Source: an uncultured Monoglobus sp.
GTDB lineage: Bacteria > Bacillota > Clostridia > Monoglobales > Monoglobaceae
Direction: 5' to 3'
Length of the DNA stretch: 64,000 nucleotides
Assembly (NCBI GenBank): GCA_947628795.1
Contig: CANRBF010000001.1
Coordinates: 62,001-126,000 of the forward strand
In this document: positions 1 to 64,000 of the stretch, piece after piece
Layout: every line of letters begins with the position of its first letter
Position numbering within the stretch: the first letter of the stretch is position 1
The notes under the pieces: generated by a model
Seen by the model: only the letters and a program-made list of their open reading frames with translations
Database searches by the model: none
What the model was told of the DNA's origin: nothing
Translations under genes and position numbers: made by a program

Positions 1-3000
1 TATCCCCCGCCTCTTCCGGCGGTGTTTCCGGTAATTTCCGTTGTGCCGTTCAAATGCAGTATTCCGGTATCGAAAGTATCTGTTCCCATGGGACGCGTGC
101 CGTTTACATAAAATCCGCCGCCGCTGTACACGCCGTATTCGCCGTGACCTCCGGCTGTATTATTCGTGATCTGTCCTTTGTTTATATCAGCCTCGGTGGT
201 GGACTGCACATAAATTCCGCCGCCGCAATGATAGGCGGTGTTTTCGGTCACGGTTCCGTCGTTCATCTCAAATTTCTCGGGAGTGTCGCCGTCTACCATA
301 CTGTCATAGTCGGTATAATTTCTGCCGCCGACTATAACTCCGCCGCCCGCGCCGGCGCTGTTGCCGGAAATAGTACCGCCGTTCATGACCGCGCTCGCTT
401 CCTTGATTATCGCTATTCCGCCGCCTCCGCCGCCGTCGCTGTCGATGTTAGCGTTCAGATCCGACGCGGTGTTGTCTTTAATATCTCCGTCAGTGATAGT
501 CAAGGTGGTGCCTTCTCCCTCAACCAAAATACCGCCGCCGTGATACGCGGAGTTCTTGCTGACTTCGCCGCCGCTTAGTTCAACGTCGGATCCATCTTTC
601 GCGTATACCGCTCCGCCGAGCGCGTAGGAACCATTGTTTATATTGTTTCTCAGAACCGCGCCCTCACCGATAATAAGCTTGGCGCCGCTTCCTGTGACCT
701 CAATAATCGGACTTTTCGCCTCAACGCGCTGATCTCTGTAACCGTCAAAAATTATGTTTGACAGCGTAAGCGTTGTGCCCGATCCGCTGACTTTTACCAT
801 AGTTCCTGTGAACATCGGATCGCGCATGATCGGATAATCGCTGAACCCTTCCATATTCCATGCCTCGGTTGATTTTACTTCGATCGTTCCCAAGACATAA
901 ATCTTATCATCCGCTGTTTTGCTTTCTATTTCCTTAAATTTCTCTATCGCCTTGGTTAAAGTCGCAACCGGCTTTTCCGCTGTTCCGGCATTATCGTCAC
1001 TGGCTCCGCTGCCGCCGACAAAAATACCTTTTTGTTCAAGTTTTTGAGCGATAATATTGCCGTCTGCGTCTTTCTTTATCTCAATATTCGCGTTAGCTTT
1101 CTTTACTATGATTTTTTTGAGTATATCATCGCCTATTGTCTTTCCGTTCGCATCGATCAGCTTTACCGAACTCGTACCGTTGTTAAGATTGGTAAGGTCA
1201 CCGTCGGCAAGAGTTACGGTCATAACGTCCGCGAGGCTCAGATCATCGCCTGCGGTCAAATACTTGCCGCTAGCCAACGTAACATTATTAACGGTTACAT
1301 TTCCGGAAAGAGTTGCCGATGCGCTACTGCCTTTGTGATCAAGATTCTCGACCTTTGCGCCGTCAGTGATATTAATTTTGCCAAACATTGCATTGGTTAT
1401 ACTCCCAACTTCTGCGCCGCTCGATACGGTAAGATTACCCATCATTTTTTGTTCAATTGTATCTACTTTCACACCGGAATTGATAGACAAATTACCGCCA
1501 TTTTTAATTGTGCTAACATTACCTTTTTTATCCGCTGTATTAATAAAAATTACATTGCCGTTACTAATGTCAAACGCTGCGCTGCTTTTTTCCTTAACCG
1601 AATGACCGTTTAAATCAAATTCAATAGTATCACCACTAGCATTGACACTAACATCTTCAATAGCGGTAGCTCCAATACCGTCATCATCGCCAACGATCAG
1701 TTTTACTTTTTTTACATTATTATCATCAACAACTGCGTGTTCAATAGCCTCGTTTATGCTATTGTAACTTGTGTTATCGGTCTCGGCAATTTTGCGATTA
1801 GGATTTGCTGCGGTAAGACAATATATAGCTTTTGTATCATCATTCCAAAGCCGATCTGTAGTTAAATCGTCACTTATTATATAACCCGTACTGTCGATCC
1901 ACACATAATCATCAAATTTTGCGTCAGGTTTCAAATTATCGTGCATTTTTGATGCAGCAGGAAATTCAAGATGTCCAAAATATTGTGGGAACCACAAGTC
2001 ATTTCCCAAACTGAACCACGGTTCGTACGAACTGTTATATTTGGCAGTATTTCCATATACCGCGCAAGTCTCATCAACTGTTAAGTAAATTGTGGTTGCC
2101 CACGAATTATATTGTCCGTTGTCTCTTGCGACAATACCGCCGGATTTATTGCCTGTATTCCCGGTAATAACCGTATTCTTTAAATCAGCTCGCGTCGGGT
2201 AGCTATCATTATTTGAATACAACTCCAAACCGCCTGCAGCAAAATATGATTCTGCTGCTTCCGCAATATTATCTTCAATGCGGCAACCGTCTAAAAATAT
2301 GTTAGTGCGTTCCGCCACTAATGTTCCGTAAGTTTTGGACCTATTGTTTGAAATAACACAATCCTTAAAAACAACCTTTTTTTCATTATCTTTCAAGATA
2401 AAATCAATTGCAGCGTTTCCTCCCGTATTCTCATTAAACACACAATCAACGGCTTCAAAGTCGGATGAATCTACATATACAGCGCTTACTCCCTGTGGGT
2501 TTTCATTATTCGAAATATGAACATGCTTAAGATTGATCGTGCTGCCGACAGCGCACAGCGCGGCTTCATAAGTGGCGTTGCCCGTGATACCTTTATTTTC
2601 GCATATTTCAATATAAGCGTCCTCTTCGGTTAATTCGTCCGCTGTTTTAAGCGTGGAAGCGTTGATATATAAAGCGCTGCCGGACGCACCGCTATTATTA
2701 AAAGTATTATTGTTAACATAGCAGCCTTTACCTAAGATCACTGTGCTATTGCTAACCGCAGCAATACCGCCTCCGCCGCCGGTTGTACCTAATCCGATAT
2801 CAGTAGCGCAGTTTTTGCTGACCAAAGTGTTTTCAATGGTCAAATTTGAGCCGGTCAGATATATTCCGGCACCTTGCTTAGCCTTGTTTTCGGTTATCTC
2901 AATGTTATCGAGGGTTATATCCGCGCCGTCACCGGCGTAGATCGCGCCGCCAAGATATTCACTGAATCTGTCCATATCCGTGCCGGTCAGTTTTCCTTTG

Positions 3001-3371
3001 GTCTCGGCGGTGCTTTTAAGCGTCACGGTTCCTCCGTTTATAGTAAAGATCGTTGTTGCCGGATCCGCGGGCGTGATCTTGTGACCGTTCATTTCAAGAG
3101 TGAAATTCTTGCCCTCGGATTTGATGTTTTCGCTGACATCGCGCAAAAGCGTTATGTCCGAGTTCCCCTCCGACACGCTGTCTATCGCAAGCTGCAGCGT
3201 ATCGTACTCGTTTTCGCCTATGCTCGCCGCTTTTCCGGCCTCTGCCGAGCCGACATCGTCCGGAGCCGCGCTAACTAAAACTATACCCCCCCCCGGCAGC
3301 ATTGTGAGCATCATCATAAAGCTCACAACAAGCGCCGACAAACGTCGGCGCCTTAACATAAATCTTTTCAT
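1..3371 (-). CDS. Large secreted beta-helix surface protein, partial (runs off the left edge)
   Basis: The frame is open from ATG at 3371 to position 1, about 1,123 codons, with no stop, so the C-terminus lies outside the window. The start is preceded by a GAAGG-type ribosome binding site. Residues 1-36 form a signal peptide: a basic start with several Arg, a hydrophobic core, and SAAP at the likely cleavage site. The body is a series of Gly-Gly-Gly-Ile and Asn-rich repeats of the type EVSKNSAYHGGGI that predict a right-handed parallel beta-helix, as in polymorphic-membrane-protein-like adhesins. Near residue 780 there is a KPVATLTKAI motif common in such bacterial surface proteins. No catalytic residues were recognised. 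The coding strand carries a run of nine G inside the signal peptide (3286-3294), and the frame is intact with nine. It lies downstream of another giant surface protein on the same strand. Adhesin or polysaccharide-binding roles are inferred from fold type only. Confidence 0.8.
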   Translation of the reverse strand, partial: MKRFMLRRRRLSALVVSFMMMLTMLPGGGIVLVSAAPDDVGSAEAGKAASIGENEYDTLQLAIDSVSEGNSDITLLRDVSENIKSEGKNFTLEMNGHKITPADPATTIFTINGGTVTLKSTAETKGKLTGTDMDRFSEYLGGAIYAGDGADITLDNIEITENKAKQGAGIYLTGSNLTIENTLVSKNCATDIGLGTTGGGGGIAAVSNSTVILGKGCYVNNNTFNNSGASGSALYINASTLKTADELTEEDAYIEICENKGITGNATYEAALCAVGSTINLKHVHISNNENPQGVSAVYVDSSDFEAVDCVFNENTGGNAAIDFILKDNEKKVVFKDCVISNNRSKTYGTLVAERTNIFLDGCRIEDNIAEAAESYFAAGGLELYSNNDSYPTRADLKNTVITGNTGNKSGGIVARDNGQYNSWATTIYLTVDETCAVYGNTAKYNSSYEPWFSLGNDLWFPQYFGHLEFPAASKMHDNLKPDAKFDDYVWIDSTGYIISDDLTTDRLWNDDTKAIYCLTAANPNRKIAETDNTSYNSINEAIEHAVVDDNNVKKVKLIVGDDDGIGATAIEDVSVNASGDTIEFDLNGHSVKEKSSAAFDISNGNVIFINTADKKGNVSTIKNGGNLSINSGVKVDTIEQKMMGNLTVSSGAEVGSITNAMFGKINITDGAKVENLDHKGSSASATLSGNVTVNNVTLASGKYLTAGDDLSLADVMTVTLADGDLTNLNNGTSSVKLIDANGKTIGDDILKKIIVKKANANIEIKKDADGNIIAQKLEQKGIFVGGSGASDDNAGTAEKPVATLTKAIEKFKEIESKTADDKIYVLGTIEVKSTEAWNMEGFSDYPIMRDPMFTGTMVKVSGSGTTLTLSNIIFDGYRDQRVEAKSPIIEVTGSGAKLIIGEGAVLRNNINNGSYALGGAVYAKDGSDVELSGGEVSKNSAYHGGGILVEGEGTTLTITDGDIKDNTASDLNANIDSDGGGGGGIAIIKEASAVMNGGTISGNSAGAGGGVIVGGRNYTDYDSMVDGDTPEKFEMNDGTVTENTAYHCGGGIYVQSTTEADINKGQITNNTAGGHGEYGVYSGGGFYVNGTRPMGTDTFDTGILHLNGTTEITGNTAGRGGG
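3286..3294 (-). repeat. Poly-G (G9) tract in signal peptide, in-frame state
   Basis: Nine consecutive C on the plus strand read as G9 in the coding strand (Pro-Gly-Gly-Gly). With nine G the signal peptide joins the mature protein. Any change not divisible by three would truncate the product. A matching tract sits at the signal peptide of the neighbouring gene (9961-9968). Confidence 0.85.
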
Positions 3372-3743
3372 ACAAACGCCTTCTTTCAAAATAATAAATA
3401 ATATTTAGTGATTATGTATAGTTTAAATTATATGTCGATTGATATTTGTTAAAGTTTGGCGGCATACAAGAATATGCCGCCGTGTATATTGTGTCCTATC
3501 CAAAGGTATGCCGTCACGGCATTGGTATATGGGGCGCTCCCAAATCTGCCTCCTCCCGGGAGGAGGTGGCTGCGGCTTGCCGCAGACGGAGGTGGGAACG
3601 TAGGTATTAGCGATTAGCTAATAGCGATTAGGATCCCCCCCTCAGTCGGGCTTCGCCCGCCAGCTCCCCCAAGGGGGCGCCTATTTTTGTCTCTCACCTC
3701 GAGGCGAGCCATATTCCGGCCCCTAGTCCCTAGGTCCTATTCC
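3372..3743. repeat. Intergenic region with dispersed palindromic repeats
   Basis: This 372-base gap has no gene. At 3461-3484 there is a perfect hairpin (GGCGGCATA ... TATGCCGCC). At 3549-3602 there is a CTCCCGGGAGGAGGTGGC-type element that recurs at 61246-61297. At 3604-3632 there are GCGATTAG repeats. At 3635-3681 there is a CCCCTCAGTCGGGCTTCG-type palindrome that recurs in variant form at 23439 and 50433. At 3710-3755 a short CCCTAG/CCTATT tandem stretch follows. A TATAAT-like box for the gene starting at 3371 lies at 3427-3432 on the minus strand. Confidence 0.7.
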
Positions 3744-6700
3744 CTAGTTCCTATTATATACCGAGGCTTCGCTGCCCGCGCTGCCGGATGTTGACCATTC
3801 TTTCTCAAGCTCCGCCCAGTTGCGCGGCTCTCTTATTCCGGTCCATGTCTCGTTGGCGGCTCCTTCCGCTCTCTCGTAGTCGTGCGTGTTCGTCGCCTCC
3901 TGTACCGCCGTGTAGTACCACGCGCTCGGGTCGCTGTTGTCGCTGAACGTTATCATTCCCTCATGCAGTCCTTCTATTCCCACATGTCTGTTCAGTATAT
4001 TGTTCACAAGCGTCATCGCTTCCGCTCTCGTTATATACTGATCCGGTTTGAACGTTCCGTCTCCGTAGCCGTTTATCCAGCCTCTCGCAGCCGCTCTCTT
4101 GATATACTCTTCCGCCCAGTGTCCGCTTATGTCGTTGAACATGTCAAGGCTTTCTCCGCTTCCGCTGTCGAATCTCGCCGCTATCGCCGCGAACTCCGCT
4201 CTCGTGATATTCGCCGTCGGCATAAAGCTTCCGTCCGGATATCCCGTCAGTATTCCCGCGTTGCTCATCGTTGATACAGCGTTGTTCGACCACAGGTCGG
4301 CGGGCACGTCGCTGTACGCGTTTGTCTGCGTCCAGTACGCCATTCTCGAATCATCGGTCAACATTCTGAAGAATATCGTCGCTACCTCGTCGCGGGCTAT
4401 GTTGTTCTCGGGACGAACGTCGCCCTCGGGATATCCAACGATATACGCGAAGTGATCGTCGCTGTTCAGCTGCGGCGCGGCCGTTGCTGTTCCGCCGACG
4501 CCCGGCTCTGCCGATGCCGCGGGCGCGGCCGTCGGTGTCGGTGTCGGTGTCGCGGTGGGAAGCGGGCCGGTTCCCCAGCCTCCGCCTCCGCCGAGGCTTC
4601 CGCCGCCGCCGGTGTTTCTGGGTCTCCATACCGCGTAGAGTATCTCGCCGGTATCGGGGATGGTGAAGGTATCATTCGCGGAATAATCGGGTATCGCTGA
4701 TCCCGGGTCGGTGGCCCAGCCGAGGAACGTGTATCCCGATCTGGAGGGTACTTCGCTCGTTACCGTTACCGTTGCGCCTCTTGAATACTCATGGCCGTCA
4801 ACGGGCGGTTTTTCCGTTGTGTCGTAGTTCAGGTCATAAAGAACCTGCTTATAGTCGGGTATATTATCCGGATATGTCACCGTTCCGGGGTTTGGCGTTG
4901 CTCCCGGCTCCGCGGTAGTCTCGGGAGGCGTTACTCCCGTGCTGCCGCCGATTATATCGACAGCCCATACCGCGTATACCGTGATGTCGCTGTCCGCGAA
5001 CGTTACCGAATCAATGATTCCTGCCGCCGCTTCTTCCTCCGCGTTGGTGACGATATTCTTGATCTGCGTCAGGCTCCAGCCTATGAACTTCGTCTGATAT
5101 CTGCTGAGTCCGTCGCCACTTTCAAGAGCCGCGGTGCTGCCGCTTACGTATTCTTTCGCGTCTGTCGGAACATTTCCCGTGCCGCCGTTTGCGTCATAAA
5201 CCAGCTTGTATGCCGCGGGAACCGCCGAGGGAATAAGCGTGGGTACGGGCGTATCCGTGGGAGCGGGCGTATCCGAAGGCGCAGACGTGGGTATCGGTGT
5301 CGCCGTGGGAGCTTCCGAAGGCGTCGCCGTGGGAGCCTCCGAAGGTGTTGCCGTGGGAGCTTCCGAAGGCGTTGCCGTGGGAGCTTCCGAAGGCGCTTCA
5401 CTCGGTGCTTCCGAAGGTGTTGCCGTGGGAGCGGGCTCGGGTGTGTCCGTGGGAACGGGTGTATCCGCAGGTGCGGGCGTGTCCGTGGGAACGGGTGTAT
5501 CCGCAGGTGCGGGCGTGTCCGTGGGTACGGGTGTATCCGCGGGTGCGGGCGTGTCCGTGGGTGCGGGCGTGTCCGCGGGAGCGGGCGTGTCCGTGGGTGC
5601 GGGCGTATCCGTAGGCGCGGGTGTGTCCGTGGGAGCGGGCGTATCCGTGGGAGCGTTTGTGGGAACGCTCGAAGGCTCAACGCTCGGCTCTGTCGAAGGC
5701 TCTACGCTCGGCTCTGCCGAAGGCTCTACGCTCGGTTCTGCCGAAGGTTCAACGCTCGGTTCTGTCGAAGGCTCTACGGGCGTCACCGGCGCTTTTGAAG
5801 GCTCAGCGCTCGGCTCCGTCGAGGGCTCGGCGCTCGGTTCCGCCGAAGGTCTTACGGGCGGTCCGGGCTCTGTCGAAGGCTCAACGCTGGGCTCTGTCGA
5901 AGGCTCAACGCTCGGCTCCGTCGAGGGCTCGGCGCTCGGCTCCGTCGAGGGCTCAACGCTGGGCTCTGTCGAAGGCTCAACGCTCGGCTCCGTCGAGGGT
6001 TCAACGCTCGGCTCTGTCGAGGGCTCAACGCTCGGCTCCGTCGAGGGCTCAACGCTCGGCTCTGTCGAGGGCTCTGCGCTCGGCTCCGTCGAAGGCTCGG
6101 TCTCCAGATAATCGGGAATACCGCTATTGTCTGTATCAGCCGCCCATACCGCGTACAATGTTCTGTCCTTGGTTCCCATAGCGAGAACCTTGCTTTCATC
6201 TTCCGCGAGCTCGCTGCCCTTATTCGGGGTCAAGTCTATAAAATTAGCGCCAAGCTCGGGAGCCTCTTCAAGCGGCTCCGCAATGTCCGCGGGCATATTA
6301 TAATTTCCGTCATTATCGGCCTCAACAACATACCAGCCGATAAATACCGCATCATCCTTTGTGAGGCTGCTGTCCGCGTTGTCTTCAACCGGAACGCCGA
6401 ATGTCTCAACAAATTCATTGGGAGGAACAAGCGAATCATTTTCGGTATGTCCGTCGTCCGCCACGGGAGGTGTATCTCCATTGTTATACGATCCGCCATT
6501 CAAAGCGTAAAGCTGCTGATGGAAGATGTTTATATTTACACGTCTTGTTACGGTTGTTTCACTACCGTTTTTATACCTGAATTTCGCACGGAATACAACC
6601 GTTCCGTTTCCGTAAATATTTTTAAGATTGATTTTATAGATCTTTGAACCGGTAAGAGCGCCGCCGCCCGCTTCGGATCCCTGATCTTGTATAAGTTCAA

Positions 6701-9700
6701 GGTTATTATCAATATTTTCTGTATCGAGCCACCAAACATTCGCGTCATTGTTGAGCTCCGCGGGAACTTCAACGCCTGTAATATAGCTGTCGTCATCCTG
6801 CATAATTACGCCGAGATTGATCACAGCTGCATTATTTTCTCTGTAGCCGCCGTCGTCTATATCGGTTTTGCCGGCCGCAAGCTCACCCGCGGGCTTTGCC
6901 GCGATAACTCCGCCCGGCTGTCTGGCTGTGTCGGTGCTGTCGCCGCTGTTATCGTCAATAACCCAATCCGAGAATACCGGTCTGCCGGCATCCATGTACT
7001 GAATCCTTACGCTTCCGCCGTCAGCGCCATCGCTGCTGAAGTTAAAGGGAGCGTATGACGAAACAGTTGTGGGCGAGCTGAGATACAATTCTTGCTCGGG
7101 ATCGTATTTACCGTCGCTGTCGCTATACAAATACTGCTCGATCCTTACAACGTCAGCGCCGGTGGCATGATTGAACGCCGATGAGGAAATATTCTCGGCA
7201 AGTCCGGGAATGGTGAACGTGCGGAGATTGGGTGTTTTGCTTCCGTCGCCGTTTGTAAAATCCATTGTCGGGAGATTTGTAAACTGCCTGTACGAGAAAG
7301 CGTCGTCGCCGATAACTTTTATTGACTTCGGAAGCGCGAAATTCTTAAGTTCATAGCTGTGGCTTGAATCTCCGCCGAACGCGCGATAGCATATTTCCTC
7401 AAGCTTGCTTTCCGGTTGGAACTCAACCTCCGCGACTTTGGTAAAGTAAAACGCCGAATCATTAATTCGGGTTATCTGAGGAGGCACAATAAGCTTGCTG
7501 ATACCGATTGTACTACCGTCATAGCTGCTCTTGCCGTCTGCTCTGTATTGATAAAACAGCTGAGTGTTCTCGGCAGGCTGGCCTATACCGGTTATATCGA
7601 CTTCTTCTTCGGTAACTTCATCCTTGTCAATATCATTCTCATCATTCCACTTGAGCTTTGTGGGTATCGTTAGCTCGATATCGTGAGATTTCTTATTACT
7701 ATCATCATAGAAAACAACTTCTCCGGTAACGCGGTTGAACTGCCATAAGCTCTCATCAACACCCGTAGCAGGATCATTTATCGCAGGAACCGTATACGGG
7801 GGATCAGTATAGCCCTTATAATGTATATTAGCGTAGTACGCACCGAACGGGTGCGATTCTTTACCTTCCTCCAATGTGGTCTCAAAGTTAACGCCCGTGA
7901 GCGAGTTAAACTCTGTGCCCTGCATATAGATATCCTTAAGCGCCATGCAGCGCGAGAACGCTCCGGAGTCTATAACCTCAAGCGGCGCTTTATTTGCTTC
8001 TTGAGAATAGTCTGTTCCGTCCTTCGCTTTTGTCCTGAACGTAACTTTTTCCAATTTGGTGCACTGACGGAACGCCCAGTAATTAACATTTACAACCGAC
8101 GCGGGCAGCTCGATTTCCGATAAGTCTTCGCACTTGCGGAAAGCGTATGTGTCTATCGTGGTTATGCCCTCGGGCAGATTAGTGATCGAAGTTATATCCG
8201 AATCCCAGAACGCGCCCTCGGGAATCTCCGTCATGCCGCTGTCCGCTAAGTTTGCAAAGTCAAGACTGTTGATCACCACGTTGGCCGGTTTGCTTCCGAA
8301 CGCGCCGGGAGCGATACCTGTTATCTTACGATATGTGACCGTATTGGTTTCACTATCAATAATCGGAACCGATGCCGGTATTGTGATATTGACCGTGCCT
8401 TTTTTACTATCTGCCGATGTTATATAGCTGTAATCCGGCTTATAGTCATTAAGAGGTGTAGATGTTTCCTCTGCCAGCTGTACCGAATCATCGGAATCAA
8501 GCGAAATACTTGCGGTAGAGATTGGATCGCTTTCGATTAACTCAATAAAGTAAGCTGCGAGCTTTGTACCAGTACCTTTTTGAATTATATAAGCCGTATT
8601 CGATACAACCGGAAATACAACTAAATAACGACTGTCAGTTTCCACATCACCATCTTTATATTCAGCGAGACTGTATGTTTCATCGGCCAATGTCTCCGTA
8701 TATCGTTTTACATCAAAGCTTTTCTCTGAATCATCTGTCACCTTTAAAGCGTCCTTGTTTAACGTATTTTCATTGTTAAGCACAACAACGCAAAAGCCAT
8801 CTACACCAGAGGTAAATTCGATTTTTCCGGAGCCGTCAATTTTTAAACCATTTGTAGATGTTCTTCCTTTATAAGTTACATTTGCTGCTTTTGCAGAGCC
8901 GGTAACAGTTATTCCGCCTTCGGCACCTGTATTTGCTATAGCATAAACCCCAGCCTCTACAGGTGTTCCGGGCTCAACTGTAGGCTTAGAAGGATCGGGC
9001 GTGTTTGTGGGCTTGGGCGTAGCTGTAGCTGTGCTGCCGCCGGTATTGTTGTTCAGATAATATCTGTAATCGTCTTTATTGGCTTTTTCATCAAAATCGC
9101 TCGGATCGTCGACCTTTCCGCTATTGTATTCCTTAACGTTTTTCAGTCCGTATATCTTTCCGTCCGCTCCTACAACAAAGGGAGAATCATTGCTATATCC
9201 TCTGGCTCTGTTCCAAGAAACATAACCGTTAAAGGCTCCCCAAGGCTGACCCTCAAGCTCACTCGGATATGAATCCGAGCAGTCGATGAAAACATCGGCC
9301 TTGCAGTTATAGAACGCCTGATTGCCAATCGTCTTAACGCTTGCGGGAATCTTTATGTACTCGAAAGCGCGGCAGTTATAAAACGCTCTGACTCCTATAG
9401 TAGTAATGCTCTCGGGCAGAGTTATTGTTTTCAGCGCCGAGCAGTCATAGAAGCAGTTTTCCGGGATCTCGGTCACTTTTGTGAGGTTTGACAAATCGGG
9501 CGATATAAGATGCTCGCCGTTGCCTCTGAAACAGCCTCGGCCTATAGTCTCGACCGAATCGGGCAGTTTTATCTCAGAAAAGTTGTTTGACGCGAAAGCG
9601 CGGGTGCCGATCGTTTTGATTTGGCACTTAAGGTCTTCCTCGTCCGGCGCAAATTCAAAGCTTGAGATCTCGCAGGCAGAAAAAGCCTCGTCCGCGATCT

Positions 9701-10057
9701 CCGTAACCGGATAAGCCTGGAGCTGCTCCTCGCCTTCCTTTTTACCCCAAAGGTATGTGGGGATCACAATCTTTGTCGGCGATGATCCTTGAAGATATAT
9801 AAATCTGTCAATGCGAACCGTATCATCGGGAAGCAAAGTTACGGACAGATTGTTCAAAAGTCCGTTTTCGGGATGTTCAACATCCTTGCCGTTGCTGTGG
9901 TCCCATGTAACATTGACGCCTTTCTGATCTGCCGCTAAGGCGATATCGGAATTAGGCTGACCCCCCCCGATGCAAAAACGGCCATGCCGGGAAGGGTGGT
10001 CATAACAAGCATGACCGCCAGCAGCAATGCCATCAGTTTGTTCGTCTTTTTTGTCAT
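3744..10057 (-). CDS. Giant SLH-anchored BspA-type LRR surface protein, frame off at a G8 tract
   Basis: The true start is ATG at 10057, with an AGGAGAG ribosome binding site and an excellent promoter at 10124-10152. It encodes a signal peptide ([20 protein letters not shown], then ...GMAVFAS). At 9961-9968 a G8 run shifts the frame and a TAG follows within about ten codons. With nine G (or six) the signal peptide would join the roughly 2,070-residue downstream frame. From position 9857 inward that frame holds BspA-type leucine-rich repeats (about residues 20-200, 490-720 and 780-940), a SEPSTEPS linker (about 1250-1400), a PTDTPAP linker (about 1400-1550), two InlB-like Listeria-Bacteroides repeats with FIGW/FLGW motifs (about 1550-1750), a Gly-rich hinge, and three SLH domains (about 1805-1970) with ITRAE signatures for cell-wall polysaccharide anchoring. 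The gene looks phase-variable and currently OFF; a sequencing slip in the homopolymer is the alternative. Confidence 0.85.
5200..5650 (-). repeat. Tandem repeat coding for PTDTPAP linker
   Basis: Short repeats of about 18-24 bases encode Pro-Thr-Asp-Thr-Pro-Ala units and related SEAPTATP units. This gives an extended, probably glycosylated or wall-spanning linker. The opposite strand stays open by periodicity only. Confidence 0.85.
5657..6107 (-). repeat. Tandem repeat coding for [12 protein letters not shown] linker
   Basis: A 12/24-base periodic repeat encodes Glu-Pro-Ser-Thr/Val/Ala units. The same linker type is coded at 33877-34221 in a second SLH protein, so the two stretches are candidates for slippage or recombination. 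Confidence 0.85.
9961..9968 (-). repeat. Poly-G (G8) tract, out-of-frame state
   Basis: Eight C on the plus strand give G8 just after the AFAS signal-peptidase site of the giant SLH protein. Codon by codon from ATG 10057, this tract reads Ser-Gly-Gly-Val and then meets TAG. One extra G would give Ser-Gly-Gly-Gly-Gln-Pro-Asn and enter the long frame. Confidence 0.85.
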
Positions 10058-10123
10058 ATAAACATCTCTCCTAACCTATAAATTTTAGCAATCATATAAT
10101 ATTGCCATGTTATGCTAAACTAC

Positions 10124-10152
10124 ATTATAGCATTGTTTAGATAAGTTTGCAA
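10124..10152 (-). promoter_or_regulatory. Sigma-A promoter of the giant SLH gene
   Basis: On the minus strand TTGCAA (10147-10152), a 17-base spacer and TATAAT (10124-10129) stand about 65 bases upstream of the ATG at 10057. Confidence 0.75.
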
Positions 10153-10369
10153 TAGTTTTTCCACAATTTTTATGCATAAACAGAGACGATAACATACAAA
10201 ACACAAAATTTGTGTATCAAATACATGATTTTTGCCCCGTTGACACAAAAAAACCGCCCGTGACAACGTAGCGATTAGTGATTAGGCCTCCCCAACGAAC
10301 CATGGTGCGCTAATTCCGTGGGGGCAAATATCATCCGCCTGCGGAACGCACTATATTAAAAGTTCCCCC

Positions 10370-10398
10370 TTGACAAAAGGGGGAACGAATGCTATAAT
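10370..10398 (+). promoter_or_regulatory. Consensus sigma-A promoter of putative antisense RNA
   Basis: TTGACA (10370-10375), a 17-base spacer and TATAAT (10393-10398) form a perfect consensus promoter. It faces the small toxin-like gene at 10479-10559, and no ORF with a ribosome binding site follows it. Confidence 0.8.
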
Positions 10399-10404
10399 AA
10401 TACT

Positions 10405-10486
10405 AACGGCACCGCTTATGCGGTACAGCCTTTAACGATTACTATTATATAACCGTCTCAGCGCTATTTTCGAGACGGTTATATTA
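10405..10486 (+). ncRNA. Putative type I antitoxin RNA, copy 1
   Basis: A transcript from the 10370-10398 promoter would start near 10405 and run into a 13-base-pair hairpin (arms 10447-10459 and 10472-10484). The hairpin overlaps the end of the convergent small hydrophobic ORF. The convergent arrangement with 3'-end overlap is that of Gram-positive type I antitoxins such as RatA and SR4. The boundaries are inferred. Confidence 0.5.
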
Positions 10487-10559
10487 CTGTCTTTGCGAAG
10501 ATTGCAAAGAAAATATGTATCAGAGATACTATAAAAAGTATTCTAAACGCATACTTCAT
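10479..10559 (-). CDS. Small hydrophobic type I toxin-like peptide, 26 aa, copy 1
   Basis: The ATG at 10559 follows a strong AAGGAGG ribosome binding site and encodes a 26-residue peptide beginning MKYAFRILFIVSLIHIF and ending in FAIFAKTVI, almost all one membrane segment. Its own minus-strand promoter is TTGAAA (10671-10676), 17 bases, TATAAT (10648-10653). A perfect promoter on the other strand drives an antisense RNA over its 3' end. A second locus with the same layout and a shared FAIFA core lies at 22548-22631. Membrane insertion and toxicity are inferred from the layout, which matches TxpA/BsrG-like type I toxins. No known family was identified by sequence. Confidence 0.6.
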   Translation of the reverse strand: MKYAFRILFIVSLIHIFFAIFAKTVI

Positions 10560-10647
10560 CAGCAACGCCTCCTTAATTTCACATAAGCATTCACCTATGT
10601 GGGAGGCTGTACCGCTCTACTTTGCCGCTTTTTTATTTAGCATTATT

Positions 10648-10676
10648 ATTATACCGCAATCCAACAAAATTTTCAA
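10648..10676 (-). promoter_or_regulatory. Promoter of toxin-like peptide, copy 1
   Basis: TTGAAA (10671-10676), a 17-base spacer and TATAAT (10648-10653) on the minus strand give a start near 10641 and a leader of about 80 bases before the ATG at 10559. Confidence 0.7.
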
Positions 10677-10740
10677 ATTAAAAATTTGTTACAATTGCCC
10701 ACAAAATGCCGTAGGGCGTATATTATTCGCCCCGCGGGCG

Positions 10741-11043
10741 TTAGTTTTCAAAATCGAATTTGTCGGCGTTGCGGTTTTTGAATTCCTCGTAGATTTTTTC
10801 GGCCAGCTTTTCGTCGGTCACCTGGCTCAGGCAGTCCTCACTGTTTTCGTCCTTGTCGATCTTGAACATCGCGATCTCGGTGACCTCGGTCTCGTCGTCG
10901 TCATAGGGAATACAGACGATATAATCGTCGCCGTCCACGCGCACGGTGTCGAGATGCTCAAAGGGCACCGTCTCGCCGGTCTCGTCGTCGATCAGGTCGA
11001 TAACGTAGGGGTTTTCTTCGTTATAGTTTGTGTTTTCGCTCAT
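10741..11043 (-). CDS. yrzB: DUF1292 family protein (YrzB-like)
   Basis: This 100-residue acidic protein matches the DUF1292 pattern: short beta strands rich in Asp/Glu, including ETGETVPFEHLDTV and DDYIVCIPYDDD. It has a good ribosome binding site (AAAGGAGC). It lies directly downstream of ruvX on the same strand, as in many Firmicutes where the alaS-yrzL-ruvX(yrrK)-yrzB order is conserved. The biochemical function of the family is unknown. An unusually acidic tail (about residues 60-100) is visible. Confidence 0.85.
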   Translation of the reverse strand: MSENTNYNEENPYVIDLIDDETGETVPFEHLDTVRVDGDDYIVCIPYDDDETEVTEIAMFKIDKDENSEDCLSQVTDEKLAEKIYEEFKNRNADKFDFEN

Positions 11044-11095
11044 AATTATTTTGCTCCTTTATATAAAAATTTGTATATTATGCGGATGATATGCC

Positions 11096-11147
11096 ACCCT
11101 CTCCGTCGCCTTCGGCGCCACCTCTCCCTCCTAAAGGAGGGCGAGGC
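11096..11147. repeat. Dispersed palindromic intergenic repeat (A family)
   Basis: The CCCTCTCCGTCGCCTTCGGC ... CTCCTAAAGGAGG sequence contains two nested hairpins. It belongs to the same family as elements at 17835, 23439, 23634, 50433, 50540 and 58973. Confidence 0.65.
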
Positions 11148-11196
11148 ACGGGCGGCAGATTGCCGCTCCTACGAATTTCATCATACCGTAGGGGCT

Positions 11197-11604
11197 TTAT
11201 TTGCTGTCGAGGTAGCTTTCCAGGATTATGGCGGCGGATATGCTGTCGACCGCGTTTTTGCGCTTTTTGCCCCGAACATTGGTGACGTTCATCAGGCGGT
11301 GCGCCGAGACGGTCGTGAGCCTCTCGTCCCACAGGATCACCGGAATGTCCGCCAGCTCGCGTATTTTTTCGGCCAAACGCTCGGTGCGCTCGGCGCGTAT
11401 GCCCGGAGTGCCGTCCATATTTTTCGGGTAGCCCAGAACTATCTCGCCCGCGCCGTGCTGTTTGGCGAGCTCCGCGGCGTGCGCCGCCACCTTGTCTAGG
11501 CTTCCGGATTTGAAATGTTCGAGAGTCCGCGCGCCGAAGCCCAGCTCGTCGGACACGGCGAAGCCCGTGCGGCTGTCGCCGAAATCTATTCCAAGTGATC
11601 TCAT
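11197..11604 (-). CDS. ruvX: Putative pre-16S rRNA nuclease / Holliday junction resolvase YqgF (RuvX)
   Basis: The protein is 135 residues, the usual family length. The RNase H-like fold signature is present: GIDFGDSRTGFAVSD (residues 5-19, with the first catalytic Asp), IVLGYPKNMDG (about 55-65), LWDERLTTV (about 91-99) with the conserved Asp-Glu-Arg, and a terminal Asp in AVDSISAAIILESYL. YqgF family members process the 5' end of 16S rRNA. The start ATG at 11604 has AAAGGA upstream. It lies just upstream of the DUF1292 gene. The terminase gene of a phage remnant abuts it on the other side, so the phage block lies directly upstream of this gene. Confidence 0.92.
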   Translation of the reverse strand: MRSLGIDFGDSRTGFAVSDELGFGARTLEHFKSGSLDKVAAHAAELAKQHGAGEIVLGYPKNMDGTPGIRAERTERLAEKIRELADIPVILWDERLTTVSAHRLMNVTNVRGKKRKNAVDSISAAIILESYLDSK

Positions 11605-11631
11605 GATTTTTCCTTTCGTTGGGTTTTATGC

Positions 11632-11687
11632 CTCCCCTGCCGTAAGGTGGGGGAGGGGGGACCGCGTCAGCGGTGGAAGGGGCTTTT
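11632..11687. repeat. Palindromic intergenic repeat upstream of ruvX
   Basis: A GC-rich element of the GCCTCCCCTGCCGTAAGG ... GCGTCAGCGGTGG type forms two hairpins. It is a diverged member of the A family and lies between ruvX and the phage terminase gene. Confidence 0.5.
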
Positions 11688-11735
11688 TTCTATAATACCA
11701 TTACGCGATAAAAAATACAAGGGAAATTTTGAAAA

Positions 11736-13130
11736 TCACATAATAAAGCGGTTTTCGGGGATCAGGTCAAGGGGCGAGTACGCGCTTTCGCGGGGCTTAT
11801 CGTTATGCTCGCGGGGCGGGATCGGGCAGAGCATCAGAAAATATTTCAGCTCGTCGTACAGGTGATCCTCCTGCTTGGTGTCGACGTCCTCGGGGCTTGT
11901 CTCGTCGTATTTGAGCTGCGGCAGCGTTCTGATCATACCGGGGCATTTGCCATCGAAAAAATATATCATCGGCAGGCCCTCGCCGTCGAACGCCAGACGG
12001 TAGTGCACCTGCATCTTGCCCGCCAGACGGTTGTTGTTTCCCTTTTCGAAATACACGCCCCGGCGCTCCATCATGTCGGCTATGCTGCCCTCGCTGCCGC
12101 CCGTGGCGTTCCATATGGCCGGGTCGGCCACGCCGGTTATCTTTATCCCCGCCTCGCGCTCGCTCCGCTCCAGCTCGAGTATTTTGTCGGCTATTTTTTC
12201 GGCCGTCCATCGCACGCCGGTGTCCGGCTTGCCGGTGCAGCCGTAAAGCTCGCGGTAGTTATATATCCTTCCGTCATAGTCCACCGCGTACCACGAGACG
12301 GCGAACGGCTTTGAGTAGCCGAAGTCGAAGGCGCGGAACCTGCGCCACTCCTTGGGTATATCAAACGGCTTTATCACATGGGTGAATTTCCGCGTGGCGT
12401 ATCTCGAGGGGTCGTTGCGCCACTCGGTGAACACCTGCCCGTCGAATATCTCCCACTCGCCGTAGAGCAGGGCGCGGCGCTCGTTTTCGGGAAGCTGCTC
12501 GAGCCTTTTTATATACTCGCCGTCGGAGCGCATCAGAAACTTGTTGTCCTGCACAAACGACGGAATAAACAGCCTTTTGGTGCCGAACTTTGTGGTTTGC
12601 GTCTTGCCGGGCTCAGCGCCGTCTATGAACCGAGCCTTGACCCAGGTGTGGCCCACGCCGCCGGGGTTGGTGCTGGACTTTATCTGCTTGGGATAGCCGT
12701 TAGTGCCGCGCACCCGCGACAGCAGATAGGTGTACTGACTCTCGGTGAAGTGGGTCAGCTCGTCGAACCGCACAATATCGTACTCGGCGCCCTGATAGCG
12801 CAGCACGTCGGTCTCGGCGGCGCAGAAGCCGAACTCGATTATAGAGCCGTTTCTGAACAGCCACTTGCGGTCGGAACTGCGATAGCGACAGGCCGCGGTC
12901 GGGTAAATGAGCAGCGAGTTCATGATGAGCGAATGTTCAAGCTCGGGGAACGTGCGGCGCAGCACCAGCTGGCGGCTGAGCGGATATTTCAGCGCGAACA
13001 GCAGCGCGTCGACCAGCTGCCCGTATGACTTGCCGCCGCCCGCCGCTCCGCCGAATAAGACCTCGTCGGCGTCGGCGGTTATGAACTCAAGCTGCGTCTT
13101 TGTTATCTCAAGTTTAAGTTTGGCGTTCAT
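11736..13130 (-). CDS. Phage terminase large subunit
   Basis: The protein is 464 residues, full length for TerL. The ATPase domain shows a Walker A motif (GGAAGGGKS, about residue 27) and Walker B (IVRFDE, about 119), followed by a TNPGG motif (coupling region). The C-terminal nuclease domain carries RAFDFGYSKP (about 268, first metal-binding Asp), VADPAIW, and DHLYDELKY near the end. It would package phage DNA into proheads. The start at 13130 has AGAGGAA upstream. It is the last gene of a minus-strand phage block and appears intact even though capsid genes are missing nearby. Confidence 0.93.
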   Translation of the reverse strand: MNAKLKLEITKTQLEFITADADEVLFGGAAGGGKSYGQLVDALLFALKYPLSRQLVLRRTFPELEHSLIMNSLLIYPTAACRYRSSDRKWLFRNGSIIEFGFCAAETDVLRYQGAEYDIVRFDELTHFTESQYTYLLSRVRGTNGYPKQIKSSTNPGGVGHTWVKARFIDGAEPGKTQTTKFGTKRLFIPSFVQDNKFLMRSDGEYIKRLEQLPENERRALLYGEWEIFDGQVFTEWRNDPSRYATRKFTHVIKPFDIPKEWRRFRAFDFGYSKPFAVSWYAVDYDGRIYNYRELYGCTGKPDTGVRWTAEKIADKILELERSEREAGIKITGVADPAIWNATGGSEGSIADMMERRGVYFEKGNNNRLAGKMQVHYRLAFDGEGLPMIYFFDGKCPGMIRTLPQLKYDETSPEDVDTKQEDHLYDELKYFLMLCPIPPREHNDKPRESAYSPLDLIPENRFIM

Positions 13131-13154
13131 GCTTTTCCTCTTTTCGGGTTTATA

Positions 13155-13382
13155 TTAAACGATTCTTATCTCGACCTCGAGCTTTCCGGGCTCGTTTTTG
13201 TCCGCCAGATCCTCGGGCAGACCCAAAAGGCTCAGCACCTCTTTGGCCGAGGAAAGCTCTATCCGCTTGTCGCCGCAGTTCACCAGCTGGCACAGCTTGT
13301 CCAGGGCCGCTCCGGCGCGGCTCTCGGACTGCGGCGGCTCGACGGTCTCGCGGAGCATGTCCGCGGCGGTTTTTTCAGACAT
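13155..13382 (-). CDS. Small phage protein upstream of TerL, possible small terminase-like
   Basis: This is a 75-residue protein when started at ATG 13382; a GTG at 13391 would add three residues and overlap the upstream gene by 17 bases. It has an acidic, helical composition with an IELSSAKEVLSLLG segment. That segment resembles the C-terminal helices of small terminase or head-gene accessory proteins found before TerL. No helix-turn-helix is visible. Its position (25 bases before TerL) is the main clue. It could be a truncated small terminase subunit. Confidence 0.55.
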   Translation of the reverse strand: MSEKTAADMLRETVEPPQSESRAGAALDKLCQLVNCGDKRIELSSAKEVLSLLGLPEDLADKNEPGKLEVEIRIV

Positions 13383-13809
13383 TGCCGTCACCGCTCACGG
13401 TCTGGCCCACAAGCTTTTCGGCCGCGCGGTCAAGTATCCTGAAGCACTGGCGGCGGCTGTAGAACACCACAAACTCCATCGCGGTCCAGCTGGTGCCGCG
13501 CAGGTATTTTTCGGTCACCACCGTCAGCTCCTCGCTGTCGAGCAATTGAGACAGCCGCTCCCAGTCGCGCATCAGGCCGTCAAACTTGTCGCGCGCCTCT
13601 TTTATCTTTTGGCGGTAGCTCTCGACCACCGAGATCTTCTCGCTGTATGTATGCCCGAGCCTTTCCTCTATCGCCTTGTCCGATATGTCAAACCTCGTAA
13701 AATCGGTGATAAGCTCGTTGTAGAGCTCGATCTTGGCCTTCATTTCCTTTTTTGCCACAGGCAGAAGCCTCAGCCACTTCTTCACCTGCGCCGCGTTTTC
13801 AAATTTCAT
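13375..13809 (-). CDS. Phage late-gene regulator, sigma-70 region 4-like (ArpU/RinA type)
   Basis: This 144-residue basic-helical protein has a C-terminal section (about residues 95-130) reading VVTEKYLRGTSWTAMEFV and then YSRRQCFRILDRA. That is the layout of sigma-70 region 4-like helix-turn-helix activators such as ArpU/RinA, which commonly sit just before phage terminase genes and drive packaging-gene transcription. A strong ribosome binding site (AAAGGAG) precedes the ATG at 13809. The coding end overlaps the next small gene, indicating co-transcription with TerL. Confidence 0.65.
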   Translation of the reverse strand: MKFENAAQVKKWLRLLPVAKKEMKAKIELYNELITDFTRFDISDKAIEERLGHTYSEKISVVESYRQKIKEARDKFDGLMRDWERLSQLLDSEELTVVTEKYLRGTSWTAMEFVVFYSRRQCFRILDRAAEKLVGQTVSGDGNV

Positions 13810-13852
13810 TGCGCATATCTCCTTTCGATAATAAAATTATTTGATTTTTTGA

Positions 13853-14056
13853 TCAATACTCGCGGCTGTCTATCTCATAATAGTTGTGACAGCAGTCCAT
13901 ATCGCAGAACAGTCCGTCGAAGCTCTTCACGTAGCCCTCGGGACCGCCGTATATTTCGCTTCCGCAATAGAGACACACGCCGACTTGACGGGTGCGCGGA
14001 AGCCTTTCGGGCGGATATCCGTACCGCTCAGCGAATCTTATATCGGGATGAGTCAT
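13853..14056 (-). CDS. Small phage zinc-finger-like protein
   Basis: It is 67 residues from ATG 14056, chosen because GGAAG stands seven bases upstream; a longer form from 14089 has no ribosome binding site. Two Cys pairs (CLYC about residue 27 and CDMDCC about 53) suggest a small zinc ribbon. No function is recognised. It is the first gene of the phage minus-strand transcript and faces the divergent repressor. Confidence 0.5.
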   Translation of the reverse strand: MTHPDIRFAERYGYPPERLPRTRQVGVCLYCGSEIYGGPEGYVKSFDGLFCDMDCCHNYYEIDSREY

Positions 14057-14084
14057 TTCTTCACTTCCATTCTTTGACATATTT

Positions 14085-14143
14085 AACAAAATATTTGTTA
14101 TTTTTTGGAGTCGGTGGTTTTATTATATATCAAATATTTTGTT
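14085..14143. promoter_or_regulatory. Inverted pair of candidate repressor operators
   Basis: The 13-mer CAAATATTTTGTT occurs at 14131-14143 on the plus strand, and its near-complement within AACAAAATATTTGTT at 14085-14099. They lie between the divergent small phage gene and the S24 repressor. A plausible promoter for the repressor, TTGTCA (14227-14232) with GATAAT (14249-14254) at 16-base spacing, lies downstream of them. Confidence 0.4.
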
Positions 14144-14309
14144 TGTCAATATAATTTTTACTAATTTTTTTGATATTTTTATAACTGTCGGGTTTTTTGT
14201 ACAGTGGGGCGCGTTTTTCAAAAATTTGTCAAAAAACCAAAAAATATGATAATTGGGGGTTGATTTCGTCGACCGGGTATGGTATTATTTATTCGGGAGG
14301 TGCTGATCT

Positions 14310-15038
14310 ATGGCAAACAAAGATATCAGCGGCAAGCTCAAACAGGCAAGAGAAAACAAGGGTCTCGCGCAAAAGGACGTTTACACGCGGCTGGGCGTTA
14401 AGCAGTCGCGCTTCAGCGCCTGGGAAAACGGCAAGTCGGAGCCGGAGATACGCGTATTCTTGGAACTGTGCCGCATTTACGGCATTGAGGATATATACAA
14501 ATACTTCTGCGCTCCCGACACGCAGTACAACAAGTGGGCGTATTCCACAGAACTTAATCTGGCGGTCACCAAGCTTAGGGAATTATACTCGGATGAGGAT
14601 AATTTCCGACGGGTGCTCAACTGCCTTAACTACGAGTACGAGGACTATCTGGGTAAAAAAATCGAGAGATACCCGTTCGGCACCATCGCCGTTCCCGTTT
14701 ATCTCCAGCCCGCCGCCGCGGGTCTCGGAAACTACCTGACCGACGACAACGTTGAGATAATGAAGCTGGCCGCTCCGCCCGATACCGACGCCGGAATACG
14801 AATTTCCGGCGACAGCATGGAGCCCGACATATGCGACGGCGAGATCGTGTTTATAAAATATATGCCGCACATCGCGCCCGGCGACATAGGCATATTTGTG
14901 TATCGGGGCGAGGCGTACTGCAAAAAGCTGGATTATATGAACGGCAAGCCGTATCTCTTTTCGATAAACCCCAAATATATGCCCATACCCATCAACGAGA
15001 ACGAGGATATAAGAACGGTCGGGAAAGTGCTTATCTAA
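14310..15038 (+). CDS. Phage repressor: HTH_3 plus S24/LexA-like autopeptidase
   Basis: This 242-residue protein has an N-terminal XRE helix-turn-helix (residues 5-60, LKQARENKGLAQKDVYTRLG, then SRFSAWENGKSEP). Its C-terminal S24 domain (about 125-240) has the catalytic Ser in SGDSMEPDI and a Lys in AYCKKLDY. It resembles CI/LexA-type repressors that self-cleave on RecA activation. GGAGGT stands eight bases before the ATG. It is the only plus-strand gene in the phage block, divergent from the regulator/terminase operon. Its stop overlaps the stop of the convergent portal gene by four bases. It probably binds the inverted sites at 14085-14143. Confidence 0.88.
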   Translation: MANKDISGKLKQARENKGLAQKDVYTRLGVKQSRFSAWENGKSEPEIRVFLELCRIYGIEDIYKYFCAPDTQYNKWAYSTELNLAVTKLRELYSDEDNFRRVLNCLNYEYEDYLGKKIERYPFGTIAVPVYLQPAAAGLGNYLTDDNVEIMKLAAPPDTDAGIRISGDSMEPDICDGEIVFIKYMPHIAPGDIGIFVYRGEAYCKKLDYMNGKPYLFSINPKYMPIPINENEDIRTVGKVLI

Positions 15039-16729
15039 GCTATCTCGGTGGCGCTTTTCGGCTCTTTGTTTTGATTTTGAATCAAAGCTCCGGCGGCTTT
15101 ATGCTGCGCCGGGGCTTTTTCGATCGGCTGAGCGGGAGCGCCCGCCGCCTCGTAATCGGCCTTCATGTTTTTTATCCCCTCGATCAGCTTTTCCTTGCCG
15201 TCGACGTTCATCGCCTCGAGCATAAGTACGGCCGCGTCCGCCCGAGCCGGGTCGAACACTCCCATCTGCCACAGCTCGGTCAATGTCTGGTTCTGAGCGA
15301 TCCGGCTGTACGGGTTGTTTTTCTCGGCGCTGACGCTGATGTCGAACTCGGCTCTGTGGTAGCCGCTTCTAAGCTCTCCGCCCGAAAGGCTCACATACTC
15401 GCTTTTGCCGTCGCCGTCCGTGATCCTGTACGAGCGCGGGTCGTTATAGAACTGACGTATAAGCTCGATGCAGAGATACACCACGTCGCGGAACGCGTCA
15501 TAGCCCGTCGCGAGCATGTCGCGCGCGAGCTTTTCGCCCGCCTGCTGCAGCGCCACTATCGCCGAGTAAGCCGTGACTCCGCCGTAGGTGCCGCCCTGCT
15601 GGAAGTCGCGGTTGCCCGAGATCTCTTTAAGCTCCTGTATCTTGTTCTGCCTGTGCTGAATTATAAACGACGGCATCGGCTTCGCCTGAAGCTCCCTTAT
15701 GTTTTCGTCGCCGACCGAGCCCGCCACGTGGATTATGTCGCGGCTCATGTCGGACAGCTCGTACTCGTTGAGGCCGCCGTTGTCCTTTACCATGAATCTG
15801 ATCTTTCCCGAGATCAGCGCGTTTTTGGATATCAGGCTGTCGAGCTTGTCTATGTAGAGCTGCGGATTCTTGACTATGTCCACAAGGCCGAAGCCTACCG
15901 GGCTGTCCTCGTCGGGATAGAGCACGTCCAGCACAAACGGGTACATGCCGTGGTCATAAAGACCGCTGTCACCCAAGTCCTCGGACGCCTCGAGTATAGT
16001 GCCGTCGGTGAATTTTATCAGCTCGACGGTCTGTCTGTCCCTGACGCGCCGCTTGTAGTAACAGTCGACCACCAAAGTCTTGTCGCGCAAGAGGTCGCGC
16101 GAGGCGGTGTTTTGCATATCGTCGTAGGTCAGCACGTCCATCGAGCCGCTGCCCGTGAACCTGTCCGCCAGGTGGGGATATTTTAAGCTTAGCTCCTCGT
16201 TGTCGATCAGCGCTGTCAAAAACAGGAACCGGCTGTCCTGAATGTCGATTATGCCCGGCTCCCAGAACAGATTCAAGAGGTCGATGCGCTTGATGTCGAT
16301 ATCGCCCTTTCCTCTGCCAAGATCGGGGTTGTAAAACACGCCATAGCACGCGGCGCCGTTTTTCAGCTTGTACCACCACGCGCGGCTGTAGGTGCGCTTG
16401 AAGTCGCACAGCTCAAGCTGCATGGGCAGTATCTTGGTGAGCTTTTCCGCGATGCCGCTGTCGCGCTCGTCGCGCTCGAGTATGTTGGGCTCGGGGTAGT
16501 TGTCCATCGCGTCGGCGTGCTTGTTGGCTATCGCGTTGAACAGATAGGGCGTCGTCGGCTCGGGTATCGGCGCGTCGGGGTCGCTCGCGTAGCGGCTTTT
16601 GTACCATTTGTTGTTGTCGATTATCCTCCTGTCAAAAAGCTGTTTGTGGTCCTTGTAGAGCTTAAAACTCTCCTGCACCTTCCCGAAAAACTCGGGCGTT
16701 ATTTTCCCGAAATAGTTATCGATTTTCAT
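15035..16729 (-). CDS. Phage portal protein (P22-like)
   Basis: The 564-residue protein begins MKIDNYFGKITPEFFGKVQE, with the long helical pattern, NAIANKHADAMDNYPEP segment and Asp/Arg-rich middle seen in podovirus-type (P22 gp1-like) portal proteins of Firmicutes phages. It would form the dodecameric portal ring at the prohead vertex. A clean AGGAGG ribosome binding site precedes the ATG at 16729. It follows a tail-like gene and is convergent with the repressor, which is not the usual phage order (terminase then portal then head), so the cluster has been rearranged or has lost its middle. Confidence 0.82.
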   Translation of the reverse strand: MKIDNYFGKITPEFFGKVQESFKLYKDHKQLFDRRIIDNNKWYKSRYASDPDAPIPEPTTPYLFNAIANKHADAMDNYPEPNILERDERDSGIAEKLTKILPMQLELCDFKRTYSRAWWYKLKNGAACYGVFYNPDLGRGKGDIDIKRIDLLNLFWEPGIIDIQDSRFLFLTALIDNEELSLKYPHLADRFTGSGSMDVLTYDDMQNTASRDLLRDKTLVVDCYYKRRVRDRQTVELIKFTDGTILEASEDLGDSGLYDHGMYPFVLDVLYPDEDSPVGFGLVDIVKNPQLYIDKLDSLISKNALISGKIRFMVKDNGGLNEYELSDMSRDIIHVAGSVGDENIRELQAKPMPSFIIQHRQNKIQELKEISGNRDFQQGGTYGGVTAYSAIVALQQAGEKLARDMLATGYDAFRDVVYLCIELIRQFYNDPRSYRITDGDGKSEYVSLSGGELRSGYHRAEFDISVSAEKNNPYSRIAQNQTLTELWQMGVFDPARADAAVLMLEAMNVDGKEKLIEGIKNMKADYEAAGAPAQPIEKAPAQHKAAGALIQNQNKEPKSATEIA

Positions 16730-16763
16730 GTTTTGCCTCCTTATATAATATAGTAGTTTTCGC

Positions 16764-17618
16764 TCACTTCAGCGCGTCAAGCTCCGCCAGAACGTCGCGA
16801 CCGTTTATCAGGACCCTTTCTCCGCTGAGCCACAGCTCGCCGTTGTCCATAAACGCAGCTATCGCTTTGCTCCCGACCATGTTCAGCGCGGCTGAGCCTT
16901 TTTCGCGCTTTATCAAAAAGCTTCCGTTTGAATATCTGACCCCGTTGATGACGGTCTCCTCGCTGCCGTTTCCGGCTCCCATTACCATGTAGGCGGTGCC
17001 GTCGTTTCCGACCGAGAGACCCAGCCTTTGATGGCGGCCTTCATCGTTGTCCTGCATGATCTTAACGCCCTGAGGATCCATCATCGCGAACACCCCGCCG
17101 TTCACTGTCTCGTAGGAATAACTGTCGGTGCCCACGATCGTGGACGAGTAGATCTCCGAGCTGTCTATCTTTCCGCAGAACACCGCGTTGCCGTTGCTGT
17201 TGATGCTGACTGTCGGCTCGCCCTGCGCGTTGCACAGCTCGAAACGGAATATGTCGAGCGCGCTGTCGTACTCGGCGATGAACCTGTTGAAAGTTCCGTC
17301 GTCGATCTTTATCGAGTTCCCGCTTATCGTCATGTTCCCGTCCCCGCTTTTTACAACCACGAGGTCGGTGTCGATGGTTCCCGCCCTAAGCTTGTCGGCG
17401 TTGATGTTCCCTATCTGGGCGTTGGTTATCTTGGCGCTCGTGGTGTCGATGTTCTCCGCCTTGACGCTGGCGGCCTCAAGCACGTTGCCCGCGTCGAGAT
17501 TGTCGAAAATATAGGTCAGCTCGTCTATCAGCGCGGTGCCCCATTTTTTGATCGAGCTCAGGTCGCGGGCCGTGTCTCCCGTGAGCTTTGACGGTATAGG
17601 CGTTGTTAAATTCGGCAT
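16764..17618 (-). CDS. Phage tail/baseplate-like structural protein fragment
   Basis: The 284-residue protein contains the KITNAQIGNINADKLRAGTI type of repeat (about residues 60-80) typical of C-terminal parts of phage tail or host-specificity proteins. Beta-rich segments with VNGGVFAMMDPQGVKI and NGRDVLAELDALK follow. AGGAAGGAG stands before the ATG at 17618, so it is translated as a separate gene. It ends 34 bases before the portal start. Receptor binding or fibre attachment is inferred from the repeat style only. Confidence 0.6.
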   Translation of the reverse strand: MPNLTTPIPSKLTGDTARDLSSIKKWGTALIDELTYIFDNLDAGNVLEAASVKAENIDTTSAKITNAQIGNINADKLRAGTIDTDLVVVKSGDGNMTISGNSIKIDDGTFNRFIAEYDSALDIFRFELCNAQGEPTVSINSNGNAVFCGKIDSSEIYSSTIVGTDSYSYETVNGGVFAMMDPQGVKIMQDNDEGRHQRLGLSVGNDGTAYMVMGAGNGSEETVINGVRYSNGSFLIKREKGSAALNMVGSKAIAAFMDNGELWLSGERVLINGRDVLAELDALK

Positions 17619-17715
17619 AAAAAATTCTCCTTCCTGATTTTTGATTTAAATTATTCAGTGCAATATTTACCCTGTGATTTTATTGTAAATCATAAAAAGT
17701 GCCAAAGAGTGCCAA

Positions 17716-17890
17716 GACGTCGCAAATCCCTGCGCTTGTTCGCTTTCGCGCAAGACGCGAAAGTCTCACCTGCTCCGGGTTTGCTCCTTCTTCCCACAAA
17801 ACGCACTCCGTTGGCGTTTTGCGGGAGCCCTTTTGCCTCTCCCTCCTTTAGGAGGGAGAGGTGGCAGGCGAAGCCTGACGGAGAGGGAGG
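17716..17890. repeat. Composite intergenic repeat (D family plus A family)
   Basis: Positions 17716-17830 (GACGTCGCAA ... CCCACAAAACGC ... GCGTTTTGCGGGAGCCC) match 23323-23432 over more than 100 bases. In both places an A-family palindrome follows (17835-17890 and 23439-23484). The D+A unit therefore behaves as one dispersed element. GCTATTCGCTAATCACTAAT repeats follow at 17890-17940. The rest of the 17619-18047 gap is AT-rich with one promoter. Confidence 0.7.
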
Positions 17891-17972
17891 TCTAATCGCT
17901 ATTCGCTAATCACTAATGACTATGTTCGCTAATCACTATTTTTACTTTTTGATAACATTTTGTAAATTTTTC

Positions 17973-18001
17973 TTGACTTTGCATATCGGTTGGACTATAA
18001 T
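17973..18001 (+). promoter_or_regulatory. Sigma-A promoter before small secreted protein and secDF
   Basis: TTGACT (17973-17978), a 17-base spacer and TATAAT (17996-18001) lie about 45 bases upstream of the GTG start at 18048. Confidence 0.75.
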
Positions 18002-18047
18002 AATTTGGTATGCTGAGACAGTTATGATTAAAAGGAGGCGGTCGGCT

Positions 18048-18404
18048 GTGAGGCGGCTTAAATACGCGGCGATGTTTATATCATGCCTTATGCTCGTTTC
18101 GGGCTGGCTTTCTCCGATGTCGAAGGCGGCTCTTGAGGCGCTCGCGCCCGACGACAGAGGCGCGGCTCCCTACAGCGGGACAGGCCTTGCCCCCGCCACG
18201 CCGCCCAATATGGAAAACAACGGCGGAAAAACAGCGTTTTCGCCGATCGAGACATCTCCCGCGGGAGATCTTAAAACCGACGTCTATGCCGCCGCGCGCG
18301 GCATGATAAACAAGATCATCACGATCGGAACCGGATCCGCTTGCGGCGCGCGCCCGTCGGGCAGCGGAGCGCGAACGGACGGCCGAGAGGTCATGCTGTG
18401 TTAG
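18048..18404 (+). CDS. Hypothetical small secreted protein upstream of secDF
   Basis: The GTG at 18048 is preceded by AAAGGAGG at good spacing and lies just after a promoter, so it is preferred over the ATGs further upstream. The 118-residue product has a signal peptide (VRRLKYAAMFISCLMLVSGW, cleavage near SKA). A Pro/Gly/Ala-rich low-complexity region follows, then a short helical stretch (AARGMINKIITIGT), ending near RTDGREVMLC. No family was recognised. It ends about 70 bases before secD and may share its transcript. Confidence 0.55.
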   Translation: MRRLKYAAMFISCLMLVSGWLSPMSKAALEALAPDDRGAAPYSGTGLAPATPPNMENNGGKTAFSPIETSPAGDLKTDVYAAARGMINKIITIGTGSACGARPSGSGARTDGREVMLC

Positions 18405-18474
18405 GCGGCCGCATTTCTTACGAAAAAATAATTAACCAAATACAAACATATAAAATTTAAAGGAGGAAACAGAT

Positions 18475-19785
18475 TTGTCCAGAAGTTTGGTAAAATTTGC
18501 CGCTATAATTCTGGTTATCGCGGCGCTTTTATATGTCGGCGTGTACGGTCTGGATTTCACAGACAAGTACAGGATCCCCGGCATCACGGACAGCGACGGC
18601 ATCACCCAGGGCCTTGACTTAAAGGGCGGTACCGTTATTGTATTCCGGGCGGCAACAACAGACCCGTCCGAAGAGGATATGGATAATGTTGTGAACCTTC
18701 TGCGCAGACGTCTTGACTTCCAGGGCTACACCGAGGCAAGCGTTACAATGCAGGGTTCCAACAAAGTAAGAGTTGAGATCCCCGACGTTCAGGATTCCGA
18801 CACAGCGGTTGAGACTCTCGGCGCCACGGCGCAGCTTGAGTTCAAGGACGCTAACGGAAACACGATCATGACGGGAAGCGAGGTTACCAACGCGTCATCC
18901 GAGTACGGTCAGACGGAGCAGGGTATCTCAAGAAGCTCATACTACATCAGCATGGAGTTCACTCCCGAGGGACAGCAGAAGTTCTCGGAGGCCACAAAGA
19001 CCGCTGCGGCGGCCGCCTCCAGCAACATGAACTACATCACGATCGAGATGGACGGCAACGTTCTGACCGCTCCCAGAGTTCATGAGCAGATAGACAGCGA
19101 TTCCTGCATCATCACCGGTGAGTTCACGGCCGACGAGGCAAGCGCTCTGGCGGCCAACATCAAGTCGGGCCAGCTGCCCTTCTCACTGGCGGTAGACGAA
19201 GTTAAGGTAGTAAGCGCGACGCTGGGTGAGGAAGCCCTGTCGAAGGCTATCACGGCGGGTATCATCGGTCTTATCCTGGTGCTGCTGTTCATGCTGCTGA
19301 TCTATCGTCTGCAAGGCCTCATGGCGGACTTCGCGCTCCTGTTCTATATCGCGGTCGTTCTGATCCTGCTGGCTAACTTCCACATCAACATCACGCTGCC
19401 CGGTATCGCGGGTATCATACTGGCGATAGGTATGGCGGTTGACGCGAACGTCGTTATATTCGAGCGCGTCAAGGAAGAGCTCAAGCTGGGCAAGACGGTC
19501 AGAAGCGCCGTTGACGCCGGCTTTAACAGAGCCCTCTCCGCGGTTATCGACTCTAACGTTACGACAATTATCTCGGCTATCATCCTGTGGTGGCTGGGCA
19601 CGGGCACGATCAAGGGCTTCGGCATCACGCTGCTTATGGGTATCGTTGTATCAATGATCTCGGCGATATTCGTAACCAGGTTCCTGCTCAAGCAGATGAT
19701 CGGCATGAACGTTAAGAACACATGGCTTTACGGCCTCAACAAATCAGATCTAAGCTCTGAAAGCGTGAAAGGAGGTAAGGCGTAA
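18475..19785 (+). CDS. secD: Protein translocase subunit SecD
   Basis: The TTG start at 18475 has AAAGGAGGAAACAGA in front. The 436-residue protein has one N-terminal membrane helix, the signature QGLDLKGGT (about residue 45), a short P1 domain typical of Gram-positive SecD, and five C-terminal membrane helices with GMAVDANVVIFERVKEE (about 320-340). SecD and SecF use the proton motive force to complete Sec-dependent export. That is relevant here because the window codes for many exported proteins. The stop overlaps the secF start in TAATG, showing translational coupling. Confidence 0.96.
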   Translation: MSRSLVKFAAIILVIAALLYVGVYGLDFTDKYRIPGITDSDGITQGLDLKGGTVIVFRAATTDPSEEDMDNVVNLLRRRLDFQGYTEASVTMQGSNKVRVEIPDVQDSDTAVETLGATAQLEFKDANGNTIMTGSEVTNASSEYGQTEQGISRSSYYISMEFTPEGQQKFSEATKTAAAAASSNMNYITIEMDGNVLTAPRVHEQIDSDSCIITGEFTADEASALAANIKSGQLPFSLAVDEVKVVSATLGEEALSKAITAGIIGLILVLLFMLLIYRLQGLMADFALLFYIAVVLILLANFHINITLPGIAGIILAIGMAVDANVVIFERVKEELKLGKTVRSAVDAGFNRALSAVIDSNVTTIISAIILWWLGTGTIKGFGITLLMGIVVSMISAIFVTRFLLKQMIGMNVKNTWLYGLNKSDLSSESVKGGKA

Positions 19786-20894
19786 TGTTTGATATAGTTC
19801 AGAAAAAATGGGTATTTTTCGGGATCTCCATCGTTTTATGCTTAATCAGTATCGTTTCGCTGATATTCAGAGGATTCAACCTCGACACCGACTTTTCGGG
19901 CGGTATCGCTCTTACTTATGAGGTCAAGGGCGAGGACTTCTCCACCGAGGACATGAGCGCCATCGTTAGCGAGGCTCTCGGCTCGGGAAAATCGGCGTCG
20001 TCCGTTCAGAAGTCCGGCGATGACGTTATCATCAAGGTCGGATACGACAAGGACATCAGCGACGAAGAGAGAACAGAGTTCTCAAACACAGTAAGAGACA
20101 GCATCACAACGGCTCTTGAGGAAAAATTCGGCAAGGCCGTATATGACAGCGCGGCAGCGGCCGAGCCCGAGGAAGACGAGGCGGCGGCAGCAGCTTCGAG
20201 CGAGCCCGACGCCTCGGCGGAACCCGACGCGTCAGCCGAGCCCGCGGCAGCAGCCGCAGCGGCAACGCAGGCCCCGGCAGCCGGCGGAAACTTAGTCAGC
20301 GGCGTTCGTCTTTCGAGCATGGACGACATCTCGCCCTCATCGGGACGCGAGCTGGCAAGAAGCGCGCTGTGGATGTCGCTGCTGGCATGCGCCGCTATCC
20401 TGCTCTATGTAACATTCAGATTTGAGTTCACATCGGGCTGCGTCGCGGTACTGGCTCTGGCGCACGATGTTCTGATCCTGCTGGGCGTTTACTCCGTTCT
20501 GCAGATCTCGGTAAACATCAACTTCATAGCCGCCGTGCTTACGGTTCTGGGTTACTCGATCAACAACACGATCGTTATCATGGACAGGATCCGCGAGAAC
20601 ACGCGCAACTCCAGAAAAGAATCCTACGGCGAGATCGCCAACAACAGTATTTGGCAGACCATGACGCGCTCGATCAACACCACGATCACCACGCTGCTCA
20701 CCATCGGCATGGTATTCATCATCGGCGTTGCCTCGATCAAGGCCTTCGCTCTGCCGATCATCATCGGTATCGTTATCGGTTTCTTCTCCTCGGTATTCAT
20801 CACGGGTCCTCTGTGGGCAACCTGGAGAGATTCGGCGGTTAACGCCAAGAGAGCCGCTGCGGGCAACGGAAAGAGCAAGTCAAAGAAGAAATAA
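19785..20894 (+). CDS. secF: Protein translocase subunit SecF with low-complexity insert
   Basis: The 369-residue protein has TM1, the DFSGGI motif (about residue 38), and C-terminal TM2-TM6 with VLGYSINNTIVIMDRIRENT (about 245-265). It is partner to SecD and overlaps its stop by one base. Between about residues 120 and 165, in the extracytoplasmic domain, there is an unusual Ala/Glu/Pro stretch including SEPDASAEPDASAEP. It looks like the SEPS-type linkers of the surface proteins in this window and is not part of normal SecF. A terminator follows directly. Confidence 0.95.
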   Translation: MFDIVQKKWVFFGISIVLCLISIVSLIFRGFNLDTDFSGGIALTYEVKGEDFSTEDMSAIVSEALGSGKSASSVQKSGDDVIIKVGYDKDISDEERTEFSNTVRDSITTALEEKFGKAVYDSAAAAEPEEDEAAAAASSEPDASAEPDASAEPAAAAAAATQAPAAGGNLVSGVRLSSMDDISPSSGRELARSALWMSLLACAAILLYVTFRFEFTSGCVAVLALAHDVLILLGVYSVLQISVNINFIAAVLTVLGYSINNTIVIMDRIRENTRNSRKESYGEIANNSIWQTMTRSINTTITTLLTIGMVFIIGVASIKAFALPIIIGIVIGFFSSVFITGPLWATWRDSAVNAKRAAAGNGKSKSKKK

Positions 20895-20925
20895 TCTTCC
20901 GCGCAAATATGCCGAAATCAACAGA

Positions 20926-20957
20926 GGGCACAGCCAAGCTGTGCCCCTGTTTTTTTA
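20926..20957 (+). terminator. Rho-independent terminator of secDF
   Basis: GGGCACAGC CAA GCTGTGCCC is followed by CTG and seven T. Confidence 0.9.
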
Positions 20958-21042
20958 TTTGTAAAATTTTCATTGACCTTTTTGGATATTGTGATATGGA
21001 AATAATAAACTGCTAAACGCTTCGATCCATTATAACTCGCCT

Positions 21043-21402
21043 ATGCCGAGCGCGGCAACACCGACACCGAAGCCGACACCGACCGCAAAACCTACTTCGA
21101 CACCCACGCAAAAGCCGACGGCAAAGCCGACTGTAGACCCGAACGCGCCGTCGGTTGAGATCACCGAGGTTTTGGATTATATTGTTACCGCAAAGGTCAA
21201 CAATTGCGATGATTTTGACGCTCAGGTGATCTTGGCGGTATATAACAAAAACGGCGCGCTGATCGAAATGCAGAATTATTATAATTTCGGTGATGTATTA
21301 TTTTTCAGTGAGAATCTAAAAAACACAAACATAAAAGTCATGCTCTGGAGCGACATGGACAGCATGAAGCCGCTGGCGGAACCCGCCGAAATGAGTTTGT
21401 GA
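21043..21402 (+). pseudogene. C-terminal remnant of a secreted enzyme or surface protein
   Basis: The frame holds a TPTPKPTPTAKPTSTPTQKP linker followed by a roughly 80-residue module ending KVMLWSDMDSMKPLAEPAE. That module resembles the C-terminal part of the pectate-lyase-like protein (KLMLWNNTEACKPLAE) and a segment of the DUF362 protein. There is no ribosome binding site at the ATG, no signal peptide, and a stop lies 17 codons upstream. This is most simply the tail of a deleted secreted-protein gene. Confidence 0.6.
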
Positions 21403-21427
21403 AAAACAATTAAATCCAAAAGGGCGT

Positions 21428-21600
21428 GCGGCTGTGGCCGGAGCCGCGAAGCGGGTTCGTTTGGCAAAAGTGTTCCGCTAGCAAACATAAACAATGCCGC
21501 AAATCATAAAATCCTCTAGGATATGCGAGGTCGTCCGCCCCTACGGCATTTTGTGTACTTTGGTCGTAGGGGACGACGACCCCGGCGTCCCGTATAAAAC
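21428..21600. repeat. Composite intergenic repeat (E plus B families)
   Basis: GGCCGGAGCCGCGAAGCGGG, then CCGCAAATCATAAAATCCTC, then GGTCGTCCGCCCCTAC matches 23486-23617 in the same order. The B part (GTAGGGGNGGACGACCCCGGC) also occurs at 50510-50540. No gene is seen in 21403-21672. Confidence 0.65.
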
Positions 21601-21672
21601 CCATGAAATTGTTAAAAGCGGGCGGATAATATCCGCCCATACAAGATTCTGCGCACTATGTCCGAAAGCGGA

Positions 21673-21984
21673 TTATTCCAAAACTTTTCCGTAATCGCTT
21701 TTGGCGTAGACAACTCTCGCGACGGTTATCATTTTTCTTTTTTCGTCAACGCGATAAAGGATCAGATAATTGCCGACAAGCAGTTTGCGATACTCATATT
21801 TGAGCGCTCGCAAAGGATGATATACAGCCCCGGAATACGGAAAGTTTCCGATATTCTCGATCTCCGTTATCATGTTCTCCGCAAGCCGCAGCGCCGCGGC
21901 GCGGTTATGCAGAGTTTTGTCGATATAAGTCACTATGTTTATCATGTCCTGTCGGGCAAGAGGCTGGAATTCCAAATCATACAT
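21673..21984 (-). CDS. RelE/ParE family toxin
   Basis: This 103-residue protein has the RelE/ParE plasmid-stabilisation pattern: MYDLEFQPLARQDMINIVTY at the N-terminus, RLAENMITEIENIGNFPYSG in the middle, and KLLVGNYLILYRVDEKRKMI followed by RVVYAKSDY at the C-terminus. Members either cleave ribosome-bound mRNA or inhibit gyrase; this reading cannot tell which. Its start lies inside the antitoxin end (eight-base overlap), so the two are translationally coupled. Confidence 0.9.
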   Translation of the reverse strand: MYDLEFQPLARQDMINIVTYIDKTLHNRAAALRLAENMITEIENIGNFPYSGAVYHPLRALKYEYRKLLVGNYLILYRVDEKRKMITVARVVYAKSDYGKVLE

Positions 21985-22255
21985 CGCTGTTTTCTCCGAG
22001 CGCCTCGCGCATGCTTTTCAGAACTTCTTTTGATGAAAATCGTTTATTCGAAAGCTCCGCCTCGTATTCCGCTTCCTTAAGCTTTGAGTAAACCTCACTT
22101 TCAAAGCGAAGATCCTCATATGCCTCCATGCTCATAACCACCATATCGCCAAATCCGTTTTTTGTTAAAAATACGGGCTGCTTTGTTTCGTGCACGGTTT
22201 TGGAAATATCCGCAAAATTGTTTCTCAAATCCGAAACAGGTCTTATCGTGTTCAT
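21977..22255 (-). CDS. Phd/YefM family antitoxin
   Basis: The ATG at 22255 (GGGAGG upstream) gives 92 residues beginning MNTIRPVSDLRNNFADISKT, the Phd/YefM DNA-binding fold, followed by QPVFLTKNGFGDMVVMS. The C-terminal half is a charged helix expected to wrap the toxin. It precedes and overlaps the RelE/ParE toxin gene. The antitoxin, alone or with toxin, probably represses its own promoter in the AT-rich gap upstream. Confidence 0.9.
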   Translation of the reverse strand: MNTIRPVSDLRNNFADISKTVHETKQPVFLTKNGFGDMVVMSMEAYEDLRFESEVYSKLKEAEYEAELSNKRFSSKEVLKSMREALGENSDV

Positions 22256-22413
22256 AAAAAATCCTCCCGCAAATATTTTTGACAATTAAATTTTAGCACA
22301 ATTATGCTAATTCTGCAAGAGGAAATTTATATTAATTATATTAAAAAGTTGTGTTCGTATATTACGACAAAGCTATGGTTCTGATTTTCTCATAAAAATC
22401 TTCGCAAAATCTC

Positions 22414-22442
22414 TTGACATACCGACATAATGTCGGTATAAT
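22414..22442 (+). promoter_or_regulatory. Consensus promoter with a palindromic operator in its spacer
   Basis: TTGACA (22414-22419), 17 bases and TATAAT (22437-22442). The spacer together with the first bases of the -10 box is a near-perfect 19-base palindrome (TACCGACAT A ATGTCGGTA, 22420-22438), so a repressor bound there would block the polymerase directly. It drives the putative antisense RNA of type I copy 2. Confidence 0.75.
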
Positions 22443-22448
22443 AGTTAT

Positions 22449-22545
22449 AGAAAGAGAAACGGCAGAGCGTAAAAACGGTTTGGCCGCTTCAATGGTTGTC
22501 AAACAATCGCCTTATGAGTCGGTCAAAACTTTAAGGCGGTTGTTA
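22449..22545 (+). ncRNA. Putative type I antitoxin RNA, copy 2
   Basis: A transcript from 22414-22442 would end at a 13-base-pair hairpin (arms 22502-22514 and 22532-22544, one G-U pair) followed by ATTTTATT. It is convergent with the small hydrophobic ORF 22548-22631 and would overlap that gene's 3' untranslated end. The layout mirrors copy 1 at 10405-10486. Confidence 0.5.
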
Positions 22546-22547
22546 TT

Positions 22548-22631
22548 TTATTGCACCGGCAATGCAAAAATTGCAAATAATACAATAATCACAAGCAATG
22601 CAACTAAAATTCCGAAAAAATATTTCTTCAT
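22548..22631 (-). CDS. Small hydrophobic type I toxin-like peptide, 27 aa, copy 2
   Basis: The ATG at 22631 follows AAAGGAGTGATGCCGTG and encodes a 27-residue peptide, MKKYFFGILVALLVIIVLFA ending IFALPVQ, a single strongly hydrophobic helix. Copy 1 (10479-10559) has the same length, start and FAIFA core. The frame extends upstream to 22835, but that extension covers the promoter region and is unlikely to be coding. A TATAAT box lies near 22799-22804 on the minus strand with TTGAAA upstream at a long 20-base spacing. The antisense promoter on the other strand is perfect. Membrane-damaging toxin activity is inferred. Confidence 0.6.
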   Translation of the reverse strand: MKKYFFGILVALLVIIVLFAIFALPVQ

Positions 22632-22952
22632 CACGGCATCACTCCTTTCATTATTTCTTAAACACGATGTTAAGTGTTTAGAAGGAGTGAAGCGGCCAAC
22701 CGTCCCTACGTTTCTATCTCTGCTTTTACTTTGGCACATTTTATTTACGCAAAAGTGTTTCTCCGCACAGAATAATACTGTACTCGCAGCCAAAACTGCT
22801 ATAATTATACTAACACAATAGGAGAAATTTTTCAAGTTAAAATTCGATTACAACGTAGTAATTAATAATTAAAACAAATATACATAAAAATTTAGCAAGG
22901 ATGTTGCAAAATTATTCCCGCGTAATTACTGTTCACTAATCGCTGATAACTA

Positions 22953-22985
22953 ACACAGGACAGCCCGATCGGGGCTGTCCTGTGT
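22953..22985 (-). terminator. Terminator hairpin of RNase P RNA
   Basis: ACACAGGACAGCCC GATC GGGGCTGTCCTGTGT is a long perfect stem directly after the rnpB 3' end. The trailing T-run is weak on either strand. Confidence 0.7.
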
Positions 22986-22988
22986 CGT

Positions 22989-23312
22989 GACGAGCATAAC
23001 GTAAGCCGAGTTCTGTATCAGATGATTATCTATCTTGGACGCGCGTCGCCGCGCGCCTCCAGCCACCAATCTCCGAAGGCGCCGGGCCGGCTTAGTCTTC
23101 GATTCAGGTGTTGCTCCGAGCGGGGTTTACATCAGCGGTAAGTCGCCAAACCGCCGGGTGAGCTCTTGCCTCGCCTTTCCACCCTTACAGTTATTTTGAT
23201 AACTGCGGTTTATTTCTGTTGCACTATCCTTGGAGTCGCCTCCACAAGCCGTTAGCTTGCGCTCTTGCCCTATGGAGCTCGGACTTTCCTCACGCATACG
23301 CGCGCAATCATC
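22989..23312 (-). ncRNA. rnpB: RNase P RNA
   Basis: Read on the minus strand, the RNA contains the universal blocks of bacterial RNase P RNA: GAGGAAAGTCCGAGCTCC, then CAAGAGCGCAAGCTAACGGC, GGATAGTGCAACAGAAA, GTAAGGGTGGAAAGGCGAGG, and near the 3' end AGATAGATAATCATCTGATA with ACAGAACTCGGCTTACG. The ends pair to form P1. It is the catalytic RNA that removes tRNA 5' leaders. A TATAAC box stands just upstream of the 5' end, embedded in the edge of a dispersed repeat. Ends are placed to within a few bases. Confidence 0.96.
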
Positions 23313-23322
23313 AGTTATACTA

Positions 23323-23484
23323 CGTCGCAATGCGCTACGCTTATTCACTTTCCTGCAAGCAGGAAAGCTCAACCGCTCCGCGATTGCTCCTTTTCCCACA
23401 AAACGCGCTTCGCTGGCGTTTTGCGGGAGCCCTGTTTACCCCTCTCAGTCAGCTTCGCTGACAGCTCTCCCCAAGGGGCGAGCC
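23323..23484. repeat. Composite intergenic repeat (D plus A families), copy 2
   Basis: Positions 23323-23432 match 17716-17830, and 23439-23484 (CCTCTCAGTCAGCTTCGCTG ... CCCCAAGGGG) is an A-family palindrome. The element abuts the rnpB promoter. Confidence 0.7.
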
Positions 23485-23485
23485 G

Positions 23486-23676
23486 GGCAGGCTGCGGCCG
23501 GAGCCGCGCAGCGGGTTTGTGGCACTATCGTATTCCGATTGCACAAATAAACGAGGCCACAAATCATTAAATCTCTAGGACATGCCGGGGTCGTCCGCCC
23601 CTACAGCACTTTACAAAATATGGTCGTCGTCCCGGCTCCCCTTTGGGGAGCTGCCGCCGAAGGCGGCTGAGGGGGA
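23486..23676. repeat. Composite intergenic repeat (E, B and A families), copy 2
   Basis: Positions 23486-23617 match 21428-21556 with the same order of blocks. Positions 23634-23676 hold an inverted A-family unit (CTCCCCTTTGGGGAGCTGCC, GGCGGCTGAGGGGG) that ends at the serA stop. No gene is seen between 23313 and 23676. Confidence 0.65.
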
Positions 23677-24843
23677 TTAAAGTATCCTTACCTTGATAAC
23701 GCCGTCGAGGCTTTCGATCTCTTTTTTAACCTTGGGGTCGATCTTTTCGCTGACGTCGTACATTGTGTAGGCGTAGTCGCCGCGGCTCTTGTTGAGCATG
23801 TGGTCGATGTTTATACTGTCCTTACCGGATATGATTACCGTGATCTTATGCAGTATATTGGGTATATTCTTGTGCGCCACGGTTATGCGGTCGCCTGTCT
23901 TTTTGCCCATATCGCATGTGGGATAGTTGACGCTGTTGTTGATGTTTCCGTTTTCCAGAAAATCCCTGATCTCCTTCGACGCCATGACCGCGCAGTTCTC
24001 CTCGCTCTCGGGAGTGGACGCGCCCAGATGCGGCATGCAGATGACCTTTTCGTGGTTCAAAAGATCCGCCGTGGCGAAGTCGGTGATATAGCACGAAACC
24101 GTGCCGTCGTTGAGCGCGTCGATAACATCGCCCGTGTCGACCAGAGTGTCGCGCGAGAAGTTGAGCAATCTTGCGCCCTTCTTCATCTTGCTGAACGCCT
24201 CGGAATCGAACATTCCCTTTGTTGATGGCGTCGCGGGAACGTGGATGGTTATATAGTCGCACTTGGCGAGCAGATCGTCAAGGCTCTCCGCCTTCTCGGC
24301 GAATCTTGTCAGGTTCCAGGCCGAGTCAACCGAGAGATACGGGTCGTAGCCGATAACGTCCATACCCAGATGGTGGGCGGCGTTGGCAACCTGAACGCCT
24401 ATGGCGCCCAGACCCACAACTCCGAGGGTCTTGCCCTCGATCTCGGGGCCGACGAAGTTCGACTTGCCCTTCTCAACCAGAGCTCCGGCCTGATCGCCCT
24501 CGCCCTTTAAGGTCTTTGCCCAGTTGATTCCCTGAACGACCTTGCGCGACGAGAGCAGCAACGCGCAGATAACCAGCTCCTTGACCGCGTTTGCGTTGGC
24601 GCCGGGGGTGTTGAACACAACTATGCCCTTTTCGCTGCACTTTTCGATCGGGATATTGTTGACGCCCGCGCCGGCTCTGGCGACCGCCTTGAGGCTGTCG
24701 GGCAGCTCCATGTCGTGCATCTTAAAGCTTCTCAAAATAATTCCGTCGGGATTTTGGCACTCGTCCGAGACCTCGTACTTGTCGCTTTTCAGCACGCCGA
24801 GTCCCTTTTTGGAAATCTTGTTAAGTGTTCTGATCTTATACAT
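23677..24843 (-). CDS. serA: D-3-phosphoglycerate dehydrogenase
   Basis: This 388-residue protein catalyses the first step of serine biosynthesis, NAD-dependent oxidation of 3-phosphoglycerate. Visible motifs are the NAD-binding GVVGLGAIGVQVANAAHHLG (about residues 140-160), VARAGAGVNNIPIE, the catalytic His region VICMPHLGAST (about 268), and a C-terminal ACT-like regulatory tail (NIPNILHKITVIISGKDSIN). It overlaps the end of serC in TAATG, forming a serC-serA operon that makes phosphoserine. A palindromic repeat follows directly after the stop. Confidence 0.96.
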   Translation of the reverse strand: MYKIRTLNKISKKGLGVLKSDKYEVSDECQNPDGIILRSFKMHDMELPDSLKAVARAGAGVNNIPIEKCSEKGIVVFNTPGANANAVKELVICALLLSSRKVVQGINWAKTLKGEGDQAGALVEKGKSNFVGPEIEGKTLGVVGLGAIGVQVANAAHHLGMDVIGYDPYLSVDSAWNLTRFAEKAESLDDLLAKCDYITIHVPATPSTKGMFDSEAFSKMKKGARLLNFSRDTLVDTGDVIDALNDGTVSCYITDFATADLLNHEKVICMPHLGASTPESEENCAVMASKEIRDFLENGNINNSVNYPTCDMGKKTGDRITVAHKNIPNILHKITVIISGKDSINIDHMLNKSRGDYAYTMYDVSEKIDPKVKKEIESLDGVIKVRIL

Positions 24844-25925
24844 TATGAATTCTCCTTCTCAAACTTAGTCATAAAGTCAACCAGCGCCTTGACGCCCTCA
24901 ACGGGCATAGCGTTGTAGATGCTGGCTCTCATTCCGCCGACCGTTCTGTGACCCTTGAGGTTCACAAATCCCTGAGCCTTGGACTCGGCCACAAACTTGG
25001 CATTGAGCTCGTCGCTGTCGGTGACGAACGGCACGTTCATCAGCGAGCGGTCCTTGGGAACGACCGTGCCCTTGAACATCTTTGAGTTGTCAAGGAAGTC
25101 ATAGAGGATCTTCGCCTTCTCAACGTTGGTCTCGTGCATGACCTTTACGCCGCCCATGTTCTTGATCCAGTCGAACACCAGGCCGCAGATGTAAATGCCG
25201 TATGTCGGCGGCGTGTTGAACATCGAGCCGTTGTCGGCGTGGGTTTGATAGTTCAGCATTGTGGGCGTTATGTCAAGCGCGTTTCCGATCAAATCGTCGC
25301 GCACGACCACTACCGTGACGCCCGCGGGGCCCATGTTCTTCTGGGCTCCGGCGTACACCAGACCGAACTTCGTGAAGTCCACTTCCTCGGAGAGGATGCA
25401 GGACGACATATCTGTAACGACCGTTCTGTCGCCGAAATCGGGCATGGTATTGTAGTGCGTGCCGTAGATCGTGTTGTTATATGTGATATGAACGTAGTCG
25501 GCGCCGTCGGTGAGCATGCTCTTGTCGACCTCGGGCAGATACGAGAACGTCTTGTCAGCGCTCGAAGCTATCTCCTTGGCGTCGATATAGCGCTTCGCCT
25601 CGGCGAGGGCCTTTTTCGCCCACTGACCCGTTGTGACATAGTCGGCCTTTTTCGACTTTCCGCCCAGGTTCATGGGGACCATGGCGAACTGGGTCGAGGC
25701 TCCGCCCTGCAAAAACAGCACCTTGTAGTTGTCGGGCACGTTCATGATCTCGCGGAATGTGGCCTCCGCCTTGTCGATGATCGCCTGATACTCGGGGCTT
25801 CTGTGGCTCATCTCCATAACGGACTGGCCGCTGCCGCCCATGTCGAGCATCTCCTCCTGCGCCTTCTTGAGTACCTCAACGGGAAGCATAGACGGACCCG
25901 CCGAGAAATTGAATACTCTGCTCAT
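24843..25925 (-). CDS. serC: Phosphoserine aminotransferase
   Basis: The 360-residue PLP enzyme converts 3-phosphohydroxypyruvate and glutamate to phosphoserine. The N-terminus is typical (VFNFSAGPSMLPVEVLKKAQ). GGSGQSVMEMSHRSPEY, the substrate-side FLQGGASTQFAMVPMNL, and the PLP lysine in LVYAGAQKNMGPAGV (about residue 193) are all present. It is first in the serC-serA operon, with a GGAGGAG ribosome binding site and the promoter at 25986-26014. Confidence 0.96.
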   Translation of the reverse strand: MSRVFNFSAGPSMLPVEVLKKAQEEMLDMGGSGQSVMEMSHRSPEYQAIIDKAEATFREIMNVPDNYKVLFLQGGASTQFAMVPMNLGGKSKKADYVTTGQWAKKALAEAKRYIDAKEIASSADKTFSYLPEVDKSMLTDGADYVHITYNNTIYGTHYNTMPDFGDRTVVTDMSSCILSEEVDFTKFGLVYAGAQKNMGPAGVTVVVVRDDLIGNALDITPTMLNYQTHADNGSMFNTPPTYGIYICGLVFDWIKNMGGVKVMHETNVEKAKILYDFLDNSKMFKGTVVPKDRSLMNVPFVTDSDELNAKFVAESKAQGFVNLKGHRTVGGMRASIYNAMPVEGVKALVDFMTKFEKENS

Positions 25926-25985
25926 AAATTATCTCCTCCAATAGTGTAAAAATTTAATATGTTTCTTTAAAATACCAACTTACAT

Positions 25986-26014
25986 ATTATATCGCTAAAT
26001 GCAAAAATCGTCAA
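25986..26014 (-). promoter_or_regulatory. Promoter of serC-serA
   Basis: TTGACG (26009-26014), a 17-base spacer and TATAAT (25986-25991) on the minus strand. No riboswitch-like structure was seen in the short leader. Confidence 0.75.
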
Positions 26015-26094
26015 CCCGAATTTGTAAAAACTTTAACAAATATGCCCGCCCGAAACCCCCGTCGATTGGTAAATCTTAAAAGCGCGAAAAATAA

Positions 26095-26114
26095 CCCGCC
26101 GTAGTTACGGCGGG
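26095..26114 (-). terminator. Terminator of the HAD phosphatase gene
   Basis: CCCGCCGTA ACTACGGCGGG is followed by TTATTTTT on the minus strand. Confidence 0.85.
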
Positions 26115-26119
26115 ATAAT

Positions 26120-26905
26120 TTACACATTGAACCATTCGGAGATCACTTTTATAACTCCGTTTTCCTCGTTTGAGGGGGCTATGTGCTTGGCGGCCATGCG
26201 CAGCTGCTCGTGGCCGTTGGCCATCGCGAAGCTCTCGCCGCACTCGTGGAGCATCTCAAGGTCGTTCAGATAATCGCCGAAGCACATGCACTCGTCCTTC
26301 TCGTATCCGCAGACCTCCTGTATCTTTTTCACGGCCGAGCCCTTGGACACGCCGGTCTTCATCACGTCCACCCAGTTCATGCCCGAGACTATGACCTGCG
26401 CCCTCTCGTATTCGGGCAGCTTTTTGAAAATATCGTCAAACGCGTTTCCGTATGTAAATATGGCGATCTTGAGAATGTTTTTCGTCTCGCAGTAGTCTAT
26501 CAGATCGGGCACGGTGTCGAGGCGCCTGTAATACTTTTTGACCTCGCCGATCCCCTGGCCGCTCCGCTCAACGTACGCGCTGTCCTCGCAGCAAAGCACC
26601 GGATAAACCCCCGGCATGCGCCTGGCGCGCTTTATCACATCCTTCGCGGTCTCGGCGTCAAGACAGTCGCGAACGATTATCTTCTCATCCATCACCACAT
26701 AGGCCCCGTTTTCCGCTATATACATAAAATTGCGGCTCACCGGCTCCAGCTGAGCTTTAAGCTGATAATACTGCCTGCCGCTGGCGGGAGCAAACACCAC
26801 TCCCTTACGGTTCAATCTGTCAACTATCTCCTTCAGTCCGTTAGGCAGTTCCTTGCGGCAATTGAGCAGTGTGCCGTCCAAATCGCACGCAATAAACCTT
26901 ATCAC
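26120..26905 (-). CDS. Cof-type HAD-superfamily hydrolase
   Basis: Started at GTG 26905 with GGAGTGG seven bases upstream (a TTG at 26920 lies inside that site), the protein has 261 residues. HAD motifs are clear: IACDLDGTLL (motif I, nucleophile Asp near residue 6), VFAPASGRQY (motif II), Lys in KTGVSKGSAVKKI (motif III), and CMCFGDYLNDLEML (motif IV). Cof-type members dephosphorylate sugar phosphates, flavins or pyridoxal phosphate. The substrate cannot be read from the sequence. It is a single-gene transcript with its own terminator. Confidence 0.9.
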   Translation of the reverse strand: MIRFIACDLDGTLLNCRKELPNGLKEIVDRLNRKGVVFAPASGRQYYQLKAQLEPVSRNFMYIAENGAYVVMDEKIIVRDCLDAETAKDVIKRARRMPGVYPVLCCEDSAYVERSGQGIGEVKKYYRRLDTVPDLIDYCETKNILKIAIFTYGNAFDDIFKKLPEYERAQVIVSGMNWVDVMKTGVSKGSAVKKIQEVCGYEKDECMCFGDYLNDLEMLHECGESFAMANGHEQLRMAAKHIAPSNEENGVIKVISEWFNV

Positions 26906-27020
26906 AATTAACCACTCCAAATTTCAATATTGTTTTTATATCAGTCTAATATATATCATATAATACCTACTAAAGTCAAGTGAATAACTGCTCAAAAATC
27001 TTGTGAAAAATGCCGCGTTT

Positions 27021-27716
27021 TTAGTCTCTAATGCCATCACCCAGTTTTGAAACCGCCTTTTTTTCAATTCGGGAGATATATGAGCGCGAAATTCCGAGCA
27101 TTGCCGCGATCTCGCGCTGAGTCCTGCATTTGCCGTCGATAAGTCCGTAGCGCAGCACTATTATTTTTCTTTCGCGCGGGGTCAGCTTGTCGCTCAGATT
27201 TTTATAGAGCTTTTTAACGCTGCTGCCCATGCATATCTTGTCAAACACGTCGCTGTCGTCGTTCTCCAGAACGTCCATAAGCATGATGGCGTTGCCCTCC
27301 TTGTCGGTGCCTATCGCGTCGCTCAGCGACACGTCGTTGCGGCTTTTTTTGCGGCTCCTGAACATCATCAATATCTCGTTCTCGACGCATCTGGCGGCGT
27401 ATGTCGCAAGACGCGTGCCCTTTGACGGGTCGAAGCTCGATATTCCCTTGATGAGCCCGATCGTGCCTATCGACAGCAGGTCCTCGCTGTCGCTTCCGCA
27501 GTGGACGGCGGCGGAATATTTTTTCGCCACGTGCGCCACAAGGCGCAGATTGTGCTCGATCAGCTTGTTTTTAGCCTCCTCGTCGCCCTCGGCCATACGG
27601 CGCAGATATTCTTCCTCCTCCGCTTTTTTGAGAGGCTTGGGAAATGAGCTCTGCCCCGAGATATACGACACCAGAAGTATAAGCGAATGTATCAGCGAAT
27701 TTAAAAAAGCAAGCAT
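27021..27716 (-). CDS. sigK: RNA polymerase sporulation sigma factor SigK
   Basis: The 231-residue sigma-70 factor has an N-terminal hydrophobic pro-sequence (MLAFLNSLIHSLILLVSYIS), the hallmark of pro-sigma-K/E. Region 2 follows (LIEHNLRLVAHVAKKY, DLLSIGTIGLIKGISSFD, TRLATYAARCVENEIL), then region 4 (LTPRERKIIVLRYGL and TQREIAAMLGISRSYISRIE). The sequence is closest in style to SigK, which directs late mother-cell genes during sporulation. It is continuous here, not split by a skin-like element. A GGGGTG ribosome binding site precedes the ATG. Confidence 0.88.
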   Translation of the reverse strand: MLAFLNSLIHSLILLVSYISGQSSFPKPLKKAEEEEYLRRMAEGDEEAKNKLIEHNLRLVAHVAKKYSAAVHCGSDSEDLLSIGTIGLIKGISSFDPSKGTRLATYAARCVENEILMMFRSRKKSRNDVSLSDAIGTDKEGNAIMLMDVLENDDSDVFDKICMGSSVKKLYKNLSDKLTPRERKIIVLRYGLIDGKCRTQREIAAMLGISRSYISRIEKKAVSKLGDGIRD

Positions 27717-27782
27717 TTTATCACCCCGATATAATTTTCGCGCAAACGCGTTTTAATTATATTCGGCGATATAACAAAAAAT

Positions 27783-27800
27783 GCCCGCCAACCGGCGGGC
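27783..27800 (-). terminator. Terminator of nrdD-nrdG
   Basis: GCCCGCCGG TT GGCGGGC is followed by six T on the minus strand. Confidence 0.9.
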
Positions 27801-27957
27801 CGTTCCCGCCCAAAAAACTGAGCGGAGCGCAAAACTCAAAATGCTGTAGGCGAGCAGGACTTCCGCAGTGAAGTTCAGCCGCATCGCCTTCTTTTTCGTT
27901 ACATCCCTGACACATTTAACAGTCCGTAAATCGCCACCAAAAATATCCACATTGTTA

Positions 27958-28446
27958 TTATCCGTTTTTCAAACGCAGTATTCGCTGATTTCTTGAGCCG
28001 CGAAACGCGAGCGATATGTCCTTTTCGGCTTCGATAAACTCTCCGTCCACAAGCACGTCGATCATCGAAAGCATTTCATCGGTGCACTCGCATCTCGCGC
28101 GGCTCTCGCCGAGCAGATCGGTCTCGTATGTGTACCCGGTGTAGCACCAGATATTTTTTTCGGGAAAGCGCTCTCTGACGCGCCTTAAAAACGGAGTAAG
28201 CCCCCGCTGGTTCGACGGCTCGAACGGTTCGCCGCCCAACAGCGTAAGACCGTTTATGTAGGGCTTGTCGAGCATCTCTATGATCATGTCCTCTGTTTCC
28301 CGCGTGAAGGGCTTTCCCGCGTCGAAATCCCAGGCTATCTCGTTAAAGCAGCCCTTGCAGCGGTGGGTGCAGCCCGACACAAACAGGGAGACACGAACGC
28401 CCTCCCCGTTTGCTATATCAAAATTTTTTATCTCACAGTAATTCAT
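27958..28446 (-). CDS. nrdG: Anaerobic ribonucleotide reductase activating protein
   Basis: The protein is 162 residues from ATG 28446, which overlaps the nrdD stop in TAATG. It is a radical-SAM enzyme: SGCTHRCKGCFN (about residues 25-36) carries the CxxxCxxC iron-sulfur ligands, and TLLGGEPFEP (about 70-80) the SAM-binding GGE motif. It generates the glycyl radical on NrdD. The family-typical length and the coupled start rule out the longer upstream frame. Confidence 0.95.
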   Translation of the reverse strand: MNYCEIKNFDIANGEGVRVSLFVSGCTHRCKGCFNEIAWDFDAGKPFTRETEDMIIEMLDKPYINGLTLLGGEPFEPSNQRGLTPFLRRVRERFPEKNIWCYTGYTYETDLLGESRARCECTDEMLSMIDVLVDGEFIEAEKDISLAFRGSRNQRILRLKNG

Positions 28447-30629
28447 TACAGATGAAGTACCCTTTCCTTGATTTCCTGCGTGCGTCCCTGGTTCCAGAAC
28501 TGCGTTCCTATATATCCGCAGGTGCGCCGCGCGACGTTCATCTTGTTCTGGTCGTGGTTGTGACAGCTCGGGCACTCCCATATGAGCTTGTCATCGTCGT
28601 TTACTATCTGTATCTCGCCGTCATAGCCGCAGACCTGACAGTAGTCGCTCTTGGTGTTGAGCTCGGCGTACATGATGTGGTCGTACAGGAACTTGATGAC
28701 CTCAAGCACCGCCGGAATATTGTTCTGCATGTTCGGCACCTCGATGTAGCTTATGGCGCCGCCGGGTGAAAGCTCCTGGAACCGCGCCTCTTTTTCAAGC
28801 TTTGAGAACGCGTCTATCGGCTCGGTCACATGGATATGGTAGGAGTTGGTTATATAGTTCTTGTCGGTCACGCCTTTTATAATGCCGAAGCGCTTTTGCA
28901 GGCATTTGGCGAATTTGTATGTCGTGGATTCAAGGGGCGTGCCGTAGATCGAATAGTCGATGTTCTCGGCTTCCTTCCATTTTTTGCAGGCCGCGTTCAG
29001 TCTGCGCATAACTTCAAGGCCGAACTCCTCGCCCTCGGGCTCGGTGAGCTTTTTGCCCGTGACCTCATACACGCATTCCCAAAGACCCGCGTAGCCAAGC
29101 GATATCGTGGAATATCCTCCGTAGAGCAGCTTGGTGATCGGCTCGCCCTTTTCAAGTCTCGCCAGCGCGCCGTGCTGCCAAAGGATAGGAGCCACGTCCG
29201 AGAGCGTTCCCACAAGGCGCTCGTGGCGGCACCGCAGGGCTTTGTGACACAGCTCGAGCCTCTCGTCGAGGGTCTCCCAGAATTTTTTCTCGTCCCCGCC
29301 GTTTTCGATGGCGGTGCAGGCGACGTCAACAAGGTTGATCGTGACAACGCCCTGATTAAAGCGGCCGTAGTATTTCGGCTTGCCGTTTTCGTCAACATAC
29401 GGCGTCAGGAAGCTGCGGCAGCCCATGCAGGTGTAGCAGTTGCCGTCGCCGTTTTTGTCGATCTTGAGACGCAGCATCATCTTTTCGGATATATAGTCGG
29501 GCACCATGCGCTTGGCGGTGCATTTCGCCGCAAGCTCGGTCAGGTACCAATAAGGCGAATCCTCGCGTATATTGTCCTCCTCGAGCACGTATATCAGCTT
29601 CGGGAACGCGGGAGTTATCCAGACGCCCGCCTCGTTTTTAACGCCCTCGATGCGCTGCTTGAGCATTTCCTCTATAACGAGGGCCAGATCCGCTTTTTCT
29701 CTCGGGCTCCGCGCCTCGCCGAGATACATGAATATCGTCACAAAAGGCGCCTGACCGTTGGTCGTCATCAGCGTCACAAGCTGATACTGGATCGTCTGAA
29801 CGCCGCGGCTGATCTCAAGCTTTAAGCGTTCCTCCACGATCTTGCTCAGCTTTTCCTCGGAGCACTCGGCTCCGATCTCCTCAAGCTCTTTTTCGAGCTG
29901 CTTTCTTATGGTCTGCCTCGACACGTCAACAAACGGAACCAGGTGCGTCAGGCTTATGCTCTGGCCGCCGTACTGGTTGCTGGCGACCTGCGCTATTATC
30001 TGCGTCGCGATATTGCACGCGGTCGAGAACGAGTGCGGCCGCTCGATCATCGTCTCGCTGATGACAGTGCCGTTCTGGAGCATGTCCTCGAGATTAACCA
30101 GATCGCAGTTGTGCATATGCTGAGCGAAATAGTCCGAATCGTGAAAATGGATAATGCCGTTTTTATGCGCCTGAACAACTTCCTCGGGCAGAAGCAGTCT
30201 TTCGGTTATGTCCTTGCTGACCTCGCCCGCCATGTAGTCGCGCTGAACGCTGTTAACTGTCGGGTTCTTGTTGGAGTTCTCCTGCTTAACTTCCTCGTTG
30301 TCGCACTCAAGCAGGCTGAGTATCTGATTATCGGTCGTGTTTGTCTTTCTCACAAGGTTTCGCGTAAAGCGGAAGCGAATATAGCGCTTCGCTATCTCAA
30401 ACGCGCCGTGGCTCATGATCTCGGTCTCGACCAGCTCCTGGATCTCCTCGACCGACAGAGCGCGGTGCATATTGGCGCAGTATTCCTCGACCGCCTTGGC
30501 TATATCGTCTATGTCGCGCTTTGTCAGCTCGTCTTGGTGGTCGCCGGCGAATTTCGCCTTGCTGACCGCCGCTTTGATCTTGCCGGAGTCAAATGTCACT
30601 TCAGAACCGTTTCTTTTAATAATCTTCAA
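28446..30629 (-). CDS. nrdD: Anaerobic (class III) ribonucleoside-triphosphate reductase
   Basis: The TTG start at 30629 with AAGGGG upstream gives 727 residues beginning LKIIKRNG. An ATP-cone domain (about 1-95, KIIKRNGSEVTFDSGKIKAA) comes first, then the catalytic barrel, a C-terminal zinc site (CQVCGYDGE and CPSCHN) and the glycyl-radical loop RRTCGYIGTQFW near the end. It reduces ribonucleotides to deoxyribonucleotides without oxygen. It is coupled to nrdG. A promoter and two NrdR-like boxes lie upstream (30662-30754). Confidence 0.96.
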   Translation of the reverse strand: MKIIKRNGSEVTFDSGKIKAAVSKAKFAGDHQDELTKRDIDDIAKAVEEYCANMHRALSVEEIQELVETEIMSHGAFEIAKRYIRFRFTRNLVRKTNTTDNQILSLLECDNEEVKQENSNKNPTVNSVQRDYMAGEVSKDITERLLLPEEVVQAHKNGIIHFHDSDYFAQHMHNCDLVNLEDMLQNGTVISETMIERPHSFSTACNIATQIIAQVASNQYGGQSISLTHLVPFVDVSRQTIRKQLEKELEEIGAECSEEKLSKIVEERLKLEISRGVQTIQYQLVTLMTTNGQAPFVTIFMYLGEARSPREKADLALVIEEMLKQRIEGVKNEAGVWITPAFPKLIYVLEEDNIREDSPYWYLTELAAKCTAKRMVPDYISEKMMLRLKIDKNGDGNCYTCMGCRSFLTPYVDENGKPKYYGRFNQGVVTINLVDVACTAIENGGDEKKFWETLDERLELCHKALRCRHERLVGTLSDVAPILWQHGALARLEKGEPITKLLYGGYSTISLGYAGLWECVYEVTGKKLTEPEGEEFGLEVMRRLNAACKKWKEAENIDYSIYGTPLESTTYKFAKCLQKRFGIIKGVTDKNYITNSYHIHVTEPIDAFSKLEKEARFQELSPGGAISYIEVPNMQNNIPAVLEVIKFLYDHIMYAELNTKSDYCQVCGYDGEIQIVNDDDKLIWECPSCHNHDQNKMNVARRTCGYIGTQFWNQGRTQEIKERVLHL

Positions 30630-30661
30630 TTTCTTACATCCCCTTTTCGCATCTGCAATCA

Positions 30662-30690
30662 ATAATAGCACATCTGATTTTAAAATGCAA
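30662..30690 (-). promoter_or_regulatory. Promoter of nrdD-nrdG
   Basis: TTGCAT (30685-30690), a 17-base spacer and TATTAT (30662-30667) on the minus strand, about 30 bases before the TTG start. Confidence 0.7.
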
Positions 30691-30707
30691 GGGTTTTTTT
30701 GTTAAAA

Positions 30708-30754
30708 ATACCAGATATTGTGTTTACATTTATATTACAGCACAATATGTGATA
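30708..30754. promoter_or_regulatory. Tandem NrdR-box-like sites
   Basis: ACACAATATCTGGTAT (30708-30723, minus strand) and AGCACAATATGTGATA (30739-30754, plus strand) each match one half of the NrdR consensus ACACWATATATWGTGT well. Their centres are 31 bases apart, the three-helical-turn spacing typical of NrdR operators. They sit upstream of the nrdD -35 box. Confidence 0.5.
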
Positions 30755-30800
30755 TTTTCCGGACGACGGCGTTAAAACAACAGCTCCGTGCCGAAGCGGT

Positions 30801-31412
30801 GTGGCGGGGCATGACATCAACTGCCGCTGCTACATCGAGCATGACCGGCTGACCGCCGAGGAATACGCCGCGGCCGTGAAGAAACAGAGCAATAAAACTG
30901 TTGACAAATCCGCTGAAAATGGTATAATAAAAGCAAAGGACAGTAAAATAATGAATATTAATAACATTGACAGCCCAATTGAGCAACGAAATACAGGAAA
31001 AGGAAACCCCAACGCAATACTTCATCTTGATAGACCGCTTAATAATAGACAACAGAAACTTCTCGACCAATTACCAAGTTATGATAGTTCGGTGACGGTT
31101 CGGAAAAAGTCTGTTAATATGAGAGACTTAGCGGCGATAACAGCACAAACCGGTGACGAGTTTGCAATGTTTACAAAAGGCGGTGAACGCCTTGTTATAC
31201 GCGGTGACAGTAATTCAGTAAATGTAGACATTGAACGTGCCAAAGAATTAAGTAAGCAGGGTTACAAATGGAGCGGACATACACATCCGGGTGTTGGTCG
31301 TAACTGTTTAATGGCGTCGCGGGGTGATAAAGATATTTTAAGATGTTTTAAGCAGGAAGTCGTGTATATTTATAATTCGCAAGGTTCTTACTTAGAATTT
31401 GGAAAGGAGTAA
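30801..31412 (+). pseudogene. Truncated MuF-type phage protein with JAB-like polymorphic toxin domain
   Basis: The frame begins after a stop at 30750 and reads GHDINCRCYIEHDRL, the Cys-rich C-terminal signature of MuF head-morphogenesis proteins. A roughly 150-residue domain follows with TGDEFAMFTKGGERLVIRGD, WSGHTHPGVGRN and SRGDKDIL. Glu, His-x-His-Pro and Ser-x-x-Asp in this order resemble a JAMM/JAB metalloprotease toxin domain, though the spacing between His and Ser is longer than canonical. The large N-terminal MuF portion is missing, so this is a toxin tip without its carrier; translation could still begin at GTG 30801. The companion gene begins five bases after the stop. Confidence 0.6.
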
Positions 31413-31416
31413 TAAT

Positions 31417-31689
31417 ATGTGTCAAAGATTTGACGAGTGGGCGAACGAAATTAAAGAGTATTGCGATAAAAATAATCTTAGTTTTGAAAAAGCTAAAACG
31501 ATGTCACAATCATCCAACAAGACTATGCTTCTTTTACAGTATTATGACCCTAATTCCGAAAGCGTTAAGCGCGGTATGGGTTTGTTGGACGAAACACCCA
31601 TGCCAGCCGTTTTATGGGTGACTAAAAACGGTGATAAATTAGATTTTGAACAAACGGAATATACACAAAAATATCTTGCTGTAAATTAA
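31417..31689 (+). CDS. Probable immunity protein for the MuF-linked toxin
   Basis: The protein is 90 residues from ATG 31417, seven bases after AAAGGAG that lies in the toxin gene's last codons. It is small and acidic, with helical and beta patterns (MCQRFDEWANEIKEYCDKNN; PMPAVLWVTKNGDKLDF). No family was recognised. Tight coupling behind a polymorphic-toxin-like domain is the usual arrangement of immunity genes, and that is the only basis for the call. Confidence 0.5.
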   Translation: MCQRFDEWANEIKEYCDKNNLSFEKAKTMSQSSNKTMLLLQYYDPNSESVKRGMGLLDETPMPAVLWVTKNGDKLDFEQTEYTQKYLAVN

Positions 31690-31877
31690 AGTGAAATTTA
31701 ATATGCACAAATCGTATCACAGCGGCCTCGGCGGCAACGGGGCGATTACATTATTGCAACCGCCGTTTTTACGCGAAAACCATATTTAATAACAGTATAT
31801 TTTGACTGACATTTGACTGACATTATATTAAAAAATATCGAATTTTATCAAAAAACATAAAACAATTTAACCTATGA

Positions 31878-31920
31878 AAAGTGCCGAAAACACGTTGATT
31901 TGACGTATTTTCGGCACTTT
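31878..31920 (-). terminator. Terminator hairpin after tRNA-Ser
   Basis: AAAGTGCCGAAAA and TTTTCGGCACTTT form a 13-base-pair stem just downstream of the tRNA on the minus strand. Confidence 0.75.
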
Positions 31921-31926
31921 GGCCTT

Positions 31927-32019
31927 TGGCGGAGTTGGTGGGATTTGAACCCACGTGCCCGGCTTTACGGACAACACGATTTCCAATCGTGCTCGTTATG
32001 ACCACTTCGATACAACTCC
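31927..32019 (-). tRNA. tRNA-Ser (GGA anticodon)
   Basis: The minus strand begins GGAGTTGTATCGAAGTGG and ends CCAACTCCGCCA. The acceptor stem GGAGTTG/CAACTCC, anticodon loop TTGGAAA with anticodon GGA, a long class II variable arm, the GGTTCAAATCC T-loop, discriminator G and an encoded CCA are all visible. Confidence 0.95.
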
Positions 32020-32186
32020 GTAACCATAAAATATATTATTAAATTTTCCGCTGTGAATCACAGCAAAATCTATTATACCATAAATTTTTAAAAATGCAAG
32101 AGTTTTTTTTAAATTATTTTAAATTGGGATAATCGACGTTCAGCTGCCACAAATTTATTAAATTAATCAAAACCATAATTAAACTG

Positions 32187-32215
32187 TTGACAAAACTCGA
32201 ATAACATGATATAAT
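32187..32215 (+). promoter_or_regulatory. Promoter of the SLH-GT80 gene
   Basis: TTGACA (32187-32192), a 17-base spacer and TATAAT (32210-32215) lie about 55 bases before the ATG at 32273. Confidence 0.85.
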
Positions 32216-32272
32216 CACATGTGTAGTAAGCAATCATATGTTTACTCAAAATATTATAATTAGGAGGTTTTT

Positions 32273-35200
32273 ATGAAAAACTCAAAAAAATTAATTTCTC
32301 TGATCCTGGCGATCGCCATATTTGCGTGCATTTTTGGCGGCGCGGCCGTTTCAGCAGCCGGATTCAGTGACACAAACGGACACTGGGCAGAGAAAGAAAT
32401 CGACAAATGGGCTGACCGCGGAGTTTTAAGCGGTTACAATGACGGAACGTTTTTGCCTGACAATAACATAACCCGCGCCGAGATGGCAAAGGTTATAGTG
32501 AGCGCCATGGGCGGAGGCGTCGTTTCCGTTGATGACATTTTCACGGACGTGCATCGTGGCGAATGGTACTATGATCCTGTTTCAATAGCCGCGGCCTCGG
32601 GTTACGTGAACGGAGACACGGACGGAAGATTCAGACCGAACGACTGCATAACCCGCCAAGAGGCGAGCGCGATATTTGCCAGAGCTTACAAAGTTACGGG
32701 AGGCTCAAGCGTCGGACAGTTTACCGATGCGGTATCGATAAGCGATTGGGCGGTCGAGTACGTTTCGGGCCTGGTAGATTCGGGGATCATCAAGGGTTAC
32801 GAGGACGGAACTTTCAGACCGCTTGATAACATAACCCGCGCCGAGGTCGTTGTTATGCTTGATAGGCTAAACGGCGGCTCCGAGCCAGCCGGCACAACGG
32901 CTCCCGAAAGCGCCTCCGCATCTACGGCGGCGCCCGAGCAGGCTGCCGCAGCGACACCTAAGGCAACCGCGTCGTCAATGTTTGGCGGCGGAGGCAGTGG
33001 CGGCGGCGGTGGAGGCGGCTTCGGCGGCACAACGCAGCAGTACACCGTAAAATTTGCGGACGGCGGCGAAACTCTTTCAACGCTCAGAATTACCGAAAAA
33101 AGAAAACTGAGCGCGAGCCAGATCCCCGAAATGAAAAAAGACGGATACGCGTTTGTGGGCTGGTACACCGACAGCGCTTTCGGCGGCACCGCAGTCGATC
33201 CGACCGATATAGCCGTGACAAGCAACATTACTTTCTATGCCCGCTGGCTGAAGGACGGCGAAACGGTTTATCAGACAGTGACCTTCAATTACGGCTATAT
33301 GCCGCCGTATGTGAACAGCGAAGTCCCGCTCAACTCGGTAATTGATTTTGAACCCGCTGAGCGTCCGCATCATACATTTGTCGGCTGGAACACCAAGCCG
33401 GACGGCAGCGGCGAGACTATTACCTTCCCGTATACCGTTACAGGCGATGTGACGATCTGCGGTATATACAAGGTTGACGAAGGAGTTCCCGTAATAAATG
33501 AGATAATGACCGAGGACGCGGAAGTCAGCGGCGCTGTAGTTAAATCCGAGGCTGTTACGGGTATGACGGATATAACGGCGGATGAAACATTTGCGGTTGA
33601 AATAACGCCCGAGCATCCCGAGAGCTATGTGCTTTCCGATATAAGCGGGATCAAGCTTGAGGTCAAGTCGGCGGACGCCGAGGCAAAAACTTACGAATTT
33701 GTACGAGGCGAGGACTATACCGTGACATACGGTGATGTTGTTTCTTTCGGAGGCACCCGCGAAGTTACTCTTGTTATCAAGCTGCCGTCGGCCGAAAAAC
33801 TCGGCATAACCGAGGATACCGCAAATACAATTATCATAACGCCACTGTTTACGGCTTTTGAGCAAACGCCTTCCGAGCCCACGATCGAGCCTTCGAGCGA
33901 GCCATCGACCGAGCCTTCGATTGAGCCATCGACCGAGCCTTCGATTGAGCCATCGACCGAGCCTTCAAACGAGCCTTCGAATGTGCCCTCGATTGAACCT
34001 TCGAGCGAGCCCTCGACCGAGCCTTCGAATGTGCCCTCGACTGAGCCTTCGAACGAACCTTCGAGCGAGCCATCGACCGAGCCTTCGATTGAGCCCTCGA
34101 CCGAGCCTTCGAACGAACCTTCGAGCGAGCCATCGACCGATCCTTCGAGCGAACCCTCGACCGAGCCTTCGAACGAGCCGTCAAACGAGCCTTCGAACGA
34201 GCCGTCAAGTATGCCCTCGACGGTTCCGACTGCCACGCCCGATGCTGATCAACTTTTGCTGGACGAGATCGAGGCGATAGCGGCAAAGACCGATGTCGGC
34301 GAAAAAGACGAAGACTTTACCGGAAACATTAACGTATATATGAACTGGGGCACGGTAAGCCCGCTTTACTCGCTGCTTAACGTGTATACGGATATAGACG
34401 AGGCTGAAAAAGAGGGAAGAGAACCCACAAAGAGCTTTATGTGGTATGAGCGCGCCGCGACAGCGAATGAAAAGCTGCTGCCCGAAAATGTGACGCTGAT
34501 GAACAAGATCGACGCCAAGTACAACGGCGGCGCGAATAACGCCGAAAACACCAAGCAGTGCATGGGATTTTTCAGAAAGGTTTTCGAAACATATCCCAAC
34601 GCGCACTACACGCTGTTTACCGACGATTTGAGAGCGCAGTATGAGTTCATGATGATGAACTACAACGGAGTGCCCAAGGAACAGTACAATGTTGTGCTGG
34701 GAACCGACGGTACGGCGACTTACTCGATGATAAAGAATTATCTCTACAAAAATTCCGATCCTCAGGATGTGGATCAGGTGATGGGAGATATTAACAGTAA
34801 TTGGGATCTTTATGCCTATTGGTACCACGAGTACCAAAAAAGAATATCAAATCATCGGGTCGACCAAGACAGATTTATTAATAACTTTATGGGCGCATGC
34901 TTCGTAATGTGGGAGCAGGCCGCTCAGGACAATGTTGAATACTGGATACAGTGGCCGCAGCTTATGGTGTCGGATGTCGAGGGGCTTAATGAGGTAATGA
35001 GAAGCAAAATGCACCTTGTGGAAAAGCACCACAACGACATGTATGCCGCGCTTACACCCGAATCGAAAAAAGCGTTTTTGAATCTGGTACTTGCGGGATC
35101 GTTCAGAGACACCGATTATCCCATAGACACGGATTTTAAAGCGATGTATGACGAGCAGTATTTTCCCGGTTACAGCGATGGCAAGAAGTTTATGATAATA

Positions 35201-35617
35201 TCGGGAACCTCTAAGTCGGGAGAGAACCCCGAGTTCGAAAAGAGCGTCGAGGCGGTAATGAACTACTTCGGAGATGAGTATACATATCTTTATAAGCCGC
35301 ATCCCGCCTGGCCCGCGTCGACCATATCCGGACGCAAGGAGTTCCTCGACTCAAAAGGTATCAAGGAACTGCCGGCGCAGACGCCGATGGAAGTAATACT
35401 TTGGACATATCCGAACGTGAATGTGGGAGGATACAACAGCTCGCTGTACATGTCGGCAACAACGCCCGGACAAGTAAAATTCTTCCTGGCATCGGGGCCC
35501 GAGGCATTATCGGCGCCGCTTCCCGATCTCTATGATTTGGGATATTACGACGACGCGATATTCTTTAACCCCGACCCGATTCTTCCGGACCCCGCGAAAT
35601 CAGCCGAGATCAATTAA
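32273..35617 (+). CDS. SLH-anchored exported protein with GT80 sialyltransferase-like domain
   Basis: The 1,114-residue protein starts at an ATG behind AGGAGG. It has a signal peptide (1-30, ending VSAAG), three SLH domains (about 31-200, with ITRAEMAKV and ITRAEVVVM signatures), a Gly-rich hinge, InlB-like repeats (about 270-430, FVGWYTD and FVGWNTK), a SEPSTEPS linker (about 540-655) and a roughly 455-residue C-terminal domain. That domain matches the GT80 sialyltransferase pattern as known from Pasteurella and Photobacterium enzymes. It has an Asp-Gly in [10 protein letters not shown] (about 810), a LTPE...F segment, [12 protein letters not shown] (about 1007), PAQTPMEVI (about 1039) and [12 protein letters not shown] (about 1048-1059). 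These supply the expected Asp, His, Glu and Ser-Ser positions for CMP-sialic acid binding and catalysis. A sialyltransferase fixed to the outside of a Gram-positive cell wall is unusual. The assignment rests on motif order, not a search. Confidence 0.75.
33877..34221 (+). repeat. Tandem repeat coding for SEPSTEPS linker
   Basis: A 12-base periodic repeat (GAGCCTTCGACC type) encodes Glu-Pro-Ser-Thr/Asn/Ile units between the InlB repeats and the GT80-like domain. It closely resembles 5657-6107. Confidence 0.9.
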
Positions 35618-35663
35618 AACAAAAAATAACGAAACGCTCAATATCGTATCGCTATTGTAATTG

Positions 35664-35691
35664 CGGCGGCACAGCTGATGCTGTGCCGCCG
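35664..35691. terminator. Hairpin between the convergent SLH-GT80 and pgsA genes
   Basis: CGGCGGCACAGC TGAT GCTGTGCCGCCG is a perfect 12-base-pair stem in the gap between convergent genes and probably terminates both. Confidence 0.75.
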
Positions 35692-35727
35692 TATTATGCG
35701 TTAACCGCGGTATTATATATTCGAATA

Positions 35728-36291
35728 TTATTTCGAGGTTTTTTTCTTAAGGATCCCAGAAAAACGCCGCGCGTAAAGTATCAGTGATATTATGATGAGA
35801 ATAATATTAAAGCAGATAAGCGCGTTTGCCAAACCCGTATTTATATCGGGAAACAGGATCAACACCAGGAACACGATGTACAGCGCTATTGTGTTCAATT
35901 TGCCGTGCCACTCCGAGCTGTTCACGGTGTCGGTCTTTATGATCGTTTTAAGGCCCAGCACGCTGATAATGATTTCTTTCAGCACAAAAATTATAATTAC
36001 CGCGATCATTAATTTATAACGAAAAGCCAAAGACAGAATAATGGCCGCTTGAGTCAGTTTGTCGGCGATCGGGTCAAGTATTTTGCCGAAATCGGACACC
36101 ATATTGAATTTTCTCGCTATTATGCCGTCCGCGACATCGGTGGCGCCGGAGAGCAGAATAACAAGCGACGCGGCATAATAATTGTTTTTAAAACAATACA
36201 GCCACACGATAAGCGGTATCATCAGCAGTCTCGCGGCGCTGAGCAAATTGGGAACCGTAAGCATCTGTTCCCTTTTGAATATCCGCCGCAT
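35728..36291 (-). CDS. pgsA: CDP-diacylglycerol--glycerol-3-phosphate 3-phosphatidyltransferase
   Basis: This 187-residue membrane enzyme makes phosphatidylglycerol phosphate. The CDP-alcohol phosphatidyltransferase motif is complete: DVADGIIARKFNMVSDFG followed by DPIADKL (about residues 52-79), that is D-G-x2-A-R-x8-G-x3-D-x3-D. Four to five hydrophobic segments follow. Met-Arg-Arg-rich start, AAAGGGG upstream. Confidence 0.93.
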   Translation of the reverse strand: MRRIFKREQMLTVPNLLSAARLLMIPLIVWLYCFKNNYYAASLVILLSGATDVADGIIARKFNMVSDFGKILDPIADKLTQAAIILSLAFRYKLMIAVIIIFVLKEIIISVLGLKTIIKTDTVNSSEWHGKLNTIALYIVFLVLILFPDINTGLANALICFNIILIIISLILYARRFSGILKKKTSK

Positions 36292-36485
36292 AGAGCATTT
36301 CCCCTTTCTTTATCCGAAGCTCACGTTAAATCGGTTTATTTCGGAAGTTCTGATTCTTGTTATATTGCGTGACAAAGGCACATCACATTTTAAGCGAGAT
36401 GTGCCTGTATTTTGCCGCGGCCGCGGGTGACGGCGGCTATTTCTTAAATATCCGCACCTGTTCCGCCCGCTATGTGAGCTATGGC

Positions 36486-38843
36486 TTAATATTTTGTCAA
36501 ATTGTATATTCCCCAGATCACCTTTGCCGCCTCGGCACGGGTAGCGTTTCCGCGCGGTTTAAAACTGCCGTCCTCGTATCCGTTCATGATACCCAGACCC
36601 ACCAGCTCCGCTACCGCGTCTTTGGCGTATTCCGCTATATTGTCGTTGTCGGTAAAATTAAGCTCGGTCATATCGCTCGTCATATTTATCGCTCTGTACA
36701 GAATTGTAGCCATGTCCTGGCGCATGATAGACTCACCGATGCCGAAATAATCGTCCGACTGACCTTGAACGAATCCCGCGTTTACAGCGGCGGTGACATA
36801 CGGAGCGTACCAGGCGTTTTCGTCCACGTCGTCAAAATAGCTTGAAGTCTCGGACGCGTCCAATCCGTACATCTGAACGACCATTTTGCAGAACTGCTCG
36901 CGCGTCACGTTGCCCGCGGGATTGAAACCTCCGTCTCCCATGCCGTTTACTATTCCGGCGTTCGTCAGGCCGATTATGGCCTCCCTTGCCCAATCATAAC
37001 CGTCAATATCATTGTACGGATTGCTGTCCGCCTGATTGGGGACACGCGTCGCCGCCGGTCTGTCCGAATCATCCGGCGCTGCGGTCGGTCTTTCGTACTG
37101 AGTTGTGTTTTCGTCATTTGTGCTCCAGCCTCCCGTGCTGCCGCCGCTGCTGCCGCTTGTGCCGAAGGTGCTGCTTTGCGGCGAGTAGAATATCGTTGTT
37201 GACTGCTCGCCGATATAGTATGAGTTCGAGTCGACCTTATAATAACATCTTATTGAAACGTCGCCGCTTCTGCCGTACTTGTTCACGTTGGTAACGAGCG
37301 AGATTTTCAGCGTGCGATTGCCCGAGGTAAAGGCCTTATTGCTTACTTGATCTATAAGCTCACCGTCTTTGTAAATGCTGACGTCAATATATGCGTTCTG
37401 GTTTTCAAGACTCTTTGATCTGCTGATCGTGAAGTTCAGATTATGTCCAACCGAGAAGTTCTTGGGCAGCTCAAATGTGGGCAGGCTTTTCAAGACCTCG
37501 TTTCCGCTGTCGATTTTTTCAATTACCGAATCAATTGACTGAAGCATATAATCCTTATAATTTCCCTCATAGTTTTTATTGATCTCGCTGCTCAGAGCTT
37601 GAGCTATGGCCTTTATTGAGGTCAGATATTCGGGATAATAGGGATGGTCGTTAAACTTGTTAGCCGATGTCAACTGAACGTCCAGCGACATGATCTTGGT
37701 GTTATAGGTGTCATATGTCTTGTCGGCGGTTTTCTCAAGCGCCGATTCCACATATTCGCCGTATTCGTTGATCTTTTTGATCGCTTCGGTCAGCTGCTCC
37801 GTGGCGATCGCGGATCGGCTGAGAGCGGTGGGGATCGTCATATCAATGAGTTCGGATGTTTTCTTGAGGTATTCGTAGTTTATGGCGCTGCTGTCATTCG
37901 CCACTCCGTAGTACGCGTCGCGCAGCTTCATAATTCCCAAGGTTGTGCTCATGGCATCCGCCGCTCTCTGCGCCGCGTTTACCGCGGTGATCGATGTGCC
38001 GCCGGCTTTGAGATTGTCATCGATCTTTTGCTTGCTCGTATCGGTCTGCAGGTCATAAGCGTCTAACGCCTTTTTTATGGGATTTATATACAGAGTGTTT
38101 ATATCGTTGTAGGTCTTTCCGTCCTCTTTGTAAAAGCTCATGCTTTCAGCCTTTGGAAGGCTTATGAGATCATCGTAAACATTCTGTTCGCTCGGTGTCA
38201 GATCTTTGAGCTCGGTTCCGTCCGAAACGTTTAATTCCGGTGTGATCAACAGGGTTTTCCCGTCGGGGAGCTTGGCTGTAAACGCCGTCACATCCAGGTT
38301 TGAATTTTTGATCGCCGAACTTGACTCAACAGTCACGGTAAAAAGCGTGATCGAGCCGCTTACAGACGACACGCCGTTTTTCCATTCACAGGTGATCTCG
38401 GAATCATCCTTGATCGAGCGGGATAAATTGCCGTTTCCGCTGAAGGTTTCTCCTCCCTCAAAACCTTTTACTACCGCGCCGTCAAATTTTGCGGTAAAAT
38501 CAAACTCGGTTATCTCGGGAAGAGATGAGCCGGTTTTGAAAACGACCCTGTATGTTTTTGTGCCCGATTCCCTGTAGACCGAAGCGTTTATTCTGAGTCC
38601 CATTTCCGAAGAACCGGGAGTCGCCTCCGGTGTCGCCTCAGGCTCGGCTGTCGGTTTCTCTGTGGGCGCGGATGTTTCTGCGGGCGCGGGTGCCGCAGTT
38701 GCCTCGGCTGTGTCGGGGCTTAGCGTGGCGAGCGGGACCGGCGCCTCATCGGCGATTACCGCTGTGTATCCTCCCATTAAGAGCATCGCGGCGGAAATCA
38801 CGCAGCATATCGTCTTTTTAAATAAAATATTCGAGTTTTTCAT
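36486..38843 (-). CDS. SLH-domain surface protein with cohesin-like N-terminal domain
   Basis: The 785-residue protein has a signal peptide (1-31), a Pro/Glu/Thr linker, and a beta-sandwich region (about 80-215, TYRVVFKTGSSLPEITEFDF and VSGSITLFTVTVES) similar in style to cohesin or carbohydrate-binding folds. A long helical region (about 225-440), an Ig-like region (about 455-555) and a Ser/Gly hinge follow. Three C-terminal SLH domains (about 615-785; NVTREQFCKMVV, YFDDVDENAWYAPYV, GNATRAEAAKVI) end the protein. AGGAGG stands before the ATG. It probably displays a binding domain on the wall; the ligand is unknown and no enzyme motif is seen. Confidence 0.8.
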   Translation of the reverse strand: MKNSNILFKKTICCVISAAMLLMGGYTAVIADEAPVPLATLSPDTAEATAAPAPAETSAPTEKPTAEPEATPEATPGSSEMGLRINASVYRESGTKTYRVVFKTGSSLPEITEFDFTAKFDGAVVKGFEGGETFSGNGNLSRSIKDDSEITCEWKNGVSSVSGSITLFTVTVESSSAIKNSNLDVTAFTAKLPDGKTLLITPELNVSDGTELKDLTPSEQNVYDDLISLPKAESMSFYKEDGKTYNDINTLYINPIKKALDAYDLQTDTSKQKIDDNLKAGGTSITAVNAAQRAADAMSTTLGIMKLRDAYYGVANDSSAINYEYLKKTSELIDMTIPTALSRSAIATEQLTEAIKKINEYGEYVESALEKTADKTYDTYNTKIMSLDVQLTSANKFNDHPYYPEYLTSIKAIAQALSSEINKNYEGNYKDYMLQSIDSVIEKIDSGNEVLKSLPTFELPKNFSVGHNLNFTISRSKSLENQNAYIDVSIYKDGELIDQVSNKAFTSGNRTLKISLVTNVNKYGRSGDVSIRCYYKVDSNSYYIGEQSTTIFYSPQSSTFGTSGSSGGSTGGWSTNDENTTQYERPTAAPDDSDRPAATRVPNQADSNPYNDIDGYDWAREAIIGLTNAGIVNGMGDGGFNPAGNVTREQFCKMVVQMYGLDASETSSYFDDVDENAWYAPYVTAAVNAGFVQGQSDDYFGIGESIMRQDMATILYRAINMTSDMTELNFTDNDNIAEYAKDAVAELVGLGIMNGYEDGSFKPRGNATRAEAAKVIWGIYNLTKY

Positions 38844-38989
38844 TGCAATCCTCCTGTTTTCGATACTTGTCGATATTATATTTTAATTATAACATTCAAT
38901 TATTTTATATCAATTAATCTCATGTTACATTAATGTTACAAATATATATTGTCAAAAACAACAAATTTCAAAAAAATTTAAAAAAATAC

Positions 38990-39018
38990 TTGCATTATGC
39001 GAATCTTTCTGTTATAAT
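38990..39018 (+). promoter_or_regulatory. Promoter of rpmB
   Basis: TTGCAT (38990-38995), a 17-base spacer and TATAAT (39013-39018). Confidence 0.8.
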
Positions 39019-39064
39019 GTTTCGAGTTGATATTATGATTAGATTTGCAAGGAGGTGTATATAC

Positions 39065-39253
39065 ATGGCAAAGTGTGAAATTTGCGGAAAGGGCGTAAGC
39101 TTCGGTATCAAGGTGTCTCACTCACACCGCAGAGCCAACAAAATGTGGAAGCCCAATGTAAGACGTGTAAAGGCTGTTGTCAACGGTACTCCTAAGAAGG
39201 TTTATGTTTGCACAAGATGCTTGAGATCCGGCAAGGTTCAGAGAGCTGTATAA
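39065..39253 (+). CDS. rpmB: 50S ribosomal protein L28
   Basis: The 62-residue L28 begins MAKCEICGKGVSFGIKVSHS. It has the zinc-binding Cys pairs CEIC and CTRC, and basic RRANKMWKPNVRRV. Family-typical length. AAGGAGG precedes the ATG at 39065. It is a single-gene unit with its own promoter and terminator. Confidence 0.97.
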   Translation: MAKCEICGKGVSFGIKVSHSHRRANKMWKPNVRRVKAVVNGTPKKVYVCTRCLRSGKVQRAV

Positions 39254-39297
39254 ATCGGAGCGCCGCCAAACGGCGGTCGGTACCGAAAATGAATTTA

Positions 39298-39333
39298 AAG
39301 CCGAGGTTTATGTCCTCGGCTTATTTGTTTTTT
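39298..39333 (+). terminator. Terminator of rpmB (shared with the acetyltransferase gene)
   Basis: AAGCCGAGG TTTATGT CCTCGGCTT is followed by ATTTGTTTTTT. It lies between convergent genes. Confidence 0.85.
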
Positions 39334-39334
39334 C

Positions 39335-39916
39335 TTAATCTTGTTTATTAAGGTCAATTTCTCTGATGACTTTTGCGGGAACGCCCGCGGCTATTGTATT
39401 CGCGGGGACGTCTTTGGTTACGACCGCGCCCGCGGCGATCACCGAATTATCGCCTATCGTCACGTCCGGAAGGATCGCCGCGTTTGAGCCTATCCACACG
39501 TTTTTGCCGATCGTGACCGAAGCCGGGATATTGTCGTGCCTTTTTTCCGGGGATATGTCGTGGTTTATTGTGGCGATAACGACGTTGTGTCCGATAAGCG
39601 CGCCGTCGCCTATCGTTATGCCGCCCCAATCCTGAAAGCGGCAGCCGGAGTTGATAAACACCTTTTTCCCTATCGTGATATTCAGGCCGCAGTCGGTGTA
39701 AAACGGCGGGAAAAGCCCGAAACTTTCGTCGATCGGTTCCCCGATAAGCTCCGAAAAAATCTCCCGAAGCTTCGCAGGCTCGTGATACTCTCCGTTGAGC
39801 CGCGCCGTTATTTTAAGCGCGCGCTGACTCAATTCGTGCATCATAAGGTGCGTATTCGAGCCCGCTTTTGCGGTTGTTCCGCTTTTCATTTTTTGCAAAA
39901 ATTCCTGTGTTGTCAT
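39335..39916 (-). CDS. Maltose/galactoside O-acetyltransferase-like (left-handed beta-helix)
   Basis: The 193-residue protein has an N-terminal helical cap (LNGEYHEPAKLREIFSELIG) and hexapeptide repeats forming a left-handed beta-helix (GGITIGDGALIGHNVVIATI, VTIGKNVWIGSNAAILPDVT). His in INHDISPE is the expected catalytic residue. Family members transfer acetyl groups from acetyl-CoA to sugars. It is last in a three-gene minus-strand group (hydrolase, DUF362, acetyltransferase) controlled from the divergent LysR region. Confidence 0.88.
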   Translation of the reverse strand: MTTQEFLQKMKSGTTAKAGSNTHLMMHELSQRALKITARLNGEYHEPAKLREIFSELIGEPIDESFGLFPPFYTDCGLNITIGKKVFINSGCRFQDWGGITIGDGALIGHNVVIATINHDISPEKRHDNIPASVTIGKNVWIGSNAAILPDVTIGDNSVIAAGAVVTKDVPANTIAAGVPAKVIREIDLNKQD

Positions 39917-39952
39917 AATATTCTCCGGTATTTCTTATTATTTGTCAGATCT

Positions 39953-41857
39953 TTATTTGGCAATAGAGAACACCGCTGTAATATCGCCGCTGCCGAGAGC
40001 TTGCTCCCAGCCTGTCAAATTGTCTATGTGTCCGAGTTTCGTGTAGCTCCATGAGTTTGAACCGTAAAACATGACGATCTGATCGCCGCTGTAAAGCACG
40101 ATATCGCCGGGGACCGTTGTCATTTGACTGTTGCTCGCCGTAAGGCTTCTGCCTAAAGAGCCTACCTTTTCAAAGCCCGAATAATCGCTCATGTTGATCG
40201 TGACCGGAGCTTCCTCCATCATCGCGACAAATTCGCGGGCCGCTGTGTTATCCTCAAGGGTGGCGGTAAATACCGCGTCTCCTACCCGCACATTCATTTT
40301 TGTTTCAGCCTCCGTTATAATTTCTTTTGCCTCGCTTAATGGGCGTATGGTTTTCATATCCCATAAAAATATTTTTGCCTTATCCGAATTCTCGGCGCTT
40401 TCCTTGATATTTGCCGTAAACGTGCCGCTTCCCCTATGCAGCTTCACATCCGACAAAACGTTGTTTTTGTAAAATGCCGTGATCAGGGTGCTGTTTTCCG
40501 GGGCGTTATTGACCGTGACCTCGCCGCTTTCCTCGTCATACTCCGCCGTTACGTTTCCGCTTGCGGACGGCTTCGCCGTAACAAGCTCTATGCCCTCATC
40601 CTTGCCCAGGTTGCGGCTGTACTGCTTATCGGTCGGGTTGTTCCAATGCTCGTGCACACCCAAATTGGTAACGGTCGTTCCGAAGCTGTCGGTATAGACC
40701 GTGCCCGACGGCGCGTTTTTAACAAGTCCCGCTTCGTGCAGATAATTTTCGTTCGTCACGTCGCGCGCGGCATAATTGTTTTCCGTGACGGCGGGCTCGT
40801 TGATAATGAAATCCGCGCCCACCGAATCAATCGCGACGGGATCCTGCGACATGAATATGCTTGAGGTGAAATCTCCGTTAAAGGGCTCCTGCCGCCATTT
40901 TGAATTGTTGAGCGTGATCGACGCGCCCTCCGACGGAGCGCAGATGATAGCGTCGAGCATATATAAAACCGTTTTGCCGCCGAGGTGCTTGTTCGCCATC
41001 AGGTCCACGAGCGGGCTGTAGATCCCCATTTCGTTTTTCGTAAGCCACCCATGCAGATTCGCTCCCTCGGGCGGTCGCATCGCGTTTCCGTTTATAAACG
41101 AGCCGAAGTGATTTTTGCCGCACAGCGTTATTCCGTAGCTATGGCCTTTTAAATTCGCCAGGTTTATCATATATTTCGCCTCGGTAACGCAGGTCGGAAG
41201 ATAATTCACCGCGCCGCTGAACTCGTGCGACCACGCGATCGGCGCGTTTTCGTCGGCAGCGCCGTTGTCACGGTTCACAAAATTCACGCCGCTCAGTATT
41301 CCCTCGGTGCACATCTTTTCCATGTAATCGGGAAACAGACGCGACACGTCATAGACCGTGATATCCGACGGAGTAACTCCCGCGTCCTCGACCAGCGAGG
41401 TCAAAAGCGCCTTTAACAGCACCGGATTTGTATAGCTCATGCTCGTTTCGCCCGATGTGTCGTCGTCCATCACGGCCGAGCCGTTTATATTGGCCTTTAT
41501 CGCTATCTTTTCGCCGGGCTTGTAGCCGCCGCCTTCGCCGTTTCGCTCGTTGCGGTTCTCAAAAAGCGCCTTCCAGCCCTCCTCCGCCGTCGAAACGCCG
41601 CCGAGCGCCGCGACCGAATCCGAGACCATATTCCGCATAATGTCCTCGTTAAAATTATTCGGCTCCCACCAGTATCCGTTTCCGTCCCAGTCCACCGAGT
41701 TGGGCTCATACGACCACACAACGCGTCCGGGCATCGCGCCCACGCCCTCGCCGTAAGGCTCGTGCGCGAGATAGCCGTCCGCCGCGCAGACGGTTGAGGA
41801 TATAGATAATATCACGGCAAACGCAAGCGCGGCACAAAAATTCAATTCTTTTTTCAA
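39953..41857 (-). CDS. Exported DUF362 protein with C-terminal cyclophilin-like domain
   Basis: The TTG start at 41857 has GAAAGGTG upstream. The 634-residue protein has a signal peptide (1-25). The DUF362 domain (about 30-390) shows the usual KIAIKANINGS, INLANLKGHSYGITLCGKNH and MSQDPVAIDSVGADFI motifs; DUF362 proteins are often iron-sulfur or redox-associated, function unsettled. The middle segment (about 420-505) includes AKIFLWDMKTIRPLSEA, resembling the C-terminal module of other secreted proteins here. A roughly 120-residue C-terminal part (MNVRVGDAVFTATLEDNTAA, GDIVLYSGDQIVMFYGSNSW, TKLGHIDNLTGW) matches the cyclophilin-like fold. It starts six bases after the hydrolase stop, so the two are in one operon. 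Confidence 0.82.
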   Translation of the reverse strand: MKKELNFCAALAFAVILSISSTVCAADGYLAHEPYGEGVGAMPGRVVWSYEPNSVDWDGNGYWWEPNNFNEDIMRNMVSDSVAALGGVSTAEEGWKALFENRNERNGEGGGYKPGEKIAIKANINGSAVMDDDTSGETSMSYTNPVLLKALLTSLVEDAGVTPSDITVYDVSRLFPDYMEKMCTEGILSGVNFVNRDNGAADENAPIAWSHEFSGAVNYLPTCVTEAKYMINLANLKGHSYGITLCGKNHFGSFINGNAMRPPEGANLHGWLTKNEMGIYSPLVDLMANKHLGGKTVLYMLDAIICAPSEGASITLNNSKWRQEPFNGDFTSSIFMSQDPVAIDSVGADFIINEPAVTENNYAARDVTNENYLHEAGLVKNAPSGTVYTDSFGTTVTNLGVHEHWNNPTDKQYSRNLGKDEGIELVTAKPSASGNVTAEYDEESGEVTVNNAPENSTLITAFYKNNVLSDVKLHRGSGTFTANIKESAENSDKAKIFLWDMKTIRPLSEAKEIITEAETKMNVRVGDAVFTATLEDNTAAREFVAMMEEAPVTINMSDYSGFEKVGSLGRSLTASNSQMTTVPGDIVLYSGDQIVMFYGSNSWSYTKLGHIDNLTGWEQALGSGDITAVFSIAK

Positions 41858-41863
41858 TTTTTA

Positions 41864-42862
41864 TCACCTTTCAAGATAATTCTTAAAAAAGCTCTCCAGC
41901 TTGTCAAACGGAATAGCGTTCTTTCCTCCGCCGTCGTACAGATCCGTATGAACCGCGTCGGGAATGATAAGCAGTTCCTTATTGTCCGTGTATTTGCTGC
42001 CGTTTATCATATTCGCGTACGCGTCGCGGCTAAAATAGCACGAGTGCGCTTTCTCGCCGTGCATAACAAGCACAGCGCATCTGATCTCATTGCTGTACTG
42101 TAAAATCGGCTGATTTATAAACGACATACACCCGATAATATTCCAACCACCGTTGGAGTTCAGCGAGCGCTTATGATAGCCGCGCTTTGTTTTATAGTAG
42201 TCATAGTAGTCCTTTACGAAGAACGGCGCATCATCGGGAAGCGGGTCAACGACTCCGCCGCCGAGCGCATAGCTGCCGTTTTTGTAGTCGGTTATTCTTT
42301 GCGCGTTGAGCGCTTTTTTTGCCTCATATCGTTTTTCCTCGCTGTCGTCCGCGTCGAAATAACCCTTTGCGTTAACGCGCGTCATGTCGTACATGGTTGA
42401 CGCGACGGCCGCCTTGATACGCGTGTCGAGCGCGGCGGCGTTAAGAGCCATGCCGCCCCAGCCGCAGATGCCGATTATGCCGATCCTTTCCGGGTCAACA
42501 TTGTCCTGTACAGACAAAAAATCCACCGCCGCTTGAAAATCTTCTGTGTTAATATCGGGCGACGCCATATACCGCGGTTCACCGCCGCTCTCACCCGTGA
42601 ACGACGGGTCAAAGGCGATCGCCAGGAATCCGCGCTCCGCCATTGTCTGGGCGTATAAGCCGGAAGCCTGCTCCTTAACGGCTCCAAACGGCCCGCACAC
42701 CGCGATCGCCGCAAGCTTTCCGTCCGCGTCCTTCGGCGTATACATATCCGCAGCCAATGTAATTCCGTAGCGGTTGCGGAACGTCACCTTTTTGTGGTTC
42801 ACCTTATCACTTTTCGCGAAAGTTTTGTCCCATTCGGTTGTAAGCTTTATTGTTTCTGCCAT
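41864..42862 (-). CDS. Alpha/beta hydrolase, dienelactone-hydrolase-like
   Basis: The 332-residue protein has an oxyanion segment GPFGAVKEQASGLYAQTMAE, a strand-turn PSFTGESGG, and a nucleophile elbow GIIGICGWGG (about residues 146-155). Cys occupies the position usually held by Ser, as in dienelactone hydrolases. Asp in ELLIIPDAVHTDLYD and the following His complete a triad. A fairly large insertion precedes the C-terminal part. It probably hydrolyses a small ester or lactone. It is first in the operon with the DUF362 and acetyltransferase genes and is divergent from a LysR regulator. Confidence 0.83.
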   Translation of the reverse strand: MAETIKLTTEWDKTFAKSDKVNHKKVTFRNRYGITLAADMYTPKDADGKLAAIAVCGPFGAVKEQASGLYAQTMAERGFLAIAFDPSFTGESGGEPRYMASPDINTEDFQAAVDFLSVQDNVDPERIGIIGICGWGGMALNAAALDTRIKAAVASTMYDMTRVNAKGYFDADDSEEKRYEAKKALNAQRITDYKNGSYALGGGVVDPLPDDAPFFVKDYYDYYKTKRGYHKRSLNSNGGWNIIGCMSFINQPILQYSNEIRCAVLVMHGEKAHSCYFSRDAYANMINGSKYTDNKELLIIPDAVHTDLYDGGGKNAIPFDKLESFFKNYLER

Positions 42863-42975
42863 TTTTGATTTACCGTCCTTTCATAATAATTAAATTTTCA
42901 ATAGAGACCGGAGCCCCGTTATTTGAAAAATTTTTGTACCTTAATCGTATGCCGAAAAAGTGCCTTTGTCAAATA

Positions 42976-43028
42976 CTTATATTGCATAAGATAATATGCT
43001 TGACAGGCATATCATTTTGTGATATAGT
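42976..43028 (+). promoter_or_regulatory. LysR-type box and promoter between hydrolase and lysR genes
   Basis: CTTATATTGCATAAG (42976-42990) is a 15-base palindrome of the T-N11-A type bound by LysR regulators. It stands nine bases before a promoter for the regulator gene: TTGACA (43000-43005), 17 bases, TATAGT (43023-43028). Confidence 0.7.
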
Positions 43029-43057
43029 AAAGACATGACAAAAGGAGAAATTATACA

Positions 43058-43945
43058 ATGGAAATACGAGTTTTAAAATACTTTCTCGCGATCGCGAGAG
43101 AATTGAATATTTCAAAAGCCGCCGAGGCTTTGCATATCACTCAGCCCACACTGTCGCGTCAGCTTATGGATCTTGAAGAAGAACTCGGCACGAAGCTTGT
43201 CGTGCGGAGCAGCAGAAAGCTTTCGCTGACCGGCGACGGCATGCTTCTTAAAAGACGCGCCGAGGATATAGTAAGCCTCGCGGATAAAACAATATCTGAA
43301 TTTACATCCGGAAACGAAATGATAAACGGCGATATTTATATCGGCGGCGGTGAATCGGACGCAATGCGTCTGATCGCACGCATTGCCGCTGAGATGCGGG
43401 AGGAATACCCCAATGTTCATTTTCATATTTTCAGCAACGACAGCGACGATATAGCCGATAAGCTGAACAAGGGCCTGCTCGACTTCGGCATATTTATGGA
43501 ACCCGCAGATATAACAAAATACGAATATCTGCGCCTTCCGGCGTTCGACACGCTGGGTGTCTTAATGCGCAGCGACTGTCCGCTGGCCGCGCGCGATGTT
43601 ATCAAACCCGAGGACTTGCATCATCTGCCGCTTATCGTTTCGCGTCAGATGCTGCACAGCAGAGATGTCATGAAATGGCTGAAAAAAGATTTTGAGCAGC
43701 TTAACGTCGCGGCGACCTATAACCTTTTGTATAACGCCGCGCTGATGGCGGACGAGGGATTGGGCTATGTTTTGTGCTTTGACAAGATCATACGAACCAA
43801 TGAGAAAAAGACGATATGTTTCCGTCCGCTCGCGTCGGATATAAAAATGCATATCGACATCGCATGGAAAAAATATCAGGTTTTTTCAAAACCCGCGGAG
43901 CTGTTTTTAAAGAGGCTTCACGAGAATTTCGGCGACACGGTTTAA
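43058..43945 (+). CDS. LysR-family transcriptional regulator
   Basis: The 295-residue protein has an N-terminal winged helix (MEIRVLKYFLAIARELNISK, then AAEALHITQPTLSRQ) and a C-terminal periplasmic-binding-protein-like effector domain (about 90-290). AAAGGAG precedes the ATG at 43058. It is divergent from the hydrolase operon with a LysR box in between, so it most likely controls that operon and itself. The effector is unknown. Confidence 0.93.
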   Translation: MEIRVLKYFLAIARELNISKAAEALHITQPTLSRQLMDLEEELGTKLVVRSSRKLSLTGDGMLLKRRAEDIVSLADKTISEFTSGNEMINGDIYIGGGESDAMRLIARIAAEMREEYPNVHFHIFSNDSDDIADKLNKGLLDFGIFMEPADITKYEYLRLPAFDTLGVLMRSDCPLAARDVIKPEDLHHLPLIVSRQMLHSRDVMKWLKKDFEQLNVAATYNLLYNAALMADEGLGYVLCFDKIIRTNEKKTICFRPLASDIKMHIDIAWKKYQVFSKPAELFLKRLHENFGDTV

Positions 43946-43974
43946 GACGAATTGTTTTTGTTATTCGTAAGTCC

Positions 43975-45177
43975 TTAAACTAATATTTCGCGGGCGCGGT
44001 CTAAAATGCCGTTCAGCTTGGCGAGGGCTATGCCGTAGTTGGTTACGGGAACGCCCTGCTCTTCTGCGGTTTTAAGCCGCGTCATTACTTCCCGCTTGTT
44101 TATCATGCACATTCCGCACTGGATAATAAGGTCGTATTTTTCAAAGCTTTCGGGTGTGTTGTAGCCTGTGAAATACTCGAACTCAGGCCTTTCGCCCGCG
44201 TATTTTTCGATCAGCTTGGGGATCTTCACCCGTCCGATGTCCTCGTGGGAGGTGTTGTGGGTGCAGCCCTCAAGCATCAGTACCTTTGAGTTTTTGTTTA
44301 GCTTGTCTATCGCGTCGGTGCCGCGGCACAGCTGAGCGAAATTGCCCTTGCCCCGCGCCAGCAGCATAGAGAACGAGGTCAGCTTTATGTCTTTTGGAAC
44401 CAGACTGTCCACGAGCTTGAACGCCTGCGAGTCGGTCACGACCAGATCGACGCGGCTGAGCTCCGAGAGCGCGTCGGGCAGAGTATGCTCCGTGGTGACG
44501 TACGCCTTCATGCCGTGGTCGAGACAGTCGCGGATAAGCTGTACCTGGGGCAGGATAAGCCTTCCCTTCGGCGCCTCGCTGTCGATCGGGCACACCAATA
44601 TCAGCCTGCTGCCCTCGGGCAGCAGATCCCCTATCAGAGTTTCGTCGTCGCGCTCCTGCTTGTTGAGCTCGCGCATTATTCTATCACGCAGCGCGTCGAG
44701 GCTTTTTTCTCCGTAATCATCCATAAACACTGCGTTGGGATATTCCCGACGCGCTTTTTTTATTGTCTCGTCATCCGCCAGATCGGTTTTGGTAAAAACG
44801 TCGATCACGGGAACCTGCTTCAAATCGTTTTCGATCTTATCATTGTCACAATTGATGTCCCGAACATATAATATTAAGTCAGCGCGTTTTAAAATTTCCA
44901 TGGTTTTCGCGTGTCTGCGGCCGCCCAGCTCGGTCGTGTCTCCGAGGCCCGCCGTGTCGATAAGCGCGACCGGGCCGTAGGGTATAAGCTCCATGGCTTT
45001 TGTGACCGGGTCGGTGGTGGTGCCGCTGATCTCCGAAACTATGGCGGCGTCCTGACCGAGCAGCTTGTTGAAAAGTGTGGATTTGCCGGCGTTGGTGCTG
45101 CCGAATACAGCTATGTGCTTGCGCATTGACAACGGTGTTTTTTCCACTTTGATACCACATCCTTTATAAAAATTCAT
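43975..45177 (-). CDS. hydF: [FeFe]-hydrogenase H-cluster maturation GTPase HydF
   Basis: Started at ATG 45177, the protein has about 400 residues, as usual for HydF. The GTPase motifs are G1 GSTNAGKST, G3 DTAGLGD, and G4-like FTKTDLAD. The C-terminal cluster-binding region has the family Cys/His pattern (MLEGCTHN about residue 300; IIQCGMCMINKRE about 360). HydF is the scaffold on which the H-cluster precursor is built by HydE and HydG. No hydrogenase, hydE or hydG gene is in this window. Extension further upstream overlaps the divergent holin gene and is unlikely. Confidence 0.92.
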   Translation of the reverse strand: MNFYKGCGIKVEKTPLSMRKHIAVFGSTNAGKSTLFNKLLGQDAAIVSEISGTTTDPVTKAMELIPYGPVALIDTAGLGDTTELGGRRHAKTMEILKRADLILYVRDINCDNDKIENDLKQVPVIDVFTKTDLADDETIKKARREYPNAVFMDDYGEKSLDALRDRIMRELNKQERDDETLIGDLLPEGSRLILVCPIDSEAPKGRLILPQVQLIRDCLDHGMKAYVTTEHTLPDALSELSRVDLVVTDSQAFKLVDSLVPKDIKLTSFSMLLARGKGNFAQLCRGTDAIDKLNKNSKVLMLEGCTHNTSHEDIGRVKIPKLIEKYAGERPEFEYFTGYNTPESFEKYDLIIQCGMCMINKREVMTRLKTAEEQGVPVTNYGIALAKLNGILDRAREILV

Positions 45178-45268
45178 TTTAATTTTACTCCCCCGCGCCG
45201 AGTTTGTCAAGAAGCGGCACGCGGCGGCACTTGAAATAAAATAAAATGAAATCAAGGAGGTGAGAGAA

Positions 45269-45529
45269 TTGAAAGGCATAGACGCGGGAACTGCGGCGAG
45301 GACCATAGCGCTGGCTCTGGCGCTGTTCAATCAGGCCATGACAATGACGGGTCACAAGATAATAGACGTAGCCGACGACGATATCTATCAGGCGGTCAGT
45401 CTGATATTCACTATCGGAGCGTCGCTGGCGGCGTGGTGGAAGAACAACAGCTTCACCGCGGCGGCGAAAGCGGCCGACGAATACAAAAAACAACTGAAAT
45501 CGGGAGAAATTCACTCGGAGGTGAAATAA
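45269..45529 (+). CDS. Phage holin (SPP1-type)
   Basis: The TTG at 45269 is preceded by AAGGAGG at eight-base spacing; a GTG at 45260 would overlap that site. The 86-residue protein begins LKGIDAGTAARTIALALALF and has two hydrophobic segments and an AAWWKNNSFTAAAK motif, typical of the SPP1/phi-LC3 holin group. Holins permeabilise the membrane for endolysin release. It ends directly before the amidase start, so the two form a lysis cassette. Confidence 0.85.
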   Translation: MKGIDAGTAARTIALALALFNQAMTMTGHKIIDVADDDIYQAVSLIFTIGASLAAWWKNNSFTAAAKAADEYKKQLKSGEIHSEVK

Positions 45530-46405
45530 ATGTACAAGGTTTTTATCGACCCGGGGCACAATCACGACGGAGCTGACACGGGCGCCGCGGGCTTCGGGCT
45601 CAAGGAGCAGGATATATCGGTGCTGATAGCCCAAAAGCTCAGACCCATGCTTGAGAAAAACGGCTTTTCGGTAAAAATGAGCCGCGAGAACATCAACGAC
45701 AACGTGGCGAGCGGACTGTCGGCAAGCCTTTCCAAAAGGGCCGAGGAAGCAAACGACTGGGGCGCCGATATATTCGCCAGTATCCACTGCAACGCCGCCA
45801 ATACCAAGGCCTACGGCTGCGAAACCTACTGTGTGAGCCGCTCGGGAAAGGCGGGCAAACTGGCCGAGGCGGTCCAGAAATATATGCCCGAGGAGACCGG
45901 CAGACGCGACAGGGGCGTCAAGACAGCCAACTTCGCGGTGCTGACGCGCACCGTGATGCCCGCGATACTTGTTGAAACGGCGTTTATAGACAACTATGAC
46001 GACAATAAGTTCCTGGGCACCGAGAGCGGACGCGAAAAATGCGCCACAGCGATATGCAAGGGCATATGCGAATACTTCGGAATAAAATATAACAATGAAA
46101 GCGAGGATGAGCTTATGAGCAAAGAATATGACGAGCTTAAGGCCAAGAACGACAGCCAGGACAAGATAATCGGCAAGATCGGAATTGATATCCAAAACAA
46201 CAAGACCGAGATCGACGGCATCAAAAACACTCTCAAGAGATATGATTATGTTGACGAGAACATGCCCGCATGGGCGGTTCCCGCGATCACCAAGCTGGTG
46301 ACCAAGGGCTATCTTAAAGGCGACGAGAACGGCAGACTGAACCTGACCGAGGATCAGCTCAGGCTGTACACTGTCAACGACCGCGCCGGTCTCTACGGCG
46401 AATGA
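45530..46405 (+). CDS. N-acetylmuramoyl-L-alanine amidase (phage endolysin, Amidase_3)
   Basis: The 291-residue enzyme has the Amidase_3 zinc site: His in FIDPGHNHDG (about residue 9), Glu in FGLKEQD (about 25), His in ASIHCNA (about 85), and Glu in PAILVETAFIDN (about 150). A coiled segment (about 190-240) and a C-terminal helical module (MPAWAVPAITKLVTKGYLKG) similar to an SLH half-repeat follow. It cleaves the amide bond between muramic acid and L-alanine. It follows the holin gene with no gap. No other phage genes adjoin it; hydF and spoVM flank the cassette. Confidence 0.92.
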   Translation: MYKVFIDPGHNHDGADTGAAGFGLKEQDISVLIAQKLRPMLEKNGFSVKMSRENINDNVASGLSASLSKRAEEANDWGADIFASIHCNAANTKAYGCETYCVSRSGKAGKLAEAVQKYMPEETGRRDRGVKTANFAVLTRTVMPAILVETAFIDNYDDNKFLGTESGREKCATAICKGICEYFGIKYNNESEDELMSKEYDELKAKNDSQDKIIGKIGIDIQNNKTEIDGIKNTLKRYDYVDENMPAWAVPAITKLVTKGYLKGDENGRLNLTEDQLRLYTVNDRAGLYGE

Positions 46406-46427
46406 TCCGCCTAAGCAGTAAAAAATT

Positions 46428-46454
46428 CCGGAGCAAACGCTCCGGGATTTTTTT
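46428..46454 (+). terminator. Terminator of the holin-amidase cassette
   Basis: CCGGAGC AAAC GCTCCGG is followed by seven T. Its T-run overlaps the end of spoVM on the other strand. Confidence 0.9.
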
Positions 46455-46542
46455 ACTCGTCATCTTTTATTGTTTTCACTCCGAACATCAGCTTTAATAT
46501 CCCTCTGATAACCTTCGGAGGACGAATGACAACTATTTGCAT
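46453..46542 (-). CDS. spoVM: Stage V sporulation protein M (SpoVM)
   Basis: The 29-residue peptide from ATG 46542 (AAAGGAG upstream) begins MQIVVIRPPKVIRGILKLMF and continues GVKTIKDDE. It matches the SpoVM pattern of a short amphipathic helix with a basic-Pro turn near residue 9 (MKFYTIKLPKFLGGIVRAML in B. subtilis). SpoVM binds the convex forespore membrane and anchors the SpoIVA coat platform. Here it is divergent from, and only 350 bases away from, spoIVA, which supports the call. It follows a small membrane-protein gene on the same strand. Confidence 0.85.
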   Translation of the reverse strand: MQIVVIRPPKVIRGILKLMFGVKTIKDDE

Positions 46543-46564
46543 ATGTACCAACGCTCCTTTAAAA

Positions 46565-46747
46565 TTATTTTATGATAAACCAGATACCCGCCGCGATCAG
46601 CGCGATCCCGAATATCACGATAAGCATATAGGGCGGGATAATGTTTGCCAGAAACACTCCGGCGCCCAGCGCCACCAGCACCGGCCCCAGAACCTTCACG
46701 CAGTTCTTTTTTTCGCACTTGGGCTTCGGCTTTTTCCTAAGCAACAT
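46565..46747 (-). CDS. Small two-helix membrane protein upstream of spoVM
   Basis: This protein of about 60 residues has a basic, Cys-containing N-terminus (KKPKPKCEKKNCVKVLGP) and two hydrophobic segments (PVLVALGAGVFLANIIPP and YMLIVIFGIALIAAGIWFII). The exact start is uncertain: ATG at 46750 or 46747, or GTG at 46753. No family was recognised. It is on the same strand as spoVM, 22 bases upstream, so it may be expressed during sporulation. Confidence 0.55.
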   Translation of the reverse strand: MLLRKKPKPKCEKKNCVKVLGPVLVALGAGVFLANIIPPYMLIVIFGIALIAAGIWFIIK

Positions 46748-46816
46748 CATCACCGCCCTTTTTTAAAGCTTAATATAATATATTCCGCGGCGCGGTTTTT
46801 GTTACGAAATCGGTAA

Positions 46817-46845
46817 TCATATTTCAGGCGTTTTCGGCATATCAT
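46817..46845 (+). promoter_or_regulatory. Sigma-E-type promoter of spoIVA
   Basis: TCATATT (46817-46823), a 14-base spacer and CATATCAT (46838-46845) match the mother-cell sigma-E consensus (-35 KMATATT, -10 CATACAAT) with the right spacing, upstream of spoIVA, which is a sigma-E gene in Bacillus. Confidence 0.65.
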
Positions 46846-46892
46846 CTAACAAATGATGTATACCGCTGCACAAAGATTAAGGAGGAAACATA

Positions 46893-48356
46893 ATGCGAGA
46901 TAATTTATACGGCGACATCGCGCTCAGAACTCAGGGGGATATATATATCGGCGTGGTGGGCCCTGTGAGGACCGGAAAGTCAACATTTATAAAGCGGTTC
47001 ATGGATCTGCTTGTGCTGCCAAATATAGGTGACGACTACAAGCGGGAGCGGGCAATGGACGAACTTCCCCAGTCCGCCGCGGGCAAAATGATAATGACGA
47101 CCGAGCCCAAATTCATACCCAACGAGGCGGCGCGGATAACCGTGGGCGACCACGCCAATCTCAAGGTGCGCATGATCGACTGCGTGGGCTACATAGTGCC
47201 CAGCGCTCTCGGACATATCGAAAACGAGATGCCCCGCATGGTCATGACGCCGTGGTCGCAGACGCCCATGGAGTTTGAGCAGGCGGCGGAGATCGGAACG
47301 CGCAAGGTGATATCCGAGCATTCCACCGTGGGAGTTGTTGTGACGACCGACGGCAGCATAACCGAGATACCGCGCGCCGATTACGAGAAAGCCGAGGAAC
47401 GGGTGGTGAACGAGCTGTCGGCCCTCAAAAAGCCGTTTGTGATACTGCTCAACACCGCGGACCCGAGCGGCGCGGAGGCCGAAAAGCTGGCAGAGGAAAT
47501 GAGCGCGAAATACGGAGCCGCGGTCATTCCCGTAAGCTGCGCCGACATGAACGAGAGCGACCTAAATAATATTATGGAAAAAATACTTTACGAGTTCCCG
47601 CTGATGGAACTTCGGGTATCGGTGCCGTCGTGGCTGTCATCGGCGCAGGACGGCAGCGTCGCCGATGATATCTACGGCGTGATCGAAAACGCCGATAAAA
47701 TATCCGATGTTGAGAGCCTGCCCGCGCTTCTGGCCGAGCGGTGCGGCTTTATCGAAAGCGCCGCGGTGACCGACATAAACCCGGGCTACGGCGAGGCGAA
47801 AATAGAGATAACCGTGCCCGAAAACCTGTTCTTTAGGACCCTCAACGAGCGCACGGGACTCAATATAAACGACCGCCAGGCGCTGCTCGGGCAGCTTGAA
47901 GAGCTGGCGGATATGCGCAAAAAGTACGAGAAAGTCGCGTTCGCGCTTGGCGAGGTCGAGCGGGACGGCTACGGCATAGTGTATCCCTCGATCGACGAGC
48001 TGACCCTCGAGGAGCCCGAAATAATCAAGCAGGGCAGCCGCTTCGGCGTTCGGCTCAAGGCTGGCGCCACATCCATCCACATGATAAAAGCGGACATAAA
48101 AACAGAGGTCAGCCCTCTCGTGGGCACCGAGCGGCAGTCCGAGGAATTGGTCGAGTATTTGATGCGCGGCTTTGAGGACGATCCGAAAAAGATCTGGGAA
48201 TCAAATATATTCGGCAAATCCCTGCACGAGCTTGTCAACGAGGGTCTCCATAACAAGCTCGCGAAAATGCCCGATGACGCGCGCCGCAAGCTCCGCGAGA
48301 CATTGGAGCGCATAATCAATGAGGGCAGCGGCGGTCTGATCTGCATTATTTTGTAA
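46893..48356 (+). CDS. spoIVA: Stage IV sporulation protein A
   Basis: The 487-residue protein opens NLYGDIALRTQGDIYIGVVG, then PVRTGKSTF (Walker A of the TRAFAC-type ATPase, about residues 24-32). KANLKVRMIDCVGY (Walker B region) follows. The long middle and C-terminal domains are family-typical, and the protein ends GGLICIIL. SpoIVA is a cytoskeletal ATPase that polymerises on the forespore surface as the coat basement layer, recruited by SpoVM. AAGGAGG precedes the ATG. Confidence 0.96.
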   Translation: MRDNLYGDIALRTQGDIYIGVVGPVRTGKSTFIKRFMDLLVLPNIGDDYKRERAMDELPQSAAGKMIMTTEPKFIPNEAARITVGDHANLKVRMIDCVGYIVPSALGHIENEMPRMVMTPWSQTPMEFEQAAEIGTRKVISEHSTVGVVVTTDGSITEIPRADYEKAEERVVNELSALKKPFVILLNTADPSGAEAEKLAEEMSAKYGAAVIPVSCADMNESDLNNIMEKILYEFPLMELRVSVPSWLSSAQDGSVADDIYGVIENADKISDVESLPALLAERCGFIESAAVTDINPGYGEAKIEITVPENLFFRTLNERTGLNINDRQALLGQLEELADMRKKYEKVAFALGEVERDGYGIVYPSIDELTLEEPEIIKQGSRFGVRLKAGATSIHMIKADIKTEVSPLVGTERQSEELVEYLMRGFEDDPKKIWESNIFGKSLHELVNEGLHNKLAKMPDDARRKLRETLERIINEGSGGLICIIL

Positions 48357-48378
48357 AACAGAGCTTTTTGACAGACTA

Positions 48379-48406
48379 AGACCCCGTTTTTAAAAAAGCG
48401 GGGTCT
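48379..48406. terminator. Terminator between spoIVA and the symporter gene
   Basis: AGACCCCG TTTTTAAAAAAG CGGGGTCT is a bidirectional hairpin between convergent genes. Confidence 0.8.
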
Positions 48407-48430
48407 GACTTTATTGCAGATTTTTTATGT

Positions 48431-49978
48431 TTATTTTCCAAGCGACTCCTTCGCGGGAACCACAACCTCTTTGTTATAGCAGTCAAACATACCGTCAACC
48501 GCCTTGAGGTCCTTGGGCTTGCCCGTGAGCAGACTTACGACCGGAACGATAACCAGTCCCGCAAGCATCGCGATAACGCCGCAGTTAATGGGCGACTTCA
48601 ATATTTCGGGGAAGATGCCGGGCGTCAGGATATTGAGTATCATAATGCCCGCGCCAAAGATAAAGCTTGCCCAAACCGAGATCTTGTTGGTTCTCTTCCA
48701 GTAGAGGCCGTACATAAACGGAGCGAGGAACGCGCCCGCCAGAGCGCCCCAGGAAATACCCATCATCTGAGCTATGGCGCTGAGCTTATCCTTGTTGAGC
48801 GCGATTATCGCGGATATGGCAATAAACGCAACGATAAGTATTCTCATGATAAGAACCTGCTTCTTCTCGTCCATGTTCTTGATAACGTGACCCTTGAGAA
48901 GGTCGAGCGTCATGGTCGAGCTGGACGCCAGAACCAGAGACGAGAGCGTTGACATGGACGCCGAAAGCACAAGCACGATAACGACAGCGATCAGAATATC
49001 CGGAAGGCTCGAAAGCATTGTGGGAATGATCGCGTCAAATCCGCCTTCGATCGCGCCGCCGGGCAGGAACGTGAGCTTGTCGGTGAACAGTCTGCCGAAT
49101 CCGCCAAGGAAATAGCAGCCGCCCGCGACAACCAGAGCGAAGAACGTGGAAATTATCGTTCCCTTCTGAATGTCATTCTCGCTCTTGATAGCGTAGAATT
49201 TCTGGACCATCTGGGGCAGTCCCCATGTGCCCAGCGAGGTGAGCAGCACGACGAACAGCAGTCCCAGCGGATCGGGGCCGAAGAACGAGTTGAACGCTCC
49301 GGGAACCCCTGTGGGCGCCTCGATCGCGGCAAGTCCGTTAAGAGCCTCGACAAAGCCGCCGTTCTGAACCAGCACCGCCGCGATTACCGCCACTATACCG
49401 AACAGCATGATAACGCCCTGGATAAAGTCGTTGACCGCGGTGGCCATATATCCGCCCGCGATTACGTAAACGCCTGTCAGCACCGCCATTACGATAACGC
49501 ATACCGAGTAGTCGATCTTGGGGAACGCCATCGAGAAAAGTCTCGAAAGTCCGTTATAGAGCGACGCGGTATAAGGGATCAGGAATATGAACACGATAAC
49601 GGATGCCGCTATCTTAAGAGCCGTGCTCTGATACCTTTTTCCGAAATACTCGGGCATCGTGGCGCTGTGCAGATGCTGGGTCATAAGTCTGGTGCGCCGT
49701 CCGAGGATTATCCACGCGAGCAGTGAGCCGATGACCGCGTTTCCTATACCTATCCAAGACGAGGCGATACCGTACTTCCAGCCGAACTGGCCCGCGTATC
49801 CGACGAAAATAACCGCCGAGAAATACGATGTGCCGTACGCGAAAGCGGTGAGCCACGGGCCGACAGAACGTCCGCCGAGAACAAATCCGCTTACGTCAGT
49901 CGAGTGCTTTCTGCAGTACAGTCCCACCGAGACCATAACCGCGAAGAAAACGATCAACAATCCGATTTTCAAAACCAT
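48431..49978 (-). CDS. Sodium:solute symporter (SSS family), probably an amino-acid importer
   Basis: Started at ATG 49978 (AAAGG 12 bases upstream; an earlier ATG overlaps that site), the protein has 515 residues and about 13 membrane segments. SSS family landmarks are FVLGGRSVGPWLTAFAYGTS (TM1 loop), GYAGQFGWKYGIASSW, and IAGGYMATAVNDFIQGVIML. It also has LSASMSTLSSLVLASSS, with the Ser/Thr pair of the second sodium site. By general likeness it would be labelled a PutP-type proline symporter. The T-box upstream has an apparent UAC specifier and instead suggests tyrosine or another aromatic amino acid as substrate. Confidence 0.85.
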   Translation of the reverse strand: MVLKIGLLIVFFAVMVSVGLYCRKHSTDVSGFVLGGRSVGPWLTAFAYGTSYFSAVIFVGYAGQFGWKYGIASSWIGIGNAVIGSLLAWIILGRRTRLMTQHLHSATMPEYFGKRYQSTALKIAASVIVFIFLIPYTASLYNGLSRLFSMAFPKIDYSVCVIVMAVLTGVYVIAGGYMATAVNDFIQGVIMLFGIVAVIAAVLVQNGGFVEALNGLAAIEAPTGVPGAFNSFFGPDPLGLLFVVLLTSLGTWGLPQMVQKFYAIKSENDIQKGTIISTFFALVVAGGCYFLGGFGRLFTDKLTFLPGGAIEGGFDAIIPTMLSSLPDILIAVVIVLVLSASMSTLSSLVLASSSTMTLDLLKGHVIKNMDEKKQVLIMRILIVAFIAISAIIALNKDKLSAIAQMMGISWGALAGAFLAPFMYGLYWKRTNKISVWASFIFGAGIMILNILTPGIFPEILKSPINCGVIAMLAGLVIVPVVSLLTGKPKDLKAVDGMFDCYNKEVVVPAKESLGK

Positions 49979-50011
49979 TTTTTGAATCATCCTTTCTTTT
50001 TGCGGGCAAAA

Positions 50012-50285
50012 CAAAAAACCCGCTCTCTATTTTTAAACAGAGGACGAGCTTCACCCGTGGTACCACCTCAATTCACCGCTGCCTCACGGCCGCGGCCTCA
50101 GAAGGTATCATCAATACCCATGTTCTGTGACGGGAACTCCCGTTGCAGCCTACTCAGACGGCTCAAACCCTTTCGGTGCACTGCTCGCGGAATGTATTCG
50201 AAAACGCTTCCGTCATTGCCTCGCAGCTCCCGGCAACTCTCTCAAGACTTTCACGCCTCTACTTGTTTCCGCTCAAACGCATTTA
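50012..50285 (-). promoter_or_regulatory. T-box leader with apparent tyrosine (UAC) specifier
   Basis: The minus strand carries the T-box sequence AGGTGGTACCACGGGTG (50053-50069) and the AGTAGA bulge (50258-50263). The stem I base is GCGGAA paired with TTCCGC (50267-50272 with 50186-50191). The specifier region reads GAA UAC A, with UAC at 50194-50196. A stem III element (CGTCTGAGTAGGCTG) and a terminator hairpin ending in T6 (50012-50050) are also present. Uncharged tRNA should favour antitermination and switch on the symporter gene. The specifier reading is inferred from loop position. Confidence 0.82.
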
Positions 50286-50432
50286 AGTATAGTATAATTA
50301 TATTAACATAAATTTTTGATTAATGCAAGAAAAATTTTATAAAAAATAATAATTTTTATTTTAAAAATGGCGCCCGTTTGGGCGCCCTGCAAATTTATTG
50401 GGAAGAAATTAATTTGTTTTTCGTTTTGCCGC

Positions 50433-50586
50433 CCCCTCAGTCAGCTTCGCTGACAGCTCCCCCTCCTTCGGAAGGGGAGCCTAACCATGATTGCCTCGCT
50501 CAAAATCCGTAGGGGCGGACGACCCCGGCCGCCCGTCTGCCTCGCCCCTTGGGGAGAGGTGGCGCCGAAGGCGACGGAGAGGGGTA
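50433..50586. repeat. Intergenic repeats (A and B families)
   Basis: Positions 50433-50481 (CCCCTCAGTCAGCTTCGCTG ... CCTTCGGAAGGGG) form an A-family palindrome. Positions 50510-50540 (GTAGGGGCGGACGACCCCGG) are a B unit. Positions 50540-50586 (CCCCTTGGGGAGAGGTGGCG ... GACGGAGAGGGG) form a second, inverted A unit ending near the stop of the pectate-lyase-like gene. Positions 50286-50432 contain only the T-box promoter region and AT-rich sequence. Confidence 0.7.
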
Positions 50587-50607
50587 CCCTTAGTTATTTC
50601 ACCTCAA

Positions 50608-53571
50608 CTACCGATATGGTGCTTCATATGTTTCCGCGAGAGGTTTGCAAGCCTCGGTATTATTCCACAGCATGAGCTTAACATATTCGTTTGTATCTTG
50701 AGCAGAAATCATTCTGTCAAGCTTTACAAAATACTCACTTCCGCCATCCGCTTCGGTTTCGTGTTTTTCTATAAAAATATCGAGCAAGATATCATCTTTA
50801 TACTTCGCCATTATTACTGTGAACGGTGTACCGATCGGCGCTTTATCGCCAACGGTTATATCTATGCCTCCATGTATATAATCAATTTGTTTGATTTTCC
50901 ATTGTTTAGAATTTAGATCGGTTGCAGATGTTGGTGTTTCGGTCGGAACAGGCGTGAACGACGGTTCCGTTGATGAAACTGGGGTCGGAGCAGAAGTCGG
51001 ATTTGCTGTGGGTGACGCTGAAGGTGAAGGTGTTGGCGCTTCGGTCGGAACAGGTGTGAACGACGGTTCCGTTGATGAAACGGAAGTCGGTTCCGCAGTC
51101 GGAGTGTGCGTGGCCTCAATTATGGGCGTAGCCGTAGGTTCGGGAGTATTTGTCGGATCAGGCGTAAATACCTCCGCTGTAGGAGAGGGCGAAGGATCAT
51201 TATTTTCCGGATATATGCCGTCAATCAAATCATTTGCGTATTTTTCAATATTTGTGTAGCCGCTCGTTAAAATCTCCGCTGCATCGCTTGCGTTTGTTTT
51301 ATTAGTTCCGTTTAAGTCCTCCCATTTGTCCGGCAAACCGTCAGCATCAGTATCGGGTTCAGGTTTTCCGCTTAGAGAGGGCAATCCGCCGGCCTGCTCA
51401 GGCGTATCGATTATACCGTTGGTTCCATGTTCCGCGGTTCCGTTTCTTACATCATCAACAACTCTTGCATCAAGAGAATCACGCGACAGACTTGCTCCCG
51501 CACCCGCAAGTACGGACTCGTATGCTTCCTCGGCGGTTTCGGTATCTACCGGATAATCGTTTTGATACTTAAAATGCACATTCTGCGCGTCAGTATTATC
51601 CGAAATCGAACTGTATTTTACATTATTATGATTGACTCCGCTCAGTCCGTTTGTCCAGACATAATAATTTATAGCCGCAAAATCCTTGCTGACGCCCATT
51701 GCGTTATTTTCCGTAACGTCAGGATAACCATTTATGTAGTTTCCGTCAAGATAAAGATCAGTACTCCATACAAACGTTTGCCCGTTGCCTGTTGAAGTCA
51801 GTTCATATATTCTGTCTTTAACGCCGCTTCCGGTCGCCGGACCCGACTTATAGTAACAATTTACAATATTCAGCGCCAAGGCCGCCTGACCGCCGTATGC
51901 GGAATTGATCCCCCAATTATATATAACGTTGTTGCGCCAGTCCGAAATCATATTTTGCTGCGACATGTCATAATCGCCATCGTCTTTTCCGACAATCATT
52001 TTAAAGTCACCCTCCGGCGCTCTTGGAGTTCTGCTCTTATGGTGCGCCATCAGGTTATGGTGAAAGCTGGCATTTCTTCCGCCCCATATTCCGCCGTAGC
52101 CGTGGCTGCCCTTTTCGTGAATAGAGTTATTGAGGCTCTCGGATATTATGCACCACTGCATGGTAAAGTTTGTGTTGTCATAGAACGAAGCGCACTCGTC
52201 AACGCTCCAGCTTATCGAGCAATGATCAATTATTACGTTTCTCACGTTTCTGCCGCCGAGAGAATCATCTTCAATATCGTTCTTATCGCCCATTCTGAAA
52301 CGCAGATACCGCAGGATCACATTGCTCGAATTGATATGCGTGTCATAACCCGTGACGCATATTCCGTCGCCCGGCGCGGTTTGACCTAAGATAGTCAGAT
52401 CGCCGCCGCTTATGTTGAGGCGTGCTTTCAGCTCAATATTTCCCGCCACATCAAACACCACTATGCGGTTGCCTTTTGAAACCGCGTCACGCAGAGAACC
52501 TTTTATCACAGGTTCACCTAAATTCTTATCGTAATCCGCAAGGGTGGTCACATGGTATATTTCGGGGTTTGCCGCCGCTCTCGCGCCCGTGGCATACATG
52601 CCGCCGCCCTCGGCGCCCGGAAAAGCGGGGAGACTTTGGGTTACAGGTGTTTCTGTCGGCTTCGGCACGTTTGTCGGCGTAATTGTCGGCGTGGGTGTCG
52701 GCGTAATTGTCGGCGTGGGTGTCGGCGTAATTGTCGGCGTCGGTGTCGGCTTTGGCGAGGGTGTGGGGATCATTGTAGGTGCGGGTGTAACACCGGATGG
52801 GAGCGGTGTCGGATCGGGCAAGCAGCTAAGAGAGGCCTTTAATAAACCGCTGTTGCCTTCCTCTTCAATTTGCACCTGCCTCCATTCGCTTAAATATCCC
52901 AAATATTCGCCGCCGTAAAATAAATTAACGCCATAAAACGCGTACGCTTTGATATACTTTACGCTTCTCGGGATCGTGACACGCATCAGGTTTGATCCGC
53001 ACAGCGAATACCGACACAGTATTTCAACTCCGTCCGGAATAGTGTACATCATATTCAGCTTTTGCGAAGGAGCAAACACTAGTAGTGACATATCTTTGCT
53101 GAATAAAATTCCGTTCTCTGATTTGTAATTTAAATTCCCCGCGGCAACGGTTATATCCGACAGCATATTGCATCCTCTGAACGCGCCCTCCGCTATTTCG
53201 GATATGGTTGAAGGTATTGCGATATTTGTTATATTGTTCTTTGTTGTCATGCTTTCAAAAACCGAGTCGGATATGCCCGTTACAGTGTATCCGTCAAGCT
53301 GCTCGGGAAAATTGACTGCCGCGGCAGTCTCATCGGTATATTTTGTGATAGTCACAGTGCCGTGATCTTCATTATGTATATACTCAAAAGCACCCGAAGT
53401 GACCGGCTGAATATCCGTGATAGGCACACTTCCGATTGTTCCCGTGGCACTCACAAGCTTATGCGATACAGAATTAGTAAGACTTTTCTTAAATTCATTA
53501 TCCGCGACGGCGTTTTGTGACATTAATACCGTAACCATAACAAATGACAATATTAAATATATTTTTCTCAT
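50608..53571 (-). CDS. Secreted pectate-lyase-like protein (PL1 type) with BspA-like LRR
   Basis: The 987-residue protein has a signal peptide (1-23), BspA-type leucine-rich repeats (about 60-235, ITNIAIPSTISEIAEGAF), a PTPTPTITPT linker (about 255-320) and a right-handed beta-helix lyase domain (about 325-690). The domain opens LPAFPGAEGGGMYATGARAA, then GSLRDAVSKGNRIVVFDVAG, LTILGQTAPGDGICVTG, VILRYLRFRMGD and VRNVIIDHCSISWSVDE, the usual PL1-like order. A calcium-type DTDADGLPDKWEDLNGTNKT segment (about 745-765) follows, then another Pro/Thr/Ser linker and a C-terminal module ending KLMLWNNTEACKPLAETYEA. It would cleave pectin outside the cell. No SLH domain is present, so it is probably released or held by its linker modules. 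Confidence 0.87.
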   Translation of the reverse strand: MRKIYLILSFVMVTVLMSQNAVADNEFKKSLTNSVSHKLVSATGTIGSVPITDIQPVTSGAFEYIHNEDHGTVTITKYTDETAAAVNFPEQLDGYTVTGISDSVFESMTTKNNITNIAIPSTISEIAEGAFRGCNMLSDITVAAGNLNYKSENGILFSKDMSLLVFAPSQKLNMMYTIPDGVEILCRYSLCGSNLMRVTIPRSVKYIKAYAFYGVNLFYGGEYLGYLSEWRQVQIEEEGNSGLLKASLSCLPDPTPLPSGVTPAPTMIPTPSPKPTPTPTITPTPTPTITPTPTPTITPTNVPKPTETPVTQSLPAFPGAEGGGMYATGARAAANPEIYHVTTLADYDKNLGEPVIKGSLRDAVSKGNRIVVFDVAGNIELKARLNISGGDLTILGQTAPGDGICVTGYDTHINSSNVILRYLRFRMGDKNDIEDDSLGGRNVRNVIIDHCSISWSVDECASFYDNTNFTMQWCIISESLNNSIHEKGSHGYGGIWGGRNASFHHNLMAHHKSRTPRAPEGDFKMIVGKDDGDYDMSQQNMISDWRNNVIYNWGINSAYGGQAALALNIVNCYYKSGPATGSGVKDRIYELTSTGNGQTFVWSTDLYLDGNYINGYPDVTENNAMGVSKDFAAINYYVWTNGLSGVNHNNVKYSSISDNTDAQNVHFKYQNDYPVDTETAEEAYESVLAGAGASLSRDSLDARVVDDVRNGTAEHGTNGIIDTPEQAGGLPSLSGKPEPDTDADGLPDKWEDLNGTNKTNASDAAEILTSGYTNIEKYANDLIDGIYPENNDPSPSPTAEVFTPDPTNTPEPTATPIIEATHTPTAEPTSVSSTEPSFTPVPTEAPTPSPSASPTANPTSAPTPVSSTEPSFTPVPTETPTSATDLNSKQWKIKQIDYIHGGIDITVGDKAPIGTPFTVIMAKYKDDILLDIFIEKHETEADGGSEYFVKLDRMISAQDTNEYVKLMLWNNTEACKPLAETYEAPYR

Positions 53572-53810
53572 AATACATTCCTCCGTTTTAATATATTATT
53601 GTTCGTTGTAATACACAGGATTGGCATTTCAAATCACTAACCATGGTATTGTTAAACAACGAATACTGTAATCCCGTCACTTTAGATGGCATTGCAGCTT
53701 AATATCGAAATAGAATATTAATGGCATCAAATTGAATAAACCATTTCATTAATAAATATTTGCATTAGTATTATCAATGCTTTTAGCTATAAAGTTACCG
53801 ATATTAATTC

Positions 53811-55826
53811 TTATTTCAACACATAAAATCTTAATACTTTTTCACCGTTAAACGAATTACCACCATACGTCAATATATTTTTATTAAAATGTAGATTGTA
53901 TTCAATGCCATCAATAAATCCATTGCTTGGAGGCATAATTGTTAAGCTTTTTTTATCGCTATGTTGGTTAAAAGATATATCAGTATAATTATTTTTACCG
54001 TTTGCTACAAGGTTTTCCAAAATACCATTTTCATCAGTAATGTATATATTGCTTGAATTAATTGAAGATTCTTGAATCATGTTATTAAATTTAGCATTAA
54101 TCTCTTGCGTGCTATCAAATACTTTTGTATCATTTATTGCACCACTCACTGTTGATGTTACAGTATTACCATCAGCAGAAATAACTGTATTGTCAGAATC
54201 AATTATTTCATTTGTTATATTATTAACCAATCTAAAACTATTTAAGCTGTTAATGTTATCATCTTTTTTTGAATCCTTTACACTCACATAAAATTGATAA
54301 GCTTTGTCAGGTCGAAAATCAATTTCGCATAAAAGTGGTGTCATATCAAAAGTAAAATCGGCATTTCCGTACCCTTCATTTCCATTGAAACCCAAATTAA
54401 CCGTGTCCTCTGAATAATAGAACGCCATGTTAAACGGTTTATTAGTCTCATCATTATTGTTTAAAAAGTGTATTTCACTTTCTGTGACACCTTTTGAAAT
54501 TGAAGGTGTACTTTGTGTAGTATCAGATATTCCAATTTCTATAGCCAACTGATTTCTGCAATTTGTATCAAGATTTACTTCAGCAACAACAAGCGGAGTA
54601 TATGACACCTTAGGCTGTATATGATATACTTCCTGAAAATAAATTATAGGTATTCTATATGGGTCATCATCTAATATATTACTCTTTTTATTTAGTGCAT
54701 CATATGCTATCCAAATAAAACCTTTGTCATGATAACCTGTTCCCCATGAATTTGCCACTTTTAATGCACCATGCTCTGCTTCATCCTCAATACCATCTTC
54801 ATTAACATCAATCCACATATTGTCATCATAACCAACAATTGTCATTGCATGGGCTCCTTGAGCTGTATATGTGCCAGTTAAGTTATCAAATTTCCGGACA
54901 CATTCAGTAACATGGATATTATCATTATTTTGATATTTATAACTATATACAAATGTGTAATAGCTAAGAACATATCCATCCATTAACAATTTTTTCATTT
55001 CGTTCACTGAACTATTAGTAAAATTAGGACTGATAATCGAATCCGCATTTTCTTTATTTAAACTCAAAAACATAATATTGTCAATTTTATTTTGCATTGC
55101 ATTTTTCCATTGCTCAACTCCGGGATTCCATGAATATGATGTTGATGTATTTAAATTTGCATCACAATCAGCCCAAGAAGGACAACCAAAATTTCTTGCA
55201 GCGCTGTAAGAGTTTCTAAACCATATACCGCTTTGAGAATATGTTCCATCTTCATTTTCGGATATCGATGTTGCCAGATTATATATCCACCTTGGCGCCA
55301 TAATGTTTTCATATATAGGTGTTATAACTCCGTTAACTGTTTTCTTAGCCGCTTTCTTTCGTATAAGATTAATATTATTTGTTAATTGATAATATATAGT
55401 TGACCATGCAGCACATGCACCACCAACTTGGTTACCTATAGGAGGAAAGCATGCATTTTCACTGTTATCTACCGCAGCGGCAAGTGAAACTTTATTGGAA
55501 TTATCGCTATATACTTCAATGGCGTTCTCATCATACGTAACAATTTCATCCCCAAACGGAACAGCACCTGTATCATTATAAATGGGCAAAATACCATTTG
55601 AATCCTTATTCCTCTGTACCGCAAATTCATTTATCTTAACATTTTTGATTTCTGAGATTGAGGCATTAAACTCGTCTCTTTCTTCTTTTGTATATTCAGG
55701 CATTTCAAAATAACCATATTCGTCGTTTTCAAGTATTGTGTTTTCTTCAGCCATAACAGGTAGCACAATTGTGGATAGAACAATTATTATACTTAAAATA
55801 TATGAAAATAATTTTTTATATCTCAT
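53811..55826 (-). CDS. Secreted papain-family (C1) cysteine peptidase with Ig-like C-terminus
   Basis: The 671-residue protein has a signal peptide (1-27, ending VMAEE). The catalytic triad is plain: Cys in PIGNQVGGACAAWSTIYYQL (about residue 138), His in GAHAMTIVGYDDNMW (about 325), Asn in LKVANSWGTGYHDKGFIWIA (about 357), with Gln of the oxyanion hole just before the Cys. A beta-rich middle and a C-terminal Big_5/SbsA-like domain (about 570-665, INAKFNNMIQESSINSSNIY) follow. It lies 18 bases after the RCC1-repeat gene in one operon. The coding sequence is strongly AT-rich, unlike its neighbours. Confidence 0.88.
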   Translation of the reverse strand: MRYKKLFSYILSIIIVLSTIVLPVMAEENTILENDEYGYFEMPEYTKEERDEFNASISEIKNVKINEFAVQRNKDSNGILPIYNDTGAVPFGDEIVTYDENAIEVYSDNSNKVSLAAAVDNSENACFPPIGNQVGGACAAWSTIYYQLTNNINLIRKKAAKKTVNGVITPIYENIMAPRWIYNLATSISENEDGTYSQSGIWFRNSYSAARNFGCPSWADCDANLNTSTSYSWNPGVEQWKNAMQNKIDNIMFLSLNKENADSIISPNFTNSSVNEMKKLLMDGYVLSYYTFVYSYKYQNNDNIHVTECVRKFDNLTGTYTAQGAHAMTIVGYDDNMWIDVNEDGIEDEAEHGALKVANSWGTGYHDKGFIWIAYDALNKKSNILDDDPYRIPIIYFQEVYHIQPKVSYTPLVVAEVNLDTNCRNQLAIEIGISDTTQSTPSISKGVTESEIHFLNNNDETNKPFNMAFYYSEDTVNLGFNGNEGYGNADFTFDMTPLLCEIDFRPDKAYQFYVSVKDSKKDDNINSLNSFRLVNNITNEIIDSDNTVISADGNTVTSTVSGAINDTKVFDSTQEINAKFNNMIQESSINSSNIYITDENGILENLVANGKNNYTDISFNQHSDKKSLTIMPPSNGFIDGIEYNLHFNKNILTYGGNSFNGEKVLRFYVLK

Positions 55827-55844
55827 TTCAGTTCCCCTACTTTC

Positions 55845-58573
55845 TTAATTAATATCAACTGTTAAGTCTTCTTCAACATATAGTGTAAAATCTCCTGTTG
55901 AACCGCCATCTCTATTAACTTCAATATAACATGGCTTTCCTTCTTCTAGATAATTTGTCATCTTTAATAAAACATCATTATTTTTACTACTATTTGAATT
56001 AATTTGTTGCATGTTATATTGAAATAGACGACCGCTTATGAATGTTTTTCCAAGTGCTGTAATATGATATTTTCCACTCTTTGAAGGGACAAATTTATAC
56101 ACTTTTTTCTGACCAGATGTGCTAATAGAATCTTGATAACCATATATGCCGGTAATATCAGCGGTAACATTTAAATCAATATAGTCAATCGAAGCGTTTG
56201 TAAGGTATGTACCAAGAGTTCCATATCTTGAATTACCGAGAACATATACAGCATCACCGAGAGCAATTGTAAAATCGTGCCCACAGGATATATAGGAAAT
56301 ATTTTTGTCGTTAAAATTTGTGATTTGTGTTGCATACTGTGTTGTTCCGGTATTATTTAATCCCAACTGATGAGCAGTTCCACTTCCACAGCCATATACT
56401 TTTCCATCATTGGATATTGCAAAACTTTGTCTATATCCTGCATAAACACTCTTGATATTACTCAAGACAAAACTATGCGATATTCTCATCAACGTTAGAG
56501 TAGTTAGGGTTTCCTTGTCTCCTTTACCCAACTGGCCTTGCGAATTATCACCCCAACCGTAAACATAACCCTTATCGGTTAAAGCCAAATAGTGTGAATC
56601 TCCAGCGTCAACGGCGACAAATTTGCTTCCTGTATTAGCACCAACCTCTGTAAAATCATGACCTCCGCCAAATGAATATATTTTACCCTCTTTGTCCAAA
56701 GCGATTGTTTCCGTCGAACTTGACGAGATGGCTATAAAATCATCTTTATCAAATAACTGTGTTGGAGTGTAATAATATGATGTGTCATTATTCAATATTT
56801 GTTTTTCAGAATTATTACCAACTCCCCAAATTGTTCCATCATTTTTGAGAAATATACTAAACGCCTCACTTGCTGAAACCATTTTAACATTATTTATTCC
56901 ATCAATTTGTGTTACAGTTTTAACCTTTCCACCTAAACCTATGCCTAAAACATAGTTGGTATTACTACCCCAACCATAAACGTAACCGTTATCATCTACA
57001 GCAAGGTTATGATTTTTTCCTCGTTCTACCTGAACTATATTATTTAATCCATTTATTTTTACTGGATAATAGTGTGTGGTCATTTGATCAGTTCCGTCAG
57101 CATAATACCCTTCGCCCCAAGCCCAAACATAATTTTCATCGTCAATCGCAAGTGACTGATAACGATATGTGTCGGCTTGTTTAAAATTAGTATTTAGTTT
57201 TAGTTTTTCAGGTATGGCCGATGTATTGCCAGATGAAGAAAGTAAACTCGTATTATCTGTCATTAATCCCCAATGTTTTACAACTTTGGACGGAGATAAT
57301 GCATAACAATCTTTATTCAAAGTAATATCTGAGTCGTTATCAATGTTATGGATATATACAAAATTCTCATTTGCTGGATAAATGCATGATCCACACTGGT
57401 ACAATCTTCCGGCATATTCATATGCAGTCATATTTAAAGCCGCATATATTTTGGTTGCTGTTCTAATCTCAGTAGGCGTTGAAATATGTGATCCGAAAGA
57501 ATTGGTCGCATTTGCTAATTGACCTTGTCCATTATATCCGCAAACATACATTTTGTTTGCATTGTCAAGGATAACTGTGTGATTGGTTCCACAAGCAACA
57601 TCCACAACATCTGACATTATTTTAACAAATGATGAATGACTTAAGTAATCACCAACACCTAATTCACCGTAACTGTTATATCCCACTCCATACAGTATGT
57701 TATTATTGTCAATAATGAATGTATTTCTGTCGCTAACAGCAATACTCTTTACGCCTGAATATATTAATTCGGGAGCAGAAATGTTTTGTCCATATTCATC
57801 TGTCATAGCATTATATTTATTATTACCCCAACCGTATACATCACCATTTATTGTAAGAGCAACCGTGTGAAATTGGCTTGTCTGGACATCAGCAACATTA
57901 TCAAGTATTTTCACAGGTTCTAATTGAATTAAGTTAGAATTATTTACTACTTTATTATTGCTGTTATCACCCCACCCGTAGAGTTGATTATCTTCTGTTA
58001 TTGCATACGAAGTATTATAAAGTGTCTTTACCTTAATAACTTTTTTCCATTCAAACATATAGCTTATATCAGTATACTCATCGCGACTTATTGTATCACC
58101 AGTTCCGAGCTGACCATATTCGTTGCTACCTTTTACATATATTTCGCCATCTGCACCAACATATAATATATGATCCTGTCCCGCTGATATTAAACTTGAT
58201 TTTTCTGTTACAACAGATGTGGATTTCTCTATCTGAATATTATCGTATGTATTTTTAACTGTATCTTCTGTTGTATTTTGTTCTTTTACATTCTCTGAAT
58301 TTGTATTTTCAGGTTCAACAGATAATGCAGATCCATCTCCTAAAAAATATTCATTAGAATCCACTGTTGACGTTGTTTGCAATTTCACATTCAAATCTGT
58401 TTCATTATCCTGAACAGCCTGATTTTCTTGAAGTTGGGTTATATCATCTGATAATTTTTCAACATCATCAATTACCTCAATTTGTGCTTCTTTGTTGTCT
58501 ACTTTATCACCATATACAAAGCTCAAGTTCATCGAACAAATGAGCTAGCAATAATAGAAAAATTTCTTTTCAT
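55845..58573 (-). CDS. Secreted RCC1-repeat beta-propeller protein, frameshifted in its signal peptide
   Basis: Translation should begin at ATG 58573 (AGGAGG upstream) with MKRNFSIIAS, but this frame stops after 14 codons at CGA TGA. The 895-residue frame that opens at 58532 contains the rest of a plausible signal peptide (SMNLSFVYG). One missing base between about 58538 and 58550 therefore separates the two. The body has many RCC1 repeats (YGWGDNSNNKV, VYGWGNNKYN, VWAWGEGYYADGT, YGWGSNTNYVLGIG, YGWGDNSQGQLGKGD) predicting one or two seven-bladed propellers over about residues 100-770. A roughly 110-residue C-terminal pre-peptidase-like beta domain (KYHITALGKTFISGRLFQYN; GKPCYIEVNRDGGSTGDFTL) follows. 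It probably binds a surface partner or substrate for the co-transcribed cysteine peptidase. Confidence 0.82.
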
Positions 58574-58613
58574 TTTAAAATCCTCCTATATTTCCAAATA
58601 TTTAGGTGCCTTT

Positions 58614-58649
58614 TCATAATTCATCAATAATGAAAATATCTTTTTTCAT
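58614..58649 (-). CDS. Very short ORF in the agrD position
   Basis: ATG 58649, behind an AAAGGAGG site inside the end of the agrB remnant, gives only MKKDIFIIDEL. One base more would extend it to about 21 residues (YEKAPKYLEI). The position matches a peptide-pheromone gene after agrB, but no Cys or typical AgrD tail is seen. It may be a decayed agrD or simply a leader for the RCC1 operon. Confidence 0.3.
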   Translation of the reverse strand: MKKDIFIIDEL

Positions 58650-58876
58650 GTCGCTGATCCTCCTTTCTCGTTCTTATAAGATAATATTATTTTAATTTTT
58701 GCTATTATCATGGATGTTACTGTAATTGCTACAGCATACGAAAATATGTAATTTGATATAGTAAATTCAGTAAAACATATTGAAACAATACACGCCCAAG
58801 CAATATTAAAATCATCGCATATGCCTAAGCTGCGTGATATCCGCCACTATAATTTCTTAAATAATCTGTTTCAAAA
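58646..58876 (-). pseudogene. agrB: Decayed agrB (C-terminal part of peptide-processing protease)
   Basis: The minus strand reads LRNYSGGYHA, the AgrB active-site motif with its His. A one-base frame break follows, then LGICDDFNIAWACIVSICF with the Cys, a membrane segment (YIFSYAVAITVTSMIIAKI), and the end KNEKGGSAT at TGA 58646-58648. The N-terminal half is absent; dispersed repeats occupy the sequence upstream. AgrB normally processes the AgrD pheromone sensed by an AgrC-like kinase, and such a kinase and regulator lie just upstream on the same strand. Confidence 0.65.
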
Positions 58877-58905
58877 AATATACAACACCTTTATAACAAA
58901 GTCAA
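58877..58905 (-). promoter_or_regulatory. Promoter at the edge of the agrB remnant
   Basis: TTGACT (58900-58905), a 17-base spacer and TATATT (58877-58882) on the minus strand. It would transcribe the remnant, the short ORF, the RCC1 gene and the peptidase gene. Confidence 0.55.
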
Positions 58906-58972
58906 CAGAATCTGGCGAATAACATCTCAACCATTGTAGACAACAAATTTCTGCTCGCCGCGCTCGCAGAGA

Positions 58973-59032
58973 AAGGCTCCCCTTCATTTAGGAGGGGAGC
59001 CTTATTCTTGCCGCCCTTGCGGCAGTGAGAGA
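58973..59032. repeat. Intergenic repeat (A family)
   Basis: GGCTCCCCTTCATTTAGGAG ... GCCGCCCTTGCGGC contains two hairpins. It is GC-rich and marks the sharp border between the AT-rich island and the kinase gene. Confidence 0.6.
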
Positions 59033-59105
59033 GGAAATACAGCTTACGGTTGAAGATGTGCCGCGGCGCTCGTTTGTCTCACCTAAAATTCGTTTTTATT
59101 TTATT

Positions 59106-60398
59106 TTATATCAGATCCATTATTATAAAAAATAACGTGTATTCATCATCGGTGCGCGTAACTTTTGAAATGCTTTTGTATTTTTCAAGAGCTTTCATGA
59201 TATTGTCCGTACCGATACCGTGATTTTTCTCATCTTGTTTTGTGGTGACTTTTGACTGCGTATTTTTATTTACACAGGAATTTGTGATCTTGCATATCAA
59301 TTTATCTCTGTCGTATTTTACGGAGACATTAATATATCTGTTTTCTTTTACTTTATCGCAGGCCTCGATCGCGTTGTCCAAGGCGTTTCCGAATATAACG
59401 CACTCATCGTCATGCGGCATAGGCAAATTTTTCGGAATACATATATTCGCGTTAAATCTTATATTCTTTTGTTCCGCCACGGATTTTTTCAGCGTCAATA
59501 TAGCGTCAAGAACCGTGTTTCCCGTGTCGATATAAGTGTCGCTTTTTGAAATGCCGCCGATAAGATTTTCAATATATTTCAGGCAGCTTTCACCCTCGTC
59601 TTTTTCAACATACGCCTTTATCGCGTGCAAGTGATTTTCAAGGTCGTGACGTATCTTCTTTACCTGCCCTTGCGTCATCATTATATTGTCATAATGTTTT
59701 ACCTGCTCGCGGAGCTGTACCTCAAGCATATTGTTTTTTGTTATTACATAGCTTTGTTTTGCCAGATGCTCGTATAAGTACAACGCGAATATCGTGGTGA
59801 ACAGAAGCCCGAATGAACAAATTATCGCAAGATTATTCATAGGAGTGTCTTTTAGCTCATATGACATTTTAAAAAGCAGAAATACCGCGACTATCGAATT
59901 GGCAAACAAGCAAAGAAACAGCGGCCAGTAAGACGTTCCCATATCAAATTCATGCCCTTTTAATTTGACCCTCAATGTCGTAAATCCGGCCAGCGCCGCC
60001 AGTTTTGAAACCATTATTCCCAAAATGCGATATTCGGGTATTTGAACCGCCTCTTCCGCCGTTATATTAAAAATCAACGTAATAAAAAACATTACAATTA
60101 TTTCAATCACGCCGATAAACAGGATGCTTGTGATCGACGCGATAAGCTTCAGCGCCGCGGAACCTTTATACATTAAAGATACGATAAATACCGAAAGCGC
60201 CATTGCGAACGCGTTAAGCAGATTAAAACTAAACACGGCATTGCTCAGCAGCAGCAATCCCGACAAAATTCCGACTCCTATGATATATACCCATTTCGGA
60301 AAAATACTCCGTTCCTCGAACAATGTTTCCAAAAAGATAAATATCATAAAGGCCTCAAATATTACGGTCAATATATCGGCAAAATAATATATGTTCAT
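59106..60398 (-). CDS. GHKL-type sensor histidine kinase (AgrC-like)
   Basis: The 430-residue protein has an N-terminal six-helix membrane sensor (about 1-210) and the cytoplasmic H-box IRHDLENHLHAIKAY (about 250). The GHKL ATPase follows: N-box FGNALDNAIEAC (about 340) and G-box NHGIGTDNIMKALEKYK (about 395). This is the AgrC/ComD architecture for sensing secreted peptides. It follows the LytTR regulator gene by 38 bases. The pheromone-processing gene downstream is broken, so the kinase may now respond to another ligand or to peptides from neighbours. Confidence 0.9.
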   Translation of the reverse strand: MNIYYFADILTVIFEAFMIFIFLETLFEERSIFPKWVYIIGVGILSGLLLLSNAVFSFNLLNAFAMALSVFIVSLMYKGSAALKLIASITSILFIGVIEIIVMFFITLIFNITAEEAVQIPEYRILGIMVSKLAALAGFTTLRVKLKGHEFDMGTSYWPLFLCLFANSIVAVFLLFKMSYELKDTPMNNLAIICSFGLLFTTIFALYLYEHLAKQSYVITKNNMLEVQLREQVKHYDNIMMTQGQVKKIRHDLENHLHAIKAYVEKDEGESCLKYIENLIGGISKSDTYIDTGNTVLDAILTLKKSVAEQKNIRFNANICIPKNLPMPHDDECVIFGNALDNAIEACDKVKENRYINVSVKYDRDKLICKITNSCVNKNTQSKVTTKQDEKNHGIGTDNIMKALEKYKSISKVTRTDDEYTLFFIIMDLI

Positions 60399-60436
60399 AC
60401 ATAAACTTCCTTTTTGCTAAAATCGGTAAATTCGGT

Positions 60437-61159
60437 TCATAATTTCTCCTTATCTTCGTAGTTCATGTAGCTCTCGATAAGATTATTTTTGTACGTCCGC
60501 GACAGCGGTATTTTTTCGTTAGTGTTATAAAGCTTAAGCCATGTGTCGCCGATTATGTGTATATACGCTAAATTAACAATATGGGTTTTACAAACCCTGA
60601 CAAACGATTTTGTGTCTAAGCTGTCATTAATGCTGTAAAGCGCCCGGTTGGTTTTATAAACATGATGAGTTGTATGAATATATGTTTTACGCTCTTTATT
60701 CTCTATGAAAATTATGTCACCGGTCTTAATTCGCACTTTACGGCGGTTTTCGATGATCCTGATAAATTTTGTTCCGCTTTCCGCGCTGTTATATATCCGA
60801 TCAAAATCATACAAAAAAGTATCGTATGATAAAGGCTTGACCCAAAAATTCATAGGAGCGGGCTCAAAACAATCAAAAACATATTCCTTATAACTTGTCA
60901 AAAAGAAAAGTATTACGGAATAATCGGCTTTTCTTATTTTTTTGGCAATTTCTATACCCGATATATCTTTCAGCTCTATATCCATAATCACAACATCATA
61001 CGGATTTTTGTTTTTATCATAGGTATTCAATAAATCCGTGCCGGAATAGAACACATCCCATTCAATATCGTTATGCGTTTTTTTGAATTTTATAAGATGT
61101 TCCTCGATTTGATTTATCCAATAATTCTCATCGTCGCACACAGCTATCCGAAGCGTCAT
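60437..61159 (-). CDS. LytTR-family response regulator (AgrA-like)
   Basis: The 240-residue protein has a receiver domain (about 1-120: RIAVCDDENYWINQIEEHL with the Asp pair, VVIMDIELKDISGIEIA with the phospho-acceptor Asp, Lys in NFWVKPLSYD). A LytTR DNA-binding domain (about 140-235: GDIIFIENKERKTYIHTTHH, SFVRVCKTHIVNLAYIHIIG, IPLSRTYKNNL) follows. It is first in the operon with the GHKL kinase. Targets probably include the downstream AT-rich operon, but no LytTR box was identified with confidence. Confidence 0.92.
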   Translation of the reverse strand: MTLRIAVCDDENYWINQIEEHLIKFKKTHNDIEWDVFYSGTDLLNTYDKNKNPYDVVIMDIELKDISGIEIAKKIRKADYSVILFFLTSYKEYVFDCFEPAPMNFWVKPLSYDTFLYDFDRIYNSAESGTKFIRIIENRRKVRIKTGDIIFIENKERKTYIHTTHHVYKTNRALYSINDSLDTKSFVRVCKTHIVNLAYIHIIGDTWLKLYNTNEKIPLSRTYKNNLIESYMNYEDKEKL

Positions 61160-61245
61160 GCTACCACCTCTTTTTATTTATTTTACTGCCGAAAAGAGAT
61201 TTTGTCAATTTAAAATTTGCGCGGCGGCAACATAGGTGCTAGGGA

Positions 61246-61297
61246 CTCCTCCCGGGAGGATGTGGCTGCGGCTTGCGCAGACGGAGGCGGGAACGCA
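61246..61297. repeat. Intergenic repeat shared with 3549-3602
   Basis: CTCCTCCCGGGAGGATGTGG, CTGCGGCTTGCGCAGACGGA and GGCGGGAACG repeat the element at 3549-3602 with few changes. The preceding TAGGTGCTAGGGACT resembles the CCTAG stretch near 3710. Confidence 0.7.
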
Positions 61298-61314
61298 GCA
61301 CTCTCATTTTTATA

Positions 61315-61343
61315 TTGACATAATCCTCGTTTTGGAGTATCAT
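61315..61343 (+). promoter_or_regulatory. Promoter of galE
   Basis: TTGACA (61315-61320), a 17-base spacer and TATCAT (61338-61343), about 50 bases before the ATG. Confidence 0.75.
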
Positions 61344-61394
61344 ATTTATACCGAAAACACATCGGCATATTTTAAATAGGAAAGGATGACAAAA

Positions 61395-62408
61395 ATGAAT
61401 ATACTTTTGACCGGCGGCGCGGGATATATCGGCTCGCACACGGCGATCGAGCTGCTCGACATGGGTCACAGCGTCGTGATCGCCGATAATTTTTCAAATT
61501 CCAAGCCCGAGGCTTTGAACCGAATCAGGGAGATCACCGGGAAGGATTTCGTGTTCTGCGAGATCGACGTCTGCGACGGCGAGGCTGTGGACAAGCTGTT
61601 CTCGGAAAACAAGATCGACTGCGTTATACATTTCGCGGGCCTCAAGGCGGTTGGCGAGAGCTGCAAGATCCCTATCAGATATTACAGAAACAATATCGAC
61701 TCGACCCTGACTTTGCTCGAGGCCATGGAAAAGCACGGCGTTAATAACTTCGTTTTCAGCTCATCCGCCACGGTGTACGGCGATTCAGACAAGATGCCTC
61801 TGACCGAAGACATGCCGACTCTCACCAGCGGCAGTCCCTACGGCAGGACAAAGCTGATGATAGAGCAGATCTTGACCGACGCCTGCGCGGCTGACCCCGA
61901 GCTGAGCGTTGTGCTGCTGAGATACTTCAATCCAATCGGCGCCCACAAGAGCGGCAGGATAGGTGAAGACCCGGACGGCATACCAAACAATCTGATGCCC
62001 TATATCTCACAGGTTGCGGTCGGCAAGCTGCCCAAGCTGGGAATTTTCGGAAATGACTATCCGACGCCGGACGGCACCTGCGTTCGAGACTATATCCATG
62101 TTGTCGATCTTGCCAAAGGCCATGCCAAGGCCATAGACTACGCGGCGGCGCACAAGGGCGTCGAGGCGTTCAACCTGGGCACGGGCGTGGGTTACAGCGT
62201 GCTTGACATAGTAAAGAGCTTTATCAAAGTCAACGATATTGACTTAAATTACGAGATGCAGCCGCGCCGTCCCGGCGATATTCCCGAGTGTTACTCCGAC
62301 CCGACAAAGGCGGAGCGCTGTCTGGGCTGGAAGGCCGAGCTCACTATAGAGGACATGTGCCGAGACACTTGGAACTGGCAAAAAAACAATCCCAACGGTT
62401 TAAATTAA
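61395..62408 (+). CDS. galE: UDP-glucose 4-epimerase
   Basis: Started at ATG 61395 (AAAGGATG upstream, which itself contains the ATG at 61386), the protein has 337 residues. It shows the extended-SDR NAD site LLTGGAGYIGSHTAIELLDM (residues 4-23), VIHFAGLKAVGES, the Ser in FSSSATVYGD, and the catalytic YGRTKLMIEQIL (Tyr-x3-Lys, about 149-153). It interconverts UDP-glucose and UDP-galactose, supplying galactose for surface glycans. It is a single-gene unit with its own promoter and terminator. Confidence 0.96.
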   Translation: MNILLTGGAGYIGSHTAIELLDMGHSVVIADNFSNSKPEALNRIREITGKDFVFCEIDVCDGEAVDKLFSENKIDCVIHFAGLKAVGESCKIPIRYYRNNIDSTLTLLEAMEKHGVNNFVFSSSATVYGDSDKMPLTEDMPTLTSGSPYGRTKLMIEQILTDACAADPELSVVLLRYFNPIGAHKSGRIGEDPDGIPNNLMPYISQVAVGKLPKLGIFGNDYPTPDGTCVRDYIHVVDLAKGHAKAIDYAAAHKGVEAFNLGTGVGYSVLDIVKSFIKVNDIDLNYEMQPRRPGDIPECYSDPTKAERCLGWKAELTIEDMCRDTWNWQKNNPNGLN

Positions 62409-62410
62409 AC

Positions 62411-62435
62411 AAGGCGGAGCAATTTGCTCCGCCTT
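62411..62435 (+). terminator. Terminator of galE
   Basis: AAGGCGGAGC AATTT GCTCCGCCTT is a perfect 10-base-pair stem directly after the stop. The trailing T-run is short. Confidence 0.75.
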
Positions 62436-62462
62436 GCGCGTATATTAAATATATGACCGAAC

Positions 62463-63722
62463 TTAGCCGGAGATCTCGATCGAGATCGCGTATGACTGGG
62501 GCGGAATACTGCGGGTCTCGGCCGTTTCGCGCACGCCCGTTATTTTTGTGCCGACCGTCAGGTCGTCGATTTTATAAACTCTTTTGTCAAGACCGTGGGT
62601 GATTTTTGTGCCGTCGTCAACGTTCAGCGCTCTGGCCGTTCCGTTTTCGTCGATCACGATCTGACCTGCCTCGATGTTCTGCTCGGTGATGGTTCCGCTG
62701 AACTCGGCGCTGTCGATGGTCTCAACATAGGGGAGGCCGACCGAGACAGCTGTGGTCTGAGGCGGTATGCTCATCGTCATGGCCGGGCCGTACTCGACCG
62801 AGATTGTGTTTCCCTCGGCGAGATCGGAAAGCACGATGCCGGAGATCTTGGTTTCGTCGGTGATCCTCGCGATAACATCGCCGTGTACCTCGTCCTCAAC
62901 TATGATATACTGTCCGTCCTCGTCGCTTTCAAGCGATTTGAATTTCACGATCGTTCCGGGCACGCTGTCGTCGGCCGTTTCGATGGCCGGCGGTATGATC
63001 TTTATCGCGGTGGTTTGGGGCGGAATACTCATCGTCATGGCGAGACCGTACTCGATCTCAAGTTCCGCGCCCTCGGGCAAGGCCGTAAGGTCATAATCCT
63101 CGGGAATAACGATCGTGTCGGAAAACCGAACGATAACCTCGCCGCGCTTCGGATCGTTCACGCTTAAATATATTCCGTCATCGTCGGCTTGAACGGAATT
63201 AAGCGTGACATTAGCGGGTTCGGCGATCGTTACAACATTTTCTTCGCCGATGTAAACCGAGACGCCAAGAACCGATGTCAGCATTTCGAGCGGAACGTAG
63301 GTCACGCTGTCCTGATAGAGATAAGGCGCTGCGGAAAGCTCGGTGTAAGGCATCGCGCTGCTGTTGTACGCCGCCATTTTGTTGTAGTGATAATATCTCA
63401 GATCGCCGATAACCATTCCGACAACGGTCTCGTCGCGCACGCAGTCTATTCCCTGAGTTTCATCGTTCCAAGCGACCGCGTAGCCCATCTGCCCCATGAC
63501 CTCGCGCAGCGGCACGGTCAGAGCTCCGTCACGCTCGATCGCTTGAACATTAAATGTTCCGCCGTTGTGCGCCGCCGCGGGCTCTTGGGATTCGGGGGTT
63601 TGGATCACCGGGCTGCCGCTCAGGTCAAAGGCCGGGGTATCCGCGGCGAAAGCCGAGCCGCAGCTTAAGATCATGCCCGCCGCCGTCAGCGACGCCAGAA
63701 TCTTCTTCGTGTTTTTTCTCAT
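62463..63722 (-). CDS. Secreted copper-amine-oxidase N-domain protein with repeated SIPPQT modules
   Basis: The ATG at 63722 with AAGGAGG gives 419 residues. It has a signal peptide (RKNTKKILASLTAAGMILSC, then GSAFA) and a copper-amine-oxidase N1-like domain (about 45-165: GALTVPLREVMGQMGYAVAW and TYVPLEMLTSVLGV), a wall-associated fold in Clostridia. Three successive modules of about 70-85 residues follow, each ending in the pattern MSIPPQTTAI or RSIPPQSYAI. Each module begins with a DGQYIIVEDE-like strand. The repeated Pro-Pro-Gln motif is striking and its function is unknown. No oxidase catalytic domain is present. Confidence 0.8.
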   Translation of the reverse strand: MRKNTKKILASLTAAGMILSCGSAFAADTPAFDLSGSPVIQTPESQEPAAAHNGGTFNVQAIERDGALTVPLREVMGQMGYAVAWNDETQGIDCVRDETVVGMVIGDLRYYHYNKMAAYNSSAMPYTELSAAPYLYQDSVTYVPLEMLTSVLGVSVYIGEENVVTIAEPANVTLNSVQADDDGIYLSVNDPKRGEVIVRFSDTIVIPEDYDLTALPEGAELEIEYGLAMTMSIPPQTTAIKIIPPAIETADDSVPGTIVKFKSLESDEDGQYIIVEDEVHGDVIARITDETKISGIVLSDLAEGNTISVEYGPAMTMSIPPQTTAVSVGLPYVETIDSAEFSGTITEQNIEAGQIVIDENGTARALNVDDGTKITHGLDKRVYKIDDLTVGTKITGVRETAETRSIPPQSYAISIEISG

Positions 63723-63838
63723 TAATTTTGTCCTCCTTTTTGGCTGAAAATTAAAACAATTACTTTCTATTATCTTAGACTTAATTATACCACAAAAGGT
63801 TGCAAAAATAATCAATATTTCTGCACAAAAAAGCAATA

Positions 63839-63873
63839 AGGGATTTATATATGTTGCACATACACAGATCCCT
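63839..63873 (-). terminator. Terminator of the right-edge oxidoreductase gene
   Basis: On the minus strand AGGGATCTGTGTATGT and ACATATATAAATCCCT pair around GCA, and TATTGCTTTTTT follows. Confidence 0.7.
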
Positions 63874-63877
63874 CGGT

Positions 63878-64000
63878 TTATTTGTTCCAAATCTGCCTTT
63901 CGCTTTTTATTGTCTCCCCGCTGTCGATCGCTCTGTGAAGCAGTATCGACATATACGCGTCCTGCAGGGCGTCCGCGAGCGGATAGGGCTCGGGAGCGGC
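63878..64000 (-). CDS. C-terminal end of a probable Gfo/Idh/MocA-family oxidoreductase
   Basis: Forty codons run from the window edge to TAA at 63878-63880. The sequence PYPLADALQDAYMSILLHRA and then IDSGETIKSERQIW has the usual C-terminal pattern of Gfo/Idh/MocA dehydrogenases, where a final helix carries the DAxxSILLHRAI motif. The N-terminal NAD-binding part lies outside the window, so the substrate cannot be inferred. Confidence 0.6.
   Translation of the reverse strand, partial: AAPEPYPLADALQDAYMSILLHRAIDSGETIKSERQIWNK

Follow-up and report, generated by a model that had tools for sequence, protein, structure and literature searches.

What does it mean when a gene that begins as a surface-protein gene should runs, at the end of its signal peptide, into a tract of guanines that puts the rest of its coding sequence out of frame? 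The question arises in the window analyzed here, the 64,000-nucleotide stretch from an uncultured Monoglobus sp.; its genome is labeled G000 and the contigs of that genome C1, C2 and so on. Positions 9961-9968 of the window read C8 on the + strand and therefore G8 on the coding (-) strand of the gene concerned, gene A. The original prediction held that a promoter, a ribosome binding site and a signal peptide lead into this tract, and each of them could be located (Table 1). It also held that the G8 throws the long downstream frame out of register, as is indeed the case: the assembled frame ends after 40 residues, and from just past the tract a frame of 2,071 codons continues to 3744 without a stop. 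Frame computation confirms that a tract of nine G, or of six, restores one continuous protein and adds twelve to these ON lengths; the product is a single protein of 2,107 residues, while 8 or 10 G lead to truncation at 35-40 residues.

Table 1. Features of the window and tract-bearing elements elsewhere in the genus (window positions unless a contig or locus is named)
Feature	Position	Strand	Remarks
Gene A promoter, sigma-70-like	10124..10152	-	TTGCAA-17-TATAAT, TG before -10, 10/12 consensus matches; predicted
Gene A Shine-Dalgarno, AGGAG	10068..10072	-	Precedes ATG 10057
Gene A signal-peptide coding region, 29 codons	9969..10057	-	Putative AxA-type cleavage site just before tract codons, by inspection
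Gene A G8 slippage tract (candidate)	9961..9968	-	ON length 9; assembled length is OFF
Truncated 40-residue ORF in assembled G8 state	9935..10057	-	Stop ends at 9935
Gene A long frame	3744..9968	-	LRR_5 (BspA-type), repeat linker, Flg_new, SLH x2
Gene B, 2,499-residue SLH/FctA surface protein	1..3371	-	ATG 3371; continues beyond window to G000:C1:57875
Gene B promoter-like site	3411..3438	-	TCGACA-16-CATAAT, consensus match only
Gene B G9 slippage tract (candidate)	3286..3294	-	Inside signal peptide; in frame, ON
RNase P RNA, class A	22987-23323	-	
tRNA-Ser(gga)	31927-32019	-	
T-box leader	50037-50286	-	
G9 in leader of 3,069-residue LRR/SLH protein	C1:12405		G000
G9 in leader of 4,975-residue protein	C2:169929		G000; SLH-like C-terminus by eye
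G10 upstream of promoter-like site, gene of 4,036-residue SLH protein	C5:6522		G000
Tract at codon 11 of acyltransferase	C2:18027		G000
Tract near C-terminus of another acyltransferase	C12:32200		G000
Tract at gene end overlapping next start	C2:7253		G000
Leader ORF, poly-G and terminator units	L099, L101-L105, L110, L113-L115, L130, L134, L136, L156-L158, L162, L165, L166, L168		Sister genomes

The restored protein answers to the predicted SLH/LRR surface protein of about 2,000 residues. Domain searches detect LRR_5 (PF13306, E 4.6e-57) in three stretches, corresponding to BspA-type leucine-rich repeats, and Pfam SLH (1.4e-27) in two; the protein also contains a long Pro/Ser/Thr/Glu repeat linker and a Listeria-Bacteroides repeat (Flg_new), and the signal peptide was assigned by inspection. 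The final 160 residues of gene A (window 3744-4226, - strand) are identical to those of a 3,069-residue paralog upstream on the contig (G000:C1:3054-12260, L215), a pattern that points to a possible recent gene conversion.

The original prediction proposed looking for nine G in other genomes of the species, and considered that an invariant nine in all relatives would reduce the frameshift to an assembly error in a stable gene. We compared gene A with its orthologs from six sister genomes of the genus (rabbit gut), a comparison between species. In these assemblies, which are metagenome bins and so open to a one-base miscount of a run where coverage is low, the tract reads 9 in G009, G002 and G010, 10 in G004, and 8 in G006 and G003; with the 8 of G000, the gene is ON in three of seven orthologs and OFF in four. 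A paralog in G011 also has nine G. In the surroundings of the tract, TTTTTGC(A/G)TC precedes it and T follows it in all orthologs, and the start at -89 from the tract and the signal peptide are intact in 7/7. An out-of-frame ATG at -96, present in G003, G004, G006 and G010, was considered as the gene A start and rejected, the Shine-Dalgarno sequence being about 2 nt away and the frame encoding no signal peptide. When the GTDB contig collection was searched for the signal-peptide/tract pattern, seven records were returned, all from rabbit metagenomes (six uncultured Monoglobus sp. and one uncultured Clostridia bacterium); the collection yielded no second genome of the species in the window.

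Downstream of the tract, the orthologs have open frames of 1,494 to 2,525 codons, which end at a stop or where the contig does. In the pairs compared, the first 300 codons give dN/dS values of 0.17-0.29. By these ratios gene A is under purifying selection, and because this holds also between two OFF copies (G006 versus G003, 0.20 over 296 codons), the OFF copies have not decayed. The tract itself is conserved. GGG accounts for 39 of the 1,010 glycine codons (3.9%) in 22 ORFs of the window, whereas TCG followed by GGG GGG is kept at 8/8 loci (the seven orthologs and the G011 paralog) and the run is never broken. Since so rare a codon persists in an unbroken run although dS in the pairs examined is 0.3-1.7 over the 300 codons beside it, these data point to selection for the homopolymer itself.

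We therefore share the view of the original prediction that this is a slipped-strand contingency locus; inter-species lengths, open frames and purifying selection all support it, and we consider it highly probable that the gene A tract is a hypermutable contingency tract that mediates phase variation at the level of translation. We infer the slippage mechanism, its reversibility within one population, and a role of the protein at the surface or in adhesion. In the model that we favor, DNA polymerase would slip on the run during replication, so that a single G is gained or lost, and the 2,071-codon surface-protein frame would be fused to the signal peptide at no lengths other than 6, 9 and 12. 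Cells with nine G would export the giant LRR adhesin-like protein and anchor it to the wall through SLH, while cells with 8 or 10 would make a peptide of 35-40 residues and no surface protein. At 8-10 G the tract is rather short for switching to be fast.

The neighboring gene B carries a second tract, which the original prediction did not list. Its product combines four FctA-type stretches with SLH behind a putative signal peptide, MKRFMLRRRRLSALVVSFMMMLTMLPGGGIVLVSA, and its tract reads 9 in G000 (ON) and 10 and 11 in relatives (both OFF), three species in all. In other words, this assembly has gene A OFF and gene B ON, and if each gene is switched independently by its own tract, the population would be a mix of surface types. 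Window positions 3620-3760 are occupied by a G/C-rich intergenic repeat (gcgcccccttgggggagctg...cgactgaggggg) with flanks 'ctagggactaggg' and many further copies in the genome; this repeat is the source of many A-Gn-A runs.

Could runs of this length be expected by chance? G7 strings number 6 in the window against 4.0 expected, no excess over chance, and we rejected their abundance as evidence for the gene A tract. The two window tracts of at least 8 G, however, each lie within the signal-peptide codons of a giant surface gene, and these genes are neighbors; it is on account of position and conservation, not the G7 count, that we regard the gene A tract as not a product of chance.

The original prediction understated the scope of the phenomenon, since the gene A tract is one member of a poly-G set that spans the genus. 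Across 12 Monoglobus genomes, runs of the form C-Gn-T number 5, 11, 67, 7, 6 and 1 for n = 7-12, and runs with other flanks (T-T left out) number 90, 18, 14, 1, 1 and 1; only the former class peaks, at nine, while the other contexts decay with length. C before and T after are found in 67/85 Monoglobus G9 tracts, whether coding or not. The oriented motif C-G9-T, CGGGGGGGGGT, occurs 67 times in the 12 Monoglobus genomes versus 6 times in 88 other genomes; for the reversed control, TGGGGGGGGGC, the same 12 give two matches. One closed genome of the genus, G008, lacks any run of nine G. Of 87 tracts preceded by C or T and followed by T, 41 are found within an ORF of at least 600 residues or a short way upstream of one, compared with 13.6% of random window positions. 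Loss of mismatch repair was considered as the cause of slippage and rejected, MutS and MutL having been found in 12/12 genomes of the genus; given their presence, slippage would probably be slower than in Campylobacter.

The genes that carry these tracts belong to the classic contingency classes (SLH proteins, acyltransferases, cytidylyltransferases and restriction-modification systems). Those of G000 are given in Table 1, and in relatives they include giant genes and genes for a PMT_2 membrane protein, cytidylyltransferases, an amine-oxidase-type protein and a polysaccharide deacetylase; domain matches among the tract genes are to Acyl_transf_3, PMT_2, CTP_transf_3, DNA methylase, HsdM/HsdS and SLH. 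Poly-G also occurs in restriction-modification genes of relatives, namely a DNA methylase, an HsdM-HsdS fusion and an HsdS whose tract sits between its two specificity domains (L118, L129, L172), and these are candidate phase-variable systems by their sequence. One acyltransferase offers a view of how a tract comes and goes. The site reads TCA TCG GGG GGG GGT ATA in G000, and alike save for one silent change in G010 and G006, while the tract-free ortholog in G002 reads TCA TCG GGA TGG AAT ATA. The codon number is equal, so at this site the run arose or vanished by substitution rather than by block insertion. The idea that tracts originate when a 9-bp element inserts is not supported by this comparison, in which the single tract-free orthologous site has an equal codon count.

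These observations bear on several other ways in which an interrupted gene A might be explained. If the tract had been miscounted in sequencing or assembly, its true length would be nine and the gene always on. The length of poly-G runs is difficult to establish from sequencing (PMC9187656), the relatives' assemblies are metagenome bins, and most tracts of the C-Gn-T type are assembled at nine. Any single genome may be off by one G. Such errors would not easily account for four OFF copies of gene A and two of gene B, however: a length of 8 or 10 was obtained independently in four of the seven gene A orthologs, two species have 10 and 11 in gene B, and most other G9 tracts of the same assemblies read 9, in frame where coding. 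A miscount in G000, moreover, would leave the conserved, unbroken run and the variation between species standing, and we accord an always-on gene only a slim chance. Slimmer still is the chance that the tract is a recoding site, where slippage of RNA polymerase or the ribosome would yield some full-length protein at every length and the tract would set its level. Homopolymers, if long, are generally slippery for polymerases, which would suit recoding, but this mechanism should favor one conserved length where gene A shows 8, 9 and 10, and many tracts of the same kind sit in untranslated leaders.

It is very improbable, more so than recoding, that gene A is a fixed pseudogene killed by a single frameshift in this species; the assembled gene is frameshifted, as that reading requires, but 2,071 more codons follow without a stop or a second frameshift, and several species have this run at an OFF length while their frames are intact and dN/dS is low. 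To neutral G-rich sequence, with Gly-Gly-Gly past the cleavage site merely happening to be spelled GGG, we attach the least weight of all, and close to none. Gly-rich linkers are common behind signal peptides and would fit a neutral origin, but GGG is retained at all eight loci although it serves for 3.9% of glycines, C-G9-T exceeds its reversed control by 67 to 2 in the genus, and the tract-free acyltransferase ortholog of the same codon number indicates that such runs are not forced by the protein. Slipped-strand switching of translation thus remains the reading that we prefer for gene A.

Elsewhere in the genus, similar tracts are placed where they could act by other routes. Four sister genomes (G003, G005, G006 and G010) contain 20 elements in which a short leader ORF with a G run is followed by an intrinsic terminator, and in 20/20 exactly one of the three tract phases puts the TAG of the leader ORF inside the 5' arm of the terminator, even though distances range over 72-84 nt. 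At nine of ten such loci that were read further downstream, a secreted protein starting MRKRR(I/F)LSL follows. This arrangement suggests that the leader elements of these four species may confer attenuation controlled by slippage, in which the length of the tract would determine if the leader ORF ends early or extends into the terminator stem. A second leader family precedes giant genes (L225, L231, L230, L111, L149, L152) and consists of a Shine-Dalgarno sequence, a leader ORF, G8-G11 and a terminator-like hairpin; depending on tract phase, the ORF ends ahead of the hairpin or past it. In 5' leaders of giant genes (L215, L216, L095, L226, L229), the tract pairs with an upstream CCCTCCC to make one arm of a leader hairpin; for three examples the folding energies are -24 to -40 kcal/mol (z -2.9 to -8.7). 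Near gene ends (G000:C2:7253, which is L179, and L098, L116 and L126), one phase overlaps the stop with the next start as ATGA or TAATG, which suggests that translational coupling in a cytidylyltransferase gene region may be switched.

On this basis we tentatively propose, with somewhat less than even confidence, that Monoglobus possesses a genus-specific, multi-locus poly-G phasome, in which one oriented C-G9-T tract is wired to a signal-peptide frame switch, a promoter-upstream position, a leader hairpin, stop/start coupling and, in four sister species, an attenuator. Monoglobus is a gut genus of the Clostridia not known as a pathogen, and its surface, polysaccharide and restriction-modification genes are dense in poly-G tracts, of which 88 related genomes have hardly any. 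Should reads confirm this, the genus would serve as a tractable counter-example, and it would give one reason for surface genes being wrongly recorded as broken, as may happen in single consensus genomes of gut Clostridia. A literature search for Monoglobus and phase variation found no paper, and one for slipped-strand and Clostridia found general papers only.

What we describe would be a switch of a known kind, unexpected both in its lineage and in its scale. Cut-offs for poly-G phase variation in the field are at least 7 (PMC6321876) or at least 9 (PMC5953494), and gene A shows three of the features by which such repeats are judged, namely repeat length (G8, and 8-10 in orthologs), a frame-switching placement and variation between homologous loci, here those of different species. 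The nearest parallel in position is Neisseria pilC, where a homo-guanine tract in the signal-peptide region underlies phase variation (PMC5354566). In both, poly-G lies in signal-peptide codons of a large surface protein and single-base changes switch it on or off (for gene A, by frame logic), although gene A encodes an SLH-anchored LRR protein of a member of the Clostridia and is known here from sequence comparison. Its 8-10 G compare with 9-20 in Neisseria, and poly-G in pathogenic Neisseria has a mode of 9 (PMC5953494).

Closer in habitat are the sortase-pilus genes of Bifidobacterium breve, another gut commensal, where two loci carry G10/G11 tracts and switching was shown by maximum depth sequencing (PMC9187656). 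There, as in gene A, an intragenic G-tract separates a translated first ORF from a long second one that has no start of its own; replication slippage joins the two in B. breve and would do so in gene A. Unlike this actinobacterium with its two loci, Monoglobus has a multi-locus set that involves SLH proteins and is documented by comparison. In scale the set resembles the Campylobacter phasome, with many poly-G tracts per genome, a peak at nine (PhasomeIt gives 53% 9G and 26% 10G in Campylobacter; PMC6321876), surface and carbohydrate genes among the carriers, and lengths that vary between homologs. Campylobacter, however, belongs to another phylum and is without functional mismatch repair (PMC8355987), whereas Monoglobus keeps both MutS and MutL and 67 of its 85 G9 tracts share the flanks C and T.
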